Source: Rhizobacter sp. (lineage in GTDB: Bacteria; Pseudomonadota; Gammaproteobacteria; Burkholderiales; Burkholderiaceae_C). From it: a stretch of 12,789 nt of DNA. Shown piece after piece: positions 1 to 12,789 of the stretch. A model generated the notes under the pieces. The model did not search any database. It was not told the DNA's origin and worked only from the letters and a program-made list of their open reading frames with translations. Made by a program: the position numbers and the translations under genes. The DNA is taken from the NCBI GenBank assembly GCA_025351675.1, contig JANXVK010000196.1, positions 1-12,789 on the forward strand, read 5' to 3'. How positions within the stretch are numbered: the stretch's first letter is position 1; each line of letters starts with the position of its first letter.

Positions 1-285
1 CTTCATGAAGTTGTCCTGCAACGGATGGACCTCGTCGGCCGAGCGCTGAATGCCTTCGATGGTCGTGATGTCTGCGCCGTCGGCCTCGACCGCGAGCACC
101 AGGCACGAGTTGACCGGACGGCCGTTCATGATGACGGTGCAGGAGCCGCACTCACCGACGTCGCAGCCCTTCTTCGTGCCGGTCAGCGCGGCCTCGAGCC
201 GCAGCACGTCGAGCAGGCTGCGGTGGCAATCGACGGCGAGCTCGCGCGCCTCGGCATTGATGTTGACGTTGATGATTCGCTTCAT
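1..285 (-). CDS. [2Fe-2S]-binding small subunit of a xanthine dehydrogenase-family Mo-hydroxylase (partial, 3' end cut by window)
   Basis: The first 95 residues are visible; such subunits are usually about 150-170 residues, so the C-terminal half lies beyond the left edge. The product starts MKRIINVNINAEAREL and carries the plant-ferredoxin-type cluster motif GCDVGECGSCTV followed by a fourth cysteine in NSCL. The second, C-terminal [2Fe-2S] domain (CxxC...CxC) is not in the window. In this family the subunit relays electrons from the Mo-pterin centre to the FAD subunit. The start ATG overlaps the stop of the FAD-subunit gene as ATGA, which indicates translational coupling and one operon in the order FAD - FeS, with the Mo subunit expected next outside the window (CoxM-S-L type order). 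The substrate cannot be read from this subunit. Confidence 0.93.
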   Translation of the reverse strand, partial: MKRIINVNINAEARELAVDCHRSLLDVLRLEAALTGTKKGCDVGECGSCTVIMNGRPVNSCLVLAVEADGADITTIEGIQRSADEVHPLQDNFMK

Positions 286-1154
286 GTCGCTTGCTCCATC
301 GCGTTCTTCAACGCCTGTTCGATCGCGCGGCGCGTCAGCACGCCCACCATCGCGCGCCGGTAGTCGGCGCTGCCGCGCACGTCGCCGATCGGCCGGGACT
401 CGCTCAGTGCTGCCTGCGCTGCTTCCTGGATCAGCGCCGCGCCGAGCGGTTGGCCGCGCAACACCGATTCGGCCCGCCTCGCACGCAGCGGCGTCGGCGC
501 GACGGCGGCGAGCACGATGCGGATTTCGCCGCAGCGACCCGCATCGACCGTCAACGTCACCGCCACGCCGACCGTGGCGAGTTCCATCTCGACGCGCCGG
601 CCATGCTTGATGTAAGCCTTGCCGGTGTGCGCCGGCGGCACCGGCACGACGATGTGCGTCACCAGCTCGTCGGCGGCCAGCACGGTCTTGCCCGGGCCGG
701 TGCAGAAATCCTCGAGTGTGACCTCACGCCGGCCGTCCGGCCCGAGGACGTGCAGCACGGCTCCATCGGCGATCAACGGCGGCAGCGTGTCGGCCGACGG
801 CGAGGCGCGGCAGACGTTGCCGATCACGGTCGCGCGGTTGCGCACCTGGATCGACGCGAAGTGGGTCACGGCCTGGCACAAGCTGGCGTAGTGGCGTTGC
901 ACGACGGCCGAGGTCTCGACCGCCCGCGTCGTTGTCAGCGCGCCGATGTGCAGGCCGGCAGCGTCGAACCTCAGGTCGTCGAGGTCGAGTATTTTCTTGA
1001 TGTTGACGACATGCGCGGGGGTGCGGATGTGCTCCTTCATCTGCACCAGCAGATCGGTGCCGCCGGCGAGCACGGTGGCTTCGCCTCGGCAGCGGCGCAG
1101 CAGGGTCACGGCCTCGTCGAGCGTTGCCGGTTCGTGATAGTCGAAGCACCTCAT
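282..1154 (-). CDS. FAD-binding (medium) subunit of a xanthine dehydrogenase-family Mo-hydroxylase (CoxM/CutM/XdhB-like)
   Basis: The 290-residue product has the normal length and layout of CoxM-type subunits. The N-terminal FAD-binding half has the pyrophosphate-binding loop TVLAGGTDLL (about 28-36) and the second flavin loop ATVIGNVCRASPSAD (about 108-122). The C-terminal CO-dehydrogenase-flavoprotein domain includes a KHGRRVEMELATVGVA segment at about 183-198. Members pass electrons from the [2Fe-2S] subunit through FAD to NAD or another acceptor, normally in the cytoplasm; no signal peptide is seen. GAGGA (1164-1168) lies 9 nt before the start ATG, and the gene is the first of its operon behind the promoter element at 1216-1263. 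I see no 4Fe-4S insertion of the 4-hydroxybenzoyl-CoA reductase type. Family assignment is firm; substrate is open (xanthine, another N-heterocycle, an aldehyde or CO-like). Confidence 0.93.
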   Translation of the reverse strand: MRCFDYHEPATLDEAVTLLRRCRGEATVLAGGTDLLVQMKEHIRTPAHVVNIKKILDLDDLRFDAAGLHIGALTTTRAVETSAVVQRHYASLCQAVTHFASIQVRNRATVIGNVCRASPSADTLPPLIADGAVLHVLGPDGRREVTLEDFCTGPGKTVLAADELVTHIVVPVPPAHTGKAYIKHGRRVEMELATVGVAVTLTVDAGRCGEIRIVLAAVAPTPLRARRAESVLRGQPLGAALIQEAAQAALSESRPIGDVRGSADYRRAMVGVLTRRAIEQALKNAMEQAT

Positions 1155-1215
1155 GTCATGCGGTCCTCAAGGTGATGGATGGCTGCATGGAAGTCATGCT
1201 GGCAGCATCGGCATG

Positions 1216-1263
1216 ATCGGTAAACGACTGGAGTTATATATATTGATTGACTAATGCGATGAA
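1216..1263 (-). promoter_or_regulatory. Copy 1 of a shared promoter/operator element, upstream of the FAD/FeS operon
   Basis: This AT-rich island in the divergent region between the FAD-subunit gene and the LysR gene aligns without gaps to 6421-6468 at 34 of 48 positions. Invariant blocks are ATCGGTAAAC (1216-1225), TATATAT (1237-1243) and TGCGATGAA (1255-1263). Read on the minus strand it offers a promoter with -35-like TTCATC (1263-1258), a 17-nt spacer and -10-like TATATA (1240-1235). The GTTTACCGAT block then lies near the transcription start. It ends 61 nt before the FAD-subunit start codon. The promoter assignment is inferred; the repeat itself is directly seen. It may also govern the divergent LysR gene. 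Confidence 0.65.
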
Positions 1264-1332
1264 TAGCCTGGTTGCGGGAAAGCGTGAGGGCCGATCGCAT
1301 CGAGCCTCGCCTAAGCTCGGCACCCGATGAAT

Positions 1333-1338
1333 GAGGAG
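1333..1338 (+). promoter_or_regulatory. Shine-Dalgarno GAGGAG that decides the LysR start
   Basis: GAGGAG lies 6 nt before an in-frame TTG (1345), which is ideal spacing. The upstream ATG (1327) would place this motif inside the coding region and has no Shine-Dalgarno of its own. The downstream ATG (1357) is 18 nt away, which is too far. This favours a TTG start. Confidence 0.5.
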
Positions 1339-1344
1339 ATTTCA

Positions 1345-2259
1345 TTGCCAAGCCCGATGAATGTGACCTTGCGCCAGCTGCGGGCGTTTCTGGCGGTGGC
1401 GGTCGAGGGGCACTTCACACGCGCCGCGGACAAGCTGGATGTTTCGCAATCGACCATCAGCACCTTGATCCGTGAATTGGAGGGCAACCTCGGCCTGCGG
1501 CTGTTCGACCGGCACACGCGCGCGCTGCGCCTGACCCAGGCGGGCGAGGAGATCGTGCCGCTGGCCCGCAAGTCGCTGTCAGATCTCGACCACGCACTCG
1601 AGAACCTGAGTGAGCTGAAAGCACTCAGCCGCGGCCGCGTGGCCATCGCCGCGTCGTCGCTGCAGGCCGCGCTGATCCTGCCGCGTCTGATTCAGAGCTT
1701 CGCGAAGGAGCATCCGGGCATCGTCGTCACTGTCTACGACGTACCGCAACCGGAGGTGCTGGAACTGGTGCGGGCCGGCGAGGCCGACTTTGGCATTGGC
1801 ACCGAGTCCGGCAGCCGCCACGATCTTGCGACCCAGGTCATCGGCTCCGATACGTTCATCGCGCTGTTGCCGCCCGGTCACCCGCTCGGCAAGAAGGCCG
1901 AGTTGACGTGGCGCGACCTGGCACCGGTACCGATCATCGGTTCGCGGCCCGGCAACCCGCTGCGGGAGCAGCTGGACCTCGCGCTGGCACGCGAGGGCAT
2001 CACGATGACGCGCAGCCACGAGGTCTCGCTGCCGCTGACCATTGTCGGCATGGTCGAGGCCGGGATGGGCGTCGCGGTGATGACCACCACGGTGGCGAAG
2101 CTGGCCACTTCGTTCGGCCTGACGGTGAAAAAAGTCGGCCGGCCAGTGATCACGCGCGAGATCTCGCTGCTGTTTCACGCCGACCGCTCGCTGTCGCCGG
2201 CGGCGCAGAAATTTCGCGAGTTGCTCGTGCGGACCAAGTTCGCGGCGCCGCGCGAGTGA
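1345..2259 (+). CDS. LysR-type transcriptional regulator
   Basis: The product has about 304 residues from TTG 1345, or 310 from ATG 1327, or 300 from ATG 1357. The N-terminal winged helix-turn-helix is clear: LRQLRAFLAVAVEGHFTRAADKL, then the recognition helix VSQSTISTLIRELEGNLG and the wing LRLFDRHTRALRLTQAG. The following linker helix leads into a periplasmic-binding-protein-like effector domain (about residue 90 to the end; VAIAASSLQAALILPRLIQSF, then a second lobe ending near SLSPAAQKFRELL). Family members bind DNA as tetramers and respond to a small pathway metabolite. The gene is divergent from the FAD/FeS operon and convergent with the permease-IorAB operon, so it sits between the two operons that share the 48-bp element. 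It is the natural candidate regulator of both, which is inference. The start is uncertain, the family is not. Confidence 0.93.
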   Translation: MPSPMNVTLRQLRAFLAVAVEGHFTRAADKLDVSQSTISTLIRELEGNLGLRLFDRHTRALRLTQAGEEIVPLARKSLSDLDHALENLSELKALSRGRVAIAASSLQAALILPRLIQSFAKEHPGIVVTVYDVPQPEVLELVRAGEADFGIGTESGSRHDLATQVIGSDTFIALLPPGHPLGKKAELTWRDLAPVPIIGSRPGNPLREQLDLALAREGITMTRSHEVSLPLTIVGMVEAGMGVAVMTTTVAKLATSFGLTVKKVGRPVITREISLLFHADRSLSPAAQKFRELLVRTKFAAPRE

Positions 2260-2267
2260 GCGGGCCA

Positions 2268-2290
2268 CGGCCGGTGTGCACTGCCGGCCG
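2268..2290. terminator. GC-rich inverted repeat between convergent genes, possible bidirectional terminator
   Basis: CGGCCGG (2268-2274) and CCGGCCG (2284-2290) form a perfect 7-bp stem with a 9-nt loop. It sits in the 55-bp gap between the stop of the LysR gene (2259) and the stop of the IorB-like gene (2317-2315). No T-run follows on either strand, so it is not a classical intrinsic terminator. Position is the main support. Confidence 0.35.
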
Positions 2291-2314
2291 ACGCGCCGAA
2301 CCGCCGGCGCCGCG

Positions 2315-4453
2315 CTACGCGAGCGAATAGCCGTGCCGGCTCAACGGCAGCGAGCGCAGTCGCTCGCCCGTCGCGGCGAAGATCGCGTTCGCCAGTGCCG
2401 GCGCGAACGGCGGAACACCTGACTCACCGACGCCACCGATCTTCGCGCCGCTCTCGATCAGTTCGCATTCGATGCGCGGCGTGTGTGCCAGATGCGGCAG
2501 CGGATAGTCGTGAAAGTTGGACTGCTGCACGCGCCCGTCGCGAATGGTGATCTCGCCGTTGAGCGTGGCCGCCAGGGCCCAAATCGTCGCGCCTTCGAGC
2601 TGGCGCTCGACGGTGGCCGGGTTGATGACGGTGCCGCTGTCGATCGCGCAGACCACGCGATGGATCTCGATCTTCTTGTCGCGCACCGACAGTTCCACGA
2701 CGCTGCCGCAAATCGAACCCCAAGCGTCCGACAACGCGATGCCCCGGTGCTGCCCGGTCCGGGCCGCGCCCCAGTCGGCGCGGCGGGCCAGCCGCCGCAG
2801 CAACTCGGCGTGGCGCGGTTGTTCGCGCAGCAGCGCGAGCCGGAACGCGAGCGGGTCCTGCCCCGCCCGGTGCGCCAGTTCATCGACGAAGCTCTCGAAG
2901 AAGAAGCAGTTCTGCGTGTAGCCCACGCCGCGCCAGAAGCCGACCGGCACCGCCGTGTTGAGCATGGCGTGGCGCACGGCGAAGTTCGGCAGCGCGTAGG
3001 GCACATCCACGGCGCCTTCGACCGACTTGGGGTCGACGCCGTCCTTCACGCGCGCGGGAAAATTGCGGATGTAGATCGACGAGCACGCCAGGCGCGCTTC
3101 GAGTGCCTGCACGCTGCCGCCCTCGCCGAGCACGGCGGCGAAGCGCGCCGCTGCGGCGGGTCGGTAGAAGTCGTGCTGAATGTCTTCTTCGCGCGACCAG
3201 ATCAGCTTCACCGGGCGCTTTGCCGCCTTCGACGCCGCAGCGGCCTGCATGAACACGTCGAACTCCTCGCGCCGGCCGAAGCCGCCGCCGACGAAGGTCG
3301 AGTGCACCACGATGCGGTCTTCGGGCAGACCAATCAGGGGTGCGAGCATGTGTGCGATCTCGCCGCACACCTGCGTCGGCCCCCAGATCTCGGCGCGGTC
3401 GTCGCGCACGTCGGCCGTGGCATTCATTGGCTCCATCGTTGCGTGCGCGAGGTACGGAACCTCGTACTCGGCCTCGACGCGTGCCGCGCCGCGGGCGAAC
3501 ACCGCCTCGGGGTCGCCGTTGCGCTTGGCCAGGGTGTTCGCCTCGGCCGCGGCCTTGCGATACGCGGCCATCAGTGCGTCACCCTGGGCCGCGGCGCCGG
3601 CGGGCAACGCCCACTCGGGCGTCAGGCGCGCCAAGCCCTGTTTCGCGGTCCAGTAGCTGTCCGCGAGTACGACCACCGCATCAGGGAGCGGCACCACCTG
3701 CGTCACCCCGCGCACCGCCAGCGCAGGTTTGACGTCGACGCGTGTCAACGTGCCGCCGAACACCGGGCACGCGGCGACCGTGCCGATCAGCATGCCGGGC
3801 ACCTTCACGTCGACGCCGAACGTCGCCGCGCCGCAGGTTTTCAGTGGAATGTCGAGCCGCGCGATCGGCCGGCCGATCAGCGTCCACTTCGATCGGTCCT
3901 TCAGCGTCACCTGAGCCGGTCGGGGCAGATGCGCGGCGCGCGGCGCGAGTTCACCGTAGCTCGACACACGGCCGGTCGGCTTGTGGGTGACAGCGCCGTT
4001 GCTCGCCTCGCATTCGGCGATCGGAGCCCCCCACGAATCGGCGGCCGCCTGCTTGAGCATTTCGCGCGCCGTCGCGCCGATGCGCCGCAACGGCTCGAAC
4101 GACCAGCGCGCAGACGTGCTGCTCGCGGTGGCCTGCACCTTGAACATGCGGTTGGCGTAGACCGGATCGGTCGGCGCGAGTTCGGCGCTGACGCGCCGCC
4201 AGTCGCACTCCAGTTCCTCGGCGATGAGCATCGGGGCGGACGTGTAGACACCCTGCCCCAACTCGGCCGACGGCACCATGATCACCACCGCGCCGTCGGG
4301 CGCGATCCGAAGCCAGGCATTGACGTCGTCTGGATCGCGCGGCGGCTGCCCCTGCGCGACCGCCACTGGCAGCCTGAAGCCGAGGACGAGGCCCGCACTC
4401 GCGGCGGCGCCGGCCTGCAGAAGACGGCGGCGATCAATCGTCAGCGCTTTCAT
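2315..4453 (-). CDS. IorB-like molybdopterin-binding catalytic subunit, Tat-exported (xanthine dehydrogenase / isoquinoline 1-oxidoreductase beta family)
   Basis: This 712-residue catalytic subunit of a two-subunit Mo-hydroxylase inserts water-derived oxygen into an N-heterocycle or aldehyde. It opens with a twin-arginine signal: DRRRLLQAG (7-15), a hydrophobic Ala/Gly/Leu stretch, and a likely cleavage site near AVAQG (31-35). Mo-cofactor motifs include SAELGQGVYTSAPMLIAEEL (62-81), GGGFGRRE (389-396), GFWRGVGYTQN (505-515) and GVGESGVPP (674-682). Glu677 is the expected catalytic base of the family. Length suits IorB-type proteins (roughly 700-780) rather than XdhB/CoxL. GAGGAGG (4459-4465) lies 5 nt before the ATG and overlaps the TGA of the preceding [2Fe-2S] gene. 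No cytochrome c or FAD partner is encoded beside it, so the electron acceptor is unknown. The purine link rests only on the permease. Confidence 0.9.
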   Translation of the reverse strand: MKALTIDRRRLLQAGAAASAGLVLGFRLPVAVAQGQPPRDPDDVNAWLRIAPDGAVVIMVPSAELGQGVYTSAPMLIAEELECDWRRVSAELAPTDPVYANRMFKVQATASSTSARWSFEPLRRIGATAREMLKQAAADSWGAPIAECEASNGAVTHKPTGRVSSYGELAPRAAHLPRPAQVTLKDRSKWTLIGRPIARLDIPLKTCGAATFGVDVKVPGMLIGTVAACPVFGGTLTRVDVKPALAVRGVTQVVPLPDAVVVLADSYWTAKQGLARLTPEWALPAGAAAQGDALMAAYRKAAAEANTLAKRNGDPEAVFARGAARVEAEYEVPYLAHATMEPMNATADVRDDRAEIWGPTQVCGEIAHMLAPLIGLPEDRIVVHSTFVGGGFGRREEFDVFMQAAAASKAAKRPVKLIWSREEDIQHDFYRPAAAARFAAVLGEGGSVQALEARLACSSIYIRNFPARVKDGVDPKSVEGAVDVPYALPNFAVRHAMLNTAVPVGFWRGVGYTQNCFFFESFVDELAHRAGQDPLAFRLALLREQPRHAELLRRLARRADWGAARTGQHRGIALSDAWGSICGSVVELSVRDKKIEIHRVVCAIDSGTVINPATVERQLEGATIWALAATLNGEITIRDGRVQQSNFHDYPLPHLAHTPRIECELIESGAKIGGVGESGVPPFAPALANAIFAATGERLRSLPLSRHGYSLA

Positions 4454-4463
4454 CGGTGCCTCC

Positions 4464-4916
4464 TCATGCGGCAGCGGCGGCGCGCTTGATCGCCAGCTCG
4501 ACCCGCGGATACGTGCCGCAGCGGCACACGTTCGTCATTGCGGCGGCGATGTCGGCGCTGCTCGGACGCTTGTTCTCCTTCAGCAGCGCCGCAGCGGCCA
4601 TGATCATGCCGGACTGGCAGTAGCCGCATTGCGGTACCTGCTCGGCGATCCAGGCCTGCTGCACCGGATGATCGTTGTGCGCGGACAGCCCCTCGATCGT
4701 GGTGATCTTCGCCCTCGCCGCGCTGCGCACCGGGGTGATGCACGAGCGCGCGGCTTTGCCGTCGATGTGGACCGTGCAGGCGCCGCACAGGCCGGCACCG
4801 CAGCCGAATTTGGTGCCGGTGTAGCCGAGAAGGTCACGCAGCACCCACAGCAGCGGCATGTCCGGATGGGCGTCGACCGACCGAACGGCGCCGTTGATGT
4901 TCAAGCGGAAGTTCAT
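4464..4916 (-). CDS. IorA-like [2Fe-2S] subunit of the two-subunit Mo-hydroxylase
   Basis: The 150-residue product has both [2Fe-2S] domains of the family. The plant-type cluster is Cys39, Cys44, Cys47 and Cys59 ([14 protein letters not shown] and ARSC). The all-helical C-terminal domain has Cys97, Cys100, Cys131 and Cys133 ([10 protein letters not shown] and [10 protein letters not shown]). It passes electrons from the Mo centre of the IorB-like partner to an external acceptor. It has no signal peptide and would have to be carried out by the Tat signal of the large subunit if the enzyme is periplasmic. I chose the ATG at 4916 because GAGGGG (4924-4929) lies 7 nt before it, and [20 protein letters not shown] is a typical family N-terminus. 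An in-frame ATG at 4988 would only add residues that overlap the permease gene. The Shine-Dalgarno overlaps the permease stop codon. Confidence 0.94.
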
Positions 4917-4927
4917 CAGGGGGCCCC

Positions 4928-6307
4928 TCAGTGTGCCGGCCGCTGCAGCGACGCGGCCAGCAGCGAAGCCGTCGGCCGATGACGCCACTGAAAGAGCGCG
5001 TTCAACAGCACCGCGGACAAAGTGCCGGTCAGGATGCCGTTGTGGAAGAAGCGCGCTGCCAAGTCGGGCAGCTGCGCGAAGAACCGGTCGCTGACCACCG
5101 GGATCATGCCGAAGGCGAGGCTGACGGCGACGACGTAGAGGTTGCCGCGGTTGCCCGCGAAGTCGACGGAGCCCAGGATCTTGACGCCGGTCGAGGCGAC
5201 CATGCCGAACATCACCAGACCGGCACCGCCGACCACCGCGTACGGAACCGCTGCCACCACGAACGAGAGTTTGGGCAGGCAGCCGAGCACGACCAGAATC
5301 ACGCCGGCCGCCGCCACCACCCAGCGGCTCTTGACGCCGGTGACCTGCACCAGCCCGACGTTCTGCGAGTACGACGTGTAGGTGAACGTGCCGAAGATGC
5401 CGCCGACGATGTTGCCCACGCCGTCGGCCCTCAGGCCACGCGCGAGATCGGCCGCGTCAAGCTTGCGACCGGTGATGTCGCCCAACGCCAGAAACAGGCC
5501 CAGCGATTCGATCATCATCACCACCATCACCAGGCACAGGGTGACGGTGGACATCAGGTCGAAGGTCGGCATGCCGAAGTGAAACGGCAGGATCACGCTG
5601 ACCCAGTCTGCATTCGCGACCCCGTCGAAATTCACCCGGCCCAAAGCGAACGCAAGGACGAAGCCGACGCACAGCCCCAGCAGCACGGCGACGTTCGCGA
5701 CAAAGCCTTTGAACAGCGCCGAGATCAACAGGATCGACACCAGCACGGAGCCGGCGATCGCCAAGTTGATCGGCGCGCCGTAGGCCGGGTTCGGGATCGG
5801 CCCCGCGGGGCCGGGCAGCATCGGCTGGCCGCCCGCAGCCCAGTTGATCCCTACCTTCATCAGCGAGACGCCGACCAGCAAGACCACGGTTCCCGTCACG
5901 ACGGGCGGAAACCAGCGAATCAGGCGGCTGATGTAGGGCGCCGCGAACAGCGTGAACAAGCCCGACCCGATGACGGCACCGAACACCGCCGGCATGCCCA
6001 AGCCCGGCGTGGCACCGGTGGCGATGATTGGCGGAATGGCGGTGAAGGCCACGCCCATCATCACCGGCAAACGGATGCCGACATTCCAGATGCCGATGCA
6101 CTGGATCAGCGTGACGATGCCACAGCAGAACAGGTCGGCGCTGATCAGCCACGCGATCTGATCTTTGGGTAGTTTCAGCGCGCCGCCGATGATCAAGGGC
6201 ACGGCGACGGCTCCGGCATACATCACCAAAACGTGCTGCAAACCGAGCGCGGCGAGCTTCGGGGGCGGGAGCACCTCGTCGATGGCGAGGTCTGCGTTGG
6301 TGTTCAT
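4928..6307 (-). CDS. NCS2-family nucleobase permease (xanthine/uracil/urate type)
   Basis: The product has 459 residues and many hydrophobic segments, consistent with the 14-helix NCS2 fold. It should import a nucleobase with a cation across the inner membrane. Visible family signatures are [16 protein letters not shown] in the first helix (Q24, H25), [11 protein letters not shown] (79-89), [15 protein letters not shown] (264-278, with Glu267) and the substrate-filter motif [16 protein letters not shown] (313-328, Gln315-Asn316). Gln-Asn there resembles xanthine/urate carriers such as XanQ and UapA; this is recalled family knowledge. The ATG at 6307 has GGAG 5 nt upstream. An in-frame ATG at 6391 would only add a Gly-Arg-Pro-Thr-rich tail encoded by a tandem repeat. 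It is first in an operon with the IorA/IorB-like genes, so it probably brings in their substrate or their product. Confidence 0.93.
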
Positions 6308-6358
6308 GCGGTCTCCGGTAGTTCGGGGCAGCTGCAATTGCTCGTCGGGCTCAGTGGC

Positions 6359-6388
6359 CCGGCCTGTTGGCCGGCCTGTTGGCCGGCC
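6359..6388. repeat. 12-bp tandem repeat (2.5 copies) in the permease leader
   Basis: CCGGCCTGTTGG is repeated perfectly at 6359-6370 and 6371-6382, then begins again with CCGGCC (6383-6388). The array lies between the promoter element (6421-6468) and the permease start (6307), so it would be in the 5' untranslated leader. GGCC palindromes in it can pair with one another. It may be neutral or may form a structured leader. Confidence 0.8.
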
Positions 6389-6420
6389 CATTGCAACTTC
6401 ACTTTCGCACCACGCCCTCT

Positions 6421-6468
6421 ATCGGTAAACCACGGATCGGCTATATATCGATCGGTTTCTGCGATGAA
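6421..6468 (-). promoter_or_regulatory. Copy 2 of the shared promoter/operator element, upstream of the permease-IorAB operon
   Basis: Same element as at 1216-1263, in the same orientation relative to its downstream gene. ATCGGTAAAC (6421-6430), TATATAT (6442-6448) and TGCGATGAA (6460-6468) are at the same offsets (0, 21, 39). On the minus strand the possible promoter is TTCATC (6468-6463), 17-nt spacer, TATAGC (6445-6440). It ends 113 nt before the permease ATG. The surrounding DNA is GC-rich, so the TATATAT stands out. Between 6503 and the end of sbcB at 6697 I see no gene or further clear signal. Confidence 0.65.
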
Positions 6469-6478
6469 CCGCGTGAAA

Positions 6479-6502
6479 CCCCGAGAAGCTTCGGGCTCGG
6501 GG
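6479..6502. terminator. 7-bp perfect dyad: possible sbcB terminator or regulator-binding dyad
   Basis: CCCCGAG (6479-6485) pairs with CTCGGGG (6496-6502) around a 10-nt loop. In the minus direction the stem is followed by only three T residues. It lies about 195 nt past the sbcB stop, so it could end sbcB transcription before the permease promoter. It is also about 10 nt upstream of the -35-like end of copy 2, where LysR-type proteins often bind. The sequence does not decide between these. Confidence 0.3.
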
Positions 6503-6696
6503 ATACCGGTGCTGGCAATCGCTCCACGCGACGCCAGTCGCAGCAACGTATCGCAGGCGTCAGGAAGCGGTCGTTCGCGAAAGTCGTTTCATTGACCACG
6601 CATCGCCTGTCACGCACGACAGTCCGCAGTCGGCGCACTCATTTGGCAACTCCGAGGAAAACGCCTCGCCGCGCGGGCGGGCGCAGCGGGAGACGC

Positions 6697-8121
6697 TCAG
6701 TCGCGCTCGGGTGCGATCTGCGTCGCGTAGTCGACCAGCGCGCCGAGGATGTCCTGGCCGCGCTCATCGGCCTCTTCGCCGAGCACGTCGATCTGCTCGA
6801 AAAAGGCTTCGAGCGTCAACCCGCCGCCAGCGCCGTCGTGCAGGCGGTGCGCGCAGTGGCCGAGCCACTGCGTCTGCTCGGCCGGGTTCAACGACTCGGG
6901 GAAGTTGCGCGCGCGGTAGCGGAAGAACAGCTCATCGAGCCGAGCATCGCTGAACACGGGGCGCTTCGCCGCGAGCTGCGCGCCGTCAAGCGTGCGCAGC
7001 TTCTGCAGCGTGCGGCGATCCTCGTTGCCGACGAAACCGCCGTACAGGTCTTCGTCGACGTCGGTCGCGCCCGCGCGCGCCGGCCGCTCGAAGATCGCGG
7101 GCCACATGCCGGCGAGCAGGCTCGCCTTCTGCGCGATCAGCTCGGCATGGCGCAGCGCCTGCGGAATGTCGACGCCCCATCTCAAAGCCATCGCATCGCT
7201 CAGCGTCTTCAGGTTGCCGATCACGATCGGCGACTTGCTGATGTGGATGGTCTTGATCGGCAACCGCGTCACGCCTTCGGGCAGCTCGCTGCTGCGCGTG
7301 AACATGCGGGTGCGGATCTCGTCGACGCCGAGCGTGAACAGCTCGCTCGGGTCGACCGCCAGATCCCACACGACGATCTCGTTCTTGTTCGTCGGATGCG
7401 GCGCGATCGGCCACACCAACGCGATGCAACCGCGCTCGGTGCCGTACATGCCCGAGATGTGCAGGAAGGGCTTGCCGACGCCCATCTCTTTGACGACCTC
7501 GTGTTTGCTGCGCAGCTTCAGGCAGAACTCCCACAGCCGCGGCTGGCGCGTCTTGATCAGGTTGGCCAGCGCGATCGTCGCGCGCACGTCCGACAGCGCA
7601 TCGTGCGCGGCCGCGTGCACGAGCTTGTTCGCGGCGGTCAGGTGTTCGAGCTTGAACGATGGTTTGCCGTCGTCGTGCACCGGCCACTCGATGCCTTCGG
7701 GGCGCAGCGCCCAAGTGGTGCGCACCACGTCGAGCAGATCCCAGCGGCCACACTCGTTCTGCCACTCGCGCGCATACGGGTCGATCAGGTTGCGCCAGAA
7801 CAGATGCCGCGTGACCTCGTCGTCGAACCGGATCGAGTTGTAGCCGACGCCGACCGTGCCGGGTGCTCCAAGCTGCTGCTCGATCGCGTCGGCGAAGCGG
7901 TGCTCGGGCACGCCCTGTTCGAGACAGCGCTGTGGCGTGATGCCGGTCAGCAGGCAGGCCTCGGGCTCGGGCAGAGAGTCGGGCGCGGGCTGGCAATACT
8001 GCATCAGCGGCGCGCCAATCTCGTTCAGATCGGCGTCGGTGCGCACGCCGGCAAACTGCGATGGCCGGTCGCGGCGCGGCACGCGGCCGAAGGTTTCGTA
8101 GTCGTGCCAGAAGAAGGTCAT
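6697..8121 (-). CDS. sbcB: Exodeoxyribonuclease I
   Basis: The 474-residue product is almost exactly the length of E. coli exonuclease I (475). It digests single-stranded DNA 3' to 5' and acts in recombination and mismatch repair in the cytoplasm. The DEDDh active site is complete: Asp7 and Glu9 in HDYETFG, Asp100 in RFDDEVTR, His173 and Asp178 in AHDALSDV. These match E. coli D15, E17, D108, H181 and D186 with a constant offset of 8. The later RWDLLDVVRTTWALRPEGI segment and the C-terminal YRARNFPESL also match the family. I chose ATG 8121 because family similarity begins there. It has no Shine-Dalgarno, and the reading frame stays open upstream through a GC-rich repeat to ATG 8199 or 8208, which could add 26 or 29 residues. 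It stands alone, divergent from serC. Confidence 0.96.
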   Translation of the reverse strand: MTFFWHDYETFGRVPRRDRPSQFAGVRTDADLNEIGAPLMQYCQPAPDSLPEPEACLLTGITPQRCLEQGVPEHRFADAIEQQLGAPGTVGVGYNSIRFDDEVTRHLFWRNLIDPYAREWQNECGRWDLLDVVRTTWALRPEGIEWPVHDDGKPSFKLEHLTAANKLVHAAAHDALSDVRATIALANLIKTRQPRLWEFCLKLRSKHEVVKEMGVGKPFLHISGMYGTERGCIALVWPIAPHPTNKNEIVVWDLAVDPSELFTLGVDEIRTRMFTRSSELPEGVTRLPIKTIHISKSPIVIGNLKTLSDAMALRWGVDIPQALRHAELIAQKASLLAGMWPAIFERPARAGATDVDEDLYGGFVGNEDRRTLQKLRTLDGAQLAAKRPVFSDARLDELFFRYRARNFPESLNPAEQTQWLGHCAHRLHDGAGGGLTLEAFFEQIDVLGEEADERGQDILGALVDYATQIAPERD

Positions 8122-8199
8122 GCCGGCGGCGCCGGGCCGCCCCAAGGCGCCGGCCGCCCCCTCGGGGGGCTGCAAACGCCGTGAGCGTGGGGGTTCCAT
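8122..8199. repeat. GC-rich dispersed intergenic repeat with hairpin, abutting sbcB
   Basis: This block contains GCCCCC (8156-8161) and GGGGGC (8165-8170) around a TCG loop, plus several GGCGCC/GGCCG-type palindromes. On the minus strand it begins ATGGAACCCCCACGCTCACG and continues through the CCCCCCGAGGGGG hairpin to a CCTTGGGGCGGCCCGG tail. I recall very similar sequences scattered between genes in Comamonadaceae and related Burkholderiales; only one copy is in this window, so repetitiveness is from memory. It often creates false N-terminal extensions beginning MEPPRS. Confidence 0.55.
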
Positions 8200-8292
8200 T
8201 TCGGCCATCCGGGGAATCTAACAGGGCGCACCCGCAGGGTTCGGCTAAGCTTGCCGGCCCACCTTCACCAGCTCCGTCGGAGACCTGCTTCC

Positions 8293-9375
8293 ATGACCCG
8301 AGTTTTCAACTTCAGCGCCGGCCCCGCCGCCCTGCCCGAATCCGTGCTGCGCCAGGCAGCCGACGAGATGCTCGACTGGCACGGCTCGGGCATGTCGGTG
8401 ATGGAAATGAGCCACCGCGGCAGGGAGTTCATCTCGATCCACGCCGAGTGCGAGGCGCTGCTGCGCGAGCTGCTTGCGATCCCGTCGAACTACAAGGTGC
8501 TGTTCATGCAGGGCGGCGCGATCGGCGAGAACGCGATCGTGCCGATGAACATGCTGCGCGGCCGCACCAGCGCCGACTACGTCAACACCGGCGAGTGGTC
8601 GAAGAAGTCGATCAAGGAGGCGGGCAAGTACGCGAAGATCAACGTCGTTGCCAGCTCCGAAGACACCAGGTTCGACCGCGTGCCCAAGCGCGAGACCTGG
8701 AAGCTCGACCCGAACGCCGCCTACGTGCACATCTGCGCGAACGAGACCATCGGCGGCATCGAATATCACTTCACGCCCGACGTCGGCGATGTGCCGCTGA
8801 TTGCTGACGTGTCGTCCAACATCATGTCGCGGCCGTTGGACGTGTCGAAATTCGGCCTGATCTACGGCGGCGCGCAAAAGAACATCGGCCCGGCCGGCCT
8901 GACGATCGTGGTCGTGCGCGACGACCTGCTCGGCGGCGCGCTGCCGATCACGCCCTCGGCCTTCAACTACGCTGAACAAGCCGCCAACGACTCGATGCTG
9001 AACACCCCGCCGACCTATGCGATCTACATCGCCGGCCTCGTCTTCAACTGGATCAAGACGCGCGGCGGCCTGGTCGCGATGGAAGCGCACAACCGCAAGA
9101 AGGCGGCGGTGCTCTACGACTTTCTCGACGCCACCTCGTTCTACAGCAGCCCGATCCAGCGCGAAGACCGCTCGCTGATGAACGTGCCGTTCAAGCTGAA
9201 AGACGACGCACTCGATGCGGCGTTTCTCAAGGGCGCAGAGGCGCGCGGCATGCTTCAACTCAAGGGCCACCGCGCCGTCGGCGGCATGCGCGCGTCGATC
9301 TACAACGCGATGCCGATCGAGGGCGTGCAGGCGCTGGTGGCCTGGATGAAGGAGTTCGAGGCCTCGCATGGCTGA
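8293..9375 (+). CDS. serC: Phosphoserine aminotransferase
   Basis: The 360-residue product is a class V PLP-dependent aminotransferase, close to E. coli SerC (362). It converts 3-phosphohydroxypyruvate and glutamate to 3-phosphoserine and 2-oxoglutarate in serine synthesis; SerC also serves vitamin B6 synthesis in many bacteria. The N-terminus [19 protein letters not shown] is characteristic, as are MSHRGREF (39-46) and [10 protein letters not shown] (71-80). The PLP lysine is Lys196 in [15 protein letters not shown] 8293 was chosen for this conserved start; GGAGA (8279-8283) is 9 nt upstream. An in-frame ATG at 8251 would add 14 residues unlike the family. The stop overlaps the serA start by 8 nt, so the two are almost certainly cotranscribed. 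Confidence 0.97.
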
Positions 9376-10558
9376 CGCCGGGCGCTTCCAAGTCCTGGTG
9401 CTGAACCAGATCTCGGCCAACGGCCTGAAGCGGCTGCCGGCCGACCGCTATGCGGTCGGCAAGGATGTGGCCGCGCCGGATGCAGTGCTCGTGCGTTCGG
9501 CCGACATGCACACGCTCGCGATCGCACCCAGCGTCGTCGCAATCGCGCGCGCCGGCGCCGGCACCAACAACATCCCGGTCAAGGCGATGAGCGAGCGTGG
9601 CGTGCCGGTCTTCAACGCGCCGGGCGCGAACGCCAACGCGGTGAAAGAACTCGTGCTCGCCGCGATGCTGATGACCGCGCGCAACCTCGCGCCGGCGCTG
9701 CGCTTCGTCGCCGGGCTCGATGCCGCATCGCCCCACATGGGGAAGGCCGTCGAGGACGGCAAGAAAGCTTTCGCCGGCTTCGAGCTCGCCGGCCACACGC
9801 TGGGCATCGTCGGCCTCGGCAAGGTCGGCTGTCTGGTCGCCGATGCGGCGATCAAGCTCGGCATGGACGTCCACGGCTTTGACCCGCACATCACGGTCGA
9901 CGCCGCGTGGAGCCTGCCCGCGCAAGTGAAGAAGGCCGCGAGCGTCGCCGACGTGCTGAAGAACGCCGACTTCGTGACCCTGCACGTGCCGCTGATCGAC
10001 GCGACCCGCGATCTCGTCAACGCCGACAACCTCGGTCTGATGCGCGCCGGCGCGGTGCTGATGAATTTTTCGCGCGAAGGCGTGGTGAACGAGGCCGCCG
10101 TGCTCGCCGCGCTCGACGCGAAGAAACTCGCCTGGTATGCCTGTGACTTTCCGAGCCCCGCCGCGCATGCCCACCCGCAGGTGCTCGCGCTGCCGCACCT
10201 CGGCGCCTCCACCGCGGAGGCGGAAGAGAACTGCGCGATCATGGTCGTCGACCAGCTGCGTGACTATCTGGAGCACGGCAACGTGACCAACGCGGTCAAC
10301 TTTCCGCACGTCAGCATGGCGCGCGAATCGGCGCACCGCATCGCGATCGCAAACGCGAACGTGCCGAACATGCTCGGTCAGATCTCGACCGCGATGGCCG
10401 CCGCCGGGCTGAACATCCACAACATGGTCAACAAGTCGCGCGGCGACATGGCCTACACGCTGGTCGATGTCGACAGCCCGGTCGCGCCGCAGGTGCTCGA
10501 CGCGCTGCGTGCGATCGATGGCGTGCTCTCGGTGCGCCACCTGCCGAATCCCGGCTGA
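9368..10558 (+). CDS. serA: D-3-phosphoglycerate dehydrogenase, short ACT-domain form
   Basis: The 396-residue product oxidises 3-phosphoglycerate to 3-phosphohydroxypyruvate with NAD, the first step of serine synthesis, supplying SerC. The Rossmann motif GIVGLGKVG is at 146-154, with Asp172 after the next strand favouring NAD. Substrate-side residues include Arg236 ([10 protein letters not shown]) and His277 (PHLGAST). The C-terminal part from about 324 ([19 protein letters not shown]) is an ACT domain, the usual serine-sensing module. The large intervening domain of mycobacterial-type enzymes is absent. The segment where most relatives have FxxEP reads [11 protein letters not shown], so the usual catalytic Glu seems missing. 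GAGG (9358-9361) is 6 nt upstream of the ATG, inside the end of serC; ATGGCTGA holds both the start and the serC stop. Confidence 0.94.
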
Positions 10559-10666
10559 GCGAGGCGCGCCCGCCGCGATCGGTCCGACTCCACCCGCCGC
10601 GCGGGCGTCATCGTCTGCTGACACAATGGGTTTTGTCCAAACCTGCTTTCTCGACGAGGTGCCCGC

Positions 10667-12789
<2,123 letters not shown>

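Follow-up and report, generated by a model that had tools for sequence, protein, structure and literature searches.

The window, a stretch of 12,789 nucleotides from the draft genome of a Rhizobacter sp. (3.64 Mb, 675 contigs, 81.7% complete), contains a LysR-family regulator gene lying between the genes of two different Mo-hydroxylases, one of which is preceded by a permease gene, as listed below.

1..285, minus strand: 2Fe-2S subunit of a three-subunit Mo-hydroxylase, truncated at the contig end, with its presumed remainder, the Mo subunit and CobW on contig C351 (L127)
282..1154, minus strand: FAD subunit of the three-subunit Mo-hydroxylase, assigned by domain and family profiles
1327..2259, plus strand: LysR-family regulator (HTH_1, LysR_substrate), perhaps starting at 1357, where conservation among 29 relatives sets in
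2315..4453, minus strand: IorB-like Mo subunit with a twin-arginine-like leader (RRRLLQ), judged by eye
4464..4916, minus strand: IorA-like 2Fe-2S subunit, start placed by eye (its open frame extends to 4988)
4928..6307, minus strand: NCS2 permease of the xanthine permease family, start from the gene caller (its open frame extends to 6391)

Because their ends share 8 bases, contig C351 presumably adjoins position 1 of the window; it carries the remainder of an FeS gene, a Mo subunit that shares 77% identity with its counterpart in the related locus L043, and the CobW-family gene. In their domain composition (FAD, FeS, Mo, IorA and IorB), the two enzymes resembled XdhABC-like and IorAB-like Mo-hydroxylases. 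Unlike named xanthine dehydrogenase subunits, however, the FAD subunit (224.5 vs. 287) and the Mo subunit on C351 (662.4 vs. 780) scored below the curated NCBIfam equivalog cutoffs for xanthine dehydrogenase, and thus the substrate could not be read from the family name. The permease exceeded the cutoff of TIGR03173 (534.9 vs. 414.15), which places it in the NCS2 xanthine permease family and does not imply the transported substrate. A second IorAB-like pair, whose IorB is 42% identical to that of the window, was observed on contig C106 (L157:2798-5439), a 6.1-kb contig without the element described below.

The initial annotation had pointed out a 48-bp stretch that recurs in the same orientation upstream of both leftward operons, and this observation was confirmed. 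Positions 1216-1263 and 6421-6468 were identical at 34 of 48 bases without any gap, with three blocks at offsets 0, 21 and 39 in both copies. No other ungapped 48-base alignment of the intergenic regions 1155-1326 and 6308-6696 exceeded this value, whereas 2000 pairs of dinucleotide-preserving shuffles gave best matches of 22 to 29. The flanks of the two copies were dissimilar, as had been claimed, both upstream (19/60 bases) and beyond column 68 (10/60 bases). The full element, at about 68 bp, was longer than the stretch first noted; its columns 49-68 were identical at just 8 of 20 bases between the window copies, yet they hold the -10 positions conserved in relatives.

The element was rare in the draft genome. 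The string ATCGGTAAAC occurred four times, namely in the two window copies, on C166 inside a LysR-family gene with surroundings unlike the element, and on C125, where it is part of a third element copy in the same orientation relative to its gene. This third copy heads two Amidohydro_2 genes (Ami1 and Ami2) and a UbiD-family decarboxylase gene, which is truncated at the contig end and scored 291.9 against TIGR00148 (cutoff, 244.85). A 48-base pattern of the columns common to the two window copies, with up to 3 mismatches allowed, matched only those two copies in the genome. The pattern ATYG-N11-CRAT-WTAT-N12-GTTTACC, built from the columns common to all three copies, was found at the three places only, no further match appearing at 1-3 mismatches and none for the backward control of the pattern in the same genome. 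The 68-column consensus, again allowing 3 mismatches, likewise matched the same three copies and had no hit across 398 further genomes of the order, a result that speaks for specificity rather than conservation. The predicted parts of the two window copies, in which column n corresponds to position 1264-n in element A and 6469-n in element B, are as follows.

1196..1263, minus strand: element A, putative full promoter/operator heading the FAD-FeS-Mo-CobW operon, divergent from lysR
1243..1263, minus strand: putative LysR-type box of A, TTCAT-N11-ATCAA (columns 1-21), an imperfect dyad
1219..1224, minus strand: predicted -35 of A, TTTACC (columns 40-45, conserved)
1196..1201, minus strand: predicted -10 of A, CAGCAT (columns 63-68, conserved), preceded by TGC (columns 60-62)
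6401..6468, minus strand: element B, putative full promoter/operator heading the permease-IorA-IorB operon
6448..6468, minus strand: putative LysR-type box of B, TTCAT-N11-ATCGA, an imperfect dyad
6424..6429, minus strand: predicted -35 of B, TTTACC, in conserved columns
6401..6406, minus strand: predicted -10 of B, GAAAGT, preceded by TGC and weaker than that of A

To follow the element across genomes, 80 loci of relatives were found with an alignment of 29 LysR proteins, and the 40 whose LysR was at least 48% identical were treated as orthologs and the other 40 as paralogs. A strict 42-base pattern with at most 1 mismatch, applied to 299 genomes of the family, matched only in the own genome and in G235, where the site lies upstream of an Ami1 ortholog (91% identity). 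A LysR match at E ≤ 1e-75 was present in 9 of the 299 genomes, including both with a strict element match; the remaining seven had no strict match, and the four examined for weaker sites had such sites only (L170, L042, L078 and L052), the other three of the seven being G104, G209 and G286. Here L042, L078 and L052 were taken as contigs of G280, G131 and G180, and are hence not independent of the family genomes.

A weight matrix over columns 4-45, derived from four founding sites, was then run with a cutoff score of at least 12 over the 40 paralog loci and 40 ortholog loci, from which L041 was left out as contig C182 of G235 and to which L170 was added; L041 was kept in the site alignment, the column counts and the gene counts. 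The matrix gave 26 matches in the ortholog loci (755,711 bp) as against 2 in the paralog loci (776,870 bp), and 24 of the 26 were intergenic although 88% of the DNA is coding. Diverged copies were thus found upstream of orthologous operons, as expected from the initial annotation: sites preceded the FAD operon in L053, L046, L042, L045, L043, L078 and L050, the permease gene in L047 and Ami1 in L043, and the remaining ones adjoined LysR, facing the gene divergent from it. Two matches counted against full specificity, namely the intergenic match at L067:17134, away from the cluster, and a site with a score of 24.6 in the paralog locus L085 (:9944, Paraburkholderia phosphatilytica), located beside a LysR gene of its own (37% identity), where perhaps a related regulator uses a similar box. 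Judged from these sequence comparisons, the repeated stretch would be a real control element, rare and conserved, of an ordinary kind.

Column counts were taken from 30 aligned sites, comprising the four founders and 26 picked from the matrix matches, some of which scored below 12; six Rhizobiales sites were aligned beside them and excluded from the counts. T5 and A17 were present in all 30 sites, and in the separate comparison of the founders with the 24 intergenic sites they stood in 4/4 and 23/24, a conservation that is partly due to selection, since both were matrix columns. T24 was found in 28 sites, A25 and T26 in all 30, and T40 and T41 in 29 each. Columns 1-3 and 46-68 lay outside the matrix and were therefore not used in site choice, and here T60 (25/30), G61 (26/30), A64 (27/30), A67 (25/30) and T68 (27/30) stood out. 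Of the 24 intergenic sites, 17 had the motif TG..A..AT of columns 60-68 in register, and no other shift from -12 to +13 gave it in more than 1 of 24. Since TGnnAnnAT stands in register and T40/T41 are conserved, we read TTTACC as a -35, separated by 17 nt from an extended -10. If this reading of the two blocks is right, the centre of the box falls near -65, where the boxes of LysR-type transcriptional regulators (LTTRs) usually sit (PMC5603801). The dyad was imperfect, as columns 3 and 19 paired in 0/4 founding sites and 14/24 others, and an alternative register two bases rightward, ATYG-N11-CRAT, fitted the founders about as well; the sites of the orthologs appear to favour TTCAT-N11-ATSRA. 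In Rhizobiales, a lower-scoring and more symmetric box, in several cases TTCAT-N11-ATGAA, was found between LysR and the permease gene (L061-L077, around position 9950).

From the three copies, their rarity and positions, the conserved columns and the gene set kept in relatives, we infer, with a probability of roughly 0.85, that each copy is an LTTR-activated promoter, and that the LysR protein of 1327-2259 binds all copies and activates three operons for the breakdown of a purine- or pteridine-like ring. Each copy would consist, from upstream to downstream, of the TTCAT-N11-ATSRA regulator box, whose centre would lie some 65 bp upstream of the presumed start, an A/T-rich stretch (TWTAT) close to the expected second (activation) LTTR site, and then the -35 TTTACC, the 17-nt spacer and the extended -10 TGnnAnnAT, with a presumed start around column 75 (about 1189 and 6394). 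The LysR protein, expressed from its divergent gene, would bind all copies and activate transcription in the presence of an inducer. The targets would be the FAD-FeS-Mo-CobW operon for the three-subunit Mo-hydroxylase, the NCS2 permease-IorA-IorB operon for uptake and a two-subunit Mo-hydroxylase that is probably exported, and the Ami1-Ami2-UbiD operon on C125 for two amidohydrolases and a decarboxylase. Several features typical of LTTR control were found: the LysR-family gene is divergent from a target, with element A lying between 1327-2259 and the FAD gene; T-N11-A stands inside an interrupted dyad with imperfect outer arm pairs; and the element is kept upstream of orthologous operons.

Two readings concern the layout of the element itself. 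The initial annotation had taken TTCATC and TATATA or TATAGC as -35 and -10 with a 17-nt spacer, and GTTTACCGAT as an operator around the start point. The distance between TTCATC and TATATA is indeed right in both window copies, and TAT at columns 24-26 is conserved. However, TTCAT forms a dyad with an ATGAA/ATCAA arm that follows after 11 bases, and would be the left arm of a T-N11-A box that is kept in relatives. The conserved TTTACC and TGnnAnnAT, moreover, lie as far apart as a -35 and an extended -10 should. In a sigma-70 scan for TTGACA/TATAAT with at least 9/12 matches, no promoter was detected in 1100-1400 and 6250-6700, and the TTCATC/TATATA pair was not listed either; such poor -35/-10 hexamers count against our own layout too, but would fit an activated promoter. 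We thus regard the earlier layout as very unlikely, and its placing of the start point was also given up, because GTTTACC appears to carry the -35 and the predicted -10 ends 20 bases beyond the 48-bp stretch. Riboswitches often control purine and molybdenum-enzyme genes, which speaks for a leader RNA or riboswitch upstream of these operons. The conserved blocks, however, resemble a promoter with an upstream dyad, and no Rfam family reached its curated cutoff in the window, L121 or L126 (in L053 a single tRNA did); a riboswitch was thus rejected as barely conceivable.

As for the meaning of the repetition, two similar stretches lying 5.2 kb apart on one contig could be a dispersed repeat or a duplication remnant without regulatory significance. 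The genome scan, which might have revealed many scattered copies, yielded just three, each heading an operon in the same orientation, and the flanks are unrelated and diverged copies precede orthologous operons, so that this explanation was also rejected as next to impossible. A further alternative retains the same promoter architecture and assigns it to a regulator other than the LysR protein of 1327-2259. The assignment was made from sequence, and the own genome contains 24 LysR-family matches to this protein. Nevertheless, element A separates lysR from the operon divergent from it, many relatives have a copy adjoining the orthologous lysR, and every family genome with a strict match also has a close LysR relative; another binder therefore seems improbable. 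The LysR protein of 1327-2259 thus remains the favoured regulator, in line with the initial annotation, which had proposed that both leftward operons share an element, probably controlled by the LysR protein encoded between them. Its further proposal, that two Mo-hydroxylases and a permease are placed under one control, agrees with the shared element, but needs to be widened and qualified, since the regulon apparently includes a third operon on another contig and IorAB looks accessory.

Gene content around the 40 orthologs gave a more complete picture of the regulon; the counts cover the DNA around each ortholog and some misses reflect short contigs, and genes were called with a codon-usage caller, so that their starts are approximate. 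The FAD, FeS and Mo subunits were each present in 34/40 loci, CobW in 32/40, UbiD and Ami1 in 28/40 each, Ami2 in 27/40 and the permease in 24/40. This conserved set spans Burkholderiales, Rhizobiales and Paracoccus, and the operons that stand on separate contigs in the own genome are joined in relatives into a single cluster, which also includes the LysR gene and the FAD/FeS/Mo hydroxylase. Carriers of the cluster include Comamonas testosteroni ATCC 11996 (L073) and Janthinobacterium sp. CG3 (L053). A gene of the flavoprotein (UbiX) family was found in the clusters L042, L052 and L058, with a score identifying UbiX in L042, and its presence fits a working UbiD. The LysR system nevertheless looks patchy, since a search of nine other genomes of the same genus gave no LysR match above 36% identity.

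No close relative of IorB was detected in the 80 loci, where the best match (about 26% identity) was to the other Mo subunit, and IorAB thus looks like an accessory part of the regulon. A search of the 299 family genomes gave IorB matches at E ≤ 1e-100 in 195, but among the matches listed only the window's own protein exceeded 48% identity, and no orthologous promoter was gained. A protein search returned IorB relatives with 65-84% identity, among them proteins labelled Herbaspirillum, Comamonas or Cupriavidus; the sources name relatives of IorB isoquinoline 1-oxidoreductase beta subunit. A LysR relative (P0110, 59%) and an IorB relative (P0128, 73%) shared the same figure of 42512 bases for the longest contig, which hints at linkage elsewhere.

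Ami1 (L121:1228-2145) and Ami2 (L121:2198-3112) are paired paralogs with orthologs in the loci of relatives. All 26 Ami2 sequences have the metal-binding-type motif THLHP, at whose site 20 of 25 Ami1 sequences have SCYP, the other 5 being called from a later start so that the site is not shown. Ami1 may, by these motifs, be a non-catalytic or re-purposed partner of Ami2.

The substrate of the regulon is probably a purine- or pteridine-like ring, as far as the gene set indicates. A pteridine is suggested by a deaminase, present in 11/40 ortholog loci, that resembles PDB 2PAJ (E 1.8e-161 for the protein of L043), which we take to be isoxanthopterin deaminase. On the other side, this deaminase is absent from 29/40 ortholog loci within the DNA examined around LysR, the 80 loci showed no close IorB relative, and in contrast to those 11 clusters the own draft genome (82% complete) gave no isoxanthopterin deaminase ortholog, the best match (38% identity) scoring as 8-oxoguanine deaminase. 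According to PMC5270733, Hall et al. (2010), also cited in PMC11121863, found an isoxanthopterin deaminase in Sargasso Sea DNA. Ordinary purine breakdown is a possible pathway as well. Among the top-ranking relatives of UbiD with a solved structure are decarboxylases of heteroaromatic acids.

A tentative proposal, which we consider rather less probable than its negation, is that the three operons encode a long-orphan bacterial route from oxidised pterins to purines. McNutt is said to have worked out a pterin-to-purine reaction sequence in Alcaligenes faecalis in the 1960s, and the assignment of its steps to the regulon genes is our own. In relatives, the deaminase would convert isoxanthopterin to 7-oxolumazine, which the three-subunit Mo-hydroxylase would oxidise to tetraoxopteridine; Ami1/Ami2 would open the cyclic oxamide of tetraoxopteridine and reclose it to xanthine-8-carboxylate, and UbiD would decarboxylate the latter to xanthine, which would enter urate breakdown. 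The exported IorAB would oxidise the substrate, the NCS2 permease would bring it into the cell, and the LysR protein would sense a pathway intermediate. To our knowledge, the ring-contraction and decarboxylation steps are known as enzyme activities only, and if the pteridine reading is true, the regulon would provide candidate genes for both, together with a promoter that reports the inducer.

Irrespective of the substrate, the element would tie three operons, located here on separate contigs, into one regulon, and brings into view a gene set composed of a Mo-hydroxylase, paired amidohydrolases, UbiD with UbiX, and a purine-type permease. A literature search, which covered few subscription journals, found no report on this gene set or regulon. 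The regulon is unusual and probably uncharacterised, whereas the control element itself would be a new member of the known LTTR kind. Among known systems, the pnp promoters of Pseudomonas sp. WBC-3 (PMC5603801) are similar in having a T-N11-A box near -65 and an activation region near -35, a regulator gene near its target and several operons under one regulator. They differ in their arms (GTT/AAC there, TTCAT/ATSRA here) and in the genes controlled, the inducer being probably purine- or pteridine-like here, where the layout is predicted from sequence.

In two relatives, genes for a PuuD-like urate oxidase, a second NCS2 permease, a GntR-type protein and PuuE were observed to adjoin the LysR cluster (L042:11193-18612 and L047:11678-16529), and L042 also has an 8-oxoguanine deaminase gene beside this cluster.
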